IMG/VR virus record: IMGVR_UViG_3300005613_000009
Coordinates: 55,982 to 119,981 of that record
DNA from: a virus
Strand: one strand, 5' to 3'
DNA: 64,000 nucleotides
Shown here piece by piece: positions 1 through 64,000 of the stretch (positions are counted from its first letter, which is position 1; each line of letters opens with the position of its first letter). Under the pieces are notes generated by a model that saw only the letters and a program-made list of their open reading frames with translations, was not told where the DNA came from and did not search any database. Position numbers and translations under genes: made by a program.

Positions 1-94
1 GAATTTGATGCTTTTCGTCTTGCCAGACAAAATTCTTAGCACGATAACTGGCTTTATACCATCCAGGTTGACATATAAACCATTTTGCTGGCAT
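1..94 (-). CDS. Partial hypothetical protein (N-terminus only)
   Basis: The reading frame starts at ATG (94-92) behind a GGAGAATTAAC ribosome site and runs off the left edge of the window. The visible residues begin MPAKWFICQPGWYKASYRAK and are rich in aromatic and basic residues. It follows the DUF1257/DUF2997 genes in the same direction and has its own upstream T-rich element at 145-166. The family cannot be named from 31 residues. Confidence 0.55.
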   Translation of the reverse strand, partial: MPAKWFICQPGWYKASYRAKNFVWQDEKHQI

Positions 95-144
95 GTTAAT
101 TCTCCACTAAAGATATTTACAATTTCTATTGTTAATAATAAATT

Positions 145-166
145 CATAAAAAAACAGATGAAAAAA
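145..166 (-). promoter_or_regulatory. T-rich upstream element, copy 1
   Basis: Minus-strand TTTTTTCATCTGTTTTTTTA, 51 nt before the start of the partial gene at 94. It matches the recurrent element discussed in the findings, in its ATCTG form. The promoter role is inferred from position only. Confidence 0.45.
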
Positions 167-181
167 TGAACAGACAAACTT

Positions 182-343
182 TTATTCATTTTTGTTTGGT
201 TTATCACATTCAACAACTTCATAATGATTTTCAGGATGCATCTCGCACATTTGATCGTATTCAATATTTGCTTCATGTAGATTTTTGAAAATATCAGGTT
301 CATCAGGTTCAACAGGAATATAGCAATCTAATCGATAAAACAT
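182..343 (-). CDS. Small acidic hypothetical protein (53 aa)
   Basis: ATG at 343 is preceded by AGAGGT seven nt upstream. The product starts MFYRLDCYIPVEPDEPDIFK and is acidic throughout, with no recognised domain. It fills the space between the DUF1257 gene and the partial gene at the window edge in the same direction. The ribosome site and fit into the gap are the only support. Confidence 0.55.
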   Translation of the reverse strand: MFYRLDCYIPVEPDEPDIFKNLHEANIEYDQMCEMHPENHYEVVECDKPNKNE

Positions 344-422
344 TTTTTATACCTCTTTTATATTATAAATATATCAACAACACTGGGCCGAATACCTGTC
401 AAAATAATTACTTTATTTAGCT

Positions 423-860
423 CTAAGCTGGCATATTGATTGTTATTTTTTTCCATCCAGGCTTACTTTTCAACGTTTCTTTTGTCCATGTTCGGTTTTT
501 GGATTTACATGTTAATTCTGTTTTTGCAATTCCATATGCCTGTTTCAAGAGACCACCGCTCTCACCAACCTTTTCGTTCAATCGACCACCTTTCCAGAAA
601 TCGTATAACAATTTCCATTTATTGTTCTTTTTAACAACACCTATTTCATAACTATATCCGGGAATATGGATTGCGTGGGAACAATGACCCATATCCTCCT
701 CTGTAAATCCTTCGGGTAATGGGTAATCACCAACATAACTACCAAACCATCCGAAATGTTTTTGTCCTTGTCGAAACTCCCATTTTTGATTTTTGCACAT
801 ATGTTTGAGAGCATCGATATCGTAATTTTCATTTGGATCTATTGTCATCACATGGCTCAT
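423..860 (-). CDS. DUF1257 (Ycf35-like) family protein
   Basis: A 145-residue protein starting MSHVMTIDPN, with the MSH-T-I opening and the central Gly/Trp-rich stretch of the DUF1257/Ycf35 family known from cyanobacteria, plastids and phages. Its function is unknown. In cellular genomes DUF1257 genes commonly sit with a DUF2997 gene and an AAA ATPase. Here a DUF2997-like gene lies directly upstream in transcription (931-1149), which supports the assignment. The start has GGAGGAGCCCG in front. I see no truncation. Confidence 0.65.
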   Translation of the reverse strand: MSHVMTIDPNENYDIDALKHMCKNQKWEFRQGQKHFGWFGSYVGDYPLPEGFTEEDMGHCSHAIHIPGYSYEIGVVKKNNKWKLLYDFWKGGRLNEKVGESGGLLKQAYGIAKTELTCKSKNRTWTKETLKSKPGWKKITINMPA

Positions 861-930
861 CGGGCTCCTCCATTTTGTATTATTAATATTTTATGGTTTA
901 TCTGCGTTAGATGATTTTGCCCTATTTTTT

Positions 931-1149
931 TTATCCACATAGCATAGAAGCATTAACTCCGAATTTAGCTGCTTTTTGATTGGCTTCAGCGTTTCTCATG
1001 AACCATTCAATTTTATGTTTTGTATCTTTTTCAGTTCCAAGAGCCTCAGCTAAAAACTTTGTTGCATCCTCGCAACTCTTCCCTTTATATCCATGAGCTT
1101 CTATCTGAATTTGGCCTTCTGGACCAAACATTACAGTAATTTTTTTCAT
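931..1149 (-). CDS. DUF2997 family small protein
   Basis: A 72-residue protein that opens with a beta-strand pattern (KKITVMFGPEGQIQIEAHGY) followed by GKSCEDATKFLAEALG, the hallmark layout of DUF2997 (a conserved Gly-Lys-Cys/Ser, then Asp-Ala-Thr-Lys-Phe-Leu). Function is unknown. It is adjacent to the DUF1257 gene at 423-860, the usual partner of this family. GGGAGGGAAT precedes the ATG. Confidence 0.7.
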   Translation of the reverse strand: MKKITVMFGPEGQIQIEAHGYKGKSCEDATKFLAEALGTEKDTKHKIEWFMRNAEANQKAAKFGVNASMLCG

Positions 1150-1190
1150 ATTCCCTCCCGTTATAATATTTGATTATAGTTAAAGCATAA

Positions 1191-1400
1191 TTATTTACCT
1201 TTCTTCTCAGATTCATTTTTAATCTGTGGATAACGATGAATCTGTGTTTTATGCAGACGTTTAATTTTGCCATTGGCAATTTGGATTTTGATGTAATTTT
1301 TGTATTTACCTTTTGGAATGATGGTATACTTGACAAAATATATCCACCTGTCTCCATCCCAAGCAAACCCTGGTTCTATTTTTTGCTTTTTTTTTCTCAT
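1191..1400 (-). CDS. Small basic hypothetical protein (69 aa)
   Basis: Starts at ATG 1400 behind AAGGGAGAGGG. The sequence is strongly basic at both ends (MRKKKQKIEPGF at the start, KKGK at the end) with an aromatic-rich centre. No domain is recognised. It has its own T-rich element at 1437-1460, 37 nt upstream, so it probably begins a transcript that continues into the DUF2997 and DUF1257 genes. Confidence 0.6.
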   Translation of the reverse strand: MRKKKQKIEPGFAWDGDRWIYFVKYTIIPKGKYKNYIKIQIANGKIKRLHKTQIHRYPQIKNESEKKGK

Positions 1401-1436
1401 CCCTCTCCCTTGTTAATAAATAAACAGTTGAAGAAT

Positions 1437-1460
1437 CACAGAAAAACAAATAAAAAAATC
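1437..1460 (-). promoter_or_regulatory. T-rich upstream element, copy 2
   Basis: Minus-strand TTTTTTTATTTGTTTTTCTG, lying between the helicase stop (1466) and the start of the 69-aa gene 37 nt downstream. There is no hairpin in front of it, so the T-run is not simply a terminator tail. Confidence 0.45.
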
Positions 1461-1465
1461 AAAAA

Positions 1466-3742
1466 TCAGAAAAGCGAAAGTTGAGCAACAACTGGTCTTT
1501 TTGCCTCCGTTATCATTTTGTCCAACTCGTCTTGCGTAACTTCGACATGTGTAACTTTCTTTTTTCGTTTACCTACATACTCAGTAAATCTGACCTTGAC
1601 GATACAATTTCCAATCTGTTCCATGCTAGATTCCATTTTAAGGACTTTATCTTCATTTGGAATCTCACAATTTTCAATATTTAGAGTGTTTCCTGTTTGA
1701 CATACCGGTTTTCCATTTATTTCACCATTGCTCAACAATTGCTCTGACTTAACTTCGCTTTTTCGATAACTAATCCATAAATCTTTTAGTGATCCATCTT
1801 TATATTTAACGTTTTCAATAAGCATTTTTGCAAGTTCTTTAGCGAGGTTATTCCCTCCGATATTTGCCATAGCATTTAAACCTTGATCGCTAAGATCTCC
1901 CTCAACGCTCATACTTGACATTAATTTATTTGCCATGAGTTGCAATAATTTTGACTGCATAGTCCCAGTATAAACAAAAAAGTATACGTGGACCGGATTT
2001 TTCTGTGGAATACGCCAAGACCTTCTTGATGCTTGTCGTAAAGTATAAGTACTTAGTGGAATTTGGTAAAAAATAATGGTAGGGAAATCCATAAGATCCA
2101 TGCCGACTTCAACCTTGCGAGGATTAGTTAAAACTACATCAACACCTTGATTCACCCACCCTTGAATGATTTCAGCTCGTTTTTCTGTGTTACCACTTTT
2201 CAAAACCTTAATTCTAACCCCTTTTTCTTCGAGGATTTCAATTAATCGATCACTAATATCGGTTTCGCCCGAACTTTCATAATAAAGAAGAACCCTGCGA
2301 CCGATTTGTTTTTCATTTAAAACAATTTCTGCAAGTTGTTCTTCTTTTGGCATAATACCATCCACTGGTTTCCCGGTTGCAACCACCTCATTAGTATATG
2401 GATGAGTAACAATAATACCATTTTGGATACGTTCTGTATATGTAAGAAGAGAATTTATATAGCTCCCTAATAAAGAATTGTCTCCTGTCGCCAAAGCATT
2501 AAGTAACGCTTTTTTAAGTTCATCCTCAAAATTTTTGTATGCTTTTGCCATCATCGGATCCATTTCTAATTCGATGATTTTTTCGTCATACGTTTGAAGA
2601 CTGTTTATACAATCTGAAAGCTGCATAAATACGCAGTGCGGTAACAGCATATTGGTGATCATTACAGGATTAATACCGGGTTTTTCTTTAATATACGTTC
2701 TTTTCTTTGACTGAACAACAAGGCCATCTTCCTGCTCTGCAAGTTTGATTTTCTCCAATGTACCGTAACGCTCAATGAATTTTCTTGGGGAACCCCATTT
2801 GTTGCCGTCCTGATTCATTACCTTTGGATGTGTTCTGTATAGTAAATTGTAGACATCTGATGCATAACCACCAACAAGTGTTCCTGTAAGACAAAGAGTA
2901 TATTTACAGGCCGATGCCAAAGCACCAAATGCGTATCCTTGCCCTGAATGATTTTTGAATTGATGAACTTCATCTGCGATTAGTAAGTCAAAAAATCCAT
3001 TCATACGATTATTGATAAATTTTGCAGGAATAACACGCCTAAAGCCTGGCTTGGAATTATCAGGTTGCCACAGTTGCTCACCACATCTGACACATCTGTA
3101 TTTTCGTTTAAATCGTTTTTGTTTATTACGCTGCCATATGTCAACAGGTACATCATCTTGGTCCAAAACAATTTTGTTGCATCTCGGACAATGCCATGTT
3201 TGAAAACCATGCTTATTTACCTTAATGACTGCAGCAGGCCGCCATGGGGCACCTATCTTAGCCCTTTCCCGACCAATGACATAAAACTCAAGGGTCGTGG
3301 GTTGCTTTGTTTTTGATATCCGAATCAATTCTTTTGTGACATTTTTGGTGTTTAAATTGACAACTTTTACATTCGAGATAGTCTCACGGATTTCTGTAAT
3401 CCACTTTTTTACAATTGTTGGCGGACATAAAACCAATACCCTTTTTACACCCATAGTACGATTCATTAACTTTGCAACACCGATAGACATTATAGTTTTA
3501 CCGGTTCCACATTCTGCAACCATATACAAACCATGATTGTTTATTGAAAATGACTTGTAACATGCTTTTATGATTTCAGCCTGTGGAGGAAAAGGTCGTT
3601 TTTTCATCTGACTGATTTGGATGTCGAGTTCCGGATCATTATCTTTCAATGGATCATGAACAACTTTAAGCGTTTTTACAACTTTGTTAGCCAAACTTTC
3701 GCCATAATCAACCAAAAACTCTTTGAGTGCCAATTCCGGCAT
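1466..3742 (-). CDS. SF2 (SNF2/DEAD-like) DNA helicase with internal zinc ribbon
   Basis: A 758-residue ATP-dependent helicase or translocase acting on DNA. Motif I is AECGTGKT (residues about 76-83), motif II is IADEVH (about 255), motif III is LTGTL (about 283), and a QASRRSWRIPQ motif VI lies near residue 600. Two CPRC/CVRC pairs (about 183-222) between motifs I and II form a zinc ribbon inserted in the first RecA lobe, as in several phage SNF2-like proteins. The C-terminal 120 residues are not recognised. A replication or recombination role is inferred from the other DNA-processing genes. The start is the first ATG; spacing to the next gene is 11 nt. Confidence 0.85.
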   Translation of the reverse strand: MPELALKEFLVDYGESLANKVVKTLKVVHDPLKDNDPELDIQISQMKKRPFPPQAEIIKACYKSFSINNHGLYMVAECGTGKTIMSIGVAKLMNRTMGVKRVLVLCPPTIVKKWITEIRETISNVKVVNLNTKNVTKELIRISKTKQPTTLEFYVIGRERAKIGAPWRPAAVIKVNKHGFQTWHCPRCNKIVLDQDDVPVDIWQRNKQKRFKRKYRCVRCGEQLWQPDNSKPGFRRVIPAKFINNRMNGFFDLLIADEVHQFKNHSGQGYAFGALASACKYTLCLTGTLVGGYASDVYNLLYRTHPKVMNQDGNKWGSPRKFIERYGTLEKIKLAEQEDGLVVQSKKRTYIKEKPGINPVMITNMLLPHCVFMQLSDCINSLQTYDEKIIELEMDPMMAKAYKNFEDELKKALLNALATGDNSLLGSYINSLLTYTERIQNGIIVTHPYTNEVVATGKPVDGIMPKEEQLAEIVLNEKQIGRRVLLYYESSGETDISDRLIEILEEKGVRIKVLKSGNTEKRAEIIQGWVNQGVDVVLTNPRKVEVGMDLMDFPTIIFYQIPLSTYTLRQASRRSWRIPQKNPVHVYFFVYTGTMQSKLLQLMANKLMSSMSVEGDLSDQGLNAMANIGGNNLAKELAKMLIENVKYKDGSLKDLWISYRKSEVKSEQLLSNGEINGKPVCQTGNTLNIENCEIPNEDKVLKMESSMEQIGNCIVKVRFTEYVGKRKKKVTHVEVTQDELDKMITEAKRPVVAQLSLF

Positions 3743-3753
3743 AACAATAACTC

Positions 3754-4245
3754 CTAATGGAAATAAATTTCACCTTCAAAATTGTCCGTTTTAATCATTT
3801 CTGTCAACGTGGAGATAAATTGTTTGAAATTCAAATATTCTTCAGGAATAGATGTTTCATTCAATTTAATAAAATCATCGGAATAGATAACGAATGAAGA
3901 ATCATGTGGATTTACGTCTATATCAATCTCTTTTGAATCAAGAAATTTTCTAAGTTTTTCTGTGATAACATAATGAGGTAAATAAACATCTAAAGTTGTT
4001 TTATATGATGTTTTAAAATCTATTTTGGTACAAAGATGAATTTCGGCGATATGTTTATGCATTAGATTTAGATCTTCTTGTGTAGCTGTTACTTTAAGCC
4101 ATTTTTCAAATTTTGAAGATGTAAAAATATCATATTCACCGGTGTGAGGAAGACAATCACGCCACATTCCAAGCAAAACACCTTTTTGGGATTCAGATAA
4201 TGTTTCTATACCATTTTTTATTAACAGATAAGATATGTTATACAT
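3754..4245 (-). CDS. Hypothetical protein (163 aa)
   Basis: Begins MYNISYLLIKNGIETLSESQ behind AAAGGAGGAGAATTACT. The sequence is acidic with alternating helix and strand character and no motif I recognise. It lies just upstream of the SF2 helicase in what looks like one transcript (11 nt apart). Confidence 0.7.
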   Translation of the reverse strand: MYNISYLLIKNGIETLSESQKGVLLGMWRDCLPHTGEYDIFTSSKFEKWLKVTATQEDLNLMHKHIAEIHLCTKIDFKTSYKTTLDVYLPHYVITEKLRKFLDSKEIDIDVNPHDSSFVIYSDDFIKLNETSIPEEYLNFKQFISTLTEMIKTDNFEGEIYFH

Positions 4246-4270
4246 AGTAATTCTCCTCCTTTATTTATTT

Positions 4271-4720
4271 TCATTCAATATAGTTTTTTGCTTTAGTTCT
4301 TTGTGCAATACTAATTTTTATATCCGGATCAAGATCAGCAAAATTATATTCAATGCCGTCCTTATAAACCCGAGCCTTAATACAACATCCGACATTAAAC
4401 CCCATTACCTCTTCAACAACTTTTTTATCTATTCGGGCCTGTTCGATAAAATATTTCGATAAACCACAAATAGCCTTGTTTCCTTCGAAGTAAAGACCTG
4501 GGCATAACTTATATTTGTCAATATCGTAAATTTTCATCCCAACTGGACAAGTTTCGACTAAGCAACACATCCCACATCGACAACATTTTTGTGGATATTT
4601 CTGGTTATGTGATGTTGGTTTTTCTTTTGAAACATTGTATGAATTCGGTGCTATTTGCATGAATCTTATCTGTGATAATTTCATTGAGTCTTCCATCGTT
4701 AAATCTAACAATGTATCCAT
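4271..4720 (-). CDS. Cysteine-rich metal-binding protein (YkgJ-like)
   Basis: About 149 residues. The chosen start is the ATG at 4720, six nt after AGGAG; an ATG two codons earlier abuts the ribosome site. The middle carries KCCRCGMCCLVETC, followed by further Cys (CPGLYF, CGL, GCCIKA), a pattern like the zinc or iron-sulfur cluster proteins of the YkgJ/CxxCxxCC group. The reading frame overlaps the end of the upstream gene by about 116 nt, which is unusually long. The metal and the role are unknown. Confidence 0.6.
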   Translation of the reverse strand: MDTLLDLTMEDSMKLSQIRFMQIAPNSYNVSKEKPTSHNQKYPQKCCRCGMCCLVETCPVGMKIYDIDKYKLCPGLYFEGNKAICGLSKYFIEQARIDKKVVEEVMGFNVGCCIKARVYKDGIEYNFADLDPDIKISIAQRTKAKNYIE

Positions 4721-5231
4721 GGACATCTCCTATTATAGTATCTAAAGGTGATAAAAAATCATCGTCATGCTTAAATATATTCCATAATGGAACAGCCCAA
4801 CTGGAATCAAGTGGGAGTTCGGTGTTTTGCATATAATAAGATAAAAATAGATTTGCTACGTCCGATTCTTCTGTTATTTCATTTGATATTTTGATAAAAA
4901 AACACGATTTATCACTTATTTCATCTTTATTCTGTTGTTCAACAATATATTTAGGATAAATAATAGACTGAAACAATCCTGAAGGAAGTTTTTTATGCTG
5001 GAAAGTGTAATTAAAATACCCTTTGTAAAGTTCATAAGTTTTGTTATCGTTTTTTTTGATCCAGACCATAGATCTTTGTATGAATTTGGCAACTATTGCT
5101 TTCACAGCAACCTGGAACCCGGCAATAGCAATAAAATACACAATTCCATCGTATGGGTTTAAAACACAATGTGTGCAATATGCATTTATATCAGATGAAA
5201 TCACTTTGCATATTTCATTATTTTCCATCAT
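4605..5231 (-). CDS. Hypothetical protein (208 aa)
   Basis: Starts MMENNEICKVISSDINAYCT behind AAAAGGTGTCTT. It has a hydrophobic stretch near residues 30-50 (IVYFIAIAGFQVAVKAIVA) that could be a membrane segment or a buried helix. No family is recognised. It overlaps the Cys-rich gene downstream by about 116 nt in another frame; both have proper ribosome sites, so I keep both. Confidence 0.55.
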   Translation of the reverse strand: MMENNEICKVISSDINAYCTHCVLNPYDGIVYFIAIAGFQVAVKAIVAKFIQRSMVWIKKNDNKTYELYKGYFNYTFQHKKLPSGLFQSIIYPKYIVEQQNKDEISDKSCFFIKISNEITEESDVANLFLSYYMQNTELPLDSSWAVPLWNIFKHDDDFLSPLDTIIGDVHGYIVRFNDGRLNEIITDKIHANSTEFIQCFKRKTNIT

Positions 5232-5241
5232 AAGACACCTT

Positions 5242-5766
5242 TTAAATATTGTTTACTAAAAAATGTTTAAAAATATTTGCAGTATCTTTTTTTATCTTAC
5301 TTAAATCACCATTGTCTGAGAAGCTATAATATTTATCATTACCTATAATAATATGATCAAATAACTGAGCATCTACAATTTTTCCTGCTACAAAAATTGT
5401 TCTTGTAGTTTCGATATCTTCATGTGATGGTTCTACATCGCCTGAAGGATGGTTATGTGTGAGAACAAATGCAGCTGCTTTAGCAGCTAATATCTTTTTT
5501 ATGATTTCTCTCATGTGGATAATACTCCTCATGAGTGTTCCAGATGACAAAATTTCTATTGCAAGTATTTGATTCGCTGAATTTAGAAAAATCGCATACA
5601 TTTTTTCCACATCATCCTCTTGTGCAAAAATTGGTTTCATAATTGAAAAAACCATTTTAGAGCATGAGATTTTTTTCCCAGGAACAGATTCTTTAATCAT
5701 TTCTGCAATTTCCCCAGATCGCAATTTTTTCCAAAAACTTGTTTGGTCGTATGTTATTGAATCCAT
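5242..5766 (-). CDS. radC: RadC-like JAB/MPN domain protein
   Basis: 174 residues with the RadC C-terminal domain: HNHPSGD followed by a downstream Asp in VDAQLFDHIIIG is the JAMM metal-binding signature. It lacks most of the N-terminal helix-hairpin-helix region of chromosomal RadC, as is usual for phage and plasmid copies. Family function is unsettled; JAMM domains are metal hydrolases, and a DNA repair or anti-defence role has been proposed for mobile copies. CAGGAGTATTAGA precedes the ATG. Confidence 0.85.
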   Translation of the reverse strand: MDSITYDQTSFWKKLRSGEIAEMIKESVPGKKISCSKMVFSIMKPIFAQEDDVEKMYAIFLNSANQILAIEILSSGTLMRSIIHMREIIKKILAAKAAAFVLTHNHPSGDVEPSHEDIETTRTIFVAGKIVDAQLFDHIIIGNDKYYSFSDNGDLSKIKKDTANIFKHFLVNNI

Positions 5767-5793
5767 TCTAATACTCCTGTGTAAATATATTCT

Positions 5794-6876
5794 TTATTCG
5801 ATTGTCAATAATTCACCTTCTTGGTTGTAAGCATTTACTCGAATTTTGACTCTATGAGTTTCAACTGTTTTAGCATTTTCACCTATGCCAGTTGTTTGAG
5901 TATCTATAACTTTTCGAGTAGAGCCCCTAACAAGTAATGGATTTTCGCCGTTTTTGTCTGTAACAACTCCATTCATCAAACCACTAGCCAGTGCTTGAGC
6001 TAAATGTCCATATTTCATGGGCATAATTGGTCTTGTATTTACCTTATCAATTGTTTTCATGTTAAATTTGTTAACAAAATCTTCAATTAATCCATATTGT
6101 TTTATTTCATTAACAAGTTCGTTTGGATTAATTACGGTTGTGGAAAATAATATTTTTAATTTTCTTTGTTTATTTGATAAAATAGGAATATCATAATTGT
6201 TGTTTAACCACGATGTAATGATATTTGGTGTAACCACTTCGTTTCGGCCACACTTAATTAAATATTGTTCAGATGATAAATTTCTTTCGATTTTTTGTTT
6301 AAGCTTTGCAAAAATTACAACCTGTTTAAAACGATCATACAAGTCTGATGGAAACTGAAAAATTTTAATATTTTTGAAATTGTGAGAAAGAATACGTGCA
6401 ATTCTTACAGAAATACGTACCCGTGGAATAATATAGACCAATATTCCATCTGGTTTCAAATATCGGATTGAATCCTTAAGAAACGAAAGTTCGTAACGTT
6501 TAGATTGTTGGATATCCATGTCTAAAGACATTGTTTGATCATCGTAAGGCGGATTTAGATACAAAAGATTAAATACACGATTGCTAATTCGAGTTTTCTT
6601 GTAATCCGTAATTAAACAATGATCAATTATCTTTTTGGCGAGTTTACCGCGTTCAGGGCTAATTTCAATACCATAAGTCTCAATTTTCGCTATTGTTTTA
6701 TCACGCAATAATTTTGCTATATATGCTAATGGCTCACCATCTCCTACACATGGGTCTATTACCCGAATTAATCCATTAGAATCATTGAATTGACACTTAA
6801 GATATTTAGATATGGCTTCATATATCGGTTTTGGTGTAGGATAAAAACCAGCTTTTGCTTGTGCTGCAAGCCTCAT
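5794..6876 (-). CDS. Class I SAM-dependent DNA methyltransferase (DUF6094-like)
   Basis: About 360 residues. The start is placed at the ATG at 6876 (AGGT seven nt upstream), giving MRLAAQAKAGFYPTP, the opening expected for this family. Motif I is DPCVGDGEP (about residue 45) and motif IV is NPPYDD (about 110), the arrangement of N6-adenine or N4-cytosine methyltransferases. No restriction partner or target-recognition domain is nearby, so it is probably an orphan enzyme that protects or marks replicon DNA. Confidence 0.8.
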   Translation of the reverse strand: MRLAAQAKAGFYPTPKPIYEAISKYLKCQFNDSNGLIRVIDPCVGDGEPLAYIAKLLRDKTIAKIETYGIEISPERGKLAKKIIDHCLITDYKKTRISNRVFNLLYLNPPYDDQTMSLDMDIQQSKRYELSFLKDSIRYLKPDGILVYIIPRVRISVRIARILSHNFKNIKIFQFPSDLYDRFKQVVIFAKLKQKIERNLSSEQYLIKCGRNEVVTPNIITSWLNNNYDIPILSNKQRKLKILFSTTVINPNELVNEIKQYGLIEDFVNKFNMKTIDKVNTRPIMPMKYGHLAQALASGLMNGVVTDKNGENPLLVRGSTRKVIDTQTTGIGENAKTVETHRVKIRVNAYNQEGELLTIE

Positions 6877-6957
6877 TATATGCACCTATTTTAATGACTA
6901 TTTTTTTTATTGGGATCACCTACTTTTCAGTAGGCAATCCCTATTGAAGGAGGATTT

Positions 6958-6982
6958 CACAAAAAAAACAGATAAAAAAAAG
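6958..6982 (-). promoter_or_regulatory. T-rich upstream element, copy 3
   Basis: Minus-strand TTTTTTATCTGTTTTTTTTG, 82 nt upstream of the methyltransferase start. The roughly 215 nt between 6877 and 7094 hold only this element and T-rich sequence. Confidence 0.45.
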
Positions 6983-7094
6983 AAAAAATACCATTTTACT
7001 GCTTGACTTTAGCGATTGCATTATACATAATAAATCATCCTTTTTTTTGTTGTGTTTTTCATCGTCAATGTTCTTTTTCAACCTTCTTCTACAT

Positions 7095-7131
7095 GAAAAA
7101 ACCTCTTTGGCATTAACTTGTCAAAGAGGTT
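7095..7131 (-). terminator. Rho-independent terminator
   Basis: AACCTCTTTG pairs with CAAAGAGGTT (stems 7100-7109 and 7122-7131), followed on the minus strand by six T. It lies just past the stop of the gene at 7139-7537. Confidence 0.85.
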
Positions 7132-7138
7132 CTTTTAT

Positions 7139-7537
7139 TCAACTTATCGTTTTATTTGTAAATATTTTTTTTTCATATGGCATAAGTTCTGGTAGAAATG
7201 TTGATTTTGTGATATCTACTTTGTAAAACCAATGAGTTACAAATAGTGTTTGGTTCAGGATTTCCCATGCTTTTAAAGTTTTTATTGCATTTGTATTTTC
7301 TCCTGTTTTTAATGCCTGAATGGCCCTACCCTTGGCAATCTGACGTCCTTTACGTTTACATGGCTGATCCATATTGCTGCAAACAGCAATACCACGACTG
7401 TATGCTTGTCCGGATGACAATAAACAAACTGTTACAATCGGACGATTTTTATTGTCTTTTAGATAATAGTAGATCTCATCGTCTATCTTAATATTATGAT
7501 TATTGCCATTGTCTTTATACCCTACGCCTTTTGCCAT
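7139..7537 (-). CDS. Hypothetical protein (132 aa)
   Basis: Starts MAKGVGYKDNGNNHNIKIDD behind AAAGGAGAACAAACA. A basic central part (CKRKGRQIAKGRAIQALK) could contact nucleic acid. No domain is recognised. It is the last gene of a leftward transcript that ends at the terminator at 7095-7131. Confidence 0.7.
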   Translation of the reverse strand: MAKGVGYKDNGNNHNIKIDDEIYYYLKDNKNRPIVTVCLLSSGQAYSRGIAVCSNMDQPCKRKGRQIAKGRAIQALKTGENTNAIKTLKAWEILNQTLFVTHWFYKVDITKSTFLPELMPYEKKIFTNKTIS

Positions 7538-7555
7538 TGTTTGTTCTCCTTTTTT

Positions 7556-7861
7556 TTAAGTATGTAACGACCAATGTGGAAAAGCAGGTGCATTTAATTC
7601 TACCGAAAAAGTTTCTTCGAACCCATGCAATATCATTCCACCGCTCAACACCAAGCTTTCACCGTTTCTGATAGTAAAGACAAAACTATTTTGTACGAAA
7701 TCTTTTCCAAGAAACAATGTGCCATTGAGGTTCCTTCTGATATTGTTTAGACTTTTTAAACAATGAAAAAATGATTCCTTTGTGTCTCCACCAATTTTCC
7801 TTGCTAAATTCAAAGCTTCTTTAAAATGTTTCATGTCATGTATTACTGTTTTTTCATGCAT
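7556..7861 (-). CDS. Hypothetical protein (101 aa)
   Basis: Starts MHEKTVIHDMKHFKEALNLA with AAAGGGG upstream. The first half looks helical and the second strand-rich (GTLFLGKDFV, SLVLSGGMILHG). It is not recognised. It sits 18 nt from the next gene in the same direction. Confidence 0.6.
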   Translation of the reverse strand: MHEKTVIHDMKHFKEALNLARKIGGDTKESFFHCLKSLNNIRRNLNGTLFLGKDFVQNSFVFTIRNGESLVLSGGMILHGFEETFSVELNAPAFPHWSLHT

Positions 7862-7905
7862 TTTTTAGACCCCTTTTTTTTGGAATAATAATGTTTATAG
7901 ATTTA

Positions 7906-8202
7906 CTACCAATTAATTTGACGCATAACACTTTCAACTCGTTCTGGATTGATTTCGTTCGGGAATTTGGAAATAACATAATATAGTTTTTTACCTTCTG
8001 ATGGAAATAACTCGATCAATTCAAAATCAGAAATATCCATAGCCCCGCGGTCCTCTTCTAAGATACAAACTTTTAACGGTCGGTCTGATATAGTATGTTG
8101 AATTAAGCCTCCTTCAATGTGGATAATAATATTTGTTGGATCCCGTTCTGATCCATTAACTGTTTGGCCTTTGATCTTTTTCCATGTATCTATAATCGAC
8201 AT
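7906..8202 (-). CDS. Hypothetical protein (98 aa)
   Basis: The start is taken at the internal ATG 8202 (MSIIDTWKKIKGQ), which follows AAAGG and lies just downstream of the previous stop at 8222. A longer in-frame form would overlap that gene. The product is strand-rich and acidic and not recognised. Confidence 0.6.
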   Translation of the reverse strand: MSIIDTWKKIKGQTVNGSERDPTNIIIHIEGGLIQHTISDRPLKVCILEEDRGAMDISDFELIELFPSEGKKLYYVISKFPNEINPERVESVMRQINW

Positions 8203-8221
8203 TTTATATACCTTTTTTCCC

Positions 8222-8443
8222 TTAACAACTGGCCTGTTGTTTGCATATTTCATCTTCTGTCATTTGAAGACCATCCTCAATAAGACAATCCAAGGCATCG
8301 TCTAGAGAATCAAAACTTCCAAACTGTTCCCAATCATCGATTTGTTCACCATTACGCCGGAAGATATCAACCCAACGCTTATTCTCTTTGGTATGCGCAG
8401 TATCAATTATCCAATTATCAAAACCATTTATAATAAGTTCCAT
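8222..8443 (-). CDS. Small acidic hypothetical protein (73 aa)
   Basis: Starts MELIINGFDNWIIDTAHTKE behind CAGGAGGCAATT. Acidic and helical toward the end (SLDDALDCLIEDGLQ). It is the first gene after a sigma70-like promoter carrying the repressor-type operator at 8499-8515, so it and the genes after it are probably silenced by the lysogeny repressor (inference). Confidence 0.65.
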   Translation of the reverse strand: MELIINGFDNWIIDTAHTKENKRWVDIFRRNGEQIDDWEQFGSFDSLDDALDCLIEDGLQMTEDEICKQQASC

Positions 8444-8495
8444 AATTGCCTCCTGAATTATTATCTTATTACAGTCAGTGATTAAATTCGTATGT

Positions 8496-8525
8496 ACTAT
8501 ACGCTATAAGCGCATATATTGTCAA
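8496..8525 (-). promoter_or_regulatory. Sigma70-like promoter with inverted-repeat operator
   Basis: Minus strand: TTGACA (8525-8520), an 18-nt spacer, then TATAGT (8501-8496). The spacer contains the 17-bp near-palindrome ATACGCT-ATA-AGCGCAT (plus strand 8499-8515), the best-symmetry member of a family of five such sites. Confidence 0.7.
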
Positions 8526-8544
8526 TAAAAAAATAAAAAATTTT

Positions 8545-8570
8545 ACAAGAAAACAAATAAAAAAATAAAA
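8545..8570 (-). promoter_or_regulatory. T-rich upstream element, copy 4
   Basis: Minus-strand TTTTTTTATTTGTTTTCTTG immediately upstream of the operator-controlled promoter at 8496-8525, about 100 nt before the 73-aa gene. In this copy the element is stacked behind a recognisable sigma70-like promoter. Confidence 0.4.
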
Positions 8571-8661
8571 TATAATGAAATTTCAGCAGAATACGTGGTT
8601 TGATGTTGTGAAGAGTTTATTTAGATTTTGTTTTTTCTATATCGGTTGTGTCTTTCTCAAT

Positions 8662-8784
8662 TTAGATAAGCCCACTGCCACCACATTTTGTACATGTATC
8701 AACACCGATTGGATCTTTGAGCGACGATCCATAGCCGTTGCAATGATCACATTGTTTGTATCCGTATTCTTCCGGATTTATCAT
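8662..8784 (-). CDS. DnaJ-type zinc-knuckle mini-protein (40 aa)
   Basis: ATG at 8784 lies nine nt after AGG; an ATG two codons earlier is too close. The product contains CDHCNGYG and CTKCGGSG, two CxxCxGxG modules as in the DnaJ cysteine-rich region, enough for one zinc ion. Function is unknown. It directly follows the gene at 8795-9043. Confidence 0.65.
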   Translation of the reverse strand: MINPEEYGYKQCDHCNGYGSSLKDPIGVDTCTKCGGSGLI

Positions 8785-8794
8785 TTCCATATAC

Positions 8795-9043
8795 CTATAT
8801 AGTTTCTTTTTCATGTGTTAACCACTCCATATCATTGACTTTTACTTTGTAAAAATCTTGTTTACAAAACAATACCTCTAATCTGTGTATTTTAACAACT
8901 TTTTGAGTATATTGCGTATCGTGGTCCCATGCACTGAAATAAATATATTGACCTTGATGCCTATGTAATATGTCCAAACCATTTACCTTTGGATATGGAT
9001 GTAGATAACCTTCAATTTTTTTAAGTGATGCACTTTTCCCCAT
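8795..9043 (-). CDS. Small basic hypothetical protein (82 aa)
   Basis: Starts MGKSASLKKIEGYLHPYPKV behind AAAGGGATAAGGCT. Basic, with strand-like segments; no domain recognised. It is followed 11 nt later by the zinc-knuckle gene, probably in one transcript. Confidence 0.6.
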   Translation of the reverse strand: MGKSASLKKIEGYLHPYPKVNGLDILHRHQGQYIYFSAWDHDTQYTQKVVKIHRLEVLFCKQDFYKVKVNDMEWLTHEKETI

Positions 9044-9076
9044 AGCCTTATCCCTTTAAATTTTAAAAATTATATC

Positions 9077-9331
9077 TTATTTAACATCTCTAATGTACTT
9101 ATCTAAATATGGTATTTTCGTGACAATTTTTCTTGCGTGAGGATAATCAGGAAGATCTTCTATCCATAATATCCTATCGCTGTTGTCTTTAATTGTTGCA
9201 TGCCTAATTTCCGGCTGAAAATTTATGAGAATAGCGTTATATTCCGAACAAATACGATTAACATTTCTTCGGTTAAATACCCATTCACGACTGTCTATCG
9301 TTACATCAAATTTATTTATTATTCGTAACAT
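9077..9331 (-). CDS. Small hypothetical protein (84 aa)
   Basis: Starts MLRIINKFDVTIDSREWVFN behind AGAGGACATGATAA. It has mixed charge with many Arg and Asn and is not recognised. It is flanked by small genes of the same direction. Confidence 0.6.
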   Translation of the reverse strand: MLRIINKFDVTIDSREWVFNRRNVNRICSEYNAILINFQPEIRHATIKDNSDRILWIEDLPDYPHARKIVTKIPYLDKYIRDVK

Positions 9332-9410
9332 TTATCATGTCCTCTATCCATAACATAATTATTTTTTTCACTGTTATTTTTTTTTATTTTTTGGAGTGAA
9401 ACAGTTGTAA

Positions 9411-9683
9411 TTAATACGGCAAACCTCTTCTTACCGCATTTGCCCATGCCAACCTGGTCTTGTCGTAAGTCTCAGGGAAGCCTTTAATATATCGTTCGAA
9501 ATCTCCTCCTCTGGGAACCAATTCGTTGATTACAAAAATTGACATTGGTTTGTCAGGATTCCCTGGGCATGGTTTCGTTTGTGCTCTTATTGCTTTTACG
9601 CCAGAACGACCGATAAATTGTCGATAAAATTTTAGCTGGCTATTCTGGATTGTCATGGCTTCATTGTACGTTAGTGTTATCAT
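9411..9683 (-). CDS. Hypothetical protein (90 aa)
   Basis: The start is placed at ATG 9683 (MITLTYNEAMTIQ), seven nt after AAGGA; a longer frame would reach into the upstream gene. The middle has AIRAQTKPCPGNPDK. No family is recognised. It overlaps the end of the gene at 9661-9867 by 23 nt. Confidence 0.6.
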   Translation of the reverse strand: MITLTYNEAMTIQNSQLKFYRQFIGRSGVKAIRAQTKPCPGNPDKPMSIFVINELVPRGGDFERYIKGFPETYDKTRLAWANAVRRGLPY

Positions 9684-9867
9684 ATTTTTTTCCTTCTTCT
9701 GCATGATGTCTTACTGCTTTTATGAAATTTCTAATTCCAGCTCTCCAGCAATCCCACCATGGGGCATAATCCTCGTGATTTGCCAAGCTAATCCCTTGTT
9801 GTTCAGCATATTCACAAAATTCTTCCCAACCAAAAGACTTTTTTTCAGATTCTTCCGACAAATTCAT
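9661..9867 (-). CDS. Small acidic hypothetical protein (68 aa)
   Basis: A perfect AGGAGG lies just before a GTG-ATG pair; I take the ATG at 9867. The product has a Trp-rich patch (APWWDCWRAGI) and a helical tail. Not recognised. Confidence 0.6.
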   Translation of the reverse strand: MNLSEESEKKSFGWEEFCEYAEQQGISLANHEDYAPWWDCWRAGIRNFIKAVRHHAEEGKKYDNTNVQ

Positions 9868-9876
9868 CACCTCCTA

Positions 9877-10590
9877 TTATAGATTTTCCTTTAGTATTTT
9901 GAGATTTGCATTGATTAACTTCATTTTAACTTTATATTTTTCAAATTCAGTTTGATATGTTTTAAATTCATCACGATATTTTTCAGCAGCTTTTTTATCT
10001 GCTTTTTGGATTCTTCCGTAGTCATGATAAGAAGTCGTGAAGAAATAGTCTCCGATCTCGTCTTGATAAAGTGTCAATGACTTGTTCTTAAGGATAATTT
10101 CAGTTTTGCCATTAGGTTTATTTAATTGTTCACGTTGCTTGTCATATACCTTTTTCCACTCCTGTGGCCAACAGTGATAATTATTAATTCGATCTTTTAT
10201 CCAGGATTCTTCCGTTTCGTTTTCGTCAATCAAACCTTCCTGCTTCCATTCTTTAAATTGCGCTTCTGCCCAAGCTGGATCCAAGTCTTTTTTCCATGAA
10301 TCTAATTCATTGTCGCTCCAATGATATCCTTTAATCGGGCAAATTCCAGAATGAGGCGCACGAGGTTTATTAAGACTTTGGATTAGTGCAATTGTATCAT
10401 CTACCAAGGCTCCTATGGCGTAGTCATATTTTACGATTGAAAACCAACCACTGTCGCCAGGATAACCTAACGATCGACCGTCTTCTTCTATATATTCATG
10501 TTTGATTTCTACCGGGAAAAATATTTGAAACTTATGTATTTCGGGTTTTATGTCGTACAGCTCATATTTTCCATCGATTATTTTTTCCAT
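9877..10590 (-). CDS. Hypothetical protein with C-terminal coiled coil (237 aa)
   Basis: Starts MEKIIDGKYELYDIKPEIHK behind AAAAAAGGGATAACA. Residues 100-150 are rich in Trp and Glu (DPAWAEAQFKEWKQEG). The last 50 residues form a charged heptad-like helix (KYRDEFKTYQTEFEKYKVK), which suggests oligomerisation. No family is recognised. Confidence 0.65.
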   Translation of the reverse strand: MEKIIDGKYELYDIKPEIHKFQIFFPVEIKHEYIEEDGRSLGYPGDSGWFSIVKYDYAIGALVDDTIALIQSLNKPRAPHSGICPIKGYHWSDNELDSWKKDLDPAWAEAQFKEWKQEGLIDENETEESWIKDRINNYHCWPQEWKKVYDKQREQLNKPNGKTEIILKNKSLTLYQDEIGDYFFTTSYHDYGRIQKADKKAAEKYRDEFKTYQTEFEKYKVKMKLINANLKILKENL

Positions 10591-10621
10591 TGTTATCCCT
10601 TTTTTCTTATATTATTTCACA

Positions 10622-11053
10622 TTAGTTATACTCTTTATCCATGAAATTGTTTATGGCCATCAGCACTTCGGACTCAAGATAAATTCTATCTGTAGGATTT
10701 TCGTAGTCATTGGCTCGAAGTTCAAGTCCATATCCATCAAATGCCCCATAAACTCCGTCCCCAAAATATTCGTACTCTTTTTCGTGGTCCATATTTTCAC
10801 ATCCCTTCGGCTTTTGTAATACCGGTGCGGCAGCGACCAGACTATCATTAGCCGTATGTTCTTTGTTTGAAATTCTTGTATCAATTTTATAAGCATGTGT
10901 TATATTATTGATATTTCTTTGTAATTCAACCGTTTTCTTAATAAGCGGTAGTACTATTAAGCTATCAATAGGAGTTCCTGCATCATTTATTTGCCTCAAA
11001 TCTTTTAATACAAAGTCCAATTTGTTGGTTACTTCTTGCAACAACTTGTCCAT
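10622..11053 (-). CDS. Hypothetical protein (143 aa)
   Basis: The start is set at ATG 11053 (MDKLLQEVTNKLDFVLKDL), eight nt after GGAGG. The N-terminal half is helical (coiled-coil like); the C-terminal half is acidic with DGVYGAFDGYGLELRANDY. Not recognised. It follows 15 nt after the 348-aa gene. Confidence 0.65.
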   Translation of the reverse strand: MDKLLQEVTNKLDFVLKDLRQINDAGTPIDSLIVLPLIKKTVELQRNINNITHAYKIDTRISNKEHTANDSLVAAAPVLQKPKGCENMDHEKEYEYFGDGVYGAFDGYGLELRANDYENPTDRIYLESEVLMAINNFMDKEYN

Positions 11054-11068
11054 TATTTTAACCTCCAT

Positions 11069-12115
11069 TCATTCATTTACTAAGTTGTCCAACCCATATT
11101 CCCTTGAAAATTCAAACGCCCCGACTTTTATCCGGACCATATAACCGGTTCGGACTACTGTATTCTCGCATTTTTCCGATGTCCCTTCATGCTCTCGTAA
11201 TTCAATAGTTGCTTGAGGCATAAGCTTCCTAATTTTCTGAAGCTGTTCATACTCTTCGGAAGTCGCAGATTTTTTGGTGTATACATCATATTCACAATTA
11301 CAATAACCATAATCATACGAATAGTCACAATCCTGATCACATGTACAAATATCGGATGCCTTGAGTTTCTCATACCGTGAAATGTCTTTAAGCTCAGCAT
11401 ACGACTCATCTCTGATAATGTTCACAATTTCGTCTTTTGGCAACAGGTTCTCTGCCAAACGATTCTTTTGGGATTTAGTTCCTTTTTTTCTTACCCATTC
11501 AACGATTTGATCATCTTGCGCTTTGAGCTTTGCGGCTTGTGCTTCGAGTTTTGCGGTTCTTTGTTTTTCTTTTTCGGCCTTTGCTTTTTCACGATTAGCA
11601 TCCTCGGCCTCTTTTTTTGCCTTATATCCAGCTTCGGCTTTTTCAAGCGCTGCTTCGGCTACAGATCCGATGCGTTTGATCTTGGTGAGGGCCTCTTTAT
11701 GGTTAAGATCTTTTGCGTATGTTTCCAAATAATTTTGGTAGGTGTACGATTTCCAATCCCATTGTCTAGGCCGTCCTCCTATAAATGTTACAATTTCCCA
11801 ACATTCTTCGTCTTTTTTTGCCATAAATTCAGTGATGAGATCCAGCTTTTTTTGTTTTTCCTTTTCATTTCGTTCTTTTCTCAACGTAATACTTTTGTTG
11901 AGAAGATCTTTCATGGTTTCCATATCAGCAGTACCAGCAGTGCCCGGTACTTGGAAGACCTTTTGACCATTTCCATCATAATCGCTGTCCATTGCAAGTT
12001 CATCTCGTTGTTCTTGTGTGAGGGCTGCTGGATCAAAAACAATATCTATGTTACCGCTTTGATCGTTCCCAATTTTCAGGGCTTTTTTTGCATCAACACG
12101 AATTCTTGCTTTCAT
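11069..12115 (-). CDS. Large coiled-coil protein with cysteine cluster (348 aa)
   Basis: Starts MKARIRVDAKKALKIGNDQS behind AAAAGGAGAATACG. Residues about 150-215 are a long Ala/Glu/Lys helix (AALEKAEAGYKAKKEAEDAN), a clear coiled coil. Near residue 265 a cluster CTCDQDCDYSYDYGYCNC could bind metal. Function is unknown; a structural or scaffold role is possible but not shown. Confidence 0.65.
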   Translation of the reverse strand: MKARIRVDAKKALKIGNDQSGNIDIVFDPAALTQEQRDELAMDSDYDGNGQKVFQVPGTAGTADMETMKDLLNKSITLRKERNEKEKQKKLDLITEFMAKKDEECWEIVTFIGGRPRQWDWKSYTYQNYLETYAKDLNHKEALTKIKRIGSVAEAALEKAEAGYKAKKEAEDANREKAKAEKEKQRTAKLEAQAAKLKAQDDQIVEWVRKKGTKSQKNRLAENLLPKDEIVNIIRDESYAELKDISRYEKLKASDICTCDQDCDYSYDYGYCNCEYDVYTKKSATSEEYEQLQKIRKLMPQATIELREHEGTSEKCENTVVRTGYMVRIKVGAFEFSREYGLDNLVNE

Positions 12116-12202
12116 CGTATTCTCCTTTTCCGAGCCATGCCCGGTTGATTAGAATGTTTACGGTTTATCCACAACCATGTTGTGGCACTTTATTTTTATC
12201 TT

Positions 12203-12775
12203 TTATCTCCAACATTCTATTCTATTGCTTGGATCTTTGAACAAGTTCCAAAATGATTCTTGGTCTATTCCCTTATATTTTTCCCATGCTGGATGCTGCA
12301 TTTCCTTATACTTTTCCCATGCTAACGCTGCTATTCTTTTATGATCTCCAAGCGTTTGACATTTTCCTTCATAACACTTTTTCTTTTCTGAATGTATTAT
12401 CTTCCAATACTCTTCCCATGCTATTTTTTGCTCTATTTCTTCATACTCTTCCCATGCTGGCTTTGTTGTTTTCAAGTATTGTTTCGATGCTTCTGGAGTT
12501 AATATTGCTGTTGGAGTGCCCATTCCATAGAACAAACCCTTCTTCAACGCAGAAACTATTTCGGTCGGAAAATTGTCTGGGGTGCTGAAATTAATGCATT
12601 CTCTGTTAAATCCTGCAGAAAATCCATAATACTTTCTTATAGCCCCATGGCCGACCAAGTCTTTAGGGCTGCCACAGTATTCAGCCAACTCTTTTCCTTT
12701 CTCAGAATCAAGCTGTTTCTTGGTTAAGTAATACAGTCTCCCATCGTGTTCTATCCAGCTGATAAATTGGCACAT
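12203..12775 (-). CDS. Protein with repeated AWExY motifs (190 aa)
   Basis: Starts MCQFISWIEHDGRLYYLTKK behind CAAGGAGAAATAAAAT. The C-terminal half repeats the short unit AWE-K/E-Y-K/E-x-I/M at least five times (PAWEEYEEIEQ, IAWEEYWKI, LAWEKYKEMQ, PAWEKYKGI), a degenerate helical repeat also seen in phage leucine/tryptophan-repeat proteins of unknown function. It sits 25 nt downstream of the 454-aa gene. Confidence 0.65.
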   Translation of the reverse strand: MCQFISWIEHDGRLYYLTKKQLDSEKGKELAEYCGSPKDLVGHGAIRKYYGFSAGFNRECINFSTPDNFPTEIVSALKKGLFYGMGTPTAILTPEASKQYLKTTKPAWEEYEEIEQKIAWEEYWKIIHSEKKKCYEGKCQTLGDHKRIAALAWEKYKEMQHPAWEKYKGIDQESFWNLFKDPSNRIECWR

Positions 12776-12799
12776 ATTTTATTTCTCCTTGCAACTTTT

Positions 12800-14164
12800 T
12801 TAACACTCGAAAACAGTAAACATCTCCAAAATATTATAACCATTAAACTTCCATGGACCGTCAGAATTACATTCAATCTCATTGTGATGTTTATCACAAT
12901 AATCACCCCACAATTCTTGTACTTCTTCCGTATCATATTCGCATTCATTGTTAAAACATTCTAACAACTTATCACATTCGGGTGACTTTGGCACAAAATA
13001 TATGTCTACACTATCAACATCATGTACTAAAACAAGATAACCTTCTTTTGTTGTCCCTTTTTGGTTAAGTTCTTTGGTGTTATTCGGTAACTTTTTTGGT
13101 TTGCTTATTGCTGTGACACAATCTTTTGTTTCATCCATATGCCATGTTGACATTTTTGCCCTCCTTATATTATGCCGAACAAAATCTAAAAAACTTGTGT
13201 CAAAACGTGCGTCTTGGATTAATTCGACAACTCGTTTTGTGGTTTTTTTGTCAAGCATTTCTTTTGATATTTTAGAATCAATAAAATCTTTCTTAGACTT
13301 TCCAGAATAATGACCATCCGAGTCCCAATAACCGGACAATTTTTCGCCGTATACTTTCTCCTGTAATTTCGGAGTAATTGCCAATGTCCACAATAACTGC
13401 GTTAATGCGGCTGAACCTATATCCGTAATATACATTGTTACCGGCCGATCAGGATTATAACCTATGTCGTCACCATGATAATCAACAAATATAACCGCAT
13501 TAAGCACACACGTTCTAAAATGGATTTGTGCCCATGTTCGAGATGATTGATTCATCCCATAATCTGTAAAGACACCGGCGTCTTCATCATAAACTGATTG
13601 GTGAAATGGATACAAATGTTGAGCAACAGGTATCGTCGCATAATAAACCGCATCTTGTATTTTATCAGCAATTTGCTGTGTCGTTTCAATCGTTGCGATT
13701 GATTGACGACAATTCAAATCCACAAACGGGTCAAAATTTTCTTTTTTTGGAATTTCCATTTTTTCTAAGTATGGAATCCTCGGCACATGCCGATACTTGA
13801 GCGGCATTTCGAGCATTTTTCCTTCTTTAGCCCATATCGCCAATACCCAATCTTTTTTGCCGTCCGGTAACATATCGCACTGTTCTGTAGTCATATGCAG
13901 CACGTATGGCGAATCACTGAAATCTTCGAATAATAATTCTATTGCATCATCTAATTTCTGCGCTGGCCATGGACCACGTGATAAAATTGCATATTGCGCT
14001 GTACGAAATTCTCGGATGGCATGTTGTTGATTGTCTGGGACAAGAAGCCTGACACACCCTGCATTAGTGGAAACATAAAATTTTCCGTTGATAGCATATT
14101 CAGAATTAAAATAGTTCGTCGCTGCAATATTTTGGCCCATATTTCCAATCACTAAATGCTCCAT
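12800..14164 (-). CDS. Hypothetical protein (454 aa)
   Basis: Starts MEHLVIGNMGQNIAATNYFN behind CTAAGGAGGTCTTAA. It is a well-formed soluble protein with many aromatic residues and an acidic Cys-containing tail (LLECFNNECEYDTEEVQELW). I recognise no family. Confidence 0.65.
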   Translation of the reverse strand: MEHLVIGNMGQNIAATNYFNSEYAINGKFYVSTNAGCVRLLVPDNQQHAIREFRTAQYAILSRGPWPAQKLDDAIELLFEDFSDSPYVLHMTTEQCDMLPDGKKDWVLAIWAKEGKMLEMPLKYRHVPRIPYLEKMEIPKKENFDPFVDLNCRQSIATIETTQQIADKIQDAVYYATIPVAQHLYPFHQSVYDEDAGVFTDYGMNQSSRTWAQIHFRTCVLNAVIFVDYHGDDIGYNPDRPVTMYITDIGSAALTQLLWTLAITPKLQEKVYGEKLSGYWDSDGHYSGKSKKDFIDSKISKEMLDKKTTKRVVELIQDARFDTSFLDFVRHNIRRAKMSTWHMDETKDCVTAISKPKKLPNNTKELNQKGTTKEGYLVLVHDVDSVDIYFVPKSPECDKLLECFNNECEYDTEEVQELWGDYCDKHHNEIECNSDGPWKFNGYNILEMFTVFEC

Positions 14165-14175
14165 TTAAGACCTCC

Positions 14176-14403
14176 TTAGCATTTGTTGGTGTATTTATTT
14201 GACTGTAATATGTGGGCTTTAACCGAGAACTCTTTCAAATTGCTAATTATACCATTTAAAAAAACTTGAAGATTCCATTGTTCTGGTGGTGATTTCCGTG
14301 AAAATATAATGCTATCAACACCATCTTGTAGTTCACATTCAATTTGTTCTGATAGTTCCATAAATTGGCGTTGTTTTTCTTCATTTAAATAGGAATAAGC
14401 CAT
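14176..14403 (-). CDS. Small acidic hypothetical protein (75 aa)
   Basis: The start is taken at the second of two ATGs (14403), five nt after AGGAG. The product begins MAYSYLNEEKQRQFMELSEQ. Helical and acidic at first, then KSPPEQWNLQVFLNGII. The start lies 15 nt past the stop of the previous gene. Confidence 0.6.
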   Translation of the reverse strand: MAYSYLNEEKQRQFMELSEQIECELQDGVDSIIFSRKSPPEQWNLQVFLNGIISNLKEFSVKAHILQSNKYTNKC

Positions 14404-14417
14404 CATTTCTCCTTTTT

Positions 14418-14807
14418 TCATTTCTTTAATAACAAAGCAACGATTTCCCTGTCAACTTCAATGTATTTAAGTGAAATTTCTTCAGAACTAATAACAGTAA
14501 GTGGCACATTTTTCAAAATAAAATCAAGCGCATCTTTGATTTTAAATAATTTATTAAGATATTTATCCCTATGCTCTCCCTCTTTGGCTTTATCATACTC
14601 TTCTTGAGTTATTACCCCTTCTTTTAGCCAACGATCATATGATTCCCAGAAAGATTCTTGCGGGTAATCAATCTGCGGCCATCTTGTGTTCAATCGCGCA
14701 TAAGCACGTCGTTCAATATCACCAGAACAACACCACGGATTTTTACCAACCCTCTTTCCCTCTTCTACTTTCAACTGAATAGTTGATTCGAAATCGTCGG
14801 GCTCCAT
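14418..14807 (-). CDS. Hypothetical protein (129 aa)
   Basis: ATG at 14807 follows TAGGAGGAAAA, which fixes the start as MEPDDFESTIQLKVEEGKRV. The product has a WCCSGDIERRAYARLN segment and a helical remainder. It overlaps the end of the methyltransferase-fold gene by 65 nt. Not recognised. Confidence 0.6.
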   Translation of the reverse strand: MEPDDFESTIQLKVEEGKRVGKNPWCCSGDIERRAYARLNTRWPQIDYPQESFWESYDRWLKEGVITQEEYDKAKEGEHRDKYLNKLFKIKDALDFILKNVPLTVISSEEISLKYIEVDREIVALLLKK

Positions 14808-15528
14808 TTTTCCTCCTAAATATCGGATAATGCAATTTTTTCCATAAATTGGGCCTATCGTATATCCCATAAAAAGACTTAAATTCTAAATCGATTTCCG
14901 TTTCACGCCCTTGTTTCCGAACAAGCTTAAAAAAATCATTGTTCGCCGTACAGCCACCACTCCCCTCCCCAATGTATAAAAGATATTGATCAGGCCGCAT
15001 TTTTCTCCAAACTTTGGCGGCGAGCGAATCCATGTAAGGCCACGATAGCAAAAACATCTCTATTTTCGGGTGCGATTTGACATATTCAATAGCACACTCT
15101 TCCCTTACCAAATCAAGCACTTCCCATGACCGTTCTTTTCCCCAGCTATTGTCGTCGATAGCCTCAATGGCTTCGAACCCATATTTCCGGATCCAAAAAG
15201 TCAACCACCCACATCCGGCCGCAAGTTCCGTTATCGATTCGATACCAAGCCTGTTAATTAATCTAACAATTCCACTTATAAGCTCATGAGACAGTATGCA
15301 AAAAGAGTGCTCAGCGTATTCACTCCTGATCTCATATGTTTTTAAATGTTTTTCCGTATCAAAACACGATGAAGAAAAATCATCATCTAATAAAATCTCC
15401 GCGCTGATTTCGTCAGTCGTCGGCAGCCGTTCCATGTCAAATGAAAAAGTGCTCTTAATAAGATCCATTGGCGTTGGCCCCTCGTTTGCGATCATCTGAT
15501 TATTTCTTATTCCTCTCTCATTGTCCAT
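14743..15528 (-). CDS. SAM-dependent methyltransferase-fold protein (261 aa)
   Basis: Residues about 105-130 read ITELAAGCGWLTFWIRKYGF, a Rossmann motif I (ExxxGxG-like) followed by an acidic loop (AIDDN), as in class I methyltransferases. A later FLLSWPYMDSLAAKV takes the place of motif IV but lacks NPPY, so the substrate is more likely protein, RNA or a small molecule than DNA bases. The ribosome site is weak and the gene overlaps both neighbours. Confidence 0.6.
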   Translation of the reverse strand: MDNERGIRNNQMIANEGPTPMDLIKSTFSFDMERLPTTDEISAEILLDDDFSSSCFDTEKHLKTYEIRSEYAEHSFCILSHELISGIVRLINRLGIESITELAAGCGWLTFWIRKYGFEAIEAIDDNSWGKERSWEVLDLVREECAIEYVKSHPKIEMFLLSWPYMDSLAAKVWRKMRPDQYLLYIGEGSGGCTANNDFFKLVRKQGRETEIDLEFKSFYGIYDRPNLWKKLHYPIFRRKNGARRFRINYSVESRRGKEGW

Positions 15529-15659
15529 AAGTATCGGCCGGCATTGTTTCTATCGTGGCCCGATGTGAAATCATGCTCAATTTGTCGAATGATTATTTCT
15601 AAAGCAACCTCTAAGTCAAACCGTTTTTCGCCTTGTACCTGGATATCAAGCGTTAACAT
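15507..15659 (-). CDS. Small hypothetical protein (50 aa)
   Basis: ATG at 15659 follows GAGGAGGCATGGG. The product starts MLTLDIQVQGEKRFDLEVAL and is a strand followed by an amphipathic helix, with a final DRNNAGRYLW. It overlaps the start of the methyltransferase-like gene by 22 nt, typical of coupled translation. Confidence 0.55.
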   Translation of the reverse strand: MLTLDIQVQGEKRFDLEVALEIIIRQIEHDFTSGHDRNNAGRYLWTMREE

Positions 15660-15692
15660 CCCATGCCTCCTCTGTTGGCGTTGGCCCCTGTG

Positions 15693-15884
15693 CTATTCTT
15701 CAATTAACTGTATGCGACGATTGTCAAACCATTCTGGATCAACCTCGCAATCATCTTCTCGTATACCACTTGCAGCTTCAATATAATGTTGCCCGTTAAA
15801 ATATCCCCGATAGATATATTCGTTAGGCTTCTTTTGAATTTTCGATTTTGACTTGAACCGTTGGCCGTATTTCATTGTTATCAT
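15693..15884 (-). CDS. Small hypothetical protein (63 aa)
   Basis: ATG 15884 is seven nt after GAGGT. The product starts MITMKYGQRFKSKSKIQKKP, a very basic N-terminus followed by an acidic tail (EDDCEVDPEWFDNRR). Not recognised. Confidence 0.55.
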   Translation of the reverse strand: MITMKYGQRFKSKSKIQKKPNEYIYRGYFNGQHYIEAASGIREDDCEVDPEWFDNRRIQLIEE

Positions 15885-16018
15885 CACTGTCACCTCACAA
15901 CTTTAAATTCTTTCGCTATTGTTAGCCTCTTTTTTACGTCCGTTCCTATGTCTACCCCCCAACAATTTACAACTCACTCAGCCTTCAAGAAACCAACCCC
16001 CCCTCAGAACAGCCCTCA

Positions 16019-16525
16019 TCAGAACAGCCCCCGGCAGGGAAGCCCCCGGCAGGGCCATACCCCGTATCGCTTCGCCGTCTCTTTCGCCACTAATGCACTC
16101 GACCCAAAAAATTGCGGCTGCGTCGGATCAAATGGCAACATCTGCATCTTCATCTTCTGTGCGCCATCGCTGCCACGCAACTTCTCGATAAGAATGCCAC
16201 CCGCTGCAGGCGGTAGCCACCAGCCACGCCTGAATACGCTGTTTTGGCCATCTGTTCCACGTGGAACCCAGGCGGGTCGTTTGGTATGGTACTCAAACCC
16301 CGCGGCCTGTAGCTGCCTCCTGGTGATTATGTGGTTGTCTACCTGTCTTTGGTGGCGGATACCGTCCAACCGCTTGACTTCCGACTCGTGGATAGCCGGT
16401 GCCCTGCTGAAATGCTCGACTTCGATCTGCTCCGCCTTGAGAATCGCGTGGATCCTTAGTGGTTGTACGCCGTAGCGCCTCGACAACTCTTCGATCGTGT
16501 AATACTCCCCTAATTTCATCGGCAT
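16019..16525 (-). CDS. MerR-like helix-turn-helix protein
   Basis: The start is set at ATG 16525 (MPMKLGEYYTIEELSRRYGV), six nt after AAGGAGG. Residues 8-55 form a MerR/excisionase-type winged helix (YTIEELSRRYGVQPLRIHAI, then SEVKRLDG). The remainder is basic and Trp/Pro-rich. It is clearly richer in GC than its neighbours, and its end carries a short repeat (CRGLPCRGLF), which suggests a separate origin. A DNA-binding regulator is likely; the target is unknown. Confidence 0.65.
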   Translation of the reverse strand: MPMKLGEYYTIEELSRRYGVQPLRIHAILKAEQIEVEHFSRAPAIHESEVKRLDGIRHQRQVDNHIITRRQLQAAGFEYHTKRPAWVPRGTDGQNSVFRRGWWLPPAAGGILIEKLRGSDGAQKMKMQMLPFDPTQPQFFGSSALVAKETAKRYGVWPCRGLPCRGLF

Positions 16526-16595
16526 AGACATCCTCCTTCTTCGATATAAGTGTGATAGAACTGTTTTTCTTATTAGGAGATTTTAATAGAAAATT

Positions 16596-16620
16596 CACAA
16601 AAAAACAAATAAAAAAAAAG
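16596..16620 (-). promoter_or_regulatory. T-rich upstream element, copy 5
   Basis: Minus-strand TTTTTTATTTGTTTTTTTGTG, a nearly perfect consensus copy 71 nt upstream of the MerR-like gene. Confidence 0.5.
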
Positions 16621-16998
16621 AAAGATTGACAGGTTAATAGGTCTTATTATTTGGTCTTTTTTGTTTTTTCGAAATTTTTTTTGTGGGATAGTTGTTAAAA
16701 CATTTTTCGGTTCTGGATTTTCTGTTTTTTTAGGTTTTTTCATAAAATACGCTTTTTTATTTTGCTAAAATTTAGGGGCCAGCATAATATCTACCCCAGG
16801 TAGTTTTTTTCCAAGGATAGTATTAATACTACATCGTACGTCACGACTTTAGCTTAGCAAAAAAAACAACTATGATATAGCTTACAAAAATGAAATCTAA
16901 AAAACAATATACAATCACGAATATTCCAGACACGTATGCGGGGTTGTCCTGGCAAAAAATCGCGTTGGTACAAGACACGTATGCGGGGTTATCCTGGC
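16621..16998. other. T-rich intergenic stretch with a 31-bp direct repeat
   Basis: No credible gene in about 380 nt. The left part is very T-rich. On the right a 31-bp sequence beginning AGACACGTATGCGGGGTT occurs twice (16928-16958 and 16973-17003), differing at one base and each ending CCTGGCAAAAAA. The second copy runs into the terminator of the DUF4326 gene. Confidence 0.6.
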
Positions 16999-17038
16999 AA
17001 AAAAAATCCTGCCAAACGATAATCTGTTCGGCAGGATT
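16999..17038 (-). terminator. Rho-independent terminator of the DUF4326 gene
   Basis: AATCCTGCC (17005-17013) pairs with GGCAGGATT (17030-17038), followed on the minus strand by a run of T. It starts seven nt past the stop codon at 17045. Confidence 0.85.
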
Positions 17039-17044
17039 GTGGTT

Positions 17045-18469
17045 TTAAGTTGAAAGGATTTTCTCTTTAGTCTCGAAGAAAGTTTGCTTTAAGATTCTTC
17101 GGGTCGTCGGGGAGGGATTGAAGCCGTTTAATCTCTTTTTCCCCTTGTCTAAAGCTATACAGTAGGATATAGCTTTGTTCAAGTCCTTTATGTTTTTCTG
17201 TGCTTTTAATCTTTTTGTTAGTTCGCCAAGTCGGTTACTTTTCAAAACTCTCTCAAGTTTATCGTTTTTCACCCGGCTATACTCTTTAAAAAATAACGCT
17301 TTTTCGTAGTTAGGCAGGGCAAAAACTTTCTTTGTCAAGCTATGAAGTTCATCATAGCTTGAATCTCTAAGCTGTTTTATTACACTAAAATATTTTTCTG
17401 AAAATTCCGGTAGTTCTACTTTTGAACTATCCCCTATTGGAACATATGAATATCCCGTTTTTGTCGATTCAACCTCTTTCTCTATTTCGATAAATATTCT
17501 CTCAAGGTCTTGATCGGAGGCGGTTTCTATTTCACCTTGCCTCTCTCTTATTAATTGTTCTTCTTTGCTTTGTTCCGTTACTTCTTTCAAGTTCAAATCT
17601 ATCATTGATAGTTCAAGTAACATCGAGGCGGCTTTTTCACTGTCTTTTCTAATTTCTTCTATACATTGTTCCCTCATTTTTGCAGTAAAATTGAGTGACA
17701 AAAAATACTCTGTCAATTTCTCTGCTGTGTAGATGTCAATGCCGCACTTTTTCATAATATATTCCGGTTTAGTTGTTAAGGTTCTCCCGTCATTCTCCAC
17801 AATCCTTGGGTCTAACAATCTGTTACCGTTGTAGTAACAGTGTTCTGAGATGTTTCTCTCAAGCTGTGTCATATTTGAGGTATGCCGGGCCATGCCATCG
17901 AAGCCCTCTCCAAAATGATTATCGTTGAATAAATCCCTATCGTCATTAAATTTGACGTCAATCATGTCGTCGCTATCGACGACACATGCCACATGATACC
18001 TATTTATGTCATTTCTAATTCTTCTATCCAGCATTGATTTTCTGATGAACACTTCACCAGAAAAGATCAAGTGAAAAATTGCTTTGGCGATTACCTCTCC
18101 ATGGCAGGGTTTCGGGGCACAAAAACATTCAAGATATAGTCTGCCATGTCTCAACAATAGACTGGCAAGTCTTTTCAGTTCGTTTCTGATGTCATTATCC
18201 AGGTTCTGCACATATCCCCCAGACCTTGGAGAATATGAGTCTTTAGTCCAGCCTAAAAAGCTGGCGGCCAGCCACATACGATACAATCGAATGCTTTCAG
18301 CCCTACTGTATGAACTCAAGGGATATGGGTTGCCCAGTATACTGGGCCGCCCGACAAATACGTAATTGTCCTTACCTTCTTGTGGCTTGTACTTCTTGCT
18401 CCAGTTTTTGTTTACAATTTTGATCTTGAAATTTTCTTGATACTCTTTCTTTGTCAATTTTCGATCCAT
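17045..18469 (-). CDS. DUF4326 domain protein with long helical C-terminus (474 aa)
   Basis: Residues about 35-135 match DUF4326: VFVGRPSILGNPYPL near the front and LECFCAPKPCHGEVIAKAI near the end of the domain, both typical of this phage and plasmid family of unknown function. The remaining 340 residues are charged and mostly helical, with no domain I recognise, so this is longer than stand-alone DUF4326 proteins. GGGGGATTATC precedes the ATG. Three 20-bp direct repeats lie directly upstream (18485-18550) and a terminator follows, so it is probably a single-gene transcript with its own regulator. Confidence 0.7.
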   Translation of the reverse strand: MDRKLTKKEYQENFKIKIVNKNWSKKYKPQEGKDNYVFVGRPSILGNPYPLSSYSRAESIRLYRMWLAASFLGWTKDSYSPRSGGYVQNLDNDIRNELKRLASLLLRHGRLYLECFCAPKPCHGEVIAKAIFHLIFSGEVFIRKSMLDRRIRNDINRYHVACVVDSDDMIDVKFNDDRDLFNDNHFGEGFDGMARHTSNMTQLERNISEHCYYNGNRLLDPRIVENDGRTLTTKPEYIMKKCGIDIYTAEKLTEYFLSLNFTAKMREQCIEEIRKDSEKAASMLLELSMIDLNLKEVTEQSKEEQLIRERQGEIETASDQDLERIFIEIEKEVESTKTGYSYVPIGDSSKVELPEFSEKYFSVIKQLRDSSYDELHSLTKKVFALPNYEKALFFKEYSRVKNDKLERVLKSNRLGELTKRLKAQKNIKDLNKAISYCIALDKGKKRLNGFNPSPTTRRILKQTFFETKEKILST

Positions 18470-18484
18470 GATAATCCCCCATTC

Positions 18485-18550
18485 TCAATTAGACTCAATT
18501 CAGCTTAATTAGACTCAATTCAGCTTAATTAGACTCAATTAAGCTTACTT
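18485..18550. repeat. Three 20-bp tandem repeats upstream of the DUF4326 gene
   Basis: The unit AGACTCAATTCAGCTTAATT starts at 18491 and 18511, with a third, slightly changed copy at 18531 and a partial copy at 18485. The array ends 16 nt before the start codon side of the DUF4326 gene (18469). A regular two-turn spacing (20 bp) suits cooperative binding of a regulator. Confidence 0.85.
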
Positions 18551-18552
18551 TT

Positions 18553-19424
18553 AATAATATAGATCAATCCTTCCCCATCTGGATCAATCTTTTGGCTTTT
18601 TGTCGTGTTTTCTCCAGTCTTTTAGGCGTGTTAAGATTCCGAATGTCTCTGACCGGGTTTCTTTGCATTGCGCTCAGTCTTGAAAAATGTCGATCTTTTC
18701 AAGCGTCTGCCAGGGGGGCACTGTCGATCTTTAACGGGTCTTGAAGACTCTCAAAAACTGTGGTCGTCCTACCTCAAAGAACTACTTCGATTTATCCCAT
18801 CTGGCCTCATGCCGTCAAGGTCCCAGGCTTGCATCATGTCAGCCTGGGCGCTTCGTGCCATACTCACTATGATATGTTGCATATTTGGTGCCACAATAAT
18901 CAAGCCCATTTGGTATCAATCCAGCACAATTAAGCGTATTTACATGAAAGAGGTGGTGTGTATTTTTTGCAAGGGTGTGGCTTTTTCGATACGCTGTTTT
19001 ATTGTGCAATATCAATCGCTTACGGTGCTGTGGCGATAAAGCCACAATGTGGGATAGTCAGTTTTCAGCTGTCTTTTTTTTGACTTTTTTTTAACTGGAA
19101 ATTCCTTCGCTGCGCCCTTTGCAGCGCCCTCGCCTTGCAAAGCGGGCGAAATGGCAACGCCTGAAATTGATCTTAGTATTTCATTCTCCCCTGGCGTAAA
19201 TAACAAGGCTGAGGGTAAAACGAAACAAACGGACTGAAATAATGACAGAGGGGATAGGCAGACACGAGCTAAGACAAGGCAGTCGAAAATGAGAAAAAAA
19301 TCGTCGTCTGTCTTTGAAAACAGAGATTGTTCCGGCTCTGCGCTAGCGTAACGCAGAGCCTAAATAAGAAAACCCCGCTAAGCGTTTGTCTGCCTAACAG
19401 GGTCTGGGGGATTACTTTTTTATT
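18553..19424. other. Region of about 870 nt without a credible gene
   Basis: Open frames exist on both strands but lack ribosome sites and normal composition. The base composition is higher in GC than the surroundings. A perfect hairpin GGCTCTGCG-N9-CGCAGAGCC lies at 19332-19358, without a T-run. The stretch 19376-19400 on the plus strand echoes the GGCAGACA sequence at 19258-19264. It may hold a structured RNA or the remains of an inserted element; I cannot tell which. Confidence 0.5.
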
Positions 19425-19508
19425 AAAAAAAAGCGCAAGAACTCCAGCAGCTCTACTCTGCGTCATAACCCCAGTTAGAGTTCCAGGGTTATCAAGGAGT
19501 TCCTGCGC
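19425..19508 (-). terminator. Long terminator hairpin after the 62-aa gene
   Basis: GCGCAAGAACTCC (19433-19445) pairs with GGAGTTCCTGCGC (19496-19508) with one bulge. A second hairpin TAACCC/GGGTTA sits inside the loop. Eight T follow on the minus strand. It ends six nt from the stop codon at 19515. Confidence 0.8.
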
Positions 19509-19514
19509 GAAAGA

Positions 19515-19703
19515 TTATGCCTCGCCAGCCAACACATCCGCTACTTCACAGATTATGTCGGCCACTCTCCCGTTGCAGGGGAAATCCTTCCCAGCTATCT
19601 GCAACGGGAATTTCTTTTGGTCCCAAGTCTGAGGACCGAATTCAACCGGCCCTCCAGTTTCCAAGAGAAGCTCTATCGCTTCCCTAAACTTTTCTTTATT
19701 CAT
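19515..19703 (-). CDS. Small hypothetical protein (62 aa), cassette gene
   Basis: Starts MNKEKFREAIELLLETGGPV behind GAGGGGGAATTGAG. An amphipathic helix is followed by a strand-rich part and a helical tail ending VADVLAGEA. Not recognised. It is a complete single-gene unit: T-rich element at 19743-19770, gene, terminator. Confidence 0.65.
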   Translation of the reverse strand: MNKEKFREAIELLLETGGPVEFGPQTWDQKKFPLQIAGKDFPCNGRVADIICEVADVLAGEA

Positions 19704-19742
19704 CTCAATTCCCCCTCGTGTTAAGAGTTAATGTTTTATTTT

Positions 19743-19770
19743 CACAAAAAAACAAATAAAGAAAACAAAA
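19743..19770 (-). promoter_or_regulatory. T-rich upstream element, copy 6
   Basis: Minus-strand CTTTATTTGTTTTTTTGTGA, 40 nt before the 62-aa gene. Downstream reads ATTAACTCTTAAC, a TTAA-rich stretch also seen in copies 8, 10 and 11. Confidence 0.5.
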
Positions 19771-19802
19771 AGCCCGGTTCACGCTGCCAAGTTTTCCCTG
19801 GC

Positions 19803-19850
19803 AAAAAAAAAGACCACCTGCCATAAGGTTCTAAACAGGCAGATGGTCTT
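19803..19850 (-). terminator. Rho-independent terminator
   Basis: AAGACCACCTGCC (19810-19822) pairs with GGCAGATGGTCTT (19838-19850), then a T-run on the minus strand. It closes the unit at 19851-20276, which has no strong protein-coding gene. Confidence 0.85.
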
Positions 19851-20276
19851 AAAATTTCCGGGCTCTGTACCCCTCTAATCGGGAGACGCTGTCCACACAC
19901 CCGGCGATGTGGGAGCCATGCTCGAACCGGTTACCCTACATCCGGAAGGTATTCCATTCCCATACAGGTTATTCGAGCTTTCCCTGTATAGTCCCGTGGA
20001 AGGATGTACTGGCAGGTCCACGGATTTTCGATGGGTGATTTCTCGGTAACGGGGCCGCCATCGACCGGATATCCTCCCGTCTTGCTACCAGTTGCGATTT
20101 TTCACGCAACTCCCGACTTTTCTTTCGACGCCGGGCATCCCCGATTAATCGCTGGGTTGCGCATGAACAGGTACTGCGGGGCCTTTCCCTGTTCCCCTTG
20201 ATCTCCAGCTGCCACTGGAGAGATCTTTGAGAGACGATCTTTTCATCGCCCCTCAAATCTTATATACTATTTATTT
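19851..20276 (-). ncRNA. Possible structured RNA unit (GC-rich, 426 nt)
   Basis: This stretch is flanked by a T-rich element on its upstream side (20277-20306) and a strong terminator on its downstream side, so it should be transcribed leftward. It is far more GC-rich than the cassettes around it and has many short self-complementary segments. A 33-codon frame (20246-20145) follows GAGGGG and could be a peptide; a 95-codon frame exists only with a TTG start and no ribosome site. Either a structured RNA or a small-peptide gene with a long 3-prime region fits. No known RNA family is recognised. Confidence 0.35.
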
Positions 20277-20306
20277 CACAAAAAAACAAATAAAAAAATA
20301 AAAAAA
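20277..20306 (-). promoter_or_regulatory. T-rich upstream element, copy 7
   Basis: Minus-strand TTTTTTATTTGTTTTTTTGTG, directly abutting the terminator hairpin of the preceding cassette, so the T-run after that hairpin is shared with this element. Confidence 0.5.
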
Positions 20307-20338
20307 GCCCGGTGAACGTGTGCCGGGTTCACCGGGCC
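20300..20338 (-). terminator. Rho-independent terminator of the 57-aa gene
   Basis: A perfect 11-bp stem GCCCGGTGAAC/GTTCACCGGGC (20307-20317 and 20327-20337) followed by a T-run on the minus strand, eight nt past the stop codon. Confidence 0.9.
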
Positions 20339-20345
20339 TAGTTAA

Positions 20346-20519
20346 CTAAAATGGAATTTTATCTTCGAACATTGATGTTTCGACAACTGCATTGTCAAGA
20401 AACTGAACAATGCAATTATCTAAATTCAATCCGACAAGCTCCAGTTCTTCAAGCTCGTCGGCATAGAATATATCCGCATTTCCTATTGAGTCGATGACTA
20501 TAATCTGTTTATCAACCAT
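20346..20519 (-). CDS. Small acidic protein with SSB-like C-terminal tip (57 aa)
   Basis: Starts MVDKQIIVIDSIGNADIFYA behind GAGGGGGATGAA. It is clearly related to the product at 21238-21438 (shared VDS-G-ADxFY-ELE-LEL core). Both end in an acidic stretch and Ile-Pro-Phe (here FEDKIPF), the same tip as the SSB at 21937-22374 (DDDIPF). In SSB this tip docks replication and repair proteins, so these peptides could bind the same partners (inference). It lies in a complete cassette with its own upstream element and terminator. Confidence 0.7.
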   Translation of the reverse strand: MVDKQIIVIDSIGNADIFYADELEELELVGLNLDNCIVQFLDNAVVETSMFEDKIPF

Positions 20520-20556
20520 TTCATCCCCCTCATGTTGAAAGTTAATGTTTTGATTT

Positions 20557-20583
20557 CGCTAATAAACAAATAAAGAAAAAAAA
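20557..20583 (-). promoter_or_regulatory. T-rich upstream element, copy 8
   Basis: Minus-strand TTTCTTTATTTGTTTATTAG, 38 nt before the 57-aa gene; downstream reads AAAACATTAACTTTCAACAT, close to the sequence after copy 6. Confidence 0.5.
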
Positions 20584-20614
20584 GCCCGGTGAACGTGTGC
20601 CGTATTCACCGGGC
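20575..20614 (-). terminator. Rho-independent terminator
   Basis: GCCCGGTGAA (20584-20593) pairs with TTCACCGGGC (20605-20614), followed by T on the minus strand. The sequence is nearly the same as the terminator at 20300-20338, so these cassettes share terminators as well as upstream elements. Confidence 0.85.
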
Positions 20615-20749
20615 CTGGGGGGAAGATTGATAGATAAAACTCATAAGATACATTTTCCTGATTCGATATGCAGGAAGAGAAATTCTTGCAAATGGCCAAT
20701 GAAAATCATGACTTTTCATTTTCTCGGCCTTTTCCCTCGAAAAACGCAT
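20606..20749 (-). CDS. Possible small basic protein (47 aa)
   Basis: ATG at 20749 lies 12 nt after GGAGGGG; the product starts MRFSREKAEKMKSHDFHWPF and is basic. A seven-codon frame (MELHPEG) with its own GAGGGGG starts at 20783 and ends just upstream, so it could be a leader peptide. The stop codon lies inside the terminator stem, which weakens the case. A non-coding RNA is the alternative. Confidence 0.3.
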   Translation of the reverse strand: MRFSREKAEKMKSHDFHWPFARISLPAYRIRKMYLMSFIYQSSPQAR

Positions 20750-20829
20750 CTTGTGGGCTTTACCCCTCCGGATGCAATTCCATCACCCCCTCTCTTAGTT
20801 TAAGGTTATTAAATTATTTTGTTTAATTT

Positions 20830-20856
20830 CACTAAAAAACAAATAAAAAAATAAAA
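20830..20856 (-). promoter_or_regulatory. T-rich upstream element, copy 9
   Basis: Minus-strand TTTTTTATTTGTTTTTTAGTG, 47 nt before the leader frame at 20783 and 81 nt before the 47-aa frame. Confidence 0.5.
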
Positions 20857-20901
20857 GCCTGGTTTACGCTGCCGGGTTTCCCCTGGCGAAAATGCAACCT
20901 A

Positions 20902-21204
20902 TTATCGTTTCATATCTTCACAAGTGAAGACATAAGTTTCAAACAAAGCCCTGTCGTTGAGGGTTTCAAGCCACTGCCTTATTTGTGGCAGTCTTGGCTT
21001 TATAAATTTGATACGATCTTCTTGCCTAAGATAAAATTCCTCGTCAGCATAACGGATTAAGGCAACAAGTTCTTCTGCGGCATGAGAAAGGGTAGGAGCT
21101 CCCTCATTCTCACTTGTTAGACCATGATAATAGAGACCAATCGTGTCTAACAAAAACCCTTTTTCAAGTATTTCAATCAATAAGTTTATCACCAGTTTTC
21201 TCAT
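20902..21204 (-). CDS. Hypothetical helical protein (100 aa)
   Basis: Starts MRKLVINLLIEILEKGFLLD behind GGGGGTGAAAC. It is mostly helical, with an LSHAAEELVALIRYADEEF segment. No signal peptide is likely because the N-terminus is broken by charged residues. Not recognised. It is 33 nt downstream of the acidic SSB-tip protein and probably co-transcribed with it. Confidence 0.65.
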   Translation of the reverse strand: MRKLVINLLIEILEKGFLLDTIGLYYHGLTSENEGAPTLSHAAEELVALIRYADEEFYLRQEDRIKFIKPRLPQIRQWLETLNDRALFETYVFTCEDMKR

Positions 21205-21237
21205 GTTTCACCCCCTTATATATTAAACGTAACCGGC

Positions 21238-21438
21238 TTAGAACGGAATGATATCTTGATGAAACGGGCTATTGGATCCTATTTCATACTCAGAAGAAAT
21301 ACGTTGGAACTCTTCTTCGTCATAGACATCTATGACGTCATCGTTAAACATGTCGAAAAGTTCCAGATCCTTCAACTCTTCCTCGTAAAAGACATCAGCG
21401 CTCCCAACCGAATCCACGATCATCAACCTATCTTCCAT
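21238..21438 (-). CDS. Small acidic protein with SSB-like C-terminal tip (66 aa)
   Basis: Starts MEDRLMIVDSVGSADVFYEE. Very acidic, ending QDIIPF. Paralogue of the 57-aa product at 20346-20519; the central ELKDLELF matches ELEELELV there. The C-terminal Pro-Phe preceded by acidic residues resembles the protein-docking tip of SSB encoded 0.5 kb upstream. T-rich element at 21475-21505. A regulatory or decoy role at the replisome is inference. Confidence 0.7.
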   Translation of the reverse strand: MEDRLMIVDSVGSADVFYEEELKDLELFDMFNDDVIDVYDEEEFQRISSEYEIGSNSPFHQDIIPF

Positions 21439-21474
21439 GATACCCCCCTGGTTTAAATGTTAATATTTTAAATT

Positions 21475-21505
21475 CACTTTAGAACAAATTAAAAACAAAA
21501 AAAAA
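21475..21505 (-). promoter_or_regulatory. T-rich upstream element, copy 10
   Basis: A divergent copy (minus strand TTTTTAATTTGTTCTAAAGTG) 37 nt upstream of the 66-aa gene; it keeps ATTTGTT and GTGAA. Downstream ATATTAACATTTAAAC again resembles copies 6 and 8. Confidence 0.45.
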
Positions 21506-21532
21506 CCCGGTGAGCATGTCTGCTACCGGGTT
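21497..21532 (-). terminator. Rho-independent terminator
   Basis: AACCCGGT (21504-21511) pairs with ACCGGGTT (21525-21532), with a T-run on the minus strand. It closes the transcript of the 73-aa and 29-aa genes. Confidence 0.8.
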
Positions 21533-21565
21533 AATTCAGTGATCATGATAAAACACCTTTTCTTC

Positions 21566-21787
21566 TTACTTTTTGGCATTGGCCTTCGCAAGCCTTAGCT
21601 TAACGGCGTCCGGTGTAGGAAGTTGTTCCTTGATCAAGGTCCTCAACTCCATGTCCGTCTCTTGGAGGACGTTTTTGAACTCTTCACCTTCCTCAAGCTG
21701 GCCAGTGACGCCATAACTAACGGACCATGAATTGAAATTCTGGCCCAATTTTTTCGAAACCAATACTGAAATTGTGTCTGTTTTCAT
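21566..21787 (-). CDS. Hypothetical protein (73 aa)
   Basis: Starts MKTDTISVLVSKKLGQNFNS. The first half is strand-rich (SWSVSYGVTGQLEEGE), the second helical. Similar small proteins occur in phage and plasmid ssDNA-binding loci, but I cannot name the family. Its ribosome site GGAGGTATTTAG lies inside the upstream 29-aa gene, and the two genes touch (TAG-ATG). Confidence 0.7.
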   Translation of the reverse strand: MKTDTISVLVSKKLGQNFNSWSVSYGVTGQLEEGEEFKNVLQETDMELRTLIKEQLPTPDAVKLRLAKANAKK

Positions 21788-21877
21788 CTAAATACCTCCA
21801 AAAATCATGAGAAAAACGGCAATCGCCGCCGATGTTAATATTATAAAATCCTGGCATTCCATAAAAAACTTTTCCAT
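21788..21877 (-). CDS. Single-pass membrane mini-protein (29 aa)
   Basis: ATG at 21877 follows GGAGGTATTGCT. The product MEKFFMECQDFIILTSAAIA continues into a hydrophobic segment of about 18 residues ending MIFGGI. Its stop codon abuts the start of the 73-aa gene, whose ribosome site it contains, which argues that it is translated. Function unknown. Confidence 0.6.
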   Translation of the reverse strand: MEKFFMECQDFIILTSAAIAVFLMIFGGI

Positions 21878-21892
21878 AGCAATACCTCCATT

Positions 21893-21925
21893 AAAAAAAA
21901 GGCAAGCACCAAACCGGCACTTGCC
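21893..21925 (-). terminator. Rho-independent terminator after ssb
   Basis: GGCAAG (21901-21906) pairs with CTTGCC (21920-21925), followed by eight T on the minus strand. The ribosome site of the 29-aa gene begins right after the T-run, so partial read-through probably feeds that gene. Confidence 0.8.
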
Positions 21926-21936
21926 TTAATTCCCGG

Positions 21937-22374
21937 CTAAAAAGGGATGTCGTCGTCCGCGATTTCGGGAACTGGTGGTAACTCATTCTCCTGCGGCTTA
22001 TTCCCGCCATTGCCGTTCCCGTTCACGCTGGTGTTTCCGTTTTTGGGCGTCAGGAACTTGATCGAATCGGCCTCAATGTTTGTAGAATAACGATCGTTTC
22101 CGTTGTTATCCTTCCAAACCTGATTCCGCATGCGCCCCTGCAGGCTGATCATGTCGCCTTTGCCGCAGAATTTCCCGACGATTTCGCCCAGCTTCCTCCA
22201 AGCGACTCCGTTTACCCACGTGGTGATTTCCTTCGGGCTGCCGTCGTCATTGAACCCAAACCTTTCGTTGACGGCAATCCTGAAATTTGCCACGCTGTCC
22301 CCGGTTTTTGTAAACCTTACTACCGGGTCCCCACCAAGCCTACCTATAAATGTACAACTGTTCTCGCAACTCAT
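21937..22374 (-). CDS. ssb: Single-stranded DNA-binding protein
   Basis: 145 residues. The N-terminal OB fold (residues about 3-105) carries the bacterial SSB pattern: CTFIGRLGGDPVVRFTKTG, VANFRIAVNERF, then TTWVNGVAWRKLGEIVGKF and KGDMISLQGRMRN. A Gly/Asn-rich linker follows and the acidic tip DDDIPF ends the protein, so all parts needed for ssDNA binding and partner docking are present. CAGGAGGATTCACC precedes the ATG. T-rich element at 22421-22450 and terminator at 21893-21925. Confidence 0.95.
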   Translation of the reverse strand: MSCENSCTFIGRLGGDPVVRFTKTGDSVANFRIAVNERFGFNDDGSPKEITTWVNGVAWRKLGEIVGKFCGKGDMISLQGRMRNQVWKDNNGNDRYSTNIEADSIKFLTPKNGNTSVNGNGNGGNKPQENELPPVPEIADDDIPF

Positions 22375-22420
22375 GGTGAATCCTCCTGTTTTAAGATTAT
22401 TAAGATTAACTATTTGTAAT

Positions 22421-22450
22421 TCAACCTAAAACAAATAAAAAAAGAGAAAA
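22421..22450 (-). promoter_or_regulatory. T-rich upstream element, copy 11
   Basis: Minus-strand TTTTTTTATTTGTTTTAGGTT, 47 nt before ssb. The downstream TAGTTAATCTTAATAATCTTA is again TTAA-rich. Confidence 0.5.
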
Positions 22451-22458
22451 AAATACTT

Positions 22459-22971
22459 TTACGGAGTTTCCATATGAACCGTGAGTATGTTTTGGTGCTG
22501 TTCGAGTACCCCTTGGACCAAGATGGTTTTCCCGGTGGGCATTTTGTTGACGATGACATGGATTGTACCGTTAATTAGTTCAATATGATCTGAATTATGT
22601 TTAATAGTTTTGGGCGTAAACATGAACCGGACTTTTCGACCGACGAATACGCTAGGGTTGTTGGCGAATGCACGGGACTTAAGTGCTTTAATGTAGTAGT
22701 CTGATGCAATTTGATATGATCGATAACTAAGAAATGATAAAGGATTTATCCATCCAAGAGAATAATTGACCCACTTAGATGAAATATTAATTCCTGACAT
22801 AATATCTGCACCATCAAGTACTAATTCCCAATTTCCGGCTGAAATTGCTTGCCAGGTTCCAAACTGTGCGGTTTGAAAACTTTCTTCTTGTATAAATAAA
22901 CAAAAACCGATTAATCCAAAAGCTGTAATATAGATGAATATAATTCTTAAGGTTATCTTAATCCTATCCAT
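22459..22971 (-). CDS. Membrane-anchored hypothetical protein (170 aa)
   Basis: Starts MDRIKITLRIIFIYITAFGL: two positive charges followed by a hydrophobic segment to about residue 27, an N-terminal anchor without a clear cleavage site. The exported part is strand-rich (KVRFMFTPKT, GTIHVIVNKMPTGKTILVQG), resembling an OB-like or SH3-like beta barrel. No family recognised. It lies between ssb and the divergent HNH gene. Confidence 0.65.
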   Translation of the reverse strand: MDRIKITLRIIFIYITAFGLIGFCLFIQEESFQTAQFGTWQAISAGNWELVLDGADIMSGINISSKWVNYSLGWINPLSFLSYRSYQIASDYYIKALKSRAFANNPSVFVGRKVRFMFTPKTIKHNSDHIELINGTIHVIVNKMPTGKTILVQGVLEQHQNILTVHMETP

Positions 22972-22998
22972 GTTTTTTCTCTTTTTTAGCTTTAAATC

Positions 22999-23027
22999 TT
23001 GACTTTAACCCGTTGATATAGTAGAAT
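22999..23027 (+). promoter_or_regulatory. Sigma70-like promoter of the HNH gene
   Basis: TTGACT (22999-23004), 17-nt spacer, TAGAAT (23022-23027). The expected transcription start, about seven nt further, coincides with the ATG at 23034, and no ribosome site is present, so the mRNA may be leaderless. Confidence 0.6.
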
Positions 23028-23033
23028 ATTCGT

Positions 23034-23999
23034 ATGGAACAAACAAAAAAACAAAAAGTAGAAAAGCCTGGTCTTCATCAAAGAATTATTCTAAATAAAT
23101 TTAAACAATGTCATAGATGTGGTCGGTATAAAATCAAAACTGCTTTTCATAAAAATAAAGCAGCTCCAGACGGACTGTATTTCCGATGTAAACAATGTCA
23201 TGCTAAAAATGCTAAAACAAAGGAAATTAAGTTTGAACCACAACCATATTTAAGAAACTTCAAAAAATGTGTTCGATGTAAAAACTTTTTTACTACCAAA
23301 TCTTTTTATGCAAATAAAAAGAACATAGATGGATTAGATTCGTATTGTAAAAATTGCAAAGATTCTATGGTTGAAAAATATGCGAAATCTGATAAAGGTA
23401 AAGAAGTACATCGTAAATCTGCAGCTAAATTACAAAAAACATCGAAACGCATAAACTGGAGGATAGAATATAGAAAACAGCCTTATGTGAAAGAAAAAGA
23501 AAAAGAAGAAAGTAGAAAAAGACGGAAAACTCAAAAGTATAAAGATTGGGTTGCAAAACGAAAGCAAGATCCCAAAGTTAAATTAGCTATTAGAGTCTGC
23601 CAACAAAATAGACGGATAAATAATCCAAATATTAGACTAAATGACGGCATAAGTGGTGGAATTTATAGATCTATAAAACTTAAAAAAAATAATTGTCATT
23701 GGGAAACATTAGTAGATTTTACATTTGATCAATTAAAAAAACATCTTCAAAAACAATTTAAACCCGGTATGACATGGGATAATTATGGCAAATGGCACAT
23801 AGACCATATTCGACCAAAAGCATCTTTTAATTTTAAAACCCCTGAAAACCCAGATTTTAAAAAATGTTGGTGTCTGAAAAATTTGCAACCATTATGGGCC
23901 TCTGAAAACTGCAGTAAGCGTGATCAGATCAATACACCAGTTCAAATGAGTTTATTATTAACCTTAAAAAAAAGGGGCAAGGTATTGTCCGATGTCTAA
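23034..23999 (+). CDS. HNH endonuclease with zinc-finger pairs (free-standing homing type)
   Basis: 321 residues, on the opposite strand to everything around it. Four CxxC pairs in the first third (CHRCGRYK, CKQCHAK, CVRCKNFF, CKNCKD) form two zinc ribbons. A long basic linker follows, then the HNH nuclease core WHIDHIRPKASFNF with NLQPLWASENCSKRDQ near the C-terminus. This architecture is typical of phage free-standing HNH homing endonucleases. Its own promoter and a shared convergent terminator mark it as a mobile insertion between transcription units. Confidence 0.85.
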   Translation: MEQTKKQKVEKPGLHQRIILNKFKQCHRCGRYKIKTAFHKNKAAPDGLYFRCKQCHAKNAKTKEIKFEPQPYLRNFKKCVRCKNFFTTKSFYANKKNIDGLDSYCKNCKDSMVEKYAKSDKGKEVHRKSAAKLQKTSKRINWRIEYRKQPYVKEKEKEESRKRRKTQKYKDWVAKRKQDPKVKLAIRVCQQNRRINNPNIRLNDGISGGIYRSIKLKKNNCHWETLVDFTFDQLKKHLQKQFKPGMTWDNYGKWHIDHIRPKASFNFKTPENPDFKKCWCLKNLQPLWASENCSKRDQINTPVQMSLLLTLKKRGKVLSDV

Positions 24000-24024
24000 T
24001 CTTGGAGTTATACCCTTGCCCCTT
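23965..24024. terminator. Bidirectional terminator
   Basis: AAGGGGCAAGG-TAT (23972-23985) pairs with ATACCCTTGCCCCTT (24010-24024). The HNH stop codon lies in the loop. A-run on the left and T-containing sequence on the right allow it to serve both the HNH gene and the leftward gene at 24051. Confidence 0.8.
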
Positions 24025-24050
24025 GGTTTATTCATTCACAGTGATTTTAT

Positions 24051-24371
24051 TTACTTCAGGAAAGCGCGTACAGTGTAGCTCGTGTTGCCCTTGTATTCCC
24101 TGCTGGCCACGACGGCCTTGACTTTGTCACCTGCCTTGAGGGCTTTTGCTTTCTGTGCAAGTGAACCAAAACACATAACTGGTACACCTACGGTATACTC
24201 GACACCCTGGAGTTTCCGGGTTTCGTTGACAATCAGACGAACATACTGGTTGCCATTCTTGTCGATGGCGACCGTTGCGCTATCGATCTTGTCATTGAGA
24301 ATTTTGTCTACGGCAAATGCCGGGACTGTCAGAAAACAAACAAGTGCTAATGCTGCTAAAAATCTTTTCAT
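24051..24371 (-). CDS. Secreted OB-like protein (106 aa)
   Basis: Begins with a classical signal peptide (MKRFLAALALVCFLTVPAFA, cleavage after AFA). The mature part is strand-rich (SATVAIDKNGNQYVRLIVNE, DKVKAVVASREYKGNTSYTV), compatible with a small beta barrel. It would be exported to the periplasm of a Gram-negative host. Family not recognised. GAGGAGGATTTAGT precedes the ATG. Confidence 0.7.
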   Translation of the reverse strand: MKRFLAALALVCFLTVPAFAVDKILNDKIDSATVAIDKNGNQYVRLIVNETRKLQGVEYTVGVPVMCFGSLAQKAKALKAGDKVKAVVASREYKGNTSYTVRAFLK

Positions 24372-24372
24372 A

Positions 24373-24474
24373 CTAAATCCTCCTCAGAATTTGTCTTAAA
24401 ATGTTAATATTGTGTTGAGATTGAAACTGTTGGTTGGCTGGCCGGGCCGGATCGAGGGTGCTTCCAAGTGCCAA
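24373..24474 (-). CDS. Possible leader frame with TTG start (33 aa)
   Basis: TTG at 24474 lies six nt after AAGGAG. The frame ends one nt before the start codon of the secreted protein, whose ribosome site it contains. The product (MALGSTLDPARPANQQFQSQ) has no recognisable feature. It may only serve translational coupling. Confidence 0.25.
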   Translation of the reverse strand: MALGSTLDPARPANQQFQSQHNINILRQILRRI

Positions 24475-24507
24475 AATCAACTCCTTTCTTATAAATTTTA
24501 TTGATTT

Positions 24508-24538
24508 CACGAAAAAACAGATAAAAAAAAAGAAAAAC
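24508..24538 (-). promoter_or_regulatory. T-rich upstream element, copy 12
   Basis: Minus-strand TTTTTATCTGTTTTTTCGTG, 34 nt before the TTG leader frame and about 137 nt before the secreted protein. Confidence 0.45.
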
Positions 24539-24548
24539 GCTTTGTTGG

Positions 24549-25061
24549 TTAGGTGCTCTTGGCACGTATGCGCAAGCGCCCCTGGTATAATTTTTCCAGC
24601 AAATATGCTGTCCAGTGGCGGTCCATAGGATTCATTTGGGATGGTACCCATTCCCCCTGGACTTTTAGGATAAGACCAAGGGATGTTAGTGAATGGAAAC
24701 ACTGGGCAGCCTTGATACACGCTGTATCCGTGCCCTTTGTCATCCATCCACTGATTTCTATTGTCAAAAACCGTCTTTTGTGGTCAAGATCGACGATTTT
24801 TGCCGGATATTTGTCTAAAATCCGGTCAATTTTCCTCTCCAGCTCTATCTCAGCTGGAGTTTGGTCCATATCCTTTAGGTTTCTGAAGAAAGATTCGTAA
24901 TCAAGTTCGGTATCATCGTCCGTAATGACATTGGCCGGTGCAACAATAGATCCGATGAGAGCTAAATCATCAAATCCGTCAGCCCCAGCAATGTACTGTA
25001 CACCGAAGTATAAAAAATTCAGACATCCAAGCAATACTACAACAAACACCATTTTCTTCAT
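24549..25061 (-). CDS. Exported hypothetical protein (170 aa)
   Basis: Starts MKKMVFVVVLLGCLNFLYFG, a signal peptide or anchor, probably cleaved near YIAGADG or VLLGC (a lipobox-like LLGC is present, so it may be a lipoprotein). The mature part has an acidic segment and a strand-rich C-terminus with PSQMNPMDRHWTAYLLEKLY. Not recognised. CAAGGAGGACTAGTC precedes the ATG. Confidence 0.65.
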   Translation of the reverse strand: MKKMVFVVVLLGCLNFLYFGVQYIAGADGFDDLALIGSIVAPANVITDDDTELDYESFFRNLKDMDQTPAEIELERKIDRILDKYPAKIVDLDHKRRFLTIEISGWMTKGTDTACIKAAQCFHSLTSLGLILKVQGEWVPSQMNPMDRHWTAYLLEKLYQGRLRIRAKST

Positions 25062-25095
25062 GACTAGTCCTCCTTGTGAAAGATTTATATTTTTT

Positions 25096-25120
25096 CACAA
25101 AAAAACAAATCAAGAAAAAG
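25096..25120 (-). promoter_or_regulatory. T-rich upstream element, copy 13
   Basis: Minus-strand TTCTTGATTTGTTTTTTTGTG, 35 nt before the exported protein at 24549-25061. Confidence 0.45.
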
Positions 25121-25619
25121 ACCTCTGGATGTCGATGAGATTGGTAAGTAGCTTGGCAAAGTTAGGATTAAAACTGAGATTTGGTGGGATGGAACCGGCA
25201 GATATGAACATTTCGGCCATTTCGTTTGGAGAATAGCCATTAAGACCACGACTAAGACCAAAAGCGATCAAAAAACGCCAATCGATATTACGACGAGCGA
25301 CCTTATATAGCGTCGTAATCGATGAAGTTATTTGTGCTTGAGTAAGGCTACGGCGAGCGCCAGGCCTGACAACAGTTGGTAGGGCATAACCCCATCCATG
25401 CGTCCCATGCTGTAGACCCTCGGCTTGGCCTTTGACATTCCAACGGCCTTTCCAGCCATCGGGCTTTGTGTCATAACGAAATTCTCGCCATCGGTTACCG
25501 GAAACGCCGAATGACGCGAATCCTGCCGCCCCTGCGCCGTGAAATCCTTGGAGGTTTGACCCAAAGACAAAGATTTCATGGGGGTTTAGCTCTTCAACGA
25601 TGTTGTGATGGGTTAGCAT
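25110..25619 (-). CDS. A1S_2505-type macro-like phage protein
   Basis: 169 residues. FVFGSNLQGFHGAGAAGFAS near residue 17 and GLQHGTHGWGYALPTV near 70 match the A1S_2505 phage protein group, which carries a macro-domain-like fold with a Gly-rich nucleotide-binding loop. Macro domains bind or hydrolyse ADP-ribose derivatives; the ligand here is unknown. The next gene upstream encodes a SLOG-fold nucleotide-binding protein. CAGGGAGGAACCATT precedes the ATG. Confidence 0.75.
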   Translation of the reverse strand: MLTHHNIVEELNPHEIFVFGSNLQGFHGAGAAGFASFGVSGNRWREFRYDTKPDGWKGRWNVKGQAEGLQHGTHGWGYALPTVVRPGARRSLTQAQITSSITTLYKVARRNIDWRFLIAFGLSRGLNGYSPNEMAEMFISAGSIPPNLSFNPNFAKLLTNLIDIQRSFS

Positions 25620-25656
25620 AATGGTTCCTCCCTGTGAAAGATTAATAATTCTGCCC

Positions 25657-25680
25657 GATAAACAGATAAAGAGAGAAAAA
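25657..25680 (-). promoter_or_regulatory. T-rich upstream element, copy 14
   Basis: Minus-strand TCTCTCTTTATCTGTTTATC, 38 nt before the macro-like gene; a weaker copy that keeps TTTATCTGTTT. Confidence 0.4.
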
Positions 25681-25708
25681 AGCTGTATTCACACTACCTG
25701 GTTTTCAC

Positions 25709-26188
25709 CTATGAAACAAACGCCTTGACTCTACGAATATGGTCAGGTCTGTTAAGATTGAAAACAGGAACATTATAGTGATCAGCAATGGAGATAGCAG
25801 TACCAGTACCGCCCGTTTTTATTGACCGGGTTTTGTGAGAAATACAACCATCCGGCGTCCAGCATATGAGAAAAGAGGACGGTTTGTTCAAGTTACGTCC
25901 CAACACCTGGAATGCGTTTCGTGCGTGGAGCTTTTTCGCATATGAACTACAACGATTCCATGCCGGGTGAAACTTTTCAGCAATTTCCATGGCTTTCGCA
26001 GTAGCATCTTTAGCCAAGTATATCTCACATCTTTTGTTGGCACCAGATTCAAAAGCACTGTCCGCCCCAACTGCCCCACCACTCCGCAGGACCCAGCCGC
26101 TTTTGCTTAATTTGGAAGACACCCTTTTCATGAGCGCTATGATTTCATTTGGTATCTCCCTAGACCCAACACCTGTGTAATATTTCAT
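25709..26188 (-). CDS. SLOG/DprA-like Rossmann protein
   Basis: The start is set at ATG 26188 behind GAAAGGAGGGATACACC; longer frames run into non-coding sequence. About 159 residues. MKYYTGVGSREIP and WVLRSGGAVGADSAFESGA are the two Gly-rich loops of the SLOG superfamily (LOG, DprA/Smf, TIR-associated sensors), and GGTGTAISIADHYNVPVFNL is the typical third loop. SLOG domains bind nucleotides or NAD-derived molecules. Its pairing with the macro-like gene suggests joint handling of such ligands (inference). Confidence 0.75.
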   Translation of the reverse strand: MKYYTGVGSREIPNEIIALMKRVSSKLSKSGWVLRSGGAVGADSAFESGANKRCEIYLAKDATAKAMEIAEKFHPAWNRCSSYAKKLHARNAFQVLGRNLNKPSSFLICWTPDGCISHKTRSIKTGGTGTAISIADHYNVPVFNLNRPDHIRRVKAFVS

Positions 26189-26209
26189 GGTGTATCCCTC
26201 CTTTCTTTT

Positions 26210-26235
26210 ACAAAAAAAACAGATGAAGAAAGAGA
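26210..26235 (-). promoter_or_regulatory. T-rich upstream element, copy 15
   Basis: Minus-strand TCTTCATCTGTTTTTTTTGT, only 22 nt before the SLOG gene, the closest spacing in the set. Confidence 0.4.
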
Positions 26236-26325
26236 AGGCGTGGTGCTTTGCTCCTTTTCGCACGGCCCCTGGGAAAAATGACCGGCTGTTGACATCGTAA
26301 CGGGATCTATCTTTGAAATTTACAC

Positions 26326-27225
26326 TTAGTTGTCGAATTCTCCTATGAGTTTTCCGTCTTTTCCGAATACTTTGACCCTATTTTCTAATGTAGCAACTAT
26401 AATTCCTAATCGTATCAAATCAAAGGCAGGATGATCATACTTAAAACCAAAGAAGTTTTTAATAGTATAATATTTAAACATATCGATATGAAATTGAATT
26501 TGACGCCAAACTCTTTCAACATATTCTGTAGGTCTTTTTGGGACATCGCCCCAGAAGTAAATAGGAAGTTGGTTATTAATTTCGTGCCAAAACCGGTCGT
26601 TGATTTTAGACCAAATTTGATCGCTGATTCTAACCCAACCTCCAGGCCAATTTTCAACAAAATTCTGATGGTTGTCATATTGATCCCTGGTCCAGTTGTA
26701 AACCTTTTCTGTAACTTGGTTTTCAACTCGAAGAGTAGCCATATGCCAGTTATATCCATCTACCCATTCCCTAATTTTCAATAAGATGTTTTCTATTTCT
26801 TCCTTTGGCGGCATGGTATCCGCTTGGATAGGATCTATAATTTCGTAAGCTTCTAACCGTTGTCTTACGGTTTTCAATACCGGGACAAGATCTTCAGGAT
26901 TTCGGATTTCTTTACAGCGCATCTTGTCCACCCTGAACTTTCCGTCAGATTCAATCGGGACAATAATTCTGGCATCTTCAGGGATTGAAAATTCGACAAT
27001 GATAGTATCTCTAAGATCAGTTTGTTTAAGAATCCAATCTATAGTAGCCAAATTCCAGCCCTCGCCGCATTCATGCGTAGGATCGGTATCTAATGATTCA
27101 ATAGTGAACAGGTTATTCTTTCTAAGGTTGTACTTATACCCTTTGTATGGGGATGTTCTGTCTTTATACAGGTATTTGTACCCTTTCCGTTGTGCTACCA
27201 ACTCTGGCAATGTTTCAAGCTTCAT
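26326..27225 (-). CDS. Hypothetical protein, possible DUF7666-like N-terminus (299 aa)
   Basis: Starts MKLETLPELVAQRKGYKYLY. The first 100 residues (KGYKYNLRKNNLFTIESL, later CGEGWNLATIDWIL and EFSIPEDARIIVPIESDG) resemble the repeat-rich DUF7666-type domains of phage proteins that often accompany pentapeptide repeats. The C-terminal 150 residues are Trp-rich. The assignment is tentative. Confidence 0.55.
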   Translation of the reverse strand: MKLETLPELVAQRKGYKYLYKDRTSPYKGYKYNLRKNNLFTIESLDTDPTHECGEGWNLATIDWILKQTDLRDTIIVEFSIPEDARIIVPIESDGKFRVDKMRCKEIRNPEDLVPVLKTVRQRLEAYEIIDPIQADTMPPKEEIENILLKIREWVDGYNWHMATLRVENQVTEKVYNWTRDQYDNHQNFVENWPGGWVRISDQIWSKINDRFWHEINNQLPIYFWGDVPKRPTEYVERVWRQIQFHIDMFKYYTIKNFFGFKYDHPAFDLIRLGIIVATLENRVKVFGKDGKLIGEFDN

Positions 27226-27243
27226 CTTTTGGCCTCCCGTATC

Positions 27244-27390
27244 CTACTTTACCGTTCTTTCTATTCCGCATACTGTACAGCGGTACGTCTTACCATCGTT
27301 TTTCCTTGTTTGGTTGTGTAGGCGTTTTCCGGATCCGTATCGTTCATCCTGAAATTTGTGTTTGCACGAACATTTTGCTATTTTTGTCAT
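27244..27390 (-). CDS. Zinc-ribbon mini-protein (48 aa)
   Basis: ATG at 27390 follows GGAGTAAAAG. The product has CSCKHKFQDERYGSGKRLHN in front and YRCTVCG near the end, that is CxC and CxxC pairs about 30 residues apart, a zinc ribbon with basic surroundings. Similar short proteins are common in phages. It ends 19 nt before the next gene. The palindromic repeat array at 27420-27546 lies directly upstream and may regulate it. Confidence 0.7.
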   Translation of the reverse strand: MTKIAKCSCKHKFQDERYGSGKRLHNQTRKNDGKTYRCTVCGIERTVK

Positions 27391-27419
27391 CTTTTACTCC
27401 TTTTTTTATTTTTTGATAA

Positions 27420-27546
27420 CCTACATAAAATGTAGGAATAGAAAAAATTGTAATTCATCAACCTACATAAAATGTAGGTCGGTGAAAATCAACCTACATA
27501 AAATGTAGGTCGGTGAAAATCAACCTACATAAAATGTAGGTCGGTG
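27420..27546. repeat. Four palindromic repeats, three in 31-bp tandem
   Basis: CCTACAT-AAA-ATGTAGG occurs at 27420, 27462, 27493 and 27524; the last three are followed by TCGGTG, and the repeat period is 31 bp. Each unit is a 7-bp inverted repeat. There are no unique spacers, so it is not a CRISPR array. It begins 30 nt upstream of the zinc-ribbon gene start and could be a set of operators or RNA hairpins in its leader. Confidence 0.85.
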
Positions 27547-27596
27547 GAAAATTGTAATTGAATGGCTATTCATTACTGTGATTTCTATTTCCCATT

Positions 27597-27807
27597 TGTT
27601 TCAGTACCAATAATTTCAGTACAAATAATTTCAATAGAGATAGTTTCAGTAAAAATAGTTTCAGTTGAAAGTATCTCAGTAGAAAACATCTCAGTAGAAA
27701 ACATCTCAGTAGAAAACATCTCAGTAGAAAATATTTCAGTAGAAACAATTTCAACAAAAACATTTTCAACAGAAATGATTTCAATAGAAACATTTTCAAC
27801 TAAAAAC
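27597..27807. repeat. Degenerate 15-bp tandem repeats (about 14 units)
   Basis: The unit TCAGTAGAAAACATC occurs three times exactly (27676-27720) and decays gradually on both sides in steps of 15 bp. Two frames are open through it: plus-strand ISVEN repeats and minus-strand FSTEM repeats. Neither has a ribosome site. The minus frame fits a loose pentapeptide pattern (T/V-E-I/M at every fifth position), so it may be a decayed pentapeptide gene, or simply non-coding repeat DNA. Confidence 0.75.
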
Positions 27808-27822
27808 AACTAATTTTAGTAA

Positions 27823-27990
27823 TCAAGATTTTTTATCAACCTTTTCAACCCAAGCCTTTGGCGTATATTCATTCTTTCTCCATTTAACTTCATACCCAAG
27901 TTTTTCTACTAACGAGGTTTGAATACAAGAGATATTTCTTACCCACTCTTCTAACTCTTTGACTGTGGCTTCTAAATCTTTCTTTTTCAT
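27823..27990 (-). CDS. Small coiled-coil hypothetical protein (55 aa)
   Basis: ATG at 27990 follows ATGGAGATTAT. The product begins MKKKDLEATVKELEEWVRNI, a helical segment with a heptad pattern, and ends WVEKVDKKS. Not recognised. It sits 27 nt after the pentapeptide gene in the same transcript. Confidence 0.6.
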   Translation of the reverse strand: MKKKDLEATVKELEEWVRNISCIQTSLVEKLGYEVKWRKNEYTPKAWVEKVDKKS

Positions 27991-28017
27991 ATAATCTCCA
28001 TTAAAAACAATTAACTT

Positions 28018-28758
28018 TTAATAATCGAGCTTCCATCCTTTTTCCTCACAAATAGCTTTGATCAAATCACGGTCTGTCATCTGTGGATCTCCAGGTTTCC
28101 AAAGAAATGCTTTTTCAGAAAAATACCAAAATCGTTCCTCGCCTCGATATGGGCAATTATTTCCTTCAGCAGCCCATTCATCGAACCGTTCGGGATGCGG
28201 ATGTGCGTAAGCGTCTCGTCGCATAAGCTCAAGAGTAAGAAAGTCCGATAACGATCCAAGATTTATAAAGGATAGCGACCTGATTGATGGAAAACCATAA
28301 AACTCGATTTTAGCTCCAGAAAGGTAGGCTGTTCTCAAATCTAAGCCCATAATGCCAATGCCTCTAAGATCAGCACCTCTAAAATTGGTATATTCAAATG
28401 TACAATTTCGTATCTTCGCATATCTTAGATCAGAGTCTGCAAAAGAAGAACTATCAAAATTAGAGTTTTCAATAGAAGCTGCTCTAAGCCGAGTTCTATC
28501 AAAAAAAGAGTTCTCAGCATCAACATTTGACAAATTAGAATTTTTTAAATTAGAGTCTCTGAAATCTGCATATTTAAGGTCAGAACCTCCAAAGTCTGCG
28601 CTTTCAAAGTTAGATCTGTCAAAGTTACTAACAGATAAATCAATACCTCTGAGATCAGCATCCAAGAGAGATTTTTTATTTTTTATAGCCAAGTCTCTCA
28701 TTAGCTCGTCCCCCTCAACGATTACCTCACCGTTATAGCGATTCATTATTTTTGCCAT
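28018..28758 (-). CDS. Pentapeptide repeat protein with conserved C-terminal domain
   Basis: 246 residues. From about residue 35 to 150, A/S-D/N-L/F-x-x repeats (LDADLRGIDLSVSNFDRSNF and so on) form a right-handed beta helix. The last 80 residues (LTLELMRRDAYAHPHPERFD, PGDPQMTDRDLIKAICEEKG) are not pentapeptide repeats and are shared with the product at 32406-33419. Some pentapeptide proteins mimic DNA and inhibit gyrase; there is no direct evidence of that here. GATAGGAGGTAGCC precedes the ATG. Confidence 0.85.
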   Translation of the reverse strand: MAKIMNRYNGEVIVEGDELMRDLAIKNKKSLLDADLRGIDLSVSNFDRSNFESADFGGSDLKYADFRDSNLKNSNLSNVDAENSFFDRTRLRAASIENSNFDSSSFADSDLRYAKIRNCTFEYTNFRGADLRGIGIMGLDLRTAYLSGAKIEFYGFPSIRSLSFINLGSLSDFLTLELMRRDAYAHPHPERFDEWAAEGNNCPYRGEERFWYFSEKAFLWKPGDPQMTDRDLIKAICEEKGWKLDY

Positions 28759-28806
28759 GGCTACCTCCTATCTTTGATATTTATGCAACAAATTATTTTC
28801 ATATTC

Positions 28807-28836
28807 CACAAAAAAACAGATAACAAAAAAGAATAA
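28807..28836 (-). promoter_or_regulatory. T-rich upstream element, copy 16
   Basis: Minus-strand TTTTTTGTTATCTGTTTTTT continuing TGTGG, 49 nt before the pentapeptide gene. Confidence 0.45.
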
Positions 28837-28849
28837 TAAAATCAATTAA

Positions 28850-29413
28850 TTACTCCAACTTTTTAATGTTTTTCATTGTGATTTCCTCTATCCTTTTTTT
28901 CGCGCTAACAATCCGGCGTGTAGTAGATTTTCTTTTATTCTCAAGGAATTTTCTCCAATCCTTTTTCTCTCTTTTCAAATAAGCTTCTTCATTGATCAAC
29001 GCCATCGCATTGTCTTCGACGTCCAAATCGAGCAATCCCATTCTCATGCCGTCCAAGTTTTTCATAAGCACGTGTTTTTCCGAAACGAGATCAGTCAAAA
29101 CAATCCATCCGGGTACAGAGTATGTTTCCGGAAGATCTGGTCCTAAGAACCATGCTTGTTCAAGCCACACAACAAGTAACGGATCCTCATCGTCTTTCAG
29201 ATACTGTATGTAATCGCCAAGGCATTCAGCGTTTAGGGTATCGCAATCGGGTGGCGGCGGATCGGACAAGTCGAGAGTCATGTCGAGTATTTTTAACAGC
29301 ATCGGCCAAGCGCTATGAACGTTGTTCCACCACGACATAATATCGACAGGCGCATTAAGGTATATATTTGTTGATTCGAAAGGGTCATCCGAAAAACCTT
29401 TATTTTTTCTCAT
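28850..29413 (-). CDS. Hypothetical protein (187 aa)
   Basis: Starts MRKNKGFSDDPFESTNIYLN, overlapping the end of the upstream gene by 14 nt. The centre is acidic and aromatic (EDPLLVVWLEQAWFLGPDLP), and the last 45 residues are a basic helix (KRKSTTRRIVSAKKRIEEIT) that could bind nucleic acid. Not recognised. Confidence 0.65.
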   Translation of the reverse strand: MRKNKGFSDDPFESTNIYLNAPVDIMSWWNNVHSAWPMLLKILDMTLDLSDPPPPDCDTLNAECLGDYIQYLKDDEDPLLVVWLEQAWFLGPDLPETYSVPGWIVLTDLVSEKHVLMKNLDGMRMGLLDLDVEDNAMALINEEAYLKREKKDWRKFLENKRKSTTRRIVSAKKRIEEITMKNIKKLE

Positions 29414-29984
29414 CTAAACCTCTATAATATTTCCAATAGGAAGGTTTTGGCCAAATAGGGTCGAAATCGTCAAAGTCAACATTTTTGTTGTACTCTGGAA
29501 AGACTTTCCACACTTCTACTTTTTCTCCAGGCTGAATTGTATAATAATCGACATGCTCAAAAAATGGTGTTTCGAGCAGTTCGTTACGGATCAACAAGTT
29601 CATAAGCGTTTCTTTGAAATAGAACATATTATCATCGAGGACGGGAAACTTTTTGATTTCCCTGTGATCATACGACAGGACGAAACGCGGGATGTACCGA
29701 TAGCTCGCGGGGTATTTGATATTTGTAATACCTCTGGTGATCTGCGGCAGGGTCGAGTCGTCGTTTATGAATTTTTTAGCGGCGGCGTGGTCTTTTTCGT
29801 TGGGCGGCTTCAGGGTTTTGACATCTACGAGTTCGATGTCGAGCATTACAGTAAGAATATATCGAAAAGAGGCGGAACAATTATGGACTTTAAAGATGAC
29901 CATTTCGCGGCGGAAGATTTCCGAGTCGTAACTGGCGACCGGGAAGAACTTTACACGCTCCAGTTTATAACGAAATTCGACCAT
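29400..29984 (-). CDS. Hypothetical protein (194 aa)
   Basis: Starts MVEFRYKLERVKFFPVASYD with GGAGAAAAAATAAC upstream, one nt after the stop of the Pro-rich gene. Strand-rich with many aromatic residues (ITNIKYPASYRYIPRFVLSY). No family is recognised. It forms a tight cluster with 28850-29413 and 29986-30615. Confidence 0.65.
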   Translation of the reverse strand: MVEFRYKLERVKFFPVASYDSEIFRREMVIFKVHNCSASFRYILTVMLDIELVDVKTLKPPNEKDHAAAKKFINDDSTLPQITRGITNIKYPASYRYIPRFVLSYDHREIKKFPVLDDNMFYFKETLMNLLIRNELLETPFFEHVDYYTIQPGEKVEVWKVFPEYNKNVDFDDFDPIWPKPSYWKYYRGLDEKK

Positions 29985-29985
29985 G

Positions 29986-30615
29986 TTATTTTTTCTCCTG
30001 CGGAGGGCTCTCTTGCGGGGGGCTCTCCTGCGGAGTGCTGGGTTGAAAAGTGTTGGGTTGCGGGGAACCGGGTTGCGGGGAACCGGGTTGCGGGGAACCG
30101 GGTTGCGGGGAACCGGGTTGTGAAGAAGTCAAATGTGTTGGGCTGGGTTGTGAAGAAGTCAACTGTGTTGGGCTGGGCTGCTGGGAAAACCACCGACATT
30201 TTTGGCGAATGCATTCAGGGTCGTTCATCTCCTGGTGCCACTGGCACACCTCATCAAGAACGGTACGATTTATCCCCATGTAGGGGCAGGTGTGTCGCGA
30301 AGCAACCTTCATTTTTACGCCGTATGTTGGCAATGGATCCGAAGGCGACGGATTTTCATGCGGCGAGGGGATATGTTTAGGGGGTTTTGCAAAATCCAAA
30401 ACCGATGAAATAGGTCCTTTTTCCATTTTTTGCTGATTCTGTCCAAACTCATTAGCGCCACGAGGATGGCCGCTTCCATTTATCCCTGTACTTTGTGCCT
30501 TATTTTTGTTTTCTTTCGACTCCTGACGACGTCGTTGCTCGGACGACGCAGATTTCGAACAAAGATCGGCCTCTGAATGCAATTTTTTATATTTTTCGAG
30601 TGATGTTAGTTCCAT
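29986..30615 (-). CDS. Protein with Cys/His motif and QPGSP repeats (209 aa)
   Basis: The start is placed at ATG 30615 (MELTSLEKYKKLHSEADLCS), just after the stop of the RHH gene. The middle has CPYMGINRTVLDEVCQWHQE followed by CIRQKC, a possible zinc site. The C-terminal 60 residues are low-complexity, with four QPGSP units encoded by an exact 15-bp DNA repeat (30058-30117) and further QPS/PQESP units, probably a flexible tail. Its neighbour is the RHH gene beside the putative origin. Confidence 0.55.
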   Translation of the reverse strand: MELTSLEKYKKLHSEADLCSKSASSEQRRRQESKENKNKAQSTGINGSGHPRGANEFGQNQQKMEKGPISSVLDFAKPPKHIPSPHENPSPSDPLPTYGVKMKVASRHTCPYMGINRTVLDEVCQWHQEMNDPECIRQKCRWFSQQPSPTQLTSSQPSPTHLTSSQPGSPQPGSPQPGSPQPGSPQPNTFQPSTPQESPPQESPPQEKK

Positions 30616-30619
30616 TTGA

Positions 30620-31192
30620 CTAAATATCGGCAAAATCCGGATCGTTTTCGACCGAATCCCTTTCAGGAGTGTTAAGCCCATTATCTGCACCCTGTGTGTC
30701 GGAAGTATCATCTGGGAAAAAGCTATCGCCCAACAGTTCCTTGACCTTCAAAAACTCAGTATTTGTCATTGCACGTTCCCAGTCCTCCCATTCAGCCTGT
30801 GTCATCTGAATTTTTTCAAGTTGATCATCTGTAAGTTTTTTTACTTTTCTTTTTGCGGTTGTCGCATCCGGTGTTGGTTTCAGGACCGGTGTTGATTCCG
30901 AGATTTGTTCTTTGTCCATTTCTACTAAGAGTTTTACGGCCTCAACTCTCAGAGATTCCTGTTTGTCCAGAATTACGCCCATCTTTGAAGCAAGAGGCGT
31001 TTTCATTTTTAACTGCTTCGGCTGTTGATTTGTTATTCCTTGTTCGATGCACTGGATCATAAAAGCATTAGCACTCATTTTCGACAGCTTTGCATATTTT
31101 GCAATACTTTCAAAGAGAGATTGCGACATTCGAACGGTTGTCCTTTTGTTCAAACTTTCATTCTCATTTTCCTCGTTTTTTGTATCAGTCAT
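30620..31192 (-). CDS. Ribbon-helix-helix DNA-binding protein
   Basis: The start is set at ATG 31192 (MTDTKNEENENESLNKRT), nine nt after AAGGAG. Residues about 18-55 (TTVRMSQSLFESIAKYAKLS then SANAFMIQCIEQGI) are a ribbon-helix-helix fold of the Arc/CopG/ParG type: a DNA-contacting strand followed by two helices. A helical region and an acidic tail follow, longer than CopG, more like partition or plasmid-copy regulators. The gene starts 35 nt from the iteron block at 31226-32150, the obvious candidate target. Confidence 0.75.
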   Translation of the reverse strand: MTDTKNEENENESLNKRTTVRMSQSLFESIAKYAKLSKMSANAFMIQCIEQGITNQQPKQLKMKTPLASKMGVILDKQESLRVEAVKLLVEMDKEQISESTPVLKPTPDATTAKRKVKKLTDDQLEKIQMTQAEWEDWERAMTNTEFLKVKELLGDSFFPDDTSDTQGADNGLNTPERDSVENDPDFADI

Positions 31193-31225
31193 AGGTTTTT
31201 TCTCCTTTTCTTTCGAGTTTAACAA

Positions 31226-32150
31226 AAATTGTTTATGACACCACAGCCCAATTTTTATGGCGAAAATAGGGCCTCACCGGACACGCAAAGTACTTTTTCC
31301 TAATAATTACAACTACTTATTTTTTTATTAAATAAATTATTTTTATTATTAAATTAGTTTAAATTAATATATACTATACTATATATATCTATATATCTTG
31401 TCCGGTATAGCTATATTTATATACATATATATATACGGGATATGAATGAAAAGTAGTGACACCAGACACCACATTTTCAATCTATCATTTATCCATAAAA
31501 TGACACCACTTTTAGTCTTGACACCAAAGATGACACCACAATTCGTATAATTATACATATATAGGTTTATCCCCAAAAGGCGCTATACCGGACATGGCCA
31601 AATAATGAGTGTTTTTGCCTTTTCGATTCAATGATTTCAATTACTTAACCCCTTGAAACACTAGTTTTGCGCCTTAATTTTAACCAAATTAACATTGTCC
31701 AAACTCATCCTTCTTAGTCCCTACCGGACATGAAACGGCCTCTCACCGGACATGGAATTTCCACTACCGGACATGGAAATGGCCTACCGGACATGGAAAT
31801 TGTGGTTTTCTGTATTTTTTTCATGCAATCGCTCCAAAGTGTTGTCGTTTTACACGTTTTTTGGTGTCATCGGCATTTTTGACACTTTTATGGTGTCTGG
31901 TGTCATTTTTGCACTTTTACCCATTTTGCTAAAACATGAGGTGACACCACTTTTTAAGATTTTCATAGGTTTCATTTTTTTTTGAGGTGTTGATTCGCAA
32001 AAAAGGTGTCCATATGTCCGATAGCGTGTCCGATGAAACCCCATTTCGTGTCCGGTAGTGAGAGAAATATTTTGGCAATGACACCACTTTTGACACTTTT
32101 TTACGCAGATCATAAGATATGCGGCACTAATTTTGGTCGTAAAAAGCATA
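31226..32150. other. Iteron-rich non-coding block, candidate replication origin or partition site
   Basis: 925 nt without a credible gene. Motif A, ACCGGACATG(G), occurs at about 31276, 31588, 31723, 31745, 31767 and 31785, and inverted at 31400 and 32049. Motif B, TGACACCA, occurs at 31237, 31458, 31501, 31519, 31530, 31941 and 32079, with inverted copies at 31863, 31891 and 31899. An extremely AT-rich tract spans 31310-31435. TTATCCATA (31490) and TTATCCCCA (31568) resemble DnaA boxes. Together these are the usual parts of an iteron-type origin; a centromere bound by the adjacent RHH protein is the alternative. Confidence 0.65.
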
Positions 32151-32151
32151 A

Positions 32152-32400
32152 TTATCCTCTTAACCTCAAACCTAAACCATGCCGGTTACATCGGATAATC
32201 CGCAACCTGATCATAGGCATAATAATTACCAAGTAAAACACTGGTGGGGACATCGGTAACCGGGCCAATTTTGCCAAAAAACGAATTTCTTCCAATCGTT
32301 CTAGCAAAAACTCTCGTTCATAATCGTCTTTTTTATCGATTTTTCTTTGTAAAGGTCTTGGTCCTGCAATATAAATAGTTTCTGGTGTAATAATATTCAT
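32152..32400 (-). CDS. Possible small protein (82 aa)
   Basis: ATG at 32400 lies six nt after the stop of the pentapeptide gene with a weak TTAAG upstream. It starts MNIITPETIYIAGPRPLQRK, acidic and helical at first, then hydrophobic (PPVFYLVIIMPMI) and very basic at the end. It is the last frame before the iteron block. A spurious frame is possible. Confidence 0.35.
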   Translation of the reverse strand: MNIITPETIYIAGPRPLQRKIDKKDDYEREFLLERLEEIRFLAKLARLPMSPPVFYLVIIMPMIRLRIIRCNRHGLGLRLRG

Positions 32401-32405
32401 CTTAA

Positions 32406-33419
32406 TTAATTTTGGACTTTCAAATGTCCATCAATTCCCCATCCCTTTTCTTTGCAAATAGCGATAATTAAATCACGATCCGTCATAGTAGGATTTCCCG
32501 GTTCCCATAATTCTCTAGATTCGCAAAAAGACCAAGCTCTTTCCTCATCTATGTACGGGCAATGTCCACCACCTGCCCATCCGTCAAATCTTTCAGGACA
32601 AGGATGTGAATATGCATCCCGACGCATGAGTTCGAGAGTAAGGCTATCAGATAATTCTTCCAATAGTATTGATGATAATAACCGAATTGTAGGAAATGTA
32701 TGAAATTGGATTCTGGCATTTGTAAGATTTGTTGCCAAAAAATTTGCATATTTAATCTTTGCATTTATAAGATTGGCATTTGTAAAATTGGTATGCATAA
32801 GATTTGCATATGTAAAGTCAGCTTCTTCAAGATTTGCATCTATAAAACTTACAAATGTAAGATTGGCATCTGTAAAATTTGCATCAATAAGAACAGCATT
32901 CCCAAAATTGGAACCAGTAAGATTTGTATATGTGAGATCAGCCCCTCTAAGATTGGTATTTATAAAAATGGCGTTTTCAATAACGGCACCCGTAAGATTG
33001 GCATACGCAAGATTAGCGCCTGTAAGATTGGCGGATATAAGATTTGAACTCCTGAAATCAGCATTTTTAAGGTTTGCACCTATAAAAATGGCATTTGTAA
33101 AATCTACATCCATAAGGTTTGCATGTGCAAAATCCACACTCATAAGAGTTGCATATGCGAGATTGGCCCCTTTAAGGTTTGCATTTGTGAGATTGGCACC
33201 TGTAAGGTTTGCGTTTGTGAGATTGGCATTTGTAAGGTCTGCATCTGTAAGATTGGCATCCGTAAGGTTCGCATCTGTGAAATTGGCATTTCTGAGATCG
33301 GCACATACAAGATTGGTATCTTTGAGATCGATGTGATTTTTCTTATATAATGTCTTTAATAATTTTTTACTATCAATAACAATTTTTTGTGTAAGAGGAT
33401 TCTTTTTTATTTTAGACAT
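32406..33419 (-). CDS. Long pentapeptide repeat protein with conserved C-terminal domain
   Basis: 337 residues. Residues about 35-250 are roughly 40 consecutive pentapeptide units, mostly A-N/D-L-T-x (NLTDANLTDADLTNANLTNA), predicting a long right-handed beta helix. The last 80 residues (LTLELMRRDAYSHPCPERFD, PGNPTMTDRDLIIAICKEKG) are nearly the same as in the shorter protein at 28018-28758, so the two are paralogues that differ mainly in helix length. Function unknown; DNA mimicry is a family possibility. Confidence 0.85.
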   Translation of the reverse strand: MSKIKKNPLTQKIVIDSKKLLKTLYKKNHIDLKDTNLVCADLRNANFTDANLTDANLTDADLTNANLTNANLTGANLTNANLKGANLAYATLMSVDFAHANLMDVDFTNAIFIGANLKNADFRSSNLISANLTGANLAYANLTGAVIENAIFINTNLRGADLTYTNLTGSNFGNAVLIDANFTDANLTFVSFIDANLEEADFTYANLMHTNFTNANLINAKIKYANFLATNLTNARIQFHTFPTIRLLSSILLEELSDSLTLELMRRDAYSHPCPERFDGWAGGGHCPYIDEERAWSFCESRELWEPGNPTMTDRDLIIAICKEKGWGIDGHLKVQN

Positions 33420-33439
33420 TTTTCACCCTTTCTATTTGG

Positions 33440-33652
33440 TTAGAATTTATACACATATAATTTATACACATATTTGGATGGATCGCCGCCGAGTTCTTTA
33501 CATGCGCTAACCAATTCTTCTTTAATTTCTTTTTCTGGTGATCCTATGTATCGTTTTCCATCAATGTAAACAGCATAAGTATCTATTGCAGCCAAAAAGC
33601 CTCGTATAAATTGTGGATCCTGATTCCCGTACATCGATTTTATATATCCCAT
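33440..33652 (-). CDS. Small hypothetical protein (70 aa)
   Basis: Starts MGYIKSMYGNQDPQFIRGFL behind TTTGGAGGTATC. It reads GFLAAIDTYAVYIDGKRYIG then a helix and a Tyr-rich end, resembling the small phage proteins of the LAGLIDADG-like or DUF fold without catalytic residues. Not assigned. Confidence 0.65.
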   Translation of the reverse strand: MGYIKSMYGNQDPQFIRGFLAAIDTYAVYIDGKRYIGSPEKEIKEELVSACKELGGDPSKYVYKLYVYKF

Positions 33653-33679
33653 GATACCTCCAAAAATAGATTTAAATAT

Positions 33680-34035
33680 TTACTTTTCTTGTATTTTCTC
33701 CCACGTCCGATCGATTAGTTTCACCACATCGTCCGGATCAAGGGTTCGTCCGTCTTCAAACGAGGCCCAGGTGCGGATAACTTTCAATGCACTGAGCGAC
33801 TCCTGAAGCTGGTTGCAGGTTGACTCAAAGCCGGGATGGTCAATCCATTTGCGGCCACAGTAGGGACATTTGTCCGTTTTTTTTTTCGGGATGGAACACA
33901 TGCCTTGCAAACTTTATAAACAAAAGCCCGAATCTCTGGTGAATCCAGGATGAGCATGGTCAACCCCTCGTCGTGCTCGTAGCGGGTAAATTCTTTATTG
34001 TATGCCTCACGGAAATTCTTTATTGTCCTATTCAT
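33680..34035 (-). CDS. Zinc-finger protein requiring a -1 frameshift at an A10 run
   Basis: Two overlapping frames together encode one sensible protein. The first frame (from ATG 34035, MNRTIKNFREAYNKEFTRYE) reaches VYKVCKACVPSRKKK and then loses sense. The second frame continues with KTDKCPYCGRKWIDHPGFES and ends at 33680. The switch lies at ten A (plus-strand T10, 33877-33886). A -1 shift joins CKAC to CPYC, giving a complete four-Cys zinc finger. The tail (ALKVIRTWASFEDGRTLDPD) is paralogous to the product at 60551-60772. Programmed slippage, a mutation, or a homopolymer sequencing error can each explain it. Confidence 0.6.
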
Positions 34036-34036
34036 T

Positions 34037-34204
34037 TTAATCCTTGTCAATTTCCTGGTTATTTTCATAGTCCTCACAAATAATAAACTCTCCATTGTAT
34101 AAAGAAAGAGGGATTTTTTCTTTTATTACGCAACCATAATCTGGATCATTGTTTCTACATGTAGCACATGCTTCCCAATGTGGTGATGCGATACATCCTT
34201 CCAT
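34037..34204 (-). CDS. Cys-rich mini-protein (55 aa)
   Basis: The start is set at ATG 34204 (MEGCIASPHWEACATCRNND) behind GGAAGGAGACAAAC. CATCRNNDPDYGCVIKE and a later IICEDYEN give four or five Cys, a likely metal site. It overlaps the start region of the zinc-finger gene within a few nt. Common type in phages; function unknown. Confidence 0.6.
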   Translation of the reverse strand: MEGCIASPHWEACATCRNNDPDYGCVIKEKIPLSLYNGEFIICEDYENNQEIDKD

Positions 34205-34236
34205 GTTTGTCTCCTTCCTGTAAGTATACATAATAG

Positions 34237-34458
34237 TTATGATTTGGCATTAAATTCAGCAGCGGCAGTTGAAAAACTTCCACCCTCATAAAGGGTTTTA
34301 TTTCCAAAGGTAACTTTATACCCGCCACCATCAACAAATGCCCAAAATCGTAACAAGGCATTAAATTCACCGCGGGATACACTACAAGACGCATACATAA
34401 CGGGGGTGTCTTTTGCCCAAGCCTCAAATTCGGATTTATCTATTTTAATAGGTTTCAT
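34237..34458 (-). CDS. Small hypothetical protein (73 aa)
   Basis: The start is taken at ATG 34458 (MKPIKIDKSEFEAWAKDTPV). There is no clear ribosome site, but the start overlaps the stop of the 28-codon frame at 34445-34531, so translation is probably coupled. Later YKVTFGNKTLYEGGSFSTAA. Not recognised. Confidence 0.55.
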   Translation of the reverse strand: MKPIKIDKSEFEAWAKDTPVMYASCSVSRGEFNALLRFWAFVDGGGYKVTFGNKTLYEGGSFSTAAAEFNAKS

Positions 34459-34531
34459 GATCTGTAATTTTAAAGGTTGAAACAGCCCACTCATTACTTT
34501 TGCCGTCTGGGACAGATACATCTATGTTCAT
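34445..34531 (-). CDS. Mini-protein (28 aa) coupled to the next gene
   Basis: ATG 34531 follows GGAGTGTAAAAAAA. The product MNIDVSVPDGKSNEWAVSTF is short and polar. It ends 11 nt inside the next gene. Its ribosome site overlaps the stop of the membrane mini-protein upstream. Confidence 0.4.
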   Translation of the reverse strand: MNIDVSVPDGKSNEWAVSTFKITDHETY

Positions 34532-34544
34532 TTTTTTTACACTC

Positions 34545-34676
34545 CTACATCCAAATTATCAATAATCCGAGAATCGCCCAACCAATTCCTGTATTTCCGT
34601 TTGTCAAATACATACAAAAGGCACCAAGTCCGCACACTGCTATTGAAGCCAAGCTTTTACAAATATTAGTATTCAT
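34545..34676 (-). CDS. Two-pass membrane mini-protein (43 aa)
   Basis: ATG 34676 follows AAGGGTAAAC. MNTNICKSLASIAVCGLGAF starts a first hydrophobic segment; a TNGNTG turn is followed by a second one ending LLIIWM. Short inner and outer loops fit a helical hairpin in the membrane. Function unknown. Confidence 0.6.
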   Translation of the reverse strand: MNTNICKSLASIAVCGLGAFCMYLTNGNTGIGWAILGLLIIWM

Positions 34677-34777
34677 GTTTACCCTTATTTCGCCAAATGA
34701 CCCCGAATTTTGGCACCGCGTATTATTAAGTCACCTGACACCAGCATATAAACAACTACAAATAATCAAGTGCCATA

Positions 34778-35044
34778 CTAAAAAAAATAGATAGCAGTAA
34801 CAAATTGACCCTCTTTGAAGCTTAGATCTGTGTTATCAACATTAGTACTTAATGGCTTTATAGCGATATTATCCAATTTACTTAAGACCGGGCACCCTCC
34901 ATCTTTGCCATAAAGTATAAAATTTTCGTCTTTCCATAGGATATTGTACGGAGAAAAAGTAAACCCAAAACCATTTTTACAATTTGGTGATATCAGACAG
35001 CACTCACCAACTTTCGGCCTATACGGATACCCATGATGCTTCAT
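34778..35044 (-). CDS. Small hypothetical protein (88 aa)
   Basis: Starts MKHHGYPYRPKVGECCLISP behind AAAGAGGAGATCAAA. Strand-rich, with GFGFTFSPYNILWKDENFIL. Looks like a small beta barrel; not recognised. Confidence 0.6.
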   Translation of the reverse strand: MKHHGYPYRPKVGECCLISPNCKNGFGFTFSPYNILWKDENFILYGKDGGCPVLSKLDNIAIKPLSTNVDNTDLSFKEGQFVTAIYFF

Positions 35045-35056
35045 TTTGATCTCCTC

Positions 35057-35177
35057 TTTTTAAAATGCCTGCCACTACCGCCACGGTTTTCGAACTTTCC
35101 TTCGCCGGACCCTGGTACCTGGGGATTGTGGCTACCGTTCTATGAGCATTAAGGATTTATGTGACAGGCATAGTATT
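35057..35177. other. Structured intergenic segment
   Basis: About 120 nt closed by ATGCCTG (35066-35072) and CAGGCAT (35165-35171), with a nested GCCAC/GTGGC pair. It is much more GC-rich than its surroundings. It follows the RNA ligase gene (minus strand), so it may be an extended terminator or a structured leader of the gene at 34778. No known RNA family is recognised. Confidence 0.45.
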
Positions 35178-35198
35178 TTATGGTAGTAGGTGTTTATT

Positions 35199-35825
35199 TC
35201 AATTTTTAAAATCTTTACATTTCAGCTTTGTAACAATCCGATCTCCATTCCGTGCTTTAAGTTCCACTTTGGGCTTTGCGACCAACCCCTCAGCTATAAA
35301 ATCCCCCCAACATGAAAGAAAACCAGTTTTGCACATTTGGATCATTTCTGAAAGAGGCCCACAACCCATCAATGGTACAATATTAATATCAAGTACATCA
35401 GCGATTTTTTCAATATTCTGTCGCGTTAACCACCATTTGCCAATTTTTACATCAAATAGTACAAAATCCTGGTCTGGTCTGTACTTCCCTCCGCTTTGGA
35501 TCTTAGCCCCATAGCCTTCGCCATAGAGACATACGCCATTGTGAAATTTTTCTCTGAGTAAATCCTGTTTGGGTAAAAATATATCATTCAATTTGTTTTC
35601 GAGTGGAGCTGGTATTTCTGCTTTGTCTGTTTTACCACCAAATGTCAAATTTTCTCCATCAAACATGACACGGATATTTGTTCCATCAACTTTTTCAGTA
35701 AATAACCAATGACAGTCTTTGAGGTATTCAAATTCAGGAAAGGCATATTGGCCCTCAAGCAATGTTTTATATTTTGTCTTGGGATCTCTCAAGAAAACGG
35801 TCTGGATTTTATGGTATTCCTCCAT
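35199..35825 (-). CDS. RNA ligase (Rnl-type nucleotidyltransferase)
   Basis: 208 residues. ATP-dependent RNA end joining through a covalent lysyl-AMP. Motif I is EKVDGTN with the nucleophile Lys near residue 45; GEGYG near 105, FVLFDVKIG near 125, EGLVAKP near 182 (motif IV) and VTKLKCKDF near 200 (motif V) follow in the proper order. It is short compared with T4 Rnl2 and lacks a C-terminal domain. With phage tRNAs and the rtcB remnants nearby, repair of cleaved tRNAs is a likely role. AAAGGAGTAATGTAAAC precedes the ATG. Confidence 0.85.
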   Translation of the reverse strand: MEEYHKIQTVFLRDPKTKYKTLLEGQYAFPEFEYLKDCHWLFTEKVDGTNIRVMFDGENLTFGGKTDKAEIPAPLENKLNDIFLPKQDLLREKFHNGVCLYGEGYGAKIQSGGKYRPDQDFVLFDVKIGKWWLTRQNIEKIADVLDINIVPLMGCGPLSEMIQMCKTGFLSCWGDFIAEGLVAKPKVELKARNGDRIVTKLKCKDFKN

Positions 35826-35858
35826 GTTTACATTACTCCTTTATGGCATAATGTTGTA

Positions 35859-36074
35859 TTAAACCGGGATTGAATGTGTTGGCTTTCTTTCAACCCATTT
35901 ATCACGACTCCATATATTGACATCAAATCCATTTAAAATTGTATCGCAGATCTCAACTCTTGAAATCATTTGTCCGGAAGTATCTAAAAGATTGATCCTA
36001 AAGCTATCGCTATCATCATGAATAATTTCAATAAACTTTTTACCTACACGAAGCATATTAATTTCTAAATCCAT
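35859..36074 (-). CDS. Small hypothetical protein (71 aa)
   Basis: Starts MDLEINMLRVGKKFIEIIHD, one nt after the stop of the gene at 36075. Strand-rich. Not recognised. AGGT lies 11 nt upstream. Confidence 0.6.
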   Translation of the reverse strand: MDLEINMLRVGKKFIEIIHDDSDSFRINLLDTSGQMISRVEICDTILNGFDVNIWSRDKWVERKPTHSIPV

Positions 36075-36440
36075 TTATCGCGATACCTCCAATATTTTTT
36101 GTTGCATTTCATCAATGTACGATTGGCATTCTTTCAATTTATCAGATTCTTTTTTTTTCAGTATATCTAATATCTTCGGAAAATGCGTATCCCATGTTGA
36201 AACAATATATTCCAAAATGGCTTGACCAAACTCAGTTTCAGTCTCCCAATAGTTTTTACCTCCCATATATAGTTGACCTATCCTTACTAAGATTGGAGGC
36301 ACACAACCGTCAACTGAAATTGAAAAATTATTATTCTCATGTTCATCACGGCTATTGCTATTTGGAAGATTGTTCCATTTTTCTGCTAATTCTCTTGCCC
36401 TTTTTGCTATGTAATAAGATTCGATTCTTCTATCTTCCAT
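36075..36440 (-). CDS. Hypothetical helical protein (121 aa)
   Basis: Starts MEDRRIESYYIAKRARELAE behind CAAGGAAAAAA. The ends are helical and the last 30 residues (LKKKESDKLKECQSYIDEMQ) form a coiled-coil segment. Not recognised; probably co-transcribed with its neighbours on both sides. Confidence 0.6.
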   Translation of the reverse strand: MEDRRIESYYIAKRARELAEKWNNLPNSNSRDEHENNNFSISVDGCVPPILVRIGQLYMGGKNYWETETEFGQAILEYIVSTWDTHFPKILDILKKKESDKLKECQSYIDEMQQKILEVSR

Positions 36441-36480
36441 TTTTTTCCTTGTATTATTCCTATCTTATTAATTAACAATT

Positions 36481-37314
36481 TTAAAAAACAAAAACTGTAT
36501 TTTCGTTGATTTGGCTTTCATCCGTTATCTCTACTTCTTGATTTTCTAGTGGTGTGATGGAAGCTTTTGAAAATTTTGTCAACCCGAAACTCATTTTACT
36601 GTTTTCTGAATGAAGTTGTTTACCGTCCCATTTCCACAATCCTCCATGAATATCTTTGAATTGTCCAACATTTGGTGTGAGTGTTTGCAAAATAGCCTTA
36701 CGTCCAATGTTTGAAAACTCAGCATAACGCTCACGACATTTTGCGTCTTTGGCAATAACTTCCTTGAAAAGTTTCGGCATCTGTTCGGAAAGATGTTTGA
36801 GCAATTCTGGTGGAACCTTCTTCTGATAATCTCGAATTTCTCCGCCCATTAATGCTTGTGGCTGAAAATGTACAAATTCTATAACTCTATCAGCAGTAAA
36901 CTCTTCTTTGCGTATAAAACCCTTTATTGTCCATTCATAATTTTTTGCCATATCGATAAAAGAATATGGTAAAAATACAAATTCACCCACTATCCCAAGC
37001 ATCTTGGGACTCTTTAAGTAAGGTACACCATTATACTTTTCCTCTTTATCTCGGCACCATTCATTGTATTTACGAGCGCGGCGTGTGAAACCTTGTTCTA
37101 TTTTTAATTTTCCGTAAGGACAAGGGGTTCCAAACAAACTATAGCGACATACACACTCTCCCCTACTATGGTATTGACAGTTTTCAGAATTATTACATGT
37201 TATAATTTGAATTTCTGACCGAGCATTAGCTTGAAAGAATGCCAATCGTACATTTTTGAATATAGCATTTTCAGGACGAAACAAGTGAAAATGAACAACT
37301 TTATCTTCTCCCAT
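36481..37314 (-). CDS. Hypothetical protein (277 aa)
   Basis: Starts MGEDKVVHFHLFRPENAIFK behind GGAAGGTAGGTAAATT. A Cys/His-rich patch near residues 38-65 (CNNSENCQYHSRGECVCRYS, then CPYGKLK) probably binds zinc. The rest is unrecognised. It is the first gene after the tRNA pair at 37.4-37.6 kb. Confidence 0.65.
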   Translation of the reverse strand: MGEDKVVHFHLFRPENAIFKNVRLAFFQANARSEIQIITCNNSENCQYHSRGECVCRYSLFGTPCPYGKLKIEQGFTRRARKYNEWCRDKEEKYNGVPYLKSPKMLGIVGEFVFLPYSFIDMAKNYEWTIKGFIRKEEFTADRVIEFVHFQPQALMGGEIRDYQKKVPPELLKHLSEQMPKLFKEVIAKDAKCRERYAEFSNIGRKAILQTLTPNVGQFKDIHGGLWKWDGKQLHSENSKMSFGLTKFSKASITPLENQEVEITDESQINENTVFVF

Positions 37315-37359
37315 AATTTACCTACCTTCCACATTTTCCGTTTTAACAATTTTTTTTCG

Positions 37360-37534
37360 TGGCAAACCGGGACTCGAACCCGGACGGGGGTCTTACAAAT
37401 CCATCGAAACTTTCCCCCAACCCAAATGAAGCCGGATTTAGCCTCTGTACGTTTTCTATGAATTTTGTTCGGCCGTGTCTACCAATAACAAGTGCTCACA
37501 CCGAGCTACCTCTTGCCAATTCCACCACTTGCCA
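37360..37534 (-). tRNA. Interrupted or mosaic tRNA-like gene (Leu-like ends)
   Basis: Minus strand: TGGCAAG at the front pairs with TTTGCCA at the end; a perfect T-arm CCGGG-TTCGAGT-CCCGG precedes the 3-prime end; GTGGTGGAATTGG matches a leucine tRNA D-arm. The total is 175 nt, about 90 nt too long. The D-arm is broken after AATTGG, a second TGGCAAG plus another D-arm-like segment (GTAGCTCGGTGTGAGCA) follows, and TAGACAC, the expected continuation, appears 34 nt later. Either an intron-like insertion or two fused tRNA pieces. No encoded CCA. Confidence 0.45.
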
Positions 37535-37555
37535 CGAAATTTCATTCTAAATAAG

Positions 37556-37628
37556 AGCCGGAGCATGGATTCGAACCATGGCCTTGAAATTACAAGTTTC
37601 ATGCTCTTCCAATTGAGCTACTCCGGCT
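37556..37628 (-). tRNA. tRNA-Thr (UGU)
   Basis: 73 nt with all arms intact: acceptor AGCCGGA/TCCGGCT, D-arm AGCTC-GAGC, anticodon stem TGAAA/TTTCA with loop CTTGTAA (anticodon TGT, U33 present), T-arm CATGG-TTCGAAT-CCATG. CCA is not encoded. Confidence 0.92.
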
Positions 37629-37870
37629 ACTCTCGTTTTAAAATTCTCTCCTTTCCTGAAATAAATTATATTTCAGATCTTGGTTCGTGTAATACCACTA
37701 TCCTAGTTGTCATTCATATCCGGAAGATGCAATTCGCCGTTTTTCAATTATTCAAGCTGTTAACAAGTCCGTGTTTGAATGACTGTGTTTCCCGATATGT
37801 TTCATTGCGAACCCAATAGTAAATACCGTTGTGGCCGTCGTTGAAACAAACGGAAACTATTGAACATAAC

Positions 37871-38065
37871 CTACCTTATTTCTTTCATCATTCGATGCCG
37901 TTCAATTCCACGGACATGAAACAGGGGGTCATGTTTTTGTGTCCATTCAATTTGAGTAGCTCCAGCTTGCTCAATCGCTAATAGACCTTTTCCCATTTTT
38001 AGTTTACTCTTACCTCTTCTTGGATTAAACTTGTGTTCTGGGCATGTTGATGATTTTCTTGGCAT
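37871..38065 (-). CDS. Small basic hypothetical protein (64 aa)
   Basis: Starts MPRKSSTCPEHKFNPRRGKS behind AAAGGAGGCTTTCTA. Highly basic, with a CPEH segment at the front. Could be nucleic-acid-binding; not recognised. Confidence 0.6.
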   Translation of the reverse strand: MPRKSSTCPEHKFNPRRGKSKLKMGKGLLAIEQAGATQIEWTQKHDPLFHVRGIERHRMMKEIR

Positions 38066-38120
38066 TAGAAAGCCTCCTTTTGTGGGTTTTTTTTGGCAGG
38101 TATTTTTTTTAAAAAATTCA

Positions 38121-38146
38121 ATAGAAAAACAGATAAAAAAAATAAA
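38121..38146 (-). promoter_or_regulatory. T-rich upstream element, copy 17
   Basis: Minus-strand TTTTTTTATCTGTTTTTCTA, 56 nt before the 64-aa gene and just past the thymidylate synthase stop. Confidence 0.45.
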
Positions 38147-38164
38147 ACAAGTTTTTCGTTTGGA

Positions 38165-38896
38165 TTAAATTGTTGAATCTATCGTTTCTCTAAATGTTTC
38201 GATGCTTTTCCCACGAACAATTTCAGCTAATTCCCATACATAATCATATAGGTGTAGACCTTTACTAGATGCAATTGTAACGCCAGGTTCTATACCAATT
38301 TCTGATGCAATAAATTCCTTCATAAGTTGTATAGCGCCCAAATTAGCAGGTAAACCATTCCATAGGTCCCACGATCTAAAATATACGACAAAATGCAGTT
38401 TGTTGTCCTGAATACGAGTATCTATATGCCTAAGACATGGTGGATCCTCAATTAACATATCTGTTGGATGTCCCATTTGAAGAATCATTTGGTTGTTACG
38501 ATAGCCATTTTCTTTATATGTTTTAATTAAATGTTCTATTTGGTTGAAATTATTATATTTATCGTTGTCAATCGGATAATTTGTCAACCGTTGGCCATAA
38601 GTATAACTCTCATTTTTTTTAAGTTTTCCGGTCATCAAATACGATAAATATTGATTTAAATAATCAGATTCTACCGGATCGGGGAGATTATATTGTTCAG
38701 GAATTACTGGAAGTAATGGTCGAATTTCAGGATGTTTAATGTAGAGTGTAATGTAATCAAATTCCAGCCGTTTTCGACCCTTATTGCTGCCTTCATCAAT
38801 CTGAAAGTCACGACCTTTTTCAATACATTTGTAAACTGTTTGGAACCAAATATCCGGCAAAGTTGTTCCTCGAATATTTTCCATAATGTATTCCAT
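38165..38896 (-). CDS. thyA: Thymidylate synthase family protein (archaeal ThyA-like)
   Basis: 243 residues. It methylates dUMP to dTMP with methylene-tetrahydrofolate, or modifies a related pyrimidine nucleotide. The active-site Cys lies in DPPCLRH (about residue 153). RSWDLWNGLPANL (about 172) is the conserved RSxDxxxGxPxN phosphate and base-binding motif in the form seen in archaeal ThyA, and SKGLHLYDY near 215 replaces the classical HIY segment. Hydroxymethylase activity on dUMP or dCMP cannot be excluded. Gene order with a DUF1599/MazG-like protein suggests control of the dNTP pool. AAGGGAGATTGTC precedes the ATG. Confidence 0.85.
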   Translation of the reverse strand: MEYIMENIRGTTLPDIWFQTVYKCIEKGRDFQIDEGSNKGRKRLEFDYITLYIKHPEIRPLLPVIPEQYNLPDPVESDYLNQYLSYLMTGKLKKNESYTYGQRLTNYPIDNDKYNNFNQIEHLIKTYKENGYRNNQMILQMGHPTDMLIEDPPCLRHIDTRIQDNKLHFVVYFRSWDLWNGLPANLGAIQLMKEFIASEIGIEPGVTIASSKGLHLYDYVWELAEIVRGKSIETFRETIDSTI

Positions 38897-38912
38897 GACA
38901 ATCTCCCTTATT

Positions 38913-39137
38913 TTATCTTTTTTTAATCCCTGATTTTCTTGCTAAATATTCCATACGTTCTAAAAAACATTGTGTCCATTCACGCTGCCATATAAAATTA
39001 TTATCGTATTTAAGTTTGGAATATTTGCCATGGACTTTATCAGCATATCTTTCTGCGATCGGAATTAAACGATTACGATCTTCAATATATTGATGGTCTA
39101 CTTTTTGGATAAACTTTGTTTCGTCTTCTAAAGACAT
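38913..39137 (-). CDS. Small hypothetical protein (74 aa)
   Basis: Starts MSLEDETKFIQKVDHQYIED and overlaps the end of the DUF1599-like gene by 10 nt. Charged and helical. Not recognised; in the same transcript as thymidylate synthase (17 nt apart). Confidence 0.6.
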   Translation of the reverse strand: MSLEDETKFIQKVDHQYIEDRNRLIPIAERYADKVHGKYSKLKYDNNFIWQREWTQCFLERMEYLARKSGIKKR

Positions 39138-39502
39138 GTATTCTCCTTATTTTTTTTATTATACTCGCGAAATAAGATAATTGTGATCAGGGCATAAACA
39201 GCTAAATCCTGAAGTGTATCTTCTATAGATTCACCTGTAACAGCAATTTCACTTGGATCTTTATTGATTAAAGATCGTAACCTCGACCATTTATCCGACA
39301 TTCGAATCCAAACACCTTTATAATTTGGGACCCCTATCTGCTCACATTCATCGAAATTTGACAACGGTTTCCCACTGGCATAATCATGATCTTTTGCGTT
39401 GTGAAGTGCGGAAAGATCACATAAAAGATCATTGAAACTTGGATGACCGCCATTCTCAGTTAGTTTTTTAGTTTTTATTCTTATCGAAGATTTTTTTGGC
39501 AT
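39128..39502 (-). CDS. DUF1599 / MazG-like nucleotide-metabolism protein
   Basis: 124 residues. HDYASGKPLSNFDEC, then WIRMSDKWSRLRSLI and ESIEDTLQDLAVYALI are the conserved blocks of DUF1599, an all-helical family related to MazG-type nucleotide pyrophosphatases and found in phage base-modification loci. The Glu/Asp ladder (ESIEDTLQD) would bind Mg. Substrate unknown. It overlaps the next upstream gene by 35 nt. AAAGGAGAAAGCAA precedes the ATG. Confidence 0.65.
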   Translation of the reverse strand: MPKKSSIRIKTKKLTENGGHPSFNDLLCDLSALHNAKDHDYASGKPLSNFDECEQIGVPNYKGVWIRMSDKWSRLRSLINKDPSEIAVTGESIEDTLQDLAVYALITIILFREYNKKNKENTCL

Positions 39503-39839
39503 TTGCTTTCTCCTTTAATAATTTCTTGACTTCAGGGTCGTTCTCATTAATTAATTCCTCGCAATTAATTATTAATTTTGAGAAAAAGATTTGAGTGTGG
39601 CATAAAGATAGTGCCCATCCGTAAATGGTGTTGCCTGATTTACCTGTTATCTCAGCAGGCCTTGGATCGCCCATTAGTGGACATATAATTGAACATTTAT
39701 CATTTTTAAAAGGGCATGTCATCGGGATCCAACCATTTTTATAAACTGTATCTTTTCCGATAAAAACACTGCGCTTGATGGACAGGTATCCATATGAATC
39801 AAAAAAACCTTCAGCATATTTATATTTTTTTTGGGTCAT
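39468..39839 (-). CDS. Cys-containing hypothetical protein (123 aa)
   Basis: Starts MTQKKYKYAEGFFDSYGYLS behind TTGGAGATATTAA. CPFKNDKCSIICPLMGD in the middle may bind metal. The tail is helical and basic. It is the first gene behind the operator-bearing promoter at 39883-39911, so the thymidylate synthase cluster is probably under repressor control. Confidence 0.6.
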   Translation of the reverse strand: MTQKKYKYAEGFFDSYGYLSIKRSVFIGKDTVYKNGWIPMTCPFKNDKCSIICPLMGDPRPAEITGKSGNTIYGWALSLCHTQIFFSKLIINCEELINENDPEVKKLLKEKANAKKIFDKNKN

Positions 39840-39882
39840 TTAATATCTCCAATGGGTTAGTTGTTAGCGCTTATTTGAGCCT

Positions 39883-39911
39883 TATATTACTCTGTTAGCG
39901 TATAAAGTCAA
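39883..39911 (-). promoter_or_regulatory. Sigma70-like promoter with inverted-repeat operator
   Basis: Minus strand TTGACT (39911-39906), 17-nt spacer, AATATA (39888-39883). The spacer holds ATACGCT-AAC-AGAGTAA (39903-39887), one strong and one weaker half site of the switch operator. It drives the 39.8-38.2 kb cluster. Confidence 0.65.
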
Positions 39912-39937
39912 GAAAAAAAGGTGCCAAGAGGTAAAAT

Positions 39938-42931
39938 TTATTCTTCTTTGTATAATCGTTCTGATCTTTTTAACTCATGGTCACGATCAAGGATATAATT
40001 AAAAAACGAAATACATTTGACGTATGGTTGATATCCGCGTGAAGACGCAATTAGTTTATTATCAATAAAAAACGACATATCTCTACGTACAGTTCTGCAG
40101 GAACACGATAAATGATCAGCGAATTCTTTCTGGTTAATTCTATGTGAATTACCAGGAACCATATTAGCTACTTCTCGAAGCATATATAAAATACGTTTTT
40201 TAGCGTCTGCAATATCGTTGATTTTCAGATATTCAACAAAACGGGTATAAAGATCTTCTCTTTGGTGTGGGTCAAGGATGTTTCGGTCGGCATATCTTTT
40301 AGAATATTCATCTAATCGACAATTGCCTGCAGAATAAATAGCTTTCAAAAAATTATCCACAATGAAATTAACATGATAATCTTTGACATTAATAGTCTGA
40401 AAATCATCGTCTGATGATAAATCCAAAATCGCAAGGGATGTAGCCATCCTGCAAAGGGTTTTTCTGAAGTCTTGAGGACATACTAGTGGCAGGTCAGTAC
40501 ATTTGCCATATTTTTCTGAAAAGTGAAAAGATGCTTTTCGGATAAGATTTGCAATTTTATTTGATATAATAATACGATCTGCAGGTAGATTCCATGCATA
40601 ATAAATTAAGCGTTGTAAACGTTGTGCCGTAACAAAGATTATTTTATGTGGTTTACTCCATTTATAGATTTCTTGGTTGTTTTCGATATCATACTGTGCA
40701 GCAAAAACAGCAAAGTCAATACGGCGGAGCATCATAGCAGGAAAAATATTTAAGAGGGATTGGCAACCATAACGAAATGAATCCATAGTACGTTGATTGG
40801 CTTGTCGATCATCCATTTTGGGATTGCATAAAAAGAAACACCTTGTCATAGCTTCGAAAGTCCGACTTTGAACTTTTGCTATTCTAATTTCACCAGTGTC
40901 AATAGCATCTGACATAGTTTTTAAATCTTCTTCAGGTAAATCTTGTGCTTCGTCTATAATTAAAGCCTGCCGAGACATTTTAAGGAGGGCACCTGCTTTG
41001 ATCCGCCAACCACGTCTTTCATCCCTATCCATGGCATATGTAATACCGGTTCTGGAGCTGGTCATACCACTGACACGATATCCTATATTTGCATATTTAA
41101 AAATAGAATCGCTCACTGTTGTTTTTCCTGATGCGCTATCACCAATTACAACCGAACTAATCCAACCGCGGATTTTATCGTCACCGGGTAAATTTATCCA
41201 TTGTGGAGACATTAATGTTATCAATACAGCTAAATGTAATTCGTCTCTGTGATAAATCCTTGTAACATTTTCTGACAAATCTTTAATAATATCCATCGGA
41301 TCCATTTTCTGGAGAGATTTAAGATCCTTTTTGGACTCTTCGAGTGAAAATCCCTGCCAATCCTGTTTCTGCTTTTTTATGGTGTCAATCAGCATTGTGG
41401 GTTTTTGATGTTTTGGATGAGTATGGATAAAACCAGTTGCCTGATATTGACCAATAGGTATACGTTTATTGTCGATTACATATACTGCTTTTTCAACTAA
41501 TTCATCGTTCTCATTTGGCATATCTTTTTCAAAAATCTGGTGGGCAAAGATTTCTCTGATTGTGGTTTTATCGGTACTGAATGTTAGATTTGGTCGTTTA
41601 TTACGGTGGCAAATAATATCACAGAACGAATTACGAAGTTTTGAATCACTGGCAGCGATACTCGTCAATTGCATACTTGAACCCTTTGGAATTTTAATAG
41701 GTTCGGTACAAAGCCAATCCCAATCATCACGGCCAGTACATTGACCTTTTTCGAGCAAAGGACAGTAAGAAACGGTTACCTCATTCGGACTGTGATACGC
41801 TTCACTATTTTCGCCATATACAAATATCGGGACCGTAACACGTAATCCAGCATTTTTTCCTTCCTCGATCTGAGTAAAAGATTCAAGAGCCTTTGGTTCC
41901 GGAAAAGATGCATTGTCTTTTTCGCCTTGTTCTAGTTCATATGGTTCGCATAAATCTATTAAGCCGAAAAATGCTTCGGCTGTTCCGTTTGATTTTATAA
42001 ACCAATCAGTAGCATCTTTATTTTCCTTGTCTTCATCTTCGTATAGCCAAAGTATCTTAATCGATAGAATATCGCCAGAAGCTATAGATTTTTTAAACAT
42101 TGGCAAAATAACATTCTCAACGGCGTTGCGGCCTTCTTTATCACAATCGTAAACAATAACCAAATGATGATTATAAAAATAAGGAACCCAATTAGCAAGA
42201 AAGGCGTTGCATCCATTCGTAGGCGATACCGCAACAATGCCGGTTTCTTGGTTCGTTAAAATTGCATCAGATTCACCTTCGTGTATTGTAACGATTGTAC
42301 CTGTAGGTGCCTCTACTAAATTATTGACGCCATAGAGTTGTGCCTCACCATACCCAGGCGTATTGAGCATTTTTGGCTTTTTTTCCCAGCTATAATATCT
42401 GATATTGATAAGTTTATCTTCGGAATCATATACTGGATATGTGATCCGTTTTTGCTTTTTTCGCCAGCCTAGTTTCCATTTTGAAATGGTTTCATCGGTA
42501 AATCCACGTTTATTATGTAGATAATCAATGGCTTCAGATGTCAAATCATTGATATATCCGTTTATAATTTCTTCTGAAATTTCTTGTTTTTTTTGGTTTA
42601 ACGAAACATTGGTTTTATTTGCATAATATTTTAATACCTTGCCAAAATCGCCTTGGTGGCCTGGTAGGAAATCCATGGCAACACTAAATAAGCTAAACGC
42701 TAATTTAGATCCGTTGTTCATGTTAAATACAACTAGGTAGCCACGTGATGAACCGCTGCCGACATTCACACCACCAGAGTGATGTTTTTCCATTTTGTAG
42801 GGATTTAAGCAAGCAATCCAACCTTTGGAATTTATATTGCCTTTAAATTGAACCCCTAATGCTTCATATTCTTCTCTTATATTAAGTCGGGATAAAATCT
42901 CCGCCTTTACTTTGTCTAGTTTGGGCATCAA
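39938..42931 (-). CDS. TOPRIM primase fused to an MCM-like AAA+ helicase
   Basis: 997 residues, the likely replicative primase-helicase. Residues about 215-270 are a TOPRIM domain (HEGESDAIL and VYDCDKEGR). Around residue 600 begins an AAA+ domain: Walker A GDSASGKT, then GMTSSRTGITYAMDRDE, GWRIKAGALL, Walker B LIIDEAQDLPEED near 660, and RCFFLCNP (sensor 1). This order and spacing match the MCM family rather than DnaB or D5. A winged helix (QKEFADHLSCSCRTVRRDMS) ends the protein near 940. The N-terminal 100 residues have no CHC2 zinc finger that I can see. The start overlaps the previous gene by 50 nt. Confidence 0.85.
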   Translation of the reverse strand: MMPKLDKVKAEILSRLNIREEYEALGVQFKGNINSKGWIACLNPYKMEKHHSGGVNVGSGSSRGYLVVFNMNNGSKLAFSLFSVAMDFLPGHQGDFGKVLKYYANKTNVSLNQKKQEISEEIINGYINDLTSEAIDYLHNKRGFTDETISKWKLGWRKKQKRITYPVYDSEDKLINIRYYSWEKKPKMLNTPGYGEAQLYGVNNLVEAPTGTIVTIHEGESDAILTNQETGIVAVSPTNGCNAFLANWVPYFYNHHLVIVYDCDKEGRNAVENVILPMFKKSIASGDILSIKILWLYEDEDKENKDATDWFIKSNGTAEAFFGLIDLCEPYELEQGEKDNASFPEPKALESFTQIEEGKNAGLRVTVPIFVYGENSEAYHSPNEVTVSYCPLLEKGQCTGRDDWDWLCTEPIKIPKGSSMQLTSIAASDSKLRNSFCDIICHRNKRPNLTFSTDKTTIREIFAHQIFEKDMPNENDELVEKAVYVIDNKRIPIGQYQATGFIHTHPKHQKPTMLIDTIKKQKQDWQGFSLEESKKDLKSLQKMDPMDIIKDLSENVTRIYHRDELHLAVLITLMSPQWINLPGDDKIRGWISSVVIGDSASGKTTVSDSIFKYANIGYRVSGMTSSRTGITYAMDRDERRGWRIKAGALLKMSRQALIIDEAQDLPEEDLKTMSDAIDTGEIRIAKVQSRTFEAMTRCFFLCNPKMDDRQANQRTMDSFRYGCQSLLNIFPAMMLRRIDFAVFAAQYDIENNQEIYKWSKPHKIIFVTAQRLQRLIYYAWNLPADRIIISNKIANLIRKASFHFSEKYGKCTDLPLVCPQDFRKTLCRMATSLAILDLSSDDDFQTINVKDYHVNFIVDNFLKAIYSAGNCRLDEYSKRYADRNILDPHQREDLYTRFVEYLKINDIADAKKRILYMLREVANMVPGNSHRINQKEFADHLSCSCRTVRRDMSFFIDNKLIASSRGYQPYVKCISFFNYILDRDHELKRSERLYKEE

Positions 42932-43613
42932 TTACCTTCTCTATATCGTCTGGTAGCGGTTGTTTGTATTTTATACAAAATTCTTTGTAACATTCAGGAT
43001 GGAAACCATATTTGTATGTTTTAAATCTGTATATAGATGTTGGCTCTGGTATACATATAGCTGAATAATATTGGTATGTACCGTATATAATATACTTAGA
43101 ACACCAAATACATGGTTTAGTATTCTTATTTATATTTAAACGTACTCTTTTTTTATTTGTTTTAGTAAAACTATGTAAAACCCTCTCTCGTTCTTCAGGG
43201 CTATATTCTTTGTTGATATGAACTTTTTTTCTTTTATGTTGTGATGGATAGAAAAGGTCTTGATGTTCTTGGGATGTTAATATGATTTTTCGAAATTTTT
43301 CTATAAATTCGGTGTAACAATCATAATGAAATTTGTGCCACTTGAATAGAACACGTTTAGCACCACTGAGGCATTTAACATAAATTGTTTTTGCAAGTAT
43401 TGGTTTTAAACACCAGATACAAATAGAATCTTTATTTGAGTCAAGATAAATGGGTACTGTGTTTGACCTTGCGATAGCTATTAATATGTCGCCACGGTCT
43501 TGATCATTTGTATATTTATCATCTATAAAATTAAACCTTACAGAGTCGAGTTTTTTTCTGCCTTTTTCAATCAGTTCTCTTCTCGATAGAGTTTTTTCTT
43601 TTTTCCTTGTCAT
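42882..43613 (-). CDS. Hypothetical protein with two CIWC motifs (243 aa)
   Basis: Starts MTRKKEKTLSRRELIEKGRK. Two similar halves each have a CIWC-L/S-K-x-I motif (near residues 60 and 165) followed by FKWHKFHYDCYTEF or YGFHPECYKEF, so it is a tandem duplication of a zinc-binding Cys/His domain. It overlaps the ERCC4 gene on one side and the primase gene on the other. Function unknown; DNA contact is plausible. Confidence 0.6.
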   Translation of the reverse strand: MTRKKEKTLSRRELIEKGRKKLDSVRFNFIDDKYTNDQDRGDILIAIARSNTVPIYLDSNKDSICIWCLKPILAKTIYVKCLSGAKRVLFKWHKFHYDCYTEFIEKFRKIILTSQEHQDLFYPSQHKRKKVHINKEYSPEERERVLHSFTKTNKKRVRLNINKNTKPCIWCSKYIIYGTYQYYSAICIPEPTSIYRFKTYKYGFHPECYKEFCIKYKQPLPDDIEKVIDAQTRQSKGGDFIPT

Positions 43614-44067
43614 TCCAATATCTTTCTAATAATCTAAAAGTTGTTTTTTCTGCAAATGCACGGTTTGGACAGGTAAAAAAATGGACATCGTAACGCTGAG
43701 CCCAAGCTATAATTGAAGCATAAACCGCTTTTGGGTTCATCTGAGATTGTTGTGGTGGATTTCTGAGGATAGTAAACCAGTCAGCTTCTATGATGACTGC
43801 AGCGAAATTCATTTCTGTCATACGCTGAAGTTCGTGTTCAAAACGATGTCGGCCTTTTCCGAATGTGCCATATGCATCTGGAAGACTCTTACGTTCAATA
43901 GTAATTTCTGTTTCAAGACCTTTGATTGAATAATCTCCTGTTTTTAATGCTTTATCAAGTACAATAGGCCGAGGATTAATAGTATCAAATTGATATCCGT
44001 ATTGTTCACGGGTATCACGGATAATGATAGGTAAAATATTTTTATTTTTGTTCTTAGTCCTTGGCAT
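43567..44067 (-). CDS. ERCC4-type nuclease
   Basis: The start is set at ATG 44067 (MPRTKNKNKNILPIIIRDTR); a longer frame would run through the tRNA genes. 166 residues. RDTREQYG, LKTGDYSI and the catalytic ERKSLPD with HRFEHELQRM downstream are the XPF/ERCC4 nuclease core, a metal-dependent cutter of branched DNA. No helix-hairpin-helix domain follows, so it may need a partner; the RecA-like or helicase proteins of this replicon are candidates. Confidence 0.85.
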   Translation of the reverse strand: MPRTKNKNKNILPIIIRDTREQYGYQFDTINPRPIVLDKALKTGDYSIKGLETEITIERKSLPDAYGTFGKGRHRFEHELQRMTEMNFAAVIIEADWFTILRNPPQQSQMNPKAVYASIIAWAQRYDVHFFTCPNRAFAEKTTFRLLERYWNDKEKRKNSIEKRTD

Positions 44068-44099
44068 TAAACACTTTTTGTATGTTTGTCGTTTTCTTT

Positions 44100-44173
44100 T
44101 GGCGACCGGAAAAGGATTTGAACCTTTATTAGTGGGTCCAAGGCCCACTGTCCTGCCATTGGACGATCCGGCC
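44100..44173 (-). tRNA. tRNA-Gln (UUG), with C33
   Basis: Acceptor GGCCGGA/TCCGGTC, D-arm GTCC-GGAC, anticodon stem GTGGG/CCCAC with loop CCTTGGA (anticodon TTG), T-arm AAAGG-TTCAAAT-CCTTT, discriminator G and encoded CCA. Position 33 is C instead of the near-universal U. Confidence 0.88.
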
Positions 44174-44177
44174 TTGA

Positions 44178-44253
44178 TGGAGACTGCGACTGGACTCGAA
44201 CCAGCATGCGGTTGGTTAACGGCCAACTGCTAAACCAATTTAGCTACGCAGTC
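44178..44253 (-). tRNA. tRNA-Asn (GUU), with C33
   Basis: Acceptor GACTGCG/CGCAGTC, D-arm GCTA-TAGC, anticodon stem GTTGG/CCAAC with loop CCGTTAA (anticodon GTT), T-arm GCTGG-TTCGAGT-CCAGT, encoded CCA. Position 33 is C, as in the adjacent tRNA-Gln. Confidence 0.9.
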
Positions 44254-44289
44254 ATACATCATTATAATTTGTATATAGCTCATTTTAAG

Positions 44290-44667
44290 TTAAAGTTCGT
44301 CTACCATTTTTGTTAATTCATCAACGCTGAGGCTTTCTAAACCTTCATCCTGTTTCTTTGAAATAATGGCCAGGATTTTTTGTTTTTTATCAGCCCTGTC
44401 TTTTTTCGCTTCTTCAGCCCTTTTTCTTTCAGCTTGAAATGTAAAAATGTGCTGAACAATCTTTTGCTTTCGTTCCAAAGTTTTGGTTTTATGACTTGTG
44501 TTTTTGATCAGAAGACTTTCTTCGGTATATTGTCTTAGTTGAGAGCTGAGATCCTTATAAATAGAATCCAGTTCTTCCTGCCCAAGATCCCAAAGATCTT
44601 CAACATCGATATATCCTTTGTGCTTGAATCTAAACTTTTCCTTTGTTGCAATTTCAAATAATTCCAT
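44290..44667 (-). CDS. Coiled-coil hypothetical protein (125 aa)
   Basis: Starts MELFEIATKEKFRFKHKGYI behind AAAAAGGAGAAAAAA. From residue 45 on it is a charged helix (KTKTLERKQKIVQHIFTFQA, EEAKKDRADKKQKILAIISK). Follows the 680-aa gene by 11 nt. Not recognised. Confidence 0.65.
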   Translation of the reverse strand: MELFEIATKEKFRFKHKGYIDVEDLWDLGQEELDSIYKDLSSQLRQYTEESLLIKNTSHKTKTLERKQKIVQHIFTFQAERKRAEEAKKDRADKKQKILAIISKKQDEGLESLSVDELTKMVDEL

Positions 44668-44678
44668 TTTTTTCTCCT

Positions 44679-46721
44679 TTAAAAAACGAGTTTAATTGTT
44701 CTGGCGATATGCCCTTTCACCTTGCAAATAATATTGTTTCGTTTAGACGAACTAAAACCAAGACCAGATAATTGTTGGTCTGAATACGGAACTTTCATCT
44801 TTCCGCCTAGAGCTTCAAAAACTTTTTTATGTTCAAGAAGTTCTTGTTTTAAAAATTCATTGAAAAATCCATTAGGACTATTATTGTTTATACAATCATT
44901 TAACATGAAAAAATAATGTCGATGTCCGATATTTGATTGTTGATCCCAATAGTTGGGAGAATACATAATAATTGAAATAGGATGAAATTGATTTGTTTGA
45001 ACTCCCCAAATCTTTCTCGATGTCTCGGAATGAGAGAGGGAACTTACTATTTCAAATCCATTATTTTTATCAAATTTTACTTTTGCGACTTCTATCTTTG
45101 CATCTTGTCTAAGCTCTTTATCATACTCAAATTTAAAAATACGACCTTCAAATTCTATCTCAGCCTTAAAACCGCTTCTACCACCTCGATGTTTAAAATT
45201 ATGTACAAAAAAAGTATATATACCTTCAGGCATTCTGTTTATATCTGAATGAACGATATTTTCAACAGCTACATGTACTCCGGGTTGAACTATATCAACA
45301 TCTAACATCCCTGAAGATGGATGAAAGATTCGTTTGTTTCGGTAGTAGATATGATCTTTTTCTGGCTCTATGCAATGAGCGTCAAAATCATTTTTATTGT
45401 CTGCATTTTCATTCCATTGAATTGAAAATCGATGAACACCTTCTACGTTTCCACCAGCAGATTTAACCCTTTGTTTTATCATGCTGTCTGTAATATTGCC
45501 ATTATACGCCCAAGAAAAACTATTGTTCCATTTAAATAGCGTTGGGCTATTTCCCACTTTTGGAGCAATTAAAGAAACAAGATTTGGTTCAAACCGATTC
45601 TCCATAAAAAGTTGAATATCTGTTGTCCTTGGTAAAATCTTGGAGACAAATGTTTTGATAGGGACTTCTTCAACTTTTTTAAATTGTTTTGGGTCCATTG
45701 AAACCTCTTGTTCTAATTCATCAAAGACATTTGAAATCCTTTTTATAGTATCTTTGTTTGCAAACAAAACATTATTAGCCGTAACATCGTCTACTATTGC
45801 AAATCTTCTACCCAAAGATTCCATTAACCCAAGTTCTGCAATGGTTTCTTTTGCTTTTTCTACCATTTTTTTCGAAAAAATCGGCTTTGGCCGTTTGTAG
45901 TTTGTAGGTGCTACAATTTTTTCGTACTTTCTGACAGCCTTGTTTAAATCCATACCATTTGTAACATCTGTTAGAAAAACACCTACAGAATGATTTTTGA
46001 TTCGGCTGATTGCAATTCCAATTTTCATAGAATGTTCCCAACAAAATAGATCCATCTTTTCCGGCATCAGTCCGGAATATTTTCTTTTTAGAATAAGAAG
46101 TTTTTCAAGTTGGGACAGCCATTCTTCGCCTTTATAGAATGATTTTTGAGCGATTAGGTCCAATATAATTTCAATACTTTCTGCAGATATTTCGTCCAAG
46201 GATCGTTTAAATACATTTTTGGTATCCCTATAAACAGCCGTTAAAGAATCTATCGTTTTGTTTGTTGAACCAGATACGAACTTATTTGGAATTTCAAGAT
46301 AAAAATGGCTCCATTCTATAGTTTTTGTGGATCCCTTTTTTTTCTCATAATTATGTTCAGTGCCGAATTTATTCTGCTTTGTAACGAATACGTCTTTGAT
46401 TACGCATTTCTTAATCAATTTTGACAATGCATTTATAACAGGTTGATATTGGGAATTTCCTGTATCAAAATCCCAAATTGTTTTAACCTTACCATCTTCC
46501 ACTACAACAACGTTTCCAACATCTTTGATGAAATGGCGACAACAATGGCAATCATGTTCTCTTCTTTCTCTGAATATTTTATTTGTACCATTCGGAAAAC
46601 TGTTTAAATATGTTGACCACATTTTATCTTTATCAACATCTGCGAGAAACAATGTATTTACGTTTTCTAACATTTTCGCTACGTGCTTTTGCATTAAACT
46701 TCTAAATTCAGCGAATTCCAT
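44679..46721 (-). CDS. Large phage protein with DUF2135/YfaP-like domain (680 aa)
   Basis: The N-terminal part (FPNGTNKIFRERREHDCHCC then IKDVGNVVVV) is a block known from many large phages, of unknown function, with a CHCCRHF Cys motif. Around residues 430-545, RFSIQWNENADNKNDFDAHC, GMLDVDIVQPG and GIYTFFVHNFKHRG resemble the DUF2135/YfaP beta sandwich. It ends with a helical region. AAAAGGAGAAAAAA precedes the ATG. The position right after the disrupted rtcB suggests the same operon. Confidence 0.7.
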   Translation of the reverse strand: MEFAEFRSLMQKHVAKMLENVNTLFLADVDKDKMWSTYLNSFPNGTNKIFRERREHDCHCCRHFIKDVGNVVVVEDGKVKTIWDFDTGNSQYQPVINALSKLIKKCVIKDVFVTKQNKFGTEHNYEKKKGSTKTIEWSHFYLEIPNKFVSGSTNKTIDSLTAVYRDTKNVFKRSLDEISAESIEIILDLIAQKSFYKGEEWLSQLEKLLILKRKYSGLMPEKMDLFCWEHSMKIGIAISRIKNHSVGVFLTDVTNGMDLNKAVRKYEKIVAPTNYKRPKPIFSKKMVEKAKETIAELGLMESLGRRFAIVDDVTANNVLFANKDTIKRISNVFDELEQEVSMDPKQFKKVEEVPIKTFVSKILPRTTDIQLFMENRFEPNLVSLIAPKVGNSPTLFKWNNSFSWAYNGNITDSMIKQRVKSAGGNVEGVHRFSIQWNENADNKNDFDAHCIEPEKDHIYYRNKRIFHPSSGMLDVDIVQPGVHVAVENIVHSDINRMPEGIYTFFVHNFKHRGGRSGFKAEIEFEGRIFKFEYDKELRQDAKIEVAKVKFDKNNGFEIVSSLSHSETSRKIWGVQTNQFHPISIIMYSPNYWDQQSNIGHRHYFFMLNDCINNNSPNGFFNEFLKQELLEHKKVFEALGGKMKVPYSDQQLSGLGFSSSKRNNIICKVKGHIARTIKLVF

Positions 46722-46758
46722 TTTTTTCTCCTTTTTTCATTATTGTGCCTATTTCTAA

Positions 46759-46830
46759 TCACCCCTTAATTACAGCTAACGGTTTCAATTCAACAAGAAT
46801 TTTAACCGAATTTTCCTGATTTTTCATCAT
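46759..46830 (-). pseudogene. rtcB: rtcB, C-terminal remnant
   Basis: A 23-codon frame starting MMKNQENSVKILVELKPLAV and ending IKG. RtcB RNA ligases end with this pattern (E. coli RtcB ends VEVIYTLRQVVCVKG); the Val-Lys-Gly terminus is highly characteristic. It starts inside the stop of the HNH gene (ATGA overlap). Together with the N-terminal remnant at 47331-47462 it shows that the middle of rtcB (about 350-400 residues) is missing. Confidence 0.6.
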
Positions 46831-47324
46831 AAATCTTCTATTTTCTTCCAATCCCAATGTAATAATCTATGACAATTAGCACATAATAAATCACATTTTT
46901 CAGCTTCTTCCCATAATAAAATTAACTTAAAAGATATAATAGAATAGTTATTTAAATTAAATTTTTTTTCAGATGGGTTTCGATGATGAAAATCAAATAA
47001 TGATGTACACTCTCCATTAAACGGTAATCCACAAATTCCACATTTACCACCTTTGGATAAAATTAAATCCCTCTTTATTCTATGTACCCTATCCATTTTA
47101 TACTTTTGTCTTTTTGTTCTATTTCTATGATTCCATTCCCTTTTATACTGTATTGGATCTTTATATTTTCGATTATTATGCCCATTTATATATTTCCTAT
47201 CTCTTCCATAATGATCTTTTGCTTTAATTTTTTGACCGCACCCACAAGCGCATTCAATTATAGGAGCTTCATCATAAACACGTTGGTAATAGCGTTCTTT
47301 TATCTGTTTCTTCGTTAATTTCAA
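46827..47324 (-). CDS. HNH endonuclease sitting inside rtcB
   Basis: 165 residues with a TTG start. A front CACGCGQKI zinc motif and a CxxC-flanked HNH core (CGICGLPF, FDFHHRNPSEKKF, CANCHRLLHW) make it an HNH nuclease of the free-standing phage homing type. It lies exactly between the N-terminal and C-terminal remnants of rtcB, seven nt from the first and overlapping the second by ATGA. It is notably AT-rich. It probably spread by cutting and displaced the rtcB core. Confidence 0.8.
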   Translation of the reverse strand: MKLTKKQIKERYYQRVYDEAPIIECACGCGQKIKAKDHYGRDRKYINGHNNRKYKDPIQYKREWNHRNRTKRQKYKMDRVHRIKRDLILSKGGKCGICGLPFNGECTSLFDFHHRNPSEKKFNLNNYSIISFKLILLWEEAEKCDLLCANCHRLLHWDWKKIEDL

Positions 47325-47330
47325 TTAATT

Positions 47331-47462
47331 TCATAGATAAATTAAATGTTTATACAAAAAAGGCAGATTCGCTAAATTTTTTGCTTGTCGTAATGCACCT
47401 TCTTCAACAAAATCTGTCCAAATCTTAATTGGTTTTGCTTCTGTTGATATTACTTGATTCAA
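47331..47462 (-). pseudogene. rtcB: rtcB, N-terminal remnant
   Basis: TTG start at 47462, seven nt after AAAGGAG. The 43 residues (MNQVISTEAKPIKIWTDFVE, then GALRQAKNLANLPFLYKHL) align closely with the N-terminus of RtcB RNA ligases (E. coli: ENAPVKMWTKGV, ARQQLINTAKMPFIFKHI). The family continues with a metal-binding MPDVH motif, but here the frame stops two residues later. The RNA-repair function is lost unless another copy exists elsewhere. Confidence 0.75.
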
Positions 47463-47482
47463 ATTCTTTCTCCTTTTTTTTA

Positions 47483-47560
47483 TGGTCTGGGCAGGAGGAT
47501 TTGGACCTCCGACTTCCTCGTTCCAAGCGAGGCACTCTAACCAGACTGAGCTACACCCAG
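47483..47560 (-). tRNA. tRNA-Pro (UGG)
   Basis: Acceptor CTGGGTG/TGCCCAG, D-arm AGCTC-GAGT, anticodon stem CCTCG/CGAGG with loop CTTGGAA (anticodon TGG, U33 present), T-stem GGAGG/CCTCC, discriminator A and encoded CCA. The T-loop is TCCAAAT, with C at position 55 where U is expected. Confidence 0.85.
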
Positions 47561-47610
47561 ATATTTGAAACTGGTGGTAGGTAGGAAAACGCTCTACCAA
47601 CCTGTTTGGA

Positions 47611-47682
47611 GGACGGAGGAGTTTCGCTTTCCTGAAGATACGGGCCACAACCGTATGCGTTAACCAACTTCGCCACCGATCC
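47611..47682 (-). tRNA. Degenerate tRNA-His-like (GUG)
   Basis: An anticodon stem TACGG/CCGTA with loop TTGTGGC (anticodon GTG) and a D-arm GGCG...CGC are clear. The acceptor (GGATCGG versus CCGTCC) has a mismatch, and the T-arm is AGGA-AAGCGAAAC-TCCT without the TTC motif. It overlaps the end of the HD gene by 23 nt. Further D-arm-like debris (GGTTGGTAGAGCG) lies between it and tRNA-Pro. Probably decayed. Confidence 0.4.
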
Positions 47683-48193
47683 CAACATTCATCCGATATT
47701 CCTTTGCGTATTCAAATCTTCTTTCAACACATTTATTTAACCGGTCAATAATATCTTCCTGATCATAAACTATCCTACGATTTGGATTACGCCCCATTTT
47801 ATCAAACCTTGCCAAATGAACTAATTCAATAAACCAAGGATGGTGTAATAATTGTTGTGCTTTCAGTAGTTTACGCATTTCACCTAAAACAAAATACCAA
47901 ACCCGCATATGATTCTCAATTAACCACAAAGTTTTAGGGCTACAATGGCAGTCTAACATTTCAACTGCTATTTTTTCGTGCCCGTGACTTCTACCAATTT
48001 TACCAACATCATGTAACATTGCTGCTAAAATCAAATCTGTGTCATATGTTTCTCTAAAGGCACAATATAATGTCTGAAGAGAATGATTAAATACCGTTCC
48101 CTCTGGATGGTAAATGTCCGTTTGGCCAACACCATCTGTTTGTTCTAAAATCCAGAACAACGGTTCCATTATTTCTTTGGTAAATATTTTCAT
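47660..48193 (-). CDS. HD-domain phosphohydrolase
   Basis: 177 residues. FNHSLQT near residue 36, the MLHDVGKIG HD motif near 58, HGHEKIAVEML and a later FDKMGR complete the metal site of the HD superfamily. Such phage proteins are similar to the HD half of bacterial CCA-adding enzymes and to small nucleotidases. The location among tRNAs and a nucleotidyltransferase fits a tRNA or nucleotide role (inference). Its stop overlaps the tRNA-His-like element. Confidence 0.8.
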   Translation of the reverse strand: MKIFTKEIMEPLFWILEQTDGVGQTDIYHPEGTVFNHSLQTLYCAFRETYDTDLILAAMLHDVGKIGRSHGHEKIAVEMLDCHCSPKTLWLIENHMRVWYFVLGEMRKLLKAQQLLHHPWFIELVHLARFDKMGRNPNRRIVYDQEDIIDRLNKCVERRFEYAKEYRMNVGIGGEVG

Positions 48194-48501
48194 TCCGAAT
48201 TTAACTCTTTCAGTCTTTTTTTATCTCTCTCAACTTTAATTTTTAACATTTCTTCTTCCGTATATTGACCGCCCACAACTACACCACAATTATTACATAT
48301 TTCAGTGTAGCATGCATCATGCGGCACATTATGTTCCCAATCAGTGTAGCACGCATTATGCGGCACATTATATTCCCAAAAGGTACGCTTAAAATGAGTT
48401 GATGAATGTGGGCATTCTAATATTTTAACTCTTTGCTGTAACCATTTAACCATATCTTTCAGTTGTTCTACTTCTTCTTTTAATTTATTATATTTTCTCA
48501 T
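48190..48501 (-). CDS. Zinc-finger protein with internal tandem duplication (103 aa)
   Basis: ATGA overlap with both neighbours. Starts with a coiled coil (MRKYNKLKEEVEQLKDMVKW). Then CPHSSTH, two nearly the same units YNVPHNACYTDW and HNVPHDACYTEI encoded by an imperfect 42-bp DNA repeat, and CNNCG. The duplication is recent by its DNA similarity. Function unknown. Confidence 0.6.
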   Translation of the reverse strand: MRKYNKLKEEVEQLKDMVKWLQQRVKILECPHSSTHFKRTFWEYNVPHNACYTDWEHNVPHDACYTEICNNCGVVVGGQYTEEEMLKIKVERDKKRLKELNSE

Positions 48502-49484
48502 CAGTCAAATTCCTTCTCCAAAACATTTATAATAAATCGATCCCAGAACTTCCTATTTGGTTTTGCCGGTAAACTACTGTTTTCAGATAGAATTTCAACT
48601 TCATCCATCAAAGACTCTAATTTTGGAGCAACTTTTGTTAAATAATCCAATTTACCTTGTTTAACTTCTCTTAAAAACGGTGCTTCTTTGAGAGGAAAAG
48701 TGATTGTGTTTTCTATAAGCAATTCTTTCACTTGGTAAGCTGCTCTAAGTGCGTGGGACACAGCTTTCCAATCAATTCCTTCATTCCTCGCTGCCAAATA
48801 GGCCCTATGCCCATAGTTATCAAGATATCGTTGTAAAATATCTTTAGCATAATCTACTTTCATTGTTTCTTGAAGTACTTTACCACAAATTTGGTACTGT
48901 TTTACTCCACTTTCATTTGTTTCTATATATCCACTATGTTCCCCCACAGGTAAATCTTGCCAAAACGGCTTTAATTTCCAACCAGTGAAAGAATACGCCT
49001 TCAAAATATTCACAACTTGCCTCACAACATCTAATCTGCTACCCTTAATCCCATATTTTGCGGCTTGCCTCCGCGAATAACCAACAAAAGCCTTTAGATT
49101 TTTAGTGTAAAACTTCTCTCTGTTTTTAACTATTCTATCCCAAATATCTGATTTTTCAACGATCATATTACCAGGAGCATGAAGCATATCTAATGCAACT
49201 GTCTGACCTTCACAAGCTAATTTGATAAAATAATGAAGAGAATACATTTCAACATCAATATCATCTGATGTATTCTTTTGACCTTCAGCTTTCTTTTTAG
49301 CATTATTATAATTCTTAGGAATTTTACCTAAAAATATTTGTTCTTTTGTAGGAAGAAAAATTCCCTTAAAATCCGTGTCTGAATCTGAAGTATTTGTGCC
49401 ATACAAATGTGATCCAAATAACATTTTAACTATTATTTTTTCATTATTCATCAGATAAACCAATTCCCTTAATTTCAATTTCAT
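48501..49484 (-). CDS. Nucleotidyltransferase (Pol beta superfamily, RlaP-like)
   Basis: About 327 residues from ATG 49484; a start at 49451 (MNNEKIIVKMLFGSHLYGTN) is equally possible. GSHLYGTNTSDSDTDFKGIF is the Pol beta-type Gly-Ser...Asp-x-Asp active site, with a third acidic residue in DDIDVEMYS. The C-terminal part is helical with DYLDNYGHRAYLAARNEG. RlaP-like enzymes transfer nucleotides to RNA or other acceptors; those in phages are mostly uncharacterised. It overlaps the 103-aa gene by one nt. Confidence 0.8.
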   Translation of the reverse strand: MKLKLRELVYLMNNEKIIVKMLFGSHLYGTNTSDSDTDFKGIFLPTKEQIFLGKIPKNYNNAKKKAEGQKNTSDDIDVEMYSLHYFIKLACEGQTVALDMLHAPGNMIVEKSDIWDRIVKNREKFYTKNLKAFVGYSRRQAAKYGIKGSRLDVVRQVVNILKAYSFTGWKLKPFWQDLPVGEHSGYIETNESGVKQYQICGKVLQETMKVDYAKDILQRYLDNYGHRAYLAARNEGIDWKAVSHALRAAYQVKELLIENTITFPLKEAPFLREVKQGKLDYLTKVAPKLESLMDEVEILSENSSLPAKPNRKFWDRFIINVLEKEFD

Positions 49485-49498
49485 ATCCAATAAAGAGA

Positions 49499-49705
49499 TT
49501 ACGAATCGATAGCTTTTTCCGCCCACATATATCCGCATCTTCTACAAGTACGAAGTAAATAATCGTCTGGCGGGGATCCTATTACTGTTGTACTTACACT
49601 TTGTTGTAATTCCTCAGAAAAGATACCTATTTGATAATCAATACTTGCATGATCAAGACAATACCCACATTTAATGCAAGGAGTATTTAAATCAAAATTT
49701 TTCAT
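49499..49705 (-). CDS. Zinc-ribbon protein (68 aa)
   Basis: Starts MKNFDLNTPCIKCGYCLDHA and ends CRRCGYMWAEKAIDS: two CxxCG pairs separated by about 40 residues, a zinc ribbon. It lies 15 nt upstream of the nucleotidyltransferase gene. Function unknown. Confidence 0.65.
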   Translation of the reverse strand: MKNFDLNTPCIKCGYCLDHASIDYQIGIFSEELQQSVSTTVIGSPPDDYLLRTCRRCGYMWAEKAIDS

Positions 49706-49722
49706 TTTGCCTCCATATTTAC

Positions 49723-50277
49723 CTATGAATACATGTTAACTTCATTTATGTAACAGTGTTCCAAATCATCAATTCTTATAACTTTACAATGAGTTGGTCT
49801 GTTTTCATTCCATGGTCGGTTAACCAAATAAGTTCTAATTCCGGCCTCACTGGTTTGGTTTGCTGTTCTCAATCTATCTTCGATAAAAATATCAAAATTG
49901 TTTTTTACAAGAAATGACGTTTTTTCACCTGATGATTTGTTTGCCAAAGCAAATGAAAATGGGACGTTGTTTAGCAACCAGTTTCTTGTATCAAAATTAT
50001 ATTTAGCATTACGGGCAGTAATAAATGTAATAGGACCTAAAAGATATAAACCATATAACCAGTATTGATTTTTATGATACGGTCTAAGCTGATCCATTCG
50101 ATTCGTGAATATATCATCAATAATAGTGCCTAATATTTCGCTGTCGTTGTCTGATCCAATAATTTCAGCTTCGTATTTGTTGAAAATTATTTCAGTGTTT
50201 TTTTCTTTTGCAGCAATTTTAGTCACTAGTTCAACAAGGTTGCAAATGACTCCATCGATATCAACCGCTATTTTCAT
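49723..50277 (-). CDS. HAD-family 5'(3')-deoxyribonucleotidase-like phosphatase
   Basis: 184 residues. MKIAVDIDGVICN has the nucleophile Asp in DxDG; FITARN is motif II; a Lys near 125 and IEDRLRTAN (motif III/IV) complete the HAD active site. Phage members of this family dephosphorylate nucleoside monophosphates. AAAAAGGAGAATGATCCA precedes the ATG, with a T-rich element at 50305-50328. Confidence 0.8.
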   Translation of the reverse strand: MKIAVDIDGVICNLVELVTKIAAKEKNTEIIFNKYEAEIIGSDNDSEILGTIIDDIFTNRMDQLRPYHKNQYWLYGLYLLGPITFITARNAKYNFDTRNWLLNNVPFSFALANKSSGEKTSFLVKNNFDIFIEDRLRTANQTSEAGIRTYLVNRPWNENRPTHCKVIRIDDLEHCYINEVNMYS

Positions 50278-50304
50278 TGGATCATTCTCCTTTTTGGTCG
50301 ATTA

Positions 50305-50328
50305 AGAGAAAAACAAATAAGAAGATTT
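50305..50328 (-). promoter_or_regulatory. T-rich upstream element, copy 18
   Basis: Minus-strand TCTTATTTGTTTTTCTCTTA, 28 nt before the HAD gene; shorter than the consensus but in the same position. Confidence 0.4.
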
Positions 50329-50331
50329 TAC

Positions 50332-51555
50332 CTATATGGCAAGTTGTGGTTTTAACATTGTAGTACGCATTTGTGATTGAGTGCGTTTAACAGCAGCTTT
50401 AAACGCTGAAAATTGGCCTACCGTTATTAAGATTTGTTGCGCTCTTGAAATCGCTGTATAAATCAGTGGTCGATTCACAAAATATCCAAACGATTTATGG
50501 ATGGGTAATATAACAACTGGGACCTCTGATCCTTGATACCTATGAACAGTACAACTGTACGCCAGAAGTAGATTGTTCTCAATTTTTGACAATTCAACAA
50601 CCCGTTCCGGATAGAAAAATTTGACTGTAAGTTTACCGCCTTGAATATCTAAAATCTGACCAAGATCTCCATTAACAATAAATGTTGCGTCGTCAATCTT
50701 TTCGTTTTTGGTATTTATTACTTTATCAGCAATACGAAATTGGTAATTTTCTATAATGGGATTTGGGTTAATTGCATCCTGCATTACTTTATTGATGTTT
50801 TCACAACTCATAACTGTGCGCTTATTTAATGGTGATAAAATTTGGATGTCCCATAACGGATCGTAACCGCGTTTAATCATTCGACTAACAACTGCCCTAA
50901 TAATGCCTATAATCTTAGTTTGGTTGTTCTCTTCAATATGCCTGAAGTTATCTCCGCTATCAGGATTAAGTGTATCAGGTGGAATAAAGTCTTGGCCGTG
51001 TTTTATGGCGTGACATGCCTTAATAATTGCTCCTGAATTTCGATGAATGATATTGAGAGTTGTAGTCGGAATTTTTTTCGATGCCAGGAAATCACGAAAT
51101 ACAGCACCTGATCCAACAGAAGGAAGTTGATCCTGGTCACCAATAAATAATACCTTTGTTCCGATTTCAACAGCTCGAAGTAATTCAGCCATAAGGTTAG
51201 TATCCACCATAGACGTTTCATCTACAATTAACATATCAGCCTGCAGTGGGTTGTTTTCGTTGTGTTCAAAATAAAAACCGTCATCAATAAATCTGGCTTT
51301 AAGCAACTTATGAATTGTTGTTGCAGGGTGATTTGTCGTTTCTGATATTCGTTTAGCAGCTTTGCCTGATGCGGCCGCCATGGAAACAGACATTTTATGC
51401 TCTTTTGTCCATTTTAAGATAGACTTAATTGTAGTGGTTTTCCCAGTGCCTGGACCTCCTGTAAGAATTGAAACAGAATTTTTCTTAATCATTTCAATAG
51501 CCGCTTTTTGTTCGGCTGTAAGAACTATTGGGTCAGGACTATGTGTTATTGTCAT
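50332..51555 (-). CDS. RecD2-like helicase, motor half
   Basis: The start is set at ATG 51555 (MTITHSPDPIVLTAEQKAAI). About 407 residues carrying the SF1B motor: SILTGGPGTGKTTT (motif I, about residue 30), MLIVDETSMVD (motif II), FIGDQDQLPSVGSG (motif III), and near the end CTVHRYQGSEVPVVILP with YTAISRAQ (motifs V and VI). It lacks the N-terminal OB/helix-hairpin-helix part of RecD2/TraA-type helicases, which is encoded separately at 51675-52565. A 44-codon coiled-coil gene lies between the two. A 5'-3' DNA helicase in replication or repair. Confidence 0.85.
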   Translation of the reverse strand: MTITHSPDPIVLTAEQKAAIEMIKKNSVSILTGGPGTGKTTTIKSILKWTKEHKMSVSMAAASGKAAKRISETTNHPATTIHKLLKARFIDDGFYFEHNENNPLQADMLIVDETSMVDTNLMAELLRAVEIGTKVLFIGDQDQLPSVGSGAVFRDFLASKKIPTTTLNIIHRNSGAIIKACHAIKHGQDFIPPDTLNPDSGDNFRHIEENNQTKIIGIIRAVVSRMIKRGYDPLWDIQILSPLNKRTVMSCENINKVMQDAINPNPIIENYQFRIADKVINTKNEKIDDATFIVNGDLGQILDIQGGKLTVKFFYPERVVELSKIENNLLLAYSCTVHRYQGSEVPVVILPIHKSFGYFVNRPLIYTAISRAQQILITVGQFSAFKAAVKRTQSQMRTTMLKPQLAI

Positions 51556-51673
51556 CGTTATCACCAAGATTGATTTGATTACGTTCTTCATTCAACTTTT
51601 TTAAAACTTTTTTGAGTTGAATAATTTTTTTGTTGATTTTATCCAATTTGTTTTGTTGTTCAATAATACCCAT
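51539..51673 (-). CDS. Coiled-coil mini-protein between the RecD2 halves (44 aa)
   Basis: ATG 51673 follows GGAGTGGTAAT. The product MGIIEQQNKLDKINKKIIQL is a heptad-rich helix with an acidic Asn/Asp tail. It overlaps the motor gene by 17 nt and follows the N-terminal half by one nt, so the three are surely co-translated. It might tether the two halves (inference). Confidence 0.7.
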   Translation of the reverse strand: MGIIEQQNKLDKINKKIIQLKKVLKKLNEERNQINLGDNDDNNT

Positions 51674-51674
51674 A

Positions 51675-52565
51675 TTACCACTCCATTAGGTTCTTAATTT
51701 TGTCGGCTATATATTTTTCGTTATAAGCTATTACTTTGTTTGCTATTAAGTTGCTGAGTTTTGTTACATTTTCTTTCAAAATTTCTTCGAATCCTTCAGA
51801 AACATCGCAACCGAGTAGTGTTTCCGCGTCCCTAAAAAGTTGATCAATATAACACCATACATTACCTTCAAGTTCATTCTCCTTTAAGACATGAAGGATT
51901 CCGGCCTTTTGCCTATGAATACTTTTTTTATCTATTTTAAACCGTGCTAAAGCAATTTTGTCAGCAGTTAAAAATCCAATACCTCGAAACTTAGTCAGTC
52001 TATACGGATTTTCTTTCAGGACATCGATGGCATCTCCACCCCATTTTTTTGCAATTTCAATAGGCAAACTTTTCCTGGTACCCATGCCTCCGATGAGTGC
52101 TTCAAGATCAACAACAATGGCCTCAATCGCATCGTTTTCTAAGATAATATTTTGGATTTCTTTGGCTCGTTTAATCGTTAAGCCCTTAATGTCTCTGGCA
52201 ATTTTTTTAGGATCAGTTTTAAGTACGTTAATTGTTTCTTGCCCATATTCTTCGATCAGATTATTTGCAACAATTGGCCCTATCCATTTGGCAGTATGTA
52301 CTAGATAGCGATAAATACCATCTGTTGATTTGGGCTTAATAGTTTCATAAGAATGGAATTTAAACTGTTGACCATAAACATCATTATTCACCCATTTGCC
52401 ACGAAGTTTATAATCAAATCCGACTTTAGGTTTCAATAAATTACCAAGGGCAGCAATGCGAGATTTTCCTTTGTCGAATACACCGATAAGAAATCCTTTT
52501 TCATTTTGAAATCGTATTCTGCTGAGCGTTGCAGTTAATTCATTTGATTGTGTTAATGCGGTCAT
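51675..52565 (-). CDS. RecD2-like helicase, N-terminal half
   Basis: 296 residues. TATLSRIRFQNEKGFLIGVF and KVGFDYKLRGKWVNNDVYGQ form the OB-like N-terminal domain of RecD2/YrrC. Helix-hairpin-helix units follow (GIYRYLVHTAKWIGPIVANN, PYRLTKFRGIGFLTADKIAL). It ends where the motor would begin in fused homologues. The start overlaps the previous stop by ATGA. Confidence 0.8.
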   Translation of the reverse strand: MTALTQSNELTATLSRIRFQNEKGFLIGVFDKGKSRIAALGNLLKPKVGFDYKLRGKWVNNDVYGQQFKFHSYETIKPKSTDGIYRYLVHTAKWIGPIVANNLIEEYGQETINVLKTDPKKIARDIKGLTIKRAKEIQNIILENDAIEAIVVDLEALIGGMGTRKSLPIEIAKKWGGDAIDVLKENPYRLTKFRGIGFLTADKIALARFKIDKKSIHRQKAGILHVLKENELEGNVWCYIDQLFRDAETLLGCDVSEGFEEILKENVTKLSNLIANKVIAYNEKYIADKIKNLMEW

Positions 52566-52927
52566 GGTTTTTCTTTTTCTACCTCTTCTACCTCAAACCC
52601 GATTTGTCTGTGTTCTGATTCAATAAGATATGCAATATCTTGCATCTGGCTGAGTGTCATAGAATTCCTTTGACAATATTCAGTACATTCAATGACCGGA
52701 TTATGTGCATTGAGTATTATATCTAACTCAAAACATTTAGCGTACAATACCTTGAATTCTGACCTAACTAATTGCAAGTGTTTACAATCGTTACATAAAC
52801 CAAATTCATTTGATATAAACCCTTTTGAACCCGGATTTTCATATTGATCAAGACCAAGCAAACTGGCCTCTGTAAATATTTTCTTTGAAATCTTTTCCTC
52901 TTTTCTTTCTTCATTCGACATAGACAT
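52562..52927 (-). CDS. Cys-containing hypothetical protein (121 aa)
   Basis: Starts MSMSNEERKEEKISKKIFTE behind CAAGGTGCAATATA. CNDCKHLQL in the middle and CTEYCQRN later may bind zinc; the end is acidic. It overlaps the RecD2 N-terminal gene by four nt. Not recognised. Confidence 0.6.
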   Translation of the reverse strand: MSMSNEERKEEKISKKIFTEASLLGLDQYENPGSKGFISNEFGLCNDCKHLQLVRSEFKVLYAKCFELDIILNAHNPVIECTEYCQRNSMTLSQMQDIAYLIESEHRQIGFEVEEVEKEKP

Positions 52928-53145
52928 TATATTGCACCTTGAGTGGAATGATATACGGGTTTGTTGTTTGATCTTTGTTCTATGAGTAGTTCCATCATTT
53001 TCTTCATTTTTTCATCTTTAGTGATCGGTTCTATCCAGTTAATCAAGTATGCAAAATACGTACATGCGCATTTTGGACATTGATTCCCGGTATAAACCTC
53101 TTCACAATTTGTATTCAAGCATAACTTAGCATCTTTTAACTTCAT
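52927..53145 (-). CDS. Zinc-ribbon protein (72 aa)
   Basis: Starts MKLKDAKLCLNTNCEEVYTG behind CAAGGAGGAAACTCA. CLNTNC and CPKCAC make a compact zinc knuckle; the rest is helical. First gene of the RecD2 transcript, with its T-rich element at 53198-53228. Confidence 0.65.
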   Translation of the reverse strand: MKLKDAKLCLNTNCEEVYTGNQCPKCACTYFAYLINWIEPITKDEKMKKMMELLIEQRSNNKPVYHSTQGAI

Positions 53146-53197
53146 TGAGTTTCCTCCTTGAATATCTAATTATACATATGCAAATTATACAAATTTC

Positions 53198-53228
53198 ATA
53201 AAAAAACAGATAAAAAAATAAAAAAATT
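53198..53228 (-). promoter_or_regulatory. T-rich upstream element, copy 19
   Basis: Minus-strand TTTTTTTATCTGTTTTTTTA, 53 nt before the zinc-ribbon gene. Downstream TATAATTTGCATATGTATAA could supply a -10 region. Confidence 0.45.
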
Positions 53229-53234
53229 TCTGTC

Positions 53235-54632
53235 TTATGAGTTAAACAGTGTCATTTGATTAAGGTTTCTTTCTTTCTTTAATGAAAGTAATTGACCTTT
53301 CTTAAGCCTTTGTTCATCCTGCATAGTTCCATCACAATATTCGAGAAAACGTAAGGCTTCATCGTCTTTAAATGTGCGACCAACACCACGTGGAAACGCA
53401 TTGATAATTGCTGGTGTAATTTCTTTTCCTGATCGTTTTAAACGCATTAGAAGCTTGTATGATTCTTCTTTTTTGCCAAAGTGGCCTTTTGCATTTTTAT
53501 AAGTAAGAGGTTTATCACTTGAAGAAAAACCATATGATTTCAATGCATGAGCCCATGCTTTAAGGAAATAATCTTTTTCTTTAAAATCAACCATGGATTC
53601 ATTTTCAAAAGGTGTTCCAATACATGGTTCAAAATTTGTGATATTGAATTCCAACCGGATATTATGAGTTTTTTTCCTAATAGGACCGAACAAGGTCGAA
53701 ACTATTTTTGTTTGTTCTTTTCGTATAGCCGCCAATTTTTTTAGCCACAAAAACCATTTGGAATAATCTTCATGTGGTAAACCATAAATCATACAACTGT
53801 GTATATTAGAGACATACTGCATTAAGAATATATATGCTTTTTCTAGCCTTTGATCCGAGGAAGGTTTATTTGCATATTTACGAGTGTTTTCAGAGAATGA
53901 CTCAATACCGATTTTGATTGCCTGCTTCGATTTGATAATCGGTCTAATGTGTTCAATATCCTTTAGACAAACATCTGTGTTCAATATTCTGATATTTGAC
54001 TCTTGACAAAGGCGTAATAGTTCTTGAATTTGGCTGTATCCGCCAAGATTTGCACTTAGAAAATTAATATTATTGGTTTTGCTTTTTATGTCATTTATCT
54101 GTTTCTTTACTAATCCGATATCTTTTTCACGATATTCGTTTCCTTGGACCCAACTGTACTCGCAAAAATTGCATTTATATTTACAACCTCTTGTGAGTTC
54201 TATAATTGCTTTGTGCTTTTCAATAATTGGATCGCTGTTAAGCCTTTTTATTGAATGCCATCCATTGCTTTTTTTTTCACCTTCAATCTCACCCTTAAAA
54301 ATTTCATCAGCAATTGTATCTATGCATCCAACAGTGTTACTTACGCCTTGCCCACCACAAATAATGTAAGGACTTACCCTCCGTGTTTTATCTGTACCAA
54401 TTCCATTGTTCCTCAAAAAAGGAACTATATTTAGAATATGTGTTGGGTAAAAAACATTAAATGCAATAACCTCATAATTATATTTTAAACTTTGTCGCCA
54501 ATGGTATCGATCAGCATTTAACCAGTTTTTAGCAATTTCAAGACCAAGATTGATGGATCCTTGACTTCTTGCATTAACAGGAATTGTATCGATAATTGCA
54601 TGGTTTTTATTTAAAGGAGGAGATTTTTTCAT
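53235..54632 (-). CDS. Radical SAM enzyme with B12-binding-like N-terminus
   Basis: 465 residues. The first 110 residues (LGLEIAKNWLNADRYHW, IICGGQGVSNTVGC) look like a cobalamin-binding-type Rossmann domain without a clear DxHxxG motif. ELTRGCKYKCNFCEYSWVQG near residue 145 is the CxxxCxxC iron-sulfur site of radical SAM enzymes. The TIM-barrel part follows. Substrate unknown. Its place between replication genes, in a replicon with thymidylate synthase and DUF1599, makes nucleotide or DNA base modification a reasonable guess. Confidence 0.8.
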   Translation of the reverse strand: MKKSPPLNKNHAIIDTIPVNARSQGSINLGLEIAKNWLNADRYHWRQSLKYNYEVIAFNVFYPTHILNIVPFLRNNGIGTDKTRRVSPYIICGGQGVSNTVGCIDTIADEIFKGEIEGEKKSNGWHSIKRLNSDPIIEKHKAIIELTRGCKYKCNFCEYSWVQGNEYREKDIGLVKKQINDIKSKTNNINFLSANLGGYSQIQELLRLCQESNIRILNTDVCLKDIEHIRPIIKSKQAIKIGIESFSENTRKYANKPSSDQRLEKAYIFLMQYVSNIHSCMIYGLPHEDYSKWFLWLKKLAAIRKEQTKIVSTLFGPIRKKTHNIRLEFNITNFEPCIGTPFENESMVDFKEKDYFLKAWAHALKSYGFSSSDKPLTYKNAKGHFGKKEESYKLLMRLKRSGKEITPAIINAFPRGVGRTFKDDEALRFLEYCDGTMQDEQRLKKGQLLSLKKERNLNQMTLFNS

Positions 54633-54638
54633 TATATA

Positions 54639-55376
54639 TTATATCCAATTTAGCATGTCTTGTATTTCAGTCTCTAGATCATCTACAACAATCCAGTTTA
54701 TTTTCATTTGTTCTAAATGGGCTAATGCCATTTTGTATTCATAGCCTGGGAAATAATTTTCTTTTTTCAGGATATATTTATATAGGTTTAGCTGTAAATA
54801 ATATTTGTTTGCGCTACAATCTTCTAAGTGACAAATTGGTGATAACGCATTTTGCCAAAAATTTGTTTTTTTGATATCGAGATTAGTTTTCCAATCGATA
54901 ATAATTATTCTTCTATTTTTTTCATCTCGCATCAAAAGATCAATTGTTCCTGCGATACTGAGCTTCATTGAAAATACAATTTTTTCTGCTTGAATAAATT
55001 GATATTTTTTTATTAGCAGATCATGTGCCGCAATTGCTGCTTGGCATAAACCATAACGTCGATTTGTAATATCTTTGTCTTCAAATTCGTAATTTGTTTT
55101 TTCAAATAAACTTTGTGCAAATTCATGAACTTCTGTACCGAGATGACTACTTTGAAGACCTTTTTCTTTCCACATTGTACGTACTTTTTCCGGATCCAGG
55201 TTGCGTTTTTTAGCGTATATTTCAGATATTCTTTTTGTTTCGAATTGTGGAAAAAACGATGATACAAATTTCGTATTACTGGTTAGAACTTCACCATCAT
55301 CGTTATAATATTTGTGCAGGACTGGATCAAAATAGATAGTTTCGCCAGCCGGATTTTGTGCGGTAAGTGTTTCCAT
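54639..55376 (-). CDS. PD-(D/E)XK nuclease (RecB/Cas4-like)
   Basis: The start is set at ATG 55376 (METLTAQNPAGETIYFDPVL), since the longer frame runs into terminators; the ribosome site is poor. About 245 residues. HLGTEVHEFAQSL near residue 80 supplies the upstream His/Glu, and SIAGTIDLLMRDEKNRRIII followed by DWKTN is the D-x(n)-DWK core, with NKYYLQLNLYKYIL as the QhxxY motif. Likely exonuclease for recombination; the ssDNA-binding and RecA-like genes are its upstream neighbours. Confidence 0.8.
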   Translation of the reverse strand: METLTAQNPAGETIYFDPVLHKYYNDDGEVLTSNTKFVSSFFPQFETKRISEIYAKKRNLDPEKVRTMWKEKGLQSSHLGTEVHEFAQSLFEKTNYEFEDKDITNRRYGLCQAAIAAHDLLIKKYQFIQAEKIVFSMKLSIAGTIDLLMRDEKNRRIIIIDWKTNLDIKKTNFWQNALSPICHLEDCSANKYYLQLNLYKYILKKENYFPGYEYKMALAHLEQMKINWIVVDDLETEIQDMLNWI

Positions 55377-55404
55377 GTAAGACTTGTCTTTTGAAAAAAA
55401 AATT

Positions 55405-55484
55405 AAAATGAAAAGGGAGAAGCAAAGCCAAAGGTAAATTGCTTCTCCCATAATCTTCTGGAAGGAGGTAAGGACCAGAAGATT
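55405..55484 (-). terminator. Two adjacent hairpins, terminator-like
   Basis: Hairpin 1: AATCTTCTGG/CCAGAAGATT (55452-55461, 55475-55484). Hairpin 2: GGGAGAAGCAA/TTGCTTCTCCC (55415-55425, 55439-55449), followed by T-rich sequence on the minus strand. They separate the DUF669-like gene from the nuclease gene. In the transcript the loop of hairpin 1 reads CCTTACCTCCTTC, the same as the anti-Shine-Dalgarno end of 16S rRNA. Confidence 0.8.
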
Positions 55485-55494
55485 CTTTTAACTA

Positions 55495-56079
55495 TTAAAT
55501 ATCTGAGAAATCATCAGTTTTTACACCTACAGAATTATTATTGGTGCTTACTTTTTGCACATTAGCAACAGCAACCGCTTCATAGCCGTTAAATTTGACT
55601 CTGGTATTTGATCTAATTGCACCAGTTTTCTCATCTGTCCATTTATTCAGTTCGGTTTCTAAAATAACTTGCCTATTTAGTGTTCCGTTTGCCCACATTT
55701 CATTCGAGACATTGTTTCCACCGTTTCCAATCAAATCAAATCGTTTCGCAATTAATATACGTCTTTTTCGCATACCATCTTTTTCGTCAGGATGATATAG
55801 ATTGACTGAGTCCCAAATGAACCGGCCTTCCAAGTGTTCAAACTCATCAGGTTTTACACTTTGTTCGTTTATCTCAAGAACCTTATCAATACTGAATTTT
55901 AGGTTGGCAGCTATACAGCTATAACTGTTAAAGTTTCTTTGAACTGGAATAGATTCAATACAGGTGCAAAGAAATTTTCCGACCGGAAGTTTCCCCATAG
56001 ATTCTGCATCTGCAACATCAGTGTCGGTTATAGTTTCGATTTGATCTTCCACTTCATCCCAAGACAAATTTTCTTCCAT
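55495..56079 (-). CDS. DUF669-like ssDNA-binding protein
   Basis: 194 residues. Starts MEENLSWDEVEDQIETITDT, then GKFLCTCIESIPVQRN and a beta-rich core (FEHLEGRFIWDSVNLYHPDE, NRQVILETELNKW, NTRVKFNGYEAV), the pattern of phage DUF669 proteins that coat ssDNA next to a Sak4/RecA-like recombinase. It ends in the acidic TDDFSDI, like other SSB tails. AAGGGGGAATAAAT precedes the ATG. The RecA-like gene lies directly upstream. Confidence 0.65.
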   Translation of the reverse strand: MEENLSWDEVEDQIETITDTDVADAESMGKLPVGKFLCTCIESIPVQRNFNSYSCIAANLKFSIDKVLEINEQSVKPDEFEHLEGRFIWDSVNLYHPDEKDGMRKRRILIAKRFDLIGNGGNNVSNEMWANGTLNRQVILETELNKWTDEKTGAIRSNTRVKFNGYEAVAVANVQKVSTNNNSVGVKTDDFSDI

Positions 56080-56132
56080 ATTTATTCCCCCTTTTCTATA
56101 TAACTTTTAATTTTCCGAGTTTCCTTATAATA

Positions 56133-56210
56133 GGTTATCCATGTCCCAGGATAACCCAATACCTTAATGCCTGCATCGTTGACAACCTCGCGACCATACC
56201 TTATTAATAA
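56133..56210. other. Two small palindromes between recombination genes
   Basis: GGTTATCC-N8-GGATAACC (56133-56156) and the perfect palindrome ACCTTATTAATAAGGT (56196-56211 region) lie in the 136-nt gap. There is no T-run, so they may be attenuator or operator sites rather than a terminator. Confidence 0.45.
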
Positions 56211-56215
56211 GGTGA

Positions 56216-57310
56216 TCAGACCGCGGGGCTCTCGATAGGGCGCATGTCCTCCAAATTTTTAATAAATTGTTGTAACTGAGAATTATCCATTTCCTTTGCC
56301 GAATTAACATTAAATGGCATAATCAAATTCATCCAATCTTTTTTATCAACAATCCTTAGCTCTTTTTTAAGGGCAACAACTTGGCTTAAAAGAGACTTGT
56401 ATTGGTCAACAACAGACTCTGATTCGGATGGTTTAATTTCAGTTGATTCGTTTTCAATTGGTTGTGATTCATTTATTACAGGATCGTTGGTTTCTTTTTC
56501 AATGACTTGTTCTTCCGGAATTTCTTTTTCTGTTTTGTCTTTTTTGGTTCCTGTAGTTTTAACATTGATTACTTGACCTGGCTTTACAACTGCGTCTATT
56601 GACAAATCATGGCCAAATGCATTTGAGATATAGTCAGCAGCATCTTTGTCAGAGTTCCAAGGAATAACTTTTTGGACCTGCAGGGAATGGGTTCGATCTT
56701 TACGTTTTACAACCCCCTGAAATCCACCACCTTTTGCATCTTCTATTTCGACAACGGTATCAAAATAATGTGCCATTTTTTTTGGACCATCAGGGATTTT
56801 TCCTTCAACTTTCATGCCCTCGCCCCATTTATCCTTGGCATGACATGTAGCGATAACGTTGAAATCACAAGCCAAAAGCATACGAACAAAATTATACGCT
56901 TCCCGGTTAATCGCCTGATAGTCTCTCGGCTGAATTACATAGTAATCCTTTTTATTTCCGGAACTGGTAACTTCTCGTTTTAAGAACAAATCAGCATATT
57001 TACTGACCAAACTTTGGTAATAAACGCTGAATGAATCAATAACGAGTGTTTTTATGCCGTTTGGGGACTTGATAAGATCTTTGACAGACTGAAATACTTC
57101 ATCAGGATCAACTGTTTGTTTTCTTCTGAACCGAAATTCGCCGCCATAATGATCAGTGCCGAATTCTGTGTCAATAACAGCCATAGCTGGTTTGTCACTG
57201 TCAGGTACATTACCTAACCGAAGAGCTGTTCGCGTTTTATAACAACCTTCAGGTCCCCAAAAAAATAGTTTATATTTTTTCTTTTTTGGTGTTGCAATTT
57301 CCCAATCCAT
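56216..57310 (-). CDS. RecA/Sak4-like recombination ATPase
   Basis: The start is set at ATG 57310 (MDWEIATPKKKKYKLFFWGP) behind AAAGGAGAAAACACAA. About 364 residues. Walker A GPEGCYKT (residues 19-26), AVIDTEFG, Walker B IKTLVIDSFSVYY near 95 and the later KMAHYFDTVVEIED fit the phage Sak4/RecA-like ATPase family, which loads on ssDNA for annealing or strand exchange. The C-terminal 120 residues add an acidic linker and a helical domain. Partner genes are the DUF669-like protein and the nuclease downstream. Confidence 0.85.
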   Translation of the reverse strand: MDWEIATPKKKKYKLFFWGPEGCYKTRTALRLGNVPDSDKPAMAVIDTEFGTDHYGGEFRFRRKQTVDPDEVFQSVKDLIKSPNGIKTLVIDSFSVYYQSLVSKYADLFLKREVTSSGNKKDYYVIQPRDYQAINREAYNFVRMLLACDFNVIATCHAKDKWGEGMKVEGKIPDGPKKMAHYFDTVVEIEDAKGGGFQGVVKRKDRTHSLQVQKVIPWNSDKDAADYISNAFGHDLSIDAVVKPGQVINVKTTGTKKDKTEKEIPEEQVIEKETNDPVINESQPIENESTEIKPSESESVVDQYKSLLSQVVALKKELRIVDKKDWMNLIMPFNVNSAKEMDNSQLQQFIKNLEDMRPIESPAV

Positions 57311-57557
57311 TTGTGTTTTCTCCTTTATCTTTGTGGTTATCAATGTTCTGCATGTAACTATACTTATGGTTAAGAGTTATAAAAATAAGATCGTTATAAT
57401 ATAATTGAGGCATAAGCCATGCCCTGATATCAATCCCGGTTGCTTTTTCTAATTTCTCTGCTGTTGAAGCACTGGGCCGACGTCTTTCATGTAAAATGTC
57501 GCATATGAACGACTTCGAAACCCCGACTTTGTTAGCAATTTCAGTTTGTTTCAGCAT
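57270..57557 (-). CDS. Cro/CI-family helix-turn-helix regulator (95 a)
   Basis: Starts MLKQTEIANKVGVSKSFICD behind TGGAGAAAATAA. Residues 1-45 are an HTH of the Cro/CI type (IANKVGVSKSFICDILHERR, then STAEKLEKATG). It reads away from the repressor gene at 57748 and is the first gene of the leftward transcript, the place of cro in lambda-like switches. The last 50 residues are low in structure and overlap the RecA-like gene by 41 nt. Confidence 0.75.
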   Translation of the reverse strand: MLKQTEIANKVGVSKSFICDILHERRRPSASTAEKLEKATGIDIRAWLMPQLYYNDLIFITLNHKYSYMQNIDNHKDKGENTNGLGNCNTKKEKI

Positions 57558-57601
57558 TTATTTTCTCCATATTTATCCTCCACGGTGAACAAGTGTTTCC
57601 A

Positions 57602-57692
57602 TTTATACTCTTTTAGCGTATAGTTTGTCAAGCATTTTTATTTGTCTGCCTGCATTTTTTTTCTTGACATAAGTTCGCTGATAGCGTATGGT
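57602..57692. promoter_or_regulatory. Divergent switch region with two operators
   Basis: Leftward promoter: TTGACA (57631-57626), 18-nt spacer, TATAAA (57607-57602), with operator ATACTCT-TTT-AGCGTAT (57605-57621). Rightward promoter: TTGACA (57664-57669), 17-nt spacer, TATGGT (57687-57692), with operator GTTCGCT-GAT-AGCGTAT (57673-57689). Both operators cover the spacer and -10 of their promoter, as expected for mutual repression between the two HTH proteins. Confidence 0.8.
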
Positions 57693-57747
57693 TAATATCG
57701 TAAAAAAAGAGAAAGGCAACCAAATTTAAACTGAAGAAAGGAGACCC

Positions 57748-58242
57748 ATGGGAAAACAGAACGATTTCCAACAAGCCTTTGTTGCTGGTGTTAAAAGATT
57801 ATTGTCATCAAAATGGGGATCTCAAACCAGGCTCGCAAAAGATGCCGGCATTAAACCTTCGTATTTATGTGACATCTTAAACAATAGAAAGAAAGGTACA
57901 GAAAAAACCCGCAAGTCAATCGCCAAAGGTCTTGGCAAAACTTATCAGGAAGTATTGAATAATGGTTTTAACTCATTAAGAAATGTAACCCAGCCTTATG
58001 CAGAAGTCTGTAACGGAATTCAGCCTTTTACAGAAGACTATGCCTGTCTTATTTATCAATTTGCTGCCAAAGAAGTAAGCCTCGAAGGTTCCCATTTTTT
58101 TACGCATGATTCATTAAAAAAGATTCGACCGCCAGGTTGGGTTGATTATTTGAACCAGGAAATTTCTGAAGATGCTCTTTATGAAATAGCGAAAAAAGAA
58201 ATGGAACGTATTAGGATAATGATCAAAAAAAAGACAGGATAA
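57748..58242 (+). CDS. HTH repressor (lysogeny-type)
   Basis: 164 residues. Starts MGKQNDFQQAFVAGVKRLLS behind GAAAGGAGACCC. Residues 15-70 (SQTRLAKDAGIKPSYLCDIL then TRKSIAKGLGKTYQEVLNNG) are a Cro/CI-type HTH. The C-terminal part has no LexA-like protease signature, which fits inactivation by the ImmA-like protease encoded next. Probably binds the inverted-repeat operators found at five promoters. Confidence 0.8.
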   Translation: MGKQNDFQQAFVAGVKRLLSSKWGSQTRLAKDAGIKPSYLCDILNNRKKGTEKTRKSIAKGLGKTYQEVLNNGFNSLRNVTQPYAEVCNGIQPFTEDYACLIYQFAAKEVSLEGSHFFTHDSLKKIRPPGWVDYLNQEISEDALYEIAKKEMERIRIMIKKKTG

Positions 58243-58320
58243 TAATAATTTTGTTTTTTTTAGTCTGGGTGCAGAACAATTAAATCGGTTAATCTTATTT
58301 GACCGGAAAGGCGGTAAATA

Positions 58321-59475
58321 GTGCAAACAAACAACTCTGATCCGGGATTATTTCATGTTAATTTTGACCAATACTCATATATGAATTATATAAATGATAA
58401 TTGTTTGAATTATTTGGGTGTAAAAGAAGAAAGCCATTTTAATCGATTTTTTATCGATTATTTCCAAAGATATGCGGATAAATATTATATTCCACAGGAT
58501 GAACAGGAAATAATTGCACAAAAAATAGCCAATTCAAATGTTCCTGATAAACCCTTCTTTATTGCAGATTTTAACATTTTTGTGAATTGTGAGTTGCGTA
58601 GACATCGTTGGGTTGCTGCATTATCTGAAAATTGTTTTAAGTTTCCGAAAAAAAATCTTGAATTTGTTTCATTCGGATGTGATTGTGAACATGATTATAA
58701 CCAGAAATATAGTAATTTTTTGAACTCTTTAAGAACTACTTATCATATATTTACAACAATTAGGTATAAAATACCATGGCTGAAAAAATATATATTGAAT
58801 AAGAAATATGGAACATATGATGTTTTAGAATTAATGAAACGTCTAGATATACTCTGTGTTAAAGATTATACTATTAACTACAGTATGTCATTTATCGACA
58901 AATACCGAACCAATAAAGAACAGAGCATCATTATATATAACCCAAGTCTGCCGAAAATTATTCTGGATAGGATTTTGTTCCATGAGATGGCGCACCATAT
59001 CTTGGGCCATATTAATAAAGAAAATAAAGAACATTGTTTTCCTTTAGGATGGAATTTAACTAATTCATATGTCGAAAAGGAAGCCAATATGTTTGCCGAT
59101 ATGATGTTTTTTAAACCATCGTACTTGATTAATTGTCTTGCAAAAAACAATCTAAATGAAGACTATCTATTGAATGAATTGTTAGATAGAGATCTATTTT
59201 ATTTGTGCAATCTATTTCCAAGGACTACAGGTAAAAAATGTGATAATTTTTTTCTGTCTAATGATATTAGATCATTTTGCAGATTAATGATTAATTCATT
59301 TGTTGAAAGCACCTTAAGCGTGTATTTTCTTTTAGTGAATAATATTTTCAATCTTTTCATGGACAGCCCCAAGAGTATCTTATCGAAATATTATGGAATT
59401 TTATTCAGTACTATTTATAAGCTTAGCAAACTGTATCCAGAAAAATTTGCCTGTTTTTCACCTTTAGTTAGTTAA
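58321..59475 (+). CDS. ImmA/IrrE-like zinc metalloprotease
   Basis: 384 residues with a GTG start behind GGAAAGGCGG. FHEMAHHILGH near residue 220 is the HExxH zinc site, and EKEANMFADMMF about 35 residues later is the second glutamate helix, both diagnostic of the ImmA/IrrE family. In ICEBs1 and many prophages ImmA cleaves the repressor encoded beside it to trigger induction. The N-terminal 200 residues and C-terminal 110 are unusual for the family and make it larger than typical ImmA. Confidence 0.8.
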   Translation: MQTNNSDPGLFHVNFDQYSYMNYINDNCLNYLGVKEESHFNRFFIDYFQRYADKYYIPQDEQEIIAQKIANSNVPDKPFFIADFNIFVNCELRRHRWVAALSENCFKFPKKNLEFVSFGCDCEHDYNQKYSNFLNSLRTTYHIFTTIRYKIPWLKKYILNKKYGTYDVLELMKRLDILCVKDYTINYSMSFIDKYRTNKEQSIIIYNPSLPKIILDRILFHEMAHHILGHINKENKEHCFPLGWNLTNSYVEKEANMFADMMFFKPSYLINCLAKNNLNEDYLLNELLDRDLFYLCNLFPRTTGKKCDNFFLSNDIRSFCRLMINSFVESTLSVYFLLVNNIFNLFMDSPKSILSKYYGILFSTIYKLSKLYPEKFACFSPLVS

Positions 59476-59487
59476 CCTGATAAAAAA

Positions 59488-59522
59488 AACACCTATACTG
59501 ATTGGTATGGGTGTTTTTTTTC
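59488..59522 (+). terminator. Rho-independent terminator
   Basis: AACACC-TATAC pairs with GTATG-GGTGTT (stems 59488-59498 and 59505-59515) followed by eight T. It closes the repressor-protease transcript; the -35 of the next promoter begins right at its end. Confidence 0.9.
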
Positions 59523-59550
59523 TTGACATTGTACGCTGTAAGTGTATAAT
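59523..59550 (+). promoter_or_regulatory. Sigma70-like promoter with inverted-repeat operator
   Basis: TTGACA (59523-59528), 16-nt spacer, TATAAT (59545-59550), the best promoter in the window. The operator GTACGCT-GTA-AGTGTAT (59531-59547) fills the spacer. It drives the small plus-strand genes from 59.6 kb on. Confidence 0.8.
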
Positions 59551-59609
59551 CAATTTTAAAAATTCGCTGTCAACGTAATAAACAACGTAACGGAGGATAT
59601 AAAATATAT

Positions 59610-59990
59610 ATGATTAATTGGGACAATCTTCGAACCGGTTATAATGAAAAAAACGGAACCGATTACAAAACTGTTGAACAAATGGCAATTGAGCTTTATT
59701 CAATGACACTGTCTCTGACGAAATCCGCTAAAATCCTTGGTGTATCACGGCCACAATTTGCAAAAAAAATTGGGAATTTCTCACTTGTTAAAAGTGGAAA
59801 TCGTAGGGGCATTAAATATCAAATGTTTCTGGCGATTACAGCTGAAGACATGGCGGAAATGACTCGGCATGAAATCATGGAGGCATGTAACATCTGCAGC
59901 AGTTATGTTGACAAACTGATTGCTAAATACAATCGTAAATTTAAAAGGATGGGAAACTTCAGAAAAAATGGATCCAAAACAATGCTGTAA
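59610..59990 (+). CDS. Helix-turn-helix protein (126 aa)
   Basis: Starts MINWDNLRTGYNEKNGTDYK behind CGGAGGATATAAAATAT. Residues 35-60 (SLTKSAKILGVSRPQFAKKI) are an HTH, and a second HTH-like helix pair lies near 90-110 (MTRHEIMEACNICSSYVDKL). Likely a regulator of the operon it starts; it stands behind a repressor-controlled promoter, like lambda cII or late regulators in other phages. Confidence 0.65.
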   Translation: MINWDNLRTGYNEKNGTDYKTVEQMAIELYSMTLSLTKSAKILGVSRPQFAKKIGNFSLVKSGNRRGIKYQMFLAITAEDMAEMTRHEIMEACNICSSYVDKLIAKYNRKFKRMGNFRKNGSKTML

Positions 59991-59999
59991 CTGACTTCA

Positions 60000-60227
60000 A
60001 TGTTATTGTATACAATGAAAGCAATACTAAATTTTTGTGGATGGATAAAGAAAGACGATGTTGACGATGTGGCTATACGCAGAGGGTGGGTTCGAATAGC
60101 ATTTTGTCCTCCTATGGAAGTACTAGCACGCAATGGAGATATAAAGTGTAACGAATCCTTTACAACTGTAGATTTATACCATGTTGGCTATTCAAATAAT
60201 TTACCAGTATTTGAATATGAACCATAA
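60000..60227 (+). CDS. Small hypothetical protein (75 aa)
   Basis: Nine nt after the previous stop; ATG 60000 or the internal ATG 60015 (MKAILNFCGWIKKDDVDDVA). No strong ribosome site. The product is mixed alpha/beta; not recognised. Confidence 0.5.
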   Translation: MLLYTMKAILNFCGWIKKDDVDDVAIRRGWVRIAFCPPMEVLARNGDIKCNESFTTVDLYHVGYSNNLPVFEYEP

Positions 60228-60245
60228 CAATAGTAGGAGAAAGCT

Positions 60246-60548
60246 TTGAGTAAAAAACATTGGGGACACGAATATTATATAGGTATAGAAACAGGCGAAA
60301 AAATCGGAGATGCAATGGGAAGAATGTTCATAGGAGAACATGTTTGGCACTCAGTATGTGCCGCTATTGAAGCAATTAAAAAAAATAATGATTTGAGAGC
60401 TTTAATGTTGTTGCGTACATTGAAATTTATGCTTGCTGATGTTACCGGTAACGAAAACGAAGATGATACTTTTAATTTTAAACCTGCTATCAAGACCACT
60501 TCAGCCAATGCAGATGAAACACAAGTTAATAATGGGATTATTAAATAA
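60246..60548 (+). CDS. Hypothetical protein (100 aa)
   Basis: TTG start behind AGTAGGAGAAAGC. Starts MSKKHWGHEYYIGIETGEKI. A helical middle (WHSVCAAIEAIKKNNDLRAL) is followed by an acidic, unstructured tail. Not recognised. Confidence 0.6.
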   Translation: MSKKHWGHEYYIGIETGEKIGDAMGRMFIGEHVWHSVCAAIEAIKKNNDLRALMLLRTLKFMLADVTGNENEDDTFNFKPAIKTTSANADETQVNNGIIK

Positions 60549-60550
60549 TA

Positions 60551-60772
60551 ATGTATGCAGAAATGAATTCGAAGGATAAACGTATTACAATTCAACAAGT
60601 TGATAACAAAATGAACAAACTTCGTGTTGAAAACGATCAATTACGAGATGCGTTGGATGATGTACTTAAAGCATTAAAAGTTATTCACACCTGGGCATCA
60701 TACGCAGGCGGATGGTCGCTTGATCCTGATCACGTGGTAAAATTAATTGATCGTACATTGGAAAAAATATGA
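60551..60772 (+). CDS. Coiled-coil protein paralogous to the frameshifted zinc-finger gene
   Basis: 73 residues. A heptad helix (NKMNKLRVENDQLRDALDDV) is followed by ALKVIHTWASYAGGWSLDPD and HVVKLIDRTLEKI, nearly the same as the end of the product at 33680-34035. Here the shared module has a coiled coil in place of the zinc finger. The stop overlaps the next start by ATGA. Confidence 0.65.
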   Translation: MYAEMNSKDKRITIQQVDNKMNKLRVENDQLRDALDDVLKALKVIHTWASYAGGWSLDPDHVVKLIDRTLEKI

Positions 60773-61020
60773 CGGATGAAATGACCAAAAAACACCTACT
60801 GGAAATATGCTTGGATTACGCGAAAAACCTTGAATCTTACATTACCTTTTCACGTGACGATATGATTCGTGGTCTTAATATCGGTATGGATGCCGTGAAA
60901 GAGGCGGAATCCCGAAACGTAGCCGACAAAGAACTATGCGCTTTTTGTTCAGCGCCGTTTACCCCCAGTCCAAACTTTTGTTTCAATTGTGGCCGGAGAA
61001 TAAGTGACCGTGACAAGTGA
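60769..61020 (+). CDS. Zinc-ribbon protein (83 aa)
   Basis: Starts MTDEMTKKHLLEICLDYAKN, helical, then CAFCSAPFTPSPNFCFNCGR, a classical CxxC-x10-CxxC zinc ribbon at the end. With the preceding gene it resembles the two halves of the 33.7 kb protein in separate genes. Function unknown. Confidence 0.65.
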   Translation: MTDEMTKKHLLEICLDYAKNLESYITFSRDDMIRGLNIGMDAVKEAESRNVADKELCAFCSAPFTPSPNFCFNCGRRISDRDK

Positions 61021-61126
61021 TGGAGAAAATATCTTGACACCCGCCGCACAAATATATGATGCTGACCCCCGGGGAAGGGGTGGTGTTTGTATGAACGAAT
61101 CAAGGGGTCCGAAACGGGTCCGAAAT

Positions 61127-61193
61127 GGGGCTGGGTCATAGACCTGGTGGACTTATGCGCGCAAGGAGTTCGATTCTCCGCCCGGCCCCGCCA
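61127..61193 (+). tRNA. tRNA-like element, truncated
   Basis: GGGGCTG pairs with CGGCCCC, followed by GCCA. GGAG-TTCGATT-CTCC is a good T-arm and GGTC-GACC a short D-arm-like hairpin. Only about 63 nt lie between the acceptor strands and no anticodon stem can be drawn, so it is unlikely to work in translation. The 3-prime part looks like the end of a real tRNA gene, so a phage attachment site or a tRNA remnant are both possible. Confidence 0.4.
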
Positions 61194-61208
61194 AGAAAGG
61201 ATTAAATC

Positions 61209-61508
61209 ATGGAATGGATATCAGTTAAAGACAGACTGCCAGAAATACCCGAAGGAAGATTTGGAATATCAGTTTTGACGGCAGAGTTTGACCATATCTA
61301 CGATGAAATCTGCCCTGGAAAGGGATACTCGGTCCAGGAGGGTGACTATATGGTAGTAACTGACGTGGACCGTAAAAAGTGGAAATGGCCCGATGACATA
61401 AAAGCTGATTTTATGGCGCGATATTCTGGATCTGGCGAGACCATTTTCGGACCAACCGCGAATAAGGTGACCCATTGGATGCCGATGCCAGATTCGCCTC
61501 AGTTGTGA
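61209..61508 (+). CDS. DUF551 family protein
   Basis: 99 residues. It opens MEWISVKDRLPEIPEGRFGI and ends VTHWMPMPDSPQL, the defining W-I-x-V...L-P start and THWMPLP end of DUF551, a very common small phage protein of unknown function. AAAGGATTAAATC precedes the ATG. Confidence 0.85.
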   Translation: MEWISVKDRLPEIPEGRFGISVLTAEFDHIYDEICPGKGYSVQEGDYMVVTDVDRKKWKWPDDIKADFMARYSGSGETIFGPTANKVTHWMPMPDSPQL

Positions 61509-61511
61509 GTT

Positions 61512-61637
61512 ATGACCAAAGCCAAGAGCCGTCTTGAGCAAGACCCAAAATGCCCTGGCGGTTTGCCTGCAAAATATCACGCTGTATTGATGGAGATAGG
61601 AATGTTGGTCGGGGAGAAGATGAGAAGAACGGCTTAA
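61512..61637 (+). CDS. Small basic hypothetical protein (41 aa)
   Basis: ATG 61512, a few nt after the DUF551 stop. Starts MTKAKSRLEQDPKCPGGLPA and ends in a helix with KMRRTA. Weak ribosome site. Its stop overlaps the stop of the convergent gene at 61634. Confidence 0.45.
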   Translation: MTKAKSRLEQDPKCPGGLPAKYHAVLMEIGMLVGEKMRRTA

Positions 61638-61891
61638 ATCGTATCCCCACCACGACAATACCGTTTAACTTCGAGGTCTGTCTCTGCTAATTTTTCAATA
61701 ACTTTTGGACTGATCGCCCCTCTCAAATTCTTGGTGAAGTTCCTTGGGGTTTTGCCGCGATAAATATCCCACAATCCCGCTAATAATGTGACAGCTTTAT
61801 CGTCCCACACCCAATCCGTTTTTTTTGCTGCGAATTTGAGCCCACCAAGGAGCAAAGGTGCCCCGATACTCGTTATAATCCAGGATAACAT
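61634..61891 (-). CDS. Small membrane protein (85 aa)
   Basis: The start is set at ATG 61891 (MLSWIITSIGAPLLLGGLKF) behind CAGGAGAAATAAA. One N-terminal hydrophobic segment, then a soluble basic part. Size, topology and position just downstream of a cell-wall-hydrolase-like gene allow a holin or lysis accessory role, but nothing in the sequence proves it. Confidence 0.55.
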   Translation of the reverse strand: MLSWIITSIGAPLLLGGLKFAAKKTDWVWDDKAVTLLAGLWDIYRGKTPRNFTKNLRGAISPKVIEKLAETDLEVKRYCRGGDTI

Positions 61892-61940
61892 TTTATTTCT
61901 CCTGAATAGTAGCCACCAAAAAAGGCGGCTACTACTTAAG

Positions 61941-62123
61941 TTACTGTTGGTAATTAAACAGTCCATCCATCATAGCGAGGACGCGGTCATCATAAATATG
62001 CTCTGGGTCATCTACAGCATTGATGATCAGATCCCGGATAAAGAGTGGGTAAACAGTGTCCGCTACAGAAAACGCGGTTGCCTCAGTCGATGAAATTACA
62101 GTGTTAGGGGTTAGATTTGTCAT
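61941..62123 (-). CDS. Small hypothetical protein (60 aa)
   Basis: Starts MTNLTPNTVISSTEATAFSV behind TAGGAGAAAAAACA. Ser/Thr-rich first half, helical acidic second half (HIYDDRVLAMMDGLFNYQQ). Not recognised. Co-directional with its neighbours. Confidence 0.6.
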   Translation of the reverse strand: MTNLTPNTVISSTEATAFSVADTVYPLFIRDLIINAVDDPEHIYDDRVLAMMDGLFNYQQ

Positions 62124-62146
62124 TGTTTTTTCTCCTATTTTTAGAT

Positions 62147-62737
62147 TTACGGTTTGATTTCCAGTTTCTCCCTGACCTGCTTGCTATGCCGAATCCCATC
62201 CGGCGTTAGAATATAATGTCCGGCTATTTTTTCGTAGTCAGCATAAAAAATACCGTTGTAAACCCTGTCAACCAATTCAGTGCAGTAATACGTTTTATTG
62301 TCAGACGAGAAATCGAAATCATACGGAACATTTTTGTCTGCCAGAATTAAAGCCTCTTTTACCGCTGTCTCCCTTGTCATTGCAGCGTAGGGCATAAATT
62401 TGTTTTGTGGCGATATGTTAAGAACGCAAATCGCATCGCATCGGCAGAAGTTCAGGATATCCTCTTGGATAACTCCCTGGCCGACTGCATGAACGATTTG
62501 ATTATTGCCAACGTACAGACCCGCATGCCCGAAAAAACCTGGACAAAAAACTGTATTAAGATAGGCGCTAAACCGCCTAAGTAAGATGTCGCCACCCCTT
62601 ACAGTAGCCAAAATCTCCCGCACTTGTGGACCTTTTACAGAATGCAATTGTGGTTTATATTGAATCCACAATGGGTATTTAGAGAATTTGATATCTCCTG
62701 TTGCTTTTATAAGAAATTTAGGGAATTTAACCTTCAT
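62147..62737 (-). CDS. Papain-like hydrolase of the NlpC/P60-YiiX group
   Basis: 196 residues. GGDILLRRF near 50, GHAGLYVGNNQIVHAVGQG near 72 (His of the catalytic pair) and YYCTELVDRVY near 153 (the Cys) follow the permuted order seen in YaeF/YiiX-type NlpC/P60 enzymes, which cut amide bonds in peptidoglycan or lipids. A cell-wall or injection-related role is likely for a phage. The start overlaps the end of the GIY-YIG gene by 11 nt. A truncated paralogue lies at 63794-63994. Confidence 0.75.
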   Translation of the reverse strand: MKVKFPKFLIKATGDIKFSKYPLWIQYKPQLHSVKGPQVREILATVRGGDILLRRFSAYLNTVFCPGFFGHAGLYVGNNQIVHAVGQGVIQEDILNFCRCDAICVLNISPQNKFMPYAAMTRETAVKEALILADKNVPYDFDFSSDNKTYYCTELVDRVYNGIFYADYEKIAGHYILTPDGIRHSKQVREKLEIKP

Positions 62738-63797
62738 TTAATAACCCCTCATAAAAAGAATTCCAAACCTTAACACTATCTCTTCCACTCGGAAGCATAA
62801 TATTCATAGAATTCTGTTTTATTAATTCTTTACATTTATTCATGATACTCTTTTTCTTTTTCATAGTTTCATGAAATGCTTTGACTGTGCGAATCTTAAT
62901 ACTTGGATCATTTTTTAATGTTTGTTTATATTTTTTAATTGCATTTTGCATTATTTCTGGATTATCATTATATGTTTTTCTTCTATTCTTTTGAGAATCG
63001 ATCAAGATATTTGGATTGCTTTCAATCGTCTTTCTATATTTCTCTGTTGCTTTTTTTACAATTTGAGGATTGTTCTTTAAAGTTTCTATTCTTTTTTCAT
63101 GGATATTCTTCATTATTCTGGGATTTTCTTTCAATGTTTTCTTTCTTTTTGTATGGATTGTCTTCATTATTTCAGGATTATCTTTAAATACTTTCCTAAT
63201 TTTCTTACTTGTATTTTTCAAAATTTCAGGATTTTCTTTGTATGTTTGCTTAAGTGTTTTACTTATTTGCTCCATTATTTCAGGATTATCTTGATAGGTT
63301 TTTTTTAATGTTTCTGTTGCTTTCAATTTAAGTTCAGGATTATCTTTCAATGTTTTTAATCGTTTTCTTGAAGCTTCTTTCATTATTTCTGGATTGTCTT
63401 TCAATGTTTGTTTATGTTTTTCTTTAGTCCAATTAGATGGAGCATATCCTTCTCCCCCACATGATAAATTACATAATTGACCACCTTCCCAAACAAAACC
63501 ATATCTATCAATATATTTTTTCTCTAACTCAAATGCTTTACTTTCTTCATTTGTAAATATAAATATAAAGTATCCTAATTTATTTTCTTCAATTGCTTTA
63601 TTTACCTGCTTTTCTTTAAAATCATTAAACCGTGCTCTACTAAAACGCTCATGGCTAAAGATTCTGGCACCACAGCCTTTGCCTATATAAAATGGGAATT
63701 TATTGTAGCATAAAGCATACACATAATACTTCTTACTGGATTTTCGTAAAAGTGCATTTACAGATCTTTTAGAAATTGTATTCTTTATTCGAATCAT
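62727..63797 (-). CDS. GIY-YIG homing endonuclease with NUMOD3-like repeats
   Basis: 356 residues. YYVYALCYNKFPFYIGKGCG near residue 25 is the GIY-YIG core (here VYA...YIG), with RFND and NKAIEE and a Glu-containing EKKYIDRYG completing the nuclease domain. After WTKEKHKQTL come ten repeats of about 18 residues built on K-D/E-NPE-I-M-K, each like the NUMOD3 DNA-binding motif, more than the usual two to four. ATGA overlap with the truncated gene upstream. Free-standing homing endonuclease. Confidence 0.85.
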   Translation of the reverse strand: MIRIKNTISKRSVNALLRKSSKKYYVYALCYNKFPFYIGKGCGARIFSHERFSRARFNDFKEKQVNKAIEENKLGYFIFIFTNEESKAFELEKKYIDRYGFVWEGGQLCNLSCGGEGYAPSNWTKEKHKQTLKDNPEIMKEASRKRLKTLKDNPELKLKATETLKKTYQDNPEIMEQISKTLKQTYKENPEILKNTSKKIRKVFKDNPEIMKTIHTKRKKTLKENPRIMKNIHEKRIETLKNNPQIVKKATEKYRKTIESNPNILIDSQKNRRKTYNDNPEIMQNAIKKYKQTLKNDPSIKIRTVKAFHETMKKKKSIMNKCKELIKQNSMNIMLPSGRDSVKVWNSFYEGLLNEG

Positions 63798-63994
63798 GAT
63801 ATAATTATCCTATTAAGATACCCATCAAACCGTCTTAACAAAATATCCCCAGCTTCAACCTCGTTAAGTACTTGCCGGACGTGCTCACCTCGGACTTTGT
63901 GGATGTCGGGTTTGTATACGAACCACGGGAATCTGTTGTGAATCATTGTATGCCCGGTAAATTCAATAATCCATTTCGGCAGTTTCATTTTCAC
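63794..63994 (-). pseudogene. Truncated NlpC/P60-YiiX-like gene (N-terminus)
   Basis: GTG start at 63994; its ribosome site lies at the window edge. 66 residues (MKMKLPKWIIEFTGHTMIHN, then GDILLRRFDGYLNRIIIS) align with the first 62 residues of the intact paralogue at 62147-62737, including the conserved GDILLRRF-x-x-YLN, and stop just before the catalytic His region. The GIY-YIG gene begins at the break point. Probably inactive. Confidence 0.7.
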
Positions 63995-64000
63995 GTTCTC

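Follow-up and report, generated by a model that had tools for sequence, protein, structure and literature searches.

A candidate iteron replication origin in a tailed phage that encodes a TOPRIM-primase/MCM protein

P4 alpha, a Toprim primase-helicase, uses a winged helix to bind the repeats of its origin, after which it unwinds the DNA and primes it (PMC4234260). SaPI Rep and SCCmec Cch2 were found to bind origin iterons through their C-terminal domains, and Cch is MCM-like (PMC7581432). The locus described here likewise carries iterons, in a tailed phage which encodes a TOPRIM-type primase joined to an MCM helicase.

The stretch analyzed (the window, 64,000 nt, to whose positions all coordinates refer) comprises bases 55,982-119,981 of the 119,981-base IMG/VR record IMGVR_UViG_3300005613_000009. 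The record is a linear contig without terminal repeats and may be incomplete. Terminase-, capsid-, portal-, and tail-type proteins, named from their translations, are encoded upstream and mark it as a tailed phage. The block of interest, its sites and the two predicted reader proteins are as follows.

31226..32150, no strand: candidate replication origin; gene-free, repeat-rich, 925 nt, GC 34.8%, flanked by two leftward genes
30620..31192, minus: 190-aa protein with an N-terminal ribbon-helix-helix (RHH)-like domain, strand RTTVR; predicted TGACACCA reader
31236..31243, plus: TGACACCA site, 44 nt upstream of the RHH start codon
31276..31285, plus: ACCGGACACG site, upstream of the RHH gene
31311..31435, no strand: AT tract, 88% AT; candidate duplex-unwinding element
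31397..31406, minus: ACCGGACAAG site (ACCGGACA core at 31399), within the AT tract
31457..31538, plus: TGACACCA cluster at 31457 (with tandem heptad GACACCA at 31465), 31501, 31519, and 31531
31489..31497, plus: DnaA-box-like TTATCCATA, one mismatch, weak
31567..31575, plus: DnaA-box-like TTATCCCCA, one mismatch, weak
31587..31596, plus: single ACCGGACATG site, exact
31721..31800, plus: main iteron array, four head-to-tail YACCGGACATGRAA at 31723, 31745, 31766, and 31786, spacing 22/21/20 bp
31862..31905, minus: TGACACCA cluster on the opposite strand, at 31862 and 31898, with a tandem heptad at 31891
31942..31949, plus: TGACACCA site, exact copy
32007..32056, minus: inverted, partly degenerate ACCGGACA sites (GTGTCC, two TGTCCGAT, TGTCCGGT)
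32079..32086, plus: TGACACCA site, exact copy
39938..42931, minus: 997-aa TOPRIM-type primase/MCM AAA+ helicase with a C-terminal winged helix; predicted ACCGGACATG reader

An earlier note on this DNA had described two repeat families of about eight and about ten copies, each in both orientations, together with two DnaA-box-like sequences, in 925 nt where no gene fits. This description was borne out. The second family, TGACACCA, is present in the block as nine exact copies on both strands, far above chance; the whole window holds 11 copies where 1.57 are expected, a count reached by none of 100 shuffles. Two extra GACACCA units produce tandem heptads (31458/31465 and 31891/31898), and TGACACTT is found at 31880 and 32091. 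The first family comprises eight ACCGGACA sites on both strands, of which five are exact ACCGGACATG copies, all on the plus strand (the single site and the four of the main array), and three carry one mismatch (31276, plus; 31397 and 32047, minus). At no more than one mismatch, ACCGGACATG occurs 10 times in the 64-kb window against 1.87 expected, and 0 of 100 shuffles reach 10. Among the short repeats of the window, TGACACCA and ACCGGACA cluster most strongly (Poisson log10E of about -18.6 and -17.9, respectively), and a GACA core is common to all copies of both families.

Iteron origins are characterized by direct repeats at about helical-repeat spacing and by an adjacent AT-rich region. The four-copy array supplies the former and the tract at 31311-31435 the latter. 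No other 125-nt stretch of the entire record is as AT-rich as this tract, the runner-up reaching 81.6%. The tract had been called AT-only-like; it is real, but it is not AT-only and one ACCGGACA site lies inside it. The two DnaA-box-like sites are weak, since each is one mismatch off and 0.49 such sites are expected per 925 nt.

The longest open reading frame (ORF) inside the block encodes 99 aa (31850-32149, minus), has no usable domain match and contains repeats. A DNA similarity search with the block returned no match in phages, and no known RNA family scored above threshold in it. Next to it, the ORF at 32152-32400 (minus) looks frameshifted, as MNIITPETIYIAGPRP...LEEIR resumes in another frame as FFGKIGPVTDVPTSVLLGNYYAYDQVADYPM, the cause being either a genuine frameshift or an error in a homopolymer. 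Pentapeptide-repeat proteins (28018-28758 and 32406-33419, both minus) lie on either side of the RHH-origin segment and have similar C-termini (RRDAY.HP.PERFD.W ... MTDRDLI.AIC.EKGW).

Further features were observed elsewhere in the window. At 27419-27552 near-identical palindromes ACCTACATAAAATGTAGG(T), three of them in a 31-bp tandem array, are followed by 15-bp TTTCAGTA-type repeats, which makes this a second candidate array for protein binding. At 33444-33473 a 15-nt repeat, AATTTATACACATAT, occurs as two identical copies, both containing the DnaA-box-like TTATACACA. In a region of about 3.4 kb (18470-21936) none of the reading frames stays open for more than 128 codons; its GC content is about 44% against about 35% elsewhere, and it has no Rfam match. 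The proteins encoded at 29986-30711 and 16019-16531 (both minus) end in C-terminal tails that are GC-rich and built on a 15-bp repeat.

Searches of other phages revealed the same repeat cores in and beside replication genes. A scan of viral_contigs for two copies of ACCGGACATG gave seven loci, and in two of these (L005 and L009) the copies lie within a replication gene of the winged-helix type. The palindrome ACCGGACA-NNN-TGTCCGGT was found at 31 loci, in about 10 of which the site follows directly on the winged helix-turn-helix (wHTH) codons of a replication gene. In IMG/VR phages, triple clusters were found at 108 loci for TGACACCA and at least 119 for ACCGGACA, raw counts that mislead, since many of the clusters belong to protein repeats read in frame (pentapeptide, VTPP); these were set aside and out-of-frame clusters alone were used. 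Among the matches listed, 35 of 63 out-of-frame ACCGGACA clusters lie inside an initiator-type wHTH ORF, compared with 3 of 58 in-frame controls (Fisher p = 7e-10, an optimistic value because some loci are near-duplicates). The out-of-frame ACCGGACA clusters listed have a spacing mode of 22-23 bp, with which the array in the window agrees. Several of the 28 negative ACCGGACA clusters proved on inspection to lie in divergent wHTH-like genes (e.g., L261, L187, and L159), while others follow closely on Prim-Pol/AAA_25 or AAA_25 helicase genes or occupy their 3' ends (L167, L193, and L252). A recurring element, ACCGGACAGGACGGACA-CGTCCGC...ACCGGACA, was also seen outside recognized wHTH genes (L155, L165, L174, L190, L199, L207, L234, L238, L246, L254, and L263).

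TGACACCA clusters were found inside HTH_36 or Phage_rep_O genes (L060, L098, L112, and L143) or beside one (L122), downstream of primase-helicase genes (L108 and L134, the latter encoding Toprim, AAA_25, and a C-terminal HTH), and upstream of RHH genes (L081 and L102). In 289 alphaproteobacterial genomes no TGACACCA case and one ACCGGACA case (a satellite) were detected; no phage enrichment is claimed, the IMG/VR base total being unavailable.

A less redundant count was obtained from unique recognition helices (n = 31 for ACCGGACA and n = 9 for TGACACCA). Among the matches listed, the helix R-x-[VIL]-R-R, with K allowed for the first R, is present in 26 of the 31 ACCGGACA initiators and in none of the nine TGACACCA initiators (p = 7e-6). 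Two short iteron cores are thus met repeatedly in phage replication genes that are unrelated, in step with the recognition helix of the initiator, a pattern which would allow origins to be located and initiators to be assigned straight from sequence. A search of the literature library gave no paper describing such a pattern, and the motif search returned unrelated papers only. It is suggested tentatively, and with rather more doubt than confidence, that phage replication initiators have a simple recognition code in common (R-x-[VIL]-R-R for ACCGGACA, other helices for TGACACCA), and that jointly with this the TOPRIM-primase/MCM protein reads ACCGGACATG as its own origin-recognition protein beneath a control layer read by the RHH protein.

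The 997-aa protein matches MCM (PF00493, E 6.2e-18) and primase/helicase PHROGs. Its winged helix spans approximately residues 908-970 and has the recognition helix RTVRR. A wHTH profile seeded with eight domains of ACCGGACA initiators was run over the six frames of the record and matched one place, the C-terminus of this protein, at E 0.0035 (2.4e-4 after iteration, a modest value, with the next match at 0.5); the RR-helix bias of the seed helps this match and hinders the detection of a difference in the TGACACCA group. On these grounds, the ACCGGACATG iterons are probably read by the C-terminal winged helix of the MCM protein. This assignment is a prediction, not proof, because RTVRR is also found in unrelated wHTH regulators. 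About 7.9 kb separate the MCM gene from the block; the comparison phages, by contrast, carry the cluster within the reader's gene or adjacent to it. No close relatives of the protein were found in IMG/VR. Distant relatives occur in 55 phage records, and the three examined (Wollypog, BSP7, and ctIqW946) are MCM-primase phages that differ in the C-terminus and lack an iteron block of this kind; such a block is therefore not general to phage MCM proteins. AF2 single-sequence models of the two predicted readers (pLDDT 39 and 53) were too poor and were left unused.

The RHH-like protein has weak PHROGs matches (phrog_795, E 1.5e-6; Arc-like phrog_582, E 2.2e-5), and tblastn-type searches of viral_contigs, phages, plasmids, and genome_contigs gave no significant relatives. 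Arc-like RHH genes whose promoters carry TGACACCA repeats have the strand RITLR (L081 and L274/L279) or RFTLR (L102), and the L102 protein is unrelated outside the domain. One further RITLR gene (L278) has the promoter variant TGACACTA; it and L274 were found through protein similarity rather than through the motif. Close RHH relatives with the strand HFRLR (L269-L273) have TGTGGCAT repeats at the same position. Set beside TGACACCA in L081, these relatives with their different beta-strand present a natural specificity swap. In L081 (5583-6200) divergent Arc-like RHH genes lie around the array. Aligned by eye, RTTVR of the window protein matches R-x-T-x-R at the alternate residues R, T, and R. 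It is likely from these motifs that the TGACACCA sites are read by the neighboring RHH protein, for which the evidence is moderate: R-x-T-x-R is a common strand in RHH proteins, and TGACACCA serves wHTH initiators as well, so that reading by RHH proteins is not unique.

The same cores in or beside the initiator and primase-helicase genes of other phages, together with the strongest AT tract of the record, argue that the block at 31226-32150 is probably the replication origin of the phage, one of the two candidate roles named in the earlier note. Its naming of the primase-MCM and RHH proteins as likely users is also favored, with the roles split so that ACCGGACATG would fall to the MCM winged helix and TGACACCA to the RHH protein. 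In the mechanism proposed, the C-terminal winged helix of the TOPRIM-primase/MCM protein would bind the ACCGGACATG iterons of the array and the single copies, and this binding would strain the neighboring AT tract until it opens. The MCM ring would then assemble on the opened strands and prime them, as P4 alpha does at its own iterons. The RHH protein, encoded immediately downstream, may bind the TGACACCA sites and repress its own promoter, and from the sites that flank the AT tract it may tune or block initiation. Taken as a whole (origin, both protein-repeat pairings, P4-like opening and loading, and RHH control), this assignment is a proposal for and against which the case is evenly balanced. 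To our knowledge, iteron origins recruiting an MCM-type helicase have only partial parallels, in SCCmec and P4. Should the C-terminus of the MCM protein itself prove to be the reader of the block, this would provide a one-protein model of MCM initiation in a bacterial virus.

GC skew, put forward in the earlier note as a check of the origin, did not point to the block. Over the record, skew is lowest at 57,583, a point at which the genes change orientation, and this minimum is uninformative as origin evidence because skew in this record follows the gene strand. At this minimum, a repressor-like gene (HTH_3, weak) and an IrrE/SprT-like gene (weak Pfam match) lie at 57748-59475 (plus), divergent from the leftward genes.

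It is also conceivable, if unlikely, that the block is an origin whose iterons are read by another initiator, either outside the record or unrecognized, which hands over to a DnaC-like loader and host DnaB while the MCM protein acts at the fork only. Since the phage encodes such a loader (L004:12942-13826, PHROG E 1.6e-59), host DnaB could be the helicase loaded; moreover, ACCGGACA iterons usually accompany a dedicated wHTH initiator gene, and a linear contig without terminal repeats leaves room for one. Against this, the 119,981 bases encode no HTH_36 (PF13730) protein, and no second wHTH match was found in six frames.

An improbable reading is that of a large regulatory region, combining RHH operators with the sites of a second regulator for the leftward genes and having no role in replication. 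TGACACCA arrays do lie in RHH promoters in other phages, and in L081 and L102 no replication gene was seen nearby. The block is, however, too large and complex for the operator of one small gene, and it contains the strongest AT tract of the record. Elsewhere ACCGGACA arrays are a feature of replication genes, and a promoter and terminator scan of the block gave matches no commoner than in shuffles.

The earlier note had also considered a centromere, which in a plasmid-like prophage would be bound by the RHH protein. In ParG/omega systems an RHH gene likewise lies next to an array of repeats, weak PHROG matches are named 'partition protein ATPase', and the repressor-like and IrrE-like genes occur in a record in which no integrase or resolvase was found. 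Partition is nevertheless unsupported and was rejected, because no ParA-type ATPase is encoded in the 119,981 bases of this possibly incomplete record: there is no ParA Walker A motif (KGGxGK) in six frames and no AAA_31 match. As the ACCGGACA arrays would also be left unexplained, this reading is very improbable. Chance or low-complexity drift in an AT-rich, non-coding region is refuted as the source of the repeats by the shuffles, none of which reach the counts, and is made negligible by the sharing of the cores among unrelated phages in a replication context.

With the block read as an origin, its likeness to known systems can be set out. As in P4 alpha, primase, helicase, and wHTH are combined in one protein, here as TOPRIM, AAA+, and a predicted C-terminal winged helix, and the short repeats of P4 ori have their counterpart in an iteron block with an AT tract. 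The phage differs from P4 in the sequence of its iterons and in how far the gene lies from the block; iteron binding is predicted here, and the system is not a P4-type member because its helicase is MCM-type (PF00493), not SF3. The lambda-O/HTH_36 initiators with in-gene iterons (L143 Phage_rep_O, L009, L012, L016, and L060) use the same 8-bp cores, ACCGGACA and TGACACCA, at a spacing of about 22 bp. In the present record, however, both cores occur together, and the absence of an HTH_36/Phage_rep_O gene and the intergenic position of the block exclude a lambda-O-type in-gene origin.

SaPI Rep and SCCmec Cch and Cch2 are initiator helicases with an iteron-reading C-terminus, as predicted here. 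Their iterons lie just downstream of the helicase gene rather than about 7.9 kb away, and the portion of the source concerned describes no TOPRIM fusion, which is present in the phage protein (PMC7581432).

The anatomy of the window is also found in L167 (IMGVR_UViG_3300025736_000349), where TGTCCGGT/TGTCCG repeats and a ATATATCTATATAT tract adjoin in one short intergenic block. Unlike in the window, a gene for a Prim-Pol and RecA-like AAA_25 protein lies directly upstream, with the ACCGGACA cluster immediately 3' of it, and no TGACACCA cluster or RHH gene was seen. The Arc-like RHH autorepressors (L081, L102, and L274) resemble the window in having TGACACCA upstream of the RHH gene and an R-x-T-x-R strand. 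Whereas theirs are compact promoter operators, the sites described here are spread over 850 bp and interleaved with ACCGGACATG iterons.
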